Below are positions 1 through 5,949 of a DNA stretch of 5,949 bases, piece by piece. Every line of letters starts with the position of its first letter. Position 1 is the stretch's first letter. The stretch is taken from contig JAUQQQ010000020.1 of assembly GCA_030549815.1 (NCBI GenBank), positions 1-5,949 of the forward strand, in the 5' to 3' direction. Below the pieces are notes generated by a model. The model ran no database searches and was not told where the DNA came from. It saw only the letters and a program-made list of their open reading frames with translations. The DNA is from a bacterium (GTDB taxonomy: Bacteria > DRYD01). The position numbers were made by a program, and so were the translations under genes.

Positions 1-192
1 TTATAGGTAGACTGAAAATCCGTTCCTTCTAATTTACCCTTTCTATTAAAGATATTGGACAAAATATAGGGGGTATCCTTCTTTTTTTTGAGGAAAATTT
101 CTGTCGATGTCCGGTAGGTAAAAAAATAGGTCAAAAATGCCAAAAAACGATACTTTTTCCTAATAGTATCAATATCCCGTCGATCCCATTTT

Positions 193-233
193 CTATATAA
201 AAAAATTTAAATCTGTCAATATTTTTTATATAG
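193..233. repeat. AT-only inverted repeat
   Basis: The left arm CTATATAAAAAAAT (193-206) pairs with the right arm ATTTTTTATATAG (221-233) around a 14-nt loop, with one extra A in the left arm. The only G:C pair is at the base of the stem. It could be a hairpin in RNA from either strand or a cruciform. It is not a standard terminator because the stem has no GC-rich part. Confidence 0.55.
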
Positions 234-239
234 TTAATC

Positions 240-255
240 ATTGATAACAATCAAT
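240..255. repeat. Dyad ATTGAT-AACA-ATCAAT (copy 1)
   Basis: Six-base perfect dyad with a 4-nt centre. The same arms recur at 356-371 with a different centre (TTAT), 116 bp away. This could be a paired protein-binding site or two small RNA hairpins. No promoter that would settle the matter is visible beside it. Confidence 0.45.
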
Positions 256-335
256 AAAATTGAATTTAACAAATTTTTAACAAAAACGATAGTGTCTAAA
301 CAAGTATTATCAAGCGTTCGTCGATGTGGTCTTTT

Positions 336-391
336 TCGAAAATTTGTTTCAAAAAATTGATTTATATCAATAATAAAATCAAATTTTTCGA
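336..391. repeat. Nested inverted repeat around dyad copy 2
   Basis: Outer arms TCGAAAATTTG (336-346) and CAAATTTTTCGA (380-391) pair with one bulged base and enclose the dyad ATTGAT-TTAT-ATCAAT (356-371). GGTC at 328-331 and GACC at 390-393 could add a short outer clamp. On the plus strand the structure is followed by CTCTTTTTT (394-400 region), so it could end a plus-strand transcript. On the minus strand the same bases compete with the long-range stem of the candidate RNA at 120-394. Confidence 0.45.
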
Positions 392-523
392 CCTCTTTTT
401 TACAATTTTTTTACAATTACTCACAGCATAAGAATTTTTACAACCAATATTTTTACGATTCCCTACTACTTCAAAATAGGAAAATTTGGGATAGAATCCA
501 AAGAAAATTTCATAAAGTTCTAT

Positions 524-542
524 CATAAAACTGTCTTTTATG
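524..542. repeat. Inverted repeat CATAAAA-CTGTC-TTTTATG
   Basis: A perfect 7-bp stem with a 5-nt loop, 45 nt beyond the stop codon of the MscS gene. It is AT-rich and not followed by a U tract on the minus strand, so it is a weak candidate for an RNA 3'-end structure of that gene and not a convincing terminator. Confidence 0.4.
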
Positions 543-586
543 TCATTAAAATTAAAAACAAACCAAAAAGCAAATAATTTAGAAAT

Positions 587-1660
587 TTACTTTACACAAT
601 TATCTTTTTTGATACATATAGTTTGAAAAGGCATTTCAATACCTTCTTCATCATATCTTTTTTTTAGTTTTTTTATGAACTCATGAGTAAGGACAAAATG
701 TGCTCCTTCGGAAATATCTAAAACTCTCATTATTACGTTAAAATTAATAGAAGAATCCGTAAATTGTTTATACCTAATAAATGGTTCAAAATCGGGGTCT
801 GCTCCTTGCACACTTTTTTGAACCTCTTTAGCAACCTCAATAGTAACTTGTTCAACTTTTTCCAAGTCACAAGAATAACTGACACCAACAGGAATAACAA
901 TTGTCATCGGAGAAGTTGGTTTATGATAATTTGTAATAATAGATCCAACAATTTTAGAATTAGGTATAATAACTCTGTTATTATCTCTCATCAAGAGAGT
1001 AGTACTAAACCAAGTTATATCCTCAACAAAACCTTCAAATTGATTATCAACTTTTATATAATCTCCTTTCTCAAATATTTTTGAAAATAATATATTTATA
1101 CCAGAAAAAAGGTTTGATAGTATTCCTTGAAGTGCTAATGATACAGCGAGGCCACCAACACCTAAAGTAGTAAGCACAGGAGCCATTGGAACACCCATAT
1201 ACCATAAAGCAGTAATAACACCAATGAGGATTAAAATAATTCTTATTAAATTATAAAAAATCTCTACATTAGGCAAAGGAGCATCTACCCTATCAACACT
1301 TCCTTTAATAATATGAATAATAACCGCCGAAACAAAAGCAAATAAACTAACGATAAAAACGAAAACGATTAACTTGTCAATTTTTTCGAAAATAAAAAAT
1401 AATTGTGCAAGAAACTTTTGATTTACATCAGAAAAAGATAGCCAAACTTTTATGATTTCTATTAAAACAAATAAAAACAAAAGAAATATCCAAATAAGCG
1501 AATTTATTTTAAATGAATTAATTAATACTCCATCATTAAAAACTTTTTTTAGAATGGAAACAATAATAGACCTTAAAACCCACCCTATAGGAATAATCAA
1601 AACAGAAATAAACAAATGAAACCAAATATTCTTCATATTTATAAAATACTGGAAAATCAA
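587..1660 (-). CDS. MscS-family mechanosensitive ion channel
   Basis: A 357-residue membrane protein, a small-conductance mechanosensitive channel homologue expected to open under membrane tension and release solutes during osmotic downshock. Hydrophobic segments lie at about 12-38, 55-75, 96-119 and 138-156. The Gly/Ala-rich pore helix (about 157-190) contains TTLGVGGLAVSLALQG. A beta domain follows with FEKGDYIKV (196-204), the G-F-V-E-D-I segment (210-215) and RVIIPNSKI (229-237), all hallmarks of the family. The C-terminal alpha/beta region ends near EMPFQT (342-347). Three or so helices before the core make it a five-helix type, similar in size to E. coli YnaI. The start is TTG, because AGGT sits 6 nt upstream; the ATG at codon 9 (1636) has no such site. 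It begins 22 nt after the Ro60-like gene, so co-transcription is likely. Confidence 0.93.
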   Translation of the reverse strand: MIFQYFINMKNIWFHLFISVLIIPIGWVLRSIIVSILKKVFNDGVLINSFKINSLIWIFLLFLFVLIEIIKVWLSFSDVNQKFLAQLFFIFEKIDKLIVFVFIVSLFAFVSAVIIHIIKGSVDRVDAPLPNVEIFYNLIRIILILIGVITALWYMGVPMAPVLTTLGVGGLAVSLALQGILSNLFSGINILFSKIFEKGDYIKVDNQFEGFVEDITWFSTTLLMRDNNRVIIPNSKIVGSIITNYHKPTSPMTIVIPVGVSYSCDLEKVEQVTIEVAKEVQKSVQGADPDFEPFIRYKQFTDSSINFNVIMRVLDISEGAHFVLTHEFIKKLKKRYDEEGIEMPFQTICIKKDNCVK

Positions 1661-1666
1661 GCAATT

Positions 1667-1670
1667 ACCT
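1667..1670 (-). promoter_or_regulatory. Weak ribosome binding site for the TTG-started MscS gene
   Basis: AGGT on the minus strand, 6 nt before the TTG at 1660. It is weaker than the sites of the upstream genes, and with the TTG start it suggests modest translation or coupling to the gene before it. It decides for the TTG start over the internal ATG at 1636. Confidence 0.5.
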
Positions 1671-1682
1671 ACAAAAATCTAA

Positions 1683-4514
1683 CTATTTAAAAAATTCATT
1701 TATTATTTCTAGGACTAAGTGATTAAAAGGAGAATGAAAATCAATTAACTTTTCCGATACCTCATATAATCTATAGTTAGCGAAGTTTAATTCATTTAAT
1801 TTTAATTCGTTAGTTAAAGTATAAGATATGATTTTATATTTCCGAGAGCTCATTTTTTTCAAAACCTTAATAAAAGAATAGATAATTTGAGAATAATTAT
1901 TAATAAGCAAACCATCGTTATAGTTTACAATCAGCAATCTGTTGGAATAATTTTGAATATTTTCTAAAATACTTCCAAAGCTGTACTCAAAGGAATTGAA
2001 ATCTACAGATCTTTTTGCTTCTACTAAAAAACTAAAAGTCTTTAACATCTTATCTATTGGATTATCGTTTTTAGTTAAATTGATATAGAAGTTGGTATAA
2101 TCTTTAAATTTATCTCCGACAATAGCCAGCTTATAATTTGGGTAGAGTGATGTTAATATGGATACAGCCTTTGCCAAATTTAATAATAAGTTAGTATCAA
2201 AATCTCCTTTGTAATCAATATTTATAAAAATTGAAATCTCCTGTTTTCTTTGATTCTTATTTAAGTATGTTTGAATTGTTTCATTCAGTAATTCTTTGAT
2301 TTCTTTAATATTTTTTAGTATTTTAAACTCAACTTGATGCGAATTTAAATTAGTATAAGAGAAATCAGCCATTTTTTCAAGTTCCAATATCAATTCAATT
2401 ACAAAAGATAATTTCTCTATGTTATCAAAATTGCTTGGACCTGTTAAATTAAGAAAATATTCATTAACAACGTTGTTAACGAGTTTATCAACGATGATAG
2501 AGATAACGACATCTTGGCTTAAATTTTTTAATCCAAATTTTTCTTTTAAATTCTCCATTTCATTCATTTCCATTTTTCTAATTACCTTTATTGCTTCTCT
2601 TGTATTTACAGAAAAAATAGGTATATAAAAATCGAGAATATTAATAAATCTTTGTAGATTTTCCATATTTTTACTTACATCTCTTAATTTTTCTTTAATA
2701 TTATTAGCAACAGTATTATTTTCAAAATTGATTTTATGAAGGTTTTTAAGTAAAGCTTGTATTGGAATATTTTTTATACTTTGAATTAAAAATTCATTTT
2801 TTAAAAGCATAGGAACATATTCTTTTTCATTAAGCTTAGAAAATTTTGTATTTAGTATAATACTTGAATAAAGAATAGAGATCTTATAATCTTTTGGTTT
2901 TGGATGCAAAATTTTTATTAAATCTTTCAATTTTATAGATCTTTTACTCAGTTTATTTTTCTTTAAAGTAATAAAATCATAATTTTCAAGTATTTTCTTT
3001 AAATTCTTTTTTATAAATTTAGGAAGTTTTTTTATAGAGGGAATGTAATTTAGATTTATTTTATGCAGGTATTGCCAACTGATAATCATTTCAACCATCC
3101 TTGTTGGGGTATTTATATTTCTAATATTGATAATTCTTTTTAGAATCCCCTTTAAGTATTCATTTTTTTCTTTTTGATACAAATAAATCAAATATCCTAA
3201 GACCAACATAGGAACAGCTTTTCTTCCCTTATTAATTATTTGGTAAAATAAAAATACCACTAAAACTACCTTTTTTTCAAAAGATAATTCTAAATTATCT
3301 TCTGAAAAAATTAAATCTAAGTAGTGAATTAAAAGATCAATTTGAGATACTACCTTTTTATTAATCTGCCATCTTACTCGTTTATCTCGTATATCAAAAG
3401 AAGACAAATTATAGAATGAAATTAGCAAATTCATTATTTTTTCATTAAATACAGGCAAAGTAGAGTTATTTAATTCATTAATACTTTCCTTATCAAGTAG
3501 ATTAACATTTTCAGCTTGTTTCATATTAACACCAACATTTTCAGCCGATTTGATATTAACATCTGGAGGTTCATCCTGGGTAAGATAATCAATTAATAAT
3601 TTAGTTGAACCATTTTCAAAGTAATAAAAAATTAGAGAAGAGATCGTAATTGTTGAAAAGAAAAATATTCTTAAATCCATCTGACAAAAATAAGAAAAAA
3701 GTATGGAAATCAAATATATGAAAGAAACTTTGAAAAAGCTTTCCATTAACTTTTTAATAAATTCTTCGAAATTCCCTTTTTCTTGATCATTAATTACTTT
3801 AGATTTAGTAAAAAACACAACAGCATTTAATATCAATGAACACAAAAATATAATTAAAGCAAAGTTTAAGTAATTAATGTAGTTATAATTAACCAATTCC
3901 GAAATCTTTTCAGGGAAAAGAAACGATAGAAAACCTTTAAATATAACAAACAACAAGTTCATGATAAACAAAATCATGAAAGTATTAGTGATATAATAAA
4001 GTATCCTTTTAAAAGTGAAGAAGTATTTAATCTTTTTAATATCTAATTCAAGCTCATTAGGTTTAAAGGATAATTTGGATAATTCCTGAATTTTGTTCTG
4101 AATTTTACCTTTCATTCCGAAAAAAACAAATAAAGAAAAAATTATTAAGAAAGAATAAAATAGTTTATCTAAAGTTGGCAAACTATACAAAAATGATATA
4201 AAATTGACAACAAAGAAGCCCAAAATAATAAAAATGAAAAACTTCAGGAAAACAATAAAACTTTTGATAGATATCTTAAAAAAATTTCCCCAATTCATGT
4301 CTTGATTAGTATTTGTAGCAATACAATATAAAGGAACACCTAAGGATAAGAAAATAGTTAGTCCTTGTAAAACGTTAACAAATTTATAATTTACAAAGAT
4401 ATAGTCCAAAGTTGTTACCCCTAAAATTCCAAGAAATACAAAGAAAACAAAATAAATGATTAAAAACAATATGCCATTTAAGAATAGGTATAAATTATTA
4501 AACAATTTTACCAT
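1683..4514 (-). CDS. Membrane-anchored Ro60-like protein (TROVE and vWA-like domains)
   Basis: 943 residues. The first 300 hold about eight membrane helices (roughly 8-33, 45-67, 83-108, 116-133, 170-199, 212-235, 262-278, 283-299). A polar linker (312-350) carries a tandem 10-residue repeat. Residues about 355-640 match the HEAT-like TROVE ring of Ro60/Rsr: INKGRKAVP (427-435), LKRIINIRNINTPTRM (458-473), KLKDLIKILHPKP (528-540, the family's 'DLLRLAHPKP' signature), EYVPML (565-570) and KNIPIQALLKNLHKI (581-595, the 'mPltALiRNLgkm' signature). Residues about 757-943 look like the vWA half, but the MIDAS DxSxS is DYKGD (767-771), so metal binding is doubtful. Ro60 proteins bind Y RNAs and ends of misfolded RNA; the cytoplasmic part here probably binds RNA at the membrane. 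Start ATG has a strong ribosome site. The family call is by motif recall, not a search; the membrane domain is unrecognised. Confidence 0.82.
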   Translation of the reverse strand: MVKLFNNLYLFLNGILFLIIYFVFFVFLGILGVTTLDYIFVNYKFVNVLQGLTIFLSLGVPLYCIATNTNQDMNWGNFFKISIKSFIVFLKFFIFIILGFFVVNFISFLYSLPTLDKLFYSFLIIFSLFVFFGMKGKIQNKIQELSKLSFKPNELELDIKKIKYFFTFKRILYYITNTFMILFIMNLLFVIFKGFLSFLFPEKISELVNYNYINYLNFALIIFLCSLILNAVVFFTKSKVINDQEKGNFEEFIKKLMESFFKVSFIYLISILFSYFCQMDLRIFFFSTITISSLIFYYFENGSTKLLIDYLTQDEPPDVNIKSAENVGVNMKQAENVNLLDKESINELNNSTLPVFNEKIMNLLISFYNLSSFDIRDKRVRWQINKKVVSQIDLLIHYLDLIFSEDNLELSFEKKVVLVVFLFYQIINKGRKAVPMLVLGYLIYLYQKEKNEYLKGILKRIINIRNINTPTRMVEMIISWQYLHKINLNYIPSIKKLPKFIKKNLKKILENYDFITLKKNKLSKRSIKLKDLIKILHPKPKDYKISILYSSIILNTKFSKLNEKEYVPMLLKNEFLIQSIKNIPIQALLKNLHKINFENNTVANNIKEKLRDVSKNMENLQRFINILDFYIPIFSVNTREAIKVIRKMEMNEMENLKEKFGLKNLSQDVVISIIVDKLVNNVVNEYFLNLTGPSNFDNIEKLSFVIELILELEKMADFSYTNLNSHQVEFKILKNIKEIKELLNETIQTYLNKNQRKQEISIFINIDYKGDFDTNLLLNLAKAVSILTSLYPNYKLAIVGDKFKDYTNFYINLTKNDNPIDKMLKTFSFLVEAKRSVDFNSFEYSFGSILENIQNYSNRLLIVNYNDGLLINNYSQIIYSFIKVLKKMSSRKYKIISYTLTNELKLNELNFANYRLYEVSEKLIDFHSPFNHLVLEIINEFFK
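3501..3560 (-). repeat. Tandem 30-bp repeat encoding two 10-residue units
   Basis: Two adjacent 30-bp units encode VNIKSAENVG (residues 319-328) and VNMKQAENVN (329-338) of the Ro60-like protein. They share AACATTTTCAGC and ATTAAC blocks at a 30-bp period (3504/3534 and 3525/3555 on the plus strand). The repeat lies in the flexible linker between the membrane helices and the TROVE domain. It keeps the frame, so copy number could change linker length without disrupting the protein. Confidence 0.8.
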
Positions 4515-4520
4515 AACAAA

Positions 4521-4531
4521 CCACCTCCTTT
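4521..4531 (-). promoter_or_regulatory. Strong ribosome binding site of the Ro60-like gene
   Basis: AAAGGAGGTGG on the minus strand, 6 nt before the ATG at 4514, in the 38-nt gap after the stop of the 158-residue gene. The near-perfect anti-16S match predicts efficient initiation and fixes the start. Confidence 0.85.
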
Positions 4532-4552
4532 ACTTTCAAGAATACTTTTTCT

Positions 4553-5029
4553 TTATAAAAAATCTCCCTTAATCAAGTCCTTAATCCAACAAATAAAGAC
4601 ACTCAACAATGGGATAAATAAGATAACAAAAATCGGTAAGAAAAAGAAAGGTACAAATGATAATAACCCTCCAATTGTCCATCTTTCTTCATATTTTTTT
4701 ACGAAAAAGAAAAAAAACCATATAAAAAATACTAACATAAATACAACAAGGAAATAGTTAAAAGTTAGGTTTGAAGCAAAGTTTACAACAGTATCTCCTT
4801 TCCAATCACTATATCCAAAAAAATAAAGCAATTTAATTAAGAAAAGTTTATGTATATTGAAAGAAAAAAATCCTACCAATAACCATAATTGAAGAAAACA
4901 TATAAAAATTTCAAATTTACTTACCTGCTGGAGTCCCGCATTATTTTGCCCTTTCTCGTAGCAACTGTTGATTTTTGTATTCTTATTCTCATAAATTTCA
5001 TTTTCAATAATTTTAATTAAATTTGACAT
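4553..5029 (-). CDS. Small membrane protein with conserved MSN-IIENEIY N-terminus
   Basis: 158 residues, function not recognised. An N-terminal peptide MSNLIKIIENEIYE (1-14) could form an amphipathic helix. A polar stretch (15-38) follows, then hydrophobic segments at about 39-57, 61-72, 90-110 and 119-147. A charged loop KKYEERW (111-117) stands between the last two. The gene at 5249-5809 has the same N-terminus and a similar last pair of helices split by RDHKDKW, so the two are divergent paralogues. A longer frame would start at GTG 5038, but that GTG lies inside the ribosome site AGGGAGGTG, so ATG 5029 is the start. It ends 38 nt before the Ro60-like gene and probably shares its transcript. 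It may be a membrane partner of the Ro60-like protein; that rests on position only. Confidence 0.8.
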   Translation of the reverse strand: MSNLIKIIENEIYENKNTKINSCYEKGQNNAGLQQVSKFEIFICFLQLWLLVGFFSFNIHKLFLIKLLYFFGYSDWKGDTVVNFASNLTFNYFLVVFMLVFFIWFFFFFVKKYEERWTIGGLLSFVPFFFLPIFVILFIPLLSVFICWIKDLIKGDFL

Positions 5030-5035
5030 AATCAA

Positions 5036-5044
5036 CACCTCCCT
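5036..5044 (-). promoter_or_regulatory. Ribosome binding site that fixes the start of the 158-residue gene
   Basis: AGGGAGGTG on the minus strand, 6 nt before ATG 5029. The last three bases (GTG, 5038-5036) are in frame and could be mistaken for a start codon, but they belong to the ribosome site. Confidence 0.8.
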
Positions 5045-5123
5045 GATTTTGGAAGAATTTTCAAGATCAAATAAAAAGGAAAAAGAAATTTCAGTAGAAA
5101 TTTATAAGAGTAAATTGGGAAGC

Positions 5124-5155
5124 AAAATAAAAATTAAAGGGAGAAAAAACCCTTT
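5124..5155 (-). terminator. Short terminator- or attenuator-like hairpin between the two paralogues
   Basis: On the minus strand AAAGGG (5155-5150), an 8-nt loop and CCCTTT (5141-5136) form a 6-bp stem followed by AATTTTTATTTT (5135-5124). The stem is short, so termination may be partial. Just upstream, TTCCTGT (minus 5188-5182 arm) can pair with ACAGGAA (minus 5160-5154). This second hairpin shares two bases with the first, so the two compete at their junction. Partial termination here would lower expression of the Ro60-like part of the operon relative to the upstream gene. Confidence 0.4.
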
Positions 5156-5248
5156 CCTGTATTTTATATTATCCATCCTTCACAGGAATTCCCTATCTTT
5201 TTTTTGTTAAAAGTTTTATTTTTTATTGATCTTTATCAAAAATTTTAA

Positions 5249-5809
5249 TTAAGTTTTACCTATTCGCCTTCCAATTTTTAAAATCATTTTATAAAAGACC
5301 ACGAAAATAAATAGAGTCAAGAATAGGTAAAAAAATGAAGGTAAAGACCAAACAATTAACAAAACAACCCACTTTATCCATTTATCTTTATGATCTCTGA
5401 TGCTATAGTAAAAAAACCATCCCAGAATACCAAACAACCATACAAAAAATGGTATAACAAAAGCTAAGTATAGAGAAAATATCTCAGGATTTACCAAATT
5501 ACCAAAAAAAGAAAAAACAAAAGAATATATTAACCTGTATTGAATATTAATACCAAAGATATTAAAAAAAAGTAGTAACAGAAGAATGTATGAAAAACCC
5601 AAAGTTCCAAAAATAAAACCAAAGAAATATAAAAACCCTATTGCTATTTTCCTCAAAAGAAAAAAAAATGTATTCTCAAACGTCTCAGACGATAACAAAA
5701 TATTTTCATCATTCCGATAAAAATTTTTAGAAATTTCTTTATTAACTTCTTCTTCAGTTTTTTCTTTTTGATAAATCTCATTTTCAATAATTCTGACAAA
5801 ATTTGACAT
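5249..5809 (-). CDS. Small membrane protein, paralogue with MSN-IIENEIY N-terminus
   Basis: 186 residues, function not recognised. It starts MSNFVRIIENEIYQ (1-14), then a charged, Glu/Lys-rich segment (15-47) that could be a short helix or coiled coil in the cytoplasm. Hydrophobic stretches follow at about 54-84, 92-102, 110-136 and 144-174, and the end is basic (KIGRRIGK). The last two helices are separated by RDHKDKW (138-144), matching KKYEERW in the paralogue. The start is ATG 5809, 7 nt after AGGGGGTG; an in-frame TTG at 5815 sits too close to that site. An upstream frame stops 16 nt before this ATG, so it is probably internal to an operon. The N-terminal helix may be a targeting or docking tag. 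Confidence 0.8.
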   Translation of the reverse strand: MSNFVRIIENEIYQKEKTEEEVNKEISKNFYRNDENILLSSETFENTFFFLLRKIAIGFLYFFGFIFGTLGFSYILLLLLFFNIFGINIQYRLIYSFVFSFFGNLVNPEIFSLYLAFVIPFFVWLFGILGWFFYYSIRDHKDKWIKWVVLLIVWSLPSFFYLFLTLFIFVVFYKMILKIGRRIGKT

Positions 5810-5816
5810 ATTCAAA

Positions 5817-5824
5817 CACCCCCT
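5817..5824 (-). promoter_or_regulatory. Ribosome binding site of the 186-residue gene
   Basis: AGGGGGTG on the minus strand, 7 nt before ATG 5809. It excludes the in-frame TTG at 5815, which is only one base from the site. The surrounding bases are similar to the initiation region of the paralogue (AGGG[A/G]GGTG ... ATGTCAAATTT), suggesting that the duplication included the ribosome site. Confidence 0.75.
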
Positions 5825-5825
5825 A

Positions 5826-5949
5826 TTAATAATGTTTATAGGTAAAAAACAGCCAAAAAGCCTTCATGATAAAAAAAAGGAAAGTAAAAATTGAGAATGA
5901 AAATAAAAAACCAATAACAATCAACCTCAACAAACCTACAAAAATAGTT
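5826..5949 (-). CDS. 3' end of an upstream membrane-protein gene (partial)
   Basis: A stop-free minus-strand frame enters from the right edge and ends with TAA at 5828-5826, one base before the ribosome site of the next gene. The visible 40 residues begin TIFVGLLRLIVIGFLF and end TYKHY, with a strongly hydrophobic central stretch, so it reads like the last membrane helix of a protein. A TTG at about 5933 with AGGT just before it would instead give a 35-residue membrane peptide. A second frame here (stop at about 5837) is also open, so the frame choice rests on the tight spacing to the next gene and the composition. Function unknown. Confidence 0.45.
   Translation of the reverse strand, partial: TIFVGLLRLIVIGFLFSFSIFTFLFFIMKAFWLFFTYKHY

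Follow-up and report, generated by a model that had tools for sequence, protein, structure and literature searches.

Work on Ro60 and the other TROVE proteins has treated them as soluble rings with Y RNAs and misfolded RNAs as ligands, in bacteria alongside exonucleases, and the locus analyzed here raises the question of whether such a ring can also be built into a membrane protein. The window, that is, the whole of a 5,949-base contig from a metagenome-assembled genome of 1.6 Mb in 23 contigs, holds an open reading frame of 943 amino acids that the earlier note had read as a polytopic membrane domain followed by a TROVE domain with a vWA-like end. The frame and its coordinates were borne out, since it is intact and has orthologues in two related metagenome-assembled genomes, and the architecture was recovered in part: a polytopic membrane domain is fused to a TROVE-type ring in three genomes, but the vWA part could not be shown. 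Judged from its sequence, the protein is most aptly called a strongly diverged TROVE homologue with a membrane anchor, a new form of a known ring (Table 1).

Table 1. Features of the 5,949-base window; residue numbers refer to the 943-amino-acid protein.
Feature	Position in window	Strand	Basis
Small membrane protein, N-terminal MSNFVRIIENEIY motif	5249..5815	-	ORF list, sequence
Terminator-like hairpin between the two small membrane-protein genes	5136..5155	-	consensus match only
Small membrane protein, N-terminal MSNLIKIIENEIY motif	4553..5038	-	ORF list; comparable upstream genes in L003/L004
943-aa ORF encoding a membrane domain, a TROVE-like ring, and a C-terminal alpha/beta-like region	1683..4514	-	single open frame; orthologues L002/L004, L003
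Polytopic membrane domain with about 8 helices, residues 1-300	3615..4514	-	hydropathy; loop charges
Acidic linker, residues 301-371, with near-repeat NIKSAENVGVNMKQAENVN	3402..3614	-	sequence; poorly conserved in orthologues
Putative diverged TROVE ring, residues 372-757	2244..3401	-	hhalign versus controls; rank 1/440 as single sequence; aided model
GRKAVPMLVLGYL, residues 430-442, at the place of TROVE GRAPKNDPALFALA	3189..3227	-	alignments; start invariant in orthologues
DLIKILHPKP, residues 531-540, TROVE D-L-x-x-x-x-HPK motif	2895..2924	-	His537 aligns with human Ro60 His187
IPIQALLKNLHKI, residues 583-595, TROVE MPxxALxRNLxKM motif	2730..2768	-	motif comparison, alignments
C-terminal region of strands and helices, residues 759-943, in the place held by vWA in Ro60	1686..2240	-	low-confidence models; vWA profile comparison negative
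MscS-type mechanosensitive channel, downstream neighbor	587..1660	-	PF00924, E 4.5e-19; position kept in L003, L004

A search for the same fusion elsewhere, as the earlier note had proposed, returned no near-full-length relatives outside isolate SKW172 (L002/L004) and isolate SKYB53 (L003, which carries the label Endomicrobia); in these, identity is 37-39%, and the gene order is common to all three genomes: small membrane genes (N-terminal MSxMIDxxxxE), the large TROVE fusion, and then MscS. That a membrane-protein gene was wrongly joined to a TROVE-like gene during assembly is extremely improbable, and this chimera was rejected because, although these genomes were assembled from metagenomes and the window is an entire contig, independent orthologues in two other assemblies keep the same continuous frame and the same neighbors at this degree of divergence. 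No relative of the fusion was found in the other searched genomes of the same group, several of which are incomplete, and no additional member was found in viral contigs (IMG/VR), in phage and plasmid records, or in a family-profile search of 386 genomes, which missed known TROVE proteins as well and whose rows at E values of 0.004 to 0.16 resembled chance matches. MscS homologues in the sister genus and family lie in other gene contexts, with no TROVE-like gene adjoining. As far as seen, the membrane-anchored TROVE family is confined to one small group of uncultured bacteria.

The TROVE character of the soluble part escapes family models. The 943-amino-acid ORF matched nothing in Pfam or NCBIfam, and PF05731 was absent even at an E value of 10 and in the genome search; because the ring lies below the Pfam gathering cut-off, we file it as a diverged TROVE homologue and not as a Pfam member. 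In a phmmer search against the PDB, the best match (E value of 0.32, nonsignificant) was the TROVE protein of Thermus phage phiLo (9kop, 9l5y), aligned at the HPKP motif; this protein is soluble, of about 500 amino acids, and, unlike the window protein, without a membrane domain. Plain hmmsearch with a TROVE ring profile against the proteins of the genome ranked the window protein second of 441, at an E value of 0.067 that lies inside the background, and because this search fails to separate it from the rest of the genome, the TROVE claim rests on profile-profile comparison together with motifs.

For the profiles, TROVE proteins were gathered from genomes, phages, and viral contigs, and the comparison was controlled with shuffled profiles, with same-genome proteins (a null set from about 690 kb of the window's own genome, taken as loci), and with a three-sequence MscS family. 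In hhalign, the family ring scored 41.6 against the TROVE ring (P value of 7e-5; shuffled TROVE profile maximum, 22.4), 45.7 against a wider TROVE set, and 43.3 against a diverged bacterial TROVE subgroup alone, with P values across the TROVE sets of 4e-5 to 8e-5, a genome null maximum of 27.9, and scores of 13-17 for the MscS family; the aligned columns are collinear on both sides of HPKP. As a single sequence, the soluble part of the window protein came out on top of 440 proteins with either of two TROVE profiles, scoring 31.9 (null maximum, 27.2) and 32.1 (null maximum, 27.9). The diverged subgroup (L009, L096-L099, L103), whose open frames of 531-672 amino acids are without a multi-helix membrane domain, aligned over about 300 ring columns that include the region ahead of HPKP. 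Five of its members (L096, L097, L098, L099, and L103) reach the Pfam model mainly via the segment of the RNL motif and give the longest alignment with the membrane family. The TROVE identity claimed at the outset was thus upheld by profile-profile comparison, above three kinds of control, but not by Pfam, NCBIfam, or plain hmmsearch, and these scores support residues ~372-757 as a strongly diverged, distant TROVE homologue that is not a clear Ro60/Rsr ortholog.

The signatures named in the earlier note, KGRKAVP (429-435), DLIKILHPKP (531-540), and IPIQALLKNLHKI (583-595), are present and stand in TROVE order. The ordered pair D-L-x-x-x-x-HPK and [ML]PxxALxRNLxKM was found in all three family members and in none of 440 same-genome proteins; in the two orthologues HPK reads RPK, and the second motif takes the near-canonical TROVE form LPLQALMRNLSKI.

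Structure prediction returned all-helical repeats for the ring, in low-confidence models of which the aided one is partly circular. An AlphaFold model made without TROVE rows (three rows) reached a mean pLDDT of 49 and was uninformative with respect to the structural check proposed earlier: its top Foldseek matches were unrelated helical proteins, and the TROVE structure 9kop came 21st (Z score of 8.2 over 140 residues) amid many helical repeats. The aided model used an alignment that included viral TROVE proteins as rows restricted to the ring, because full-length TROVE rows put the vWA region out of register. With a mean pLDDT of 52 (mostly 65-91 for window residues 392-511), it retrieved as its top four Foldseek matches Ro60 (2i91), the phiLo TROVE protein 9l5y (twice), and 9kop, at E values of 0.009-0.027, and in VIA-align 9kop was its best match, with a Z score of 11.4 over 165 residues and the first unrelated chain at 8.5. 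Because TROVE rows were part of the alignment, which makes the result partly circular, this low-confidence match counts as supporting only. Together with the lack of any family-model match and the hmmsearch rank inside the background, the unaided model, in which TROVE ranked only 21st among many helical repeats, fits the reading that the soluble portion is some other helical repeat, HEAT-like or not, that is unrelated to TROVE and resembles it by chance or convergence. However, profile-profile scores roughly double the best shuffled score, with collinear alignment across some 150-300 columns, the first rank among 440 proteins, and the motif pair in TROVE order speak against such a repeat, which we regard as improbable.

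Beyond the ring, both low-confidence models show strands alternating with helices from about residue 727-760 onward. The vWA-like end proposed for this region found no sequence match, with a score of 9.9 against TROVE vWA domains and a shuffled maximum of 17.0. The vWA MIDAS motif, DxSxS...T...D (PMC11277228), is absent, as the window has DYKGD, and the relatives DLSDV, at the expected first strand. Neither the profile comparison nor the motif supports the vWA claim, but the region may be a MIDAS-less vWA-like fold. Ro60 from animals and Rsr from Deinococcus radiodurans (2nvo) resemble the window protein in the two signature motifs in order and in a ring followed by an alpha/beta region. In contrast to the 943-amino-acid window protein, they are soluble, have about 535 amino acids and a MIDAS-bearing vWA domain, and lack the membrane domain of 6-8 helices of the window family; their motifs are about 80 residues apart instead of 52, and the window family carries extra sequence ahead of the C-terminal domain.

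Hydropathy agrees with the roughly eight membrane helices that had been proposed for residues 1-300 and gives about six in the orthologues, where the first hairpin is missing. The loops on one side are basic, foremost loop 4 with 9 K/R, and by helix counting the ring falls on this same side, which we infer from the positive-inside rule to be cytoplasmic; the segment past the last helix is acidic, which slightly weakens this placement. The near-repeat NIKSAENVGVNMKQAENVN occupies ORF residues 318-338 (about window positions 3501-3563), between the membrane domain and the ring. Searches with PF05731 in spread genomes and two large groups gave about 80 genomes with TROVE matches, in which the longest TROVE frame has 672 amino acids and none comes near 943. 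Similarly, none of 44 TROVE proteins analyzed has a multi-helix membrane domain (top 19-residue hydropathy of 1.8 versus 3.0 in the window), and the literature joining TROVE domain, transmembrane, and Ro60, within partial coverage, concerned other subjects only. Among the proteins examined, a membrane domain on a Ro60-like protein therefore appears peculiar to the window family.

The surroundings of the gene suggest that the small gene at 4553-5038, the TROVE fusion, and MscS form one transcript, because a terminator-like hairpin lies upstream of the small gene and the gaps between the three are 38 and 22 bases long. The MscS channel, the membrane protein adjoining the fusion in three genomes, belongs to a separate family, and no similarity was found between the two. 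The small membrane proteins (window 4553-5038 and 5249-5815; L003:303-1484; L004:8012-9114) share the N-terminal motif MS[NRK][MLF][IV]xxxExE, followed by variable linkers and then 2-4 hydrophobic segments; each genome has 1-3 copies upstream of the fusion, and they match no known family. On the 3' side of MscS, window positions 1-586 (~580 bases) are without a long ORF. A folding scan of the gaps in the window gave a single weak A+T-rich candidate, a hairpin region at 151-250 on the plus strand (fold z of -3.9) that is probably a simple palindrome and has no Rfam match. An Rfam search of the window up to an E value of 1 returned no RNA family and no Y RNA match.

With regard to RNA binding, conservation in the family peaks at the two TROVE signatures, which include a lysine-rich run in the segment of RNA contact. 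Within this run, the positions of Ro60 Lys170 and Arg174, which we take to be RNA contacts, are occupied by Asn or Ala and by Lys, respectively. The window's genome encodes PNPase, which is near-universal in bacteria and is the exonuclease that works with Rsr in other species. His187 of human Ro60 (chain numbering; the His of LSHLKP), which is needed for Y RNA binding (PMC11277228), aligns with His537 in the window protein and with Arg in both orthologues. RNA binding by the ring is plausible on these alignments, not predicted residue by residue.

As a whole, we favor by a little better than even chance the explanation that the polytopic N-terminal domain would hold the diverged TROVE ring at the cytoplasmic face of the inner membrane. 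The ring would still bind the ends of structured or damaged RNA, like other TROVE proteins, so that RNA quality control or a bound noncoding RNA would be concentrated at the membrane, and it would probably form a complex with the coencoded small membrane proteins and perhaps MscS. Counted in its favor are the TROVE profile match, the motif pair, the aided model, the helices in three orthologues, the basic loops, the conserved operon-like order, PNPase (near-universal as it is), and the correspondence of His537 to Ro60 His187; counted against it are the missing Pfam match, hmmsearch inside the background, mean pLDDT values of 49-52 with the better model being the aided one, Arg at the His187 position in orthologues, the absent MIDAS, and the negative Y RNA search of the window. 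A fair rival, possible but on the doubtful side, is that a ring of TROVE descent has lost RNA binding and serves as a scaffold or regulator of a membrane cluster, e.g., of MscS or the small membrane proteins. Strong divergence, the absence of MIDAS, Arg in place of His187 in the relatives, and the constant MscS and small-membrane-gene neighbors would all suit a scaffold, but the stretches that the family conserves best are precisely the TROVE signatures, with the lysine-rich run at the RNA-contact segment. By analogy with known TROVE proteins, membrane-tethered RNA binding would be the likeliest role. It is tempting to speculate further that the tethered TROVE ring forms an inner-membrane station for RNA quality control or for docking of noncoding RNA, which, together with MscS and a set of small membrane proteins, couples envelope or osmotic stress to RNA processing, an extension that we hold to be unlikely.

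These results show that TROVE homologues exist beneath the detection limit of current family models. If true, a natural and conserved membrane-tethered version would mean that a TROVE ring can be anchored to the inner membrane, and the membrane-anchored family would offer a defined setting in which to ask whether RNA surveillance in bacteria is organized in space.
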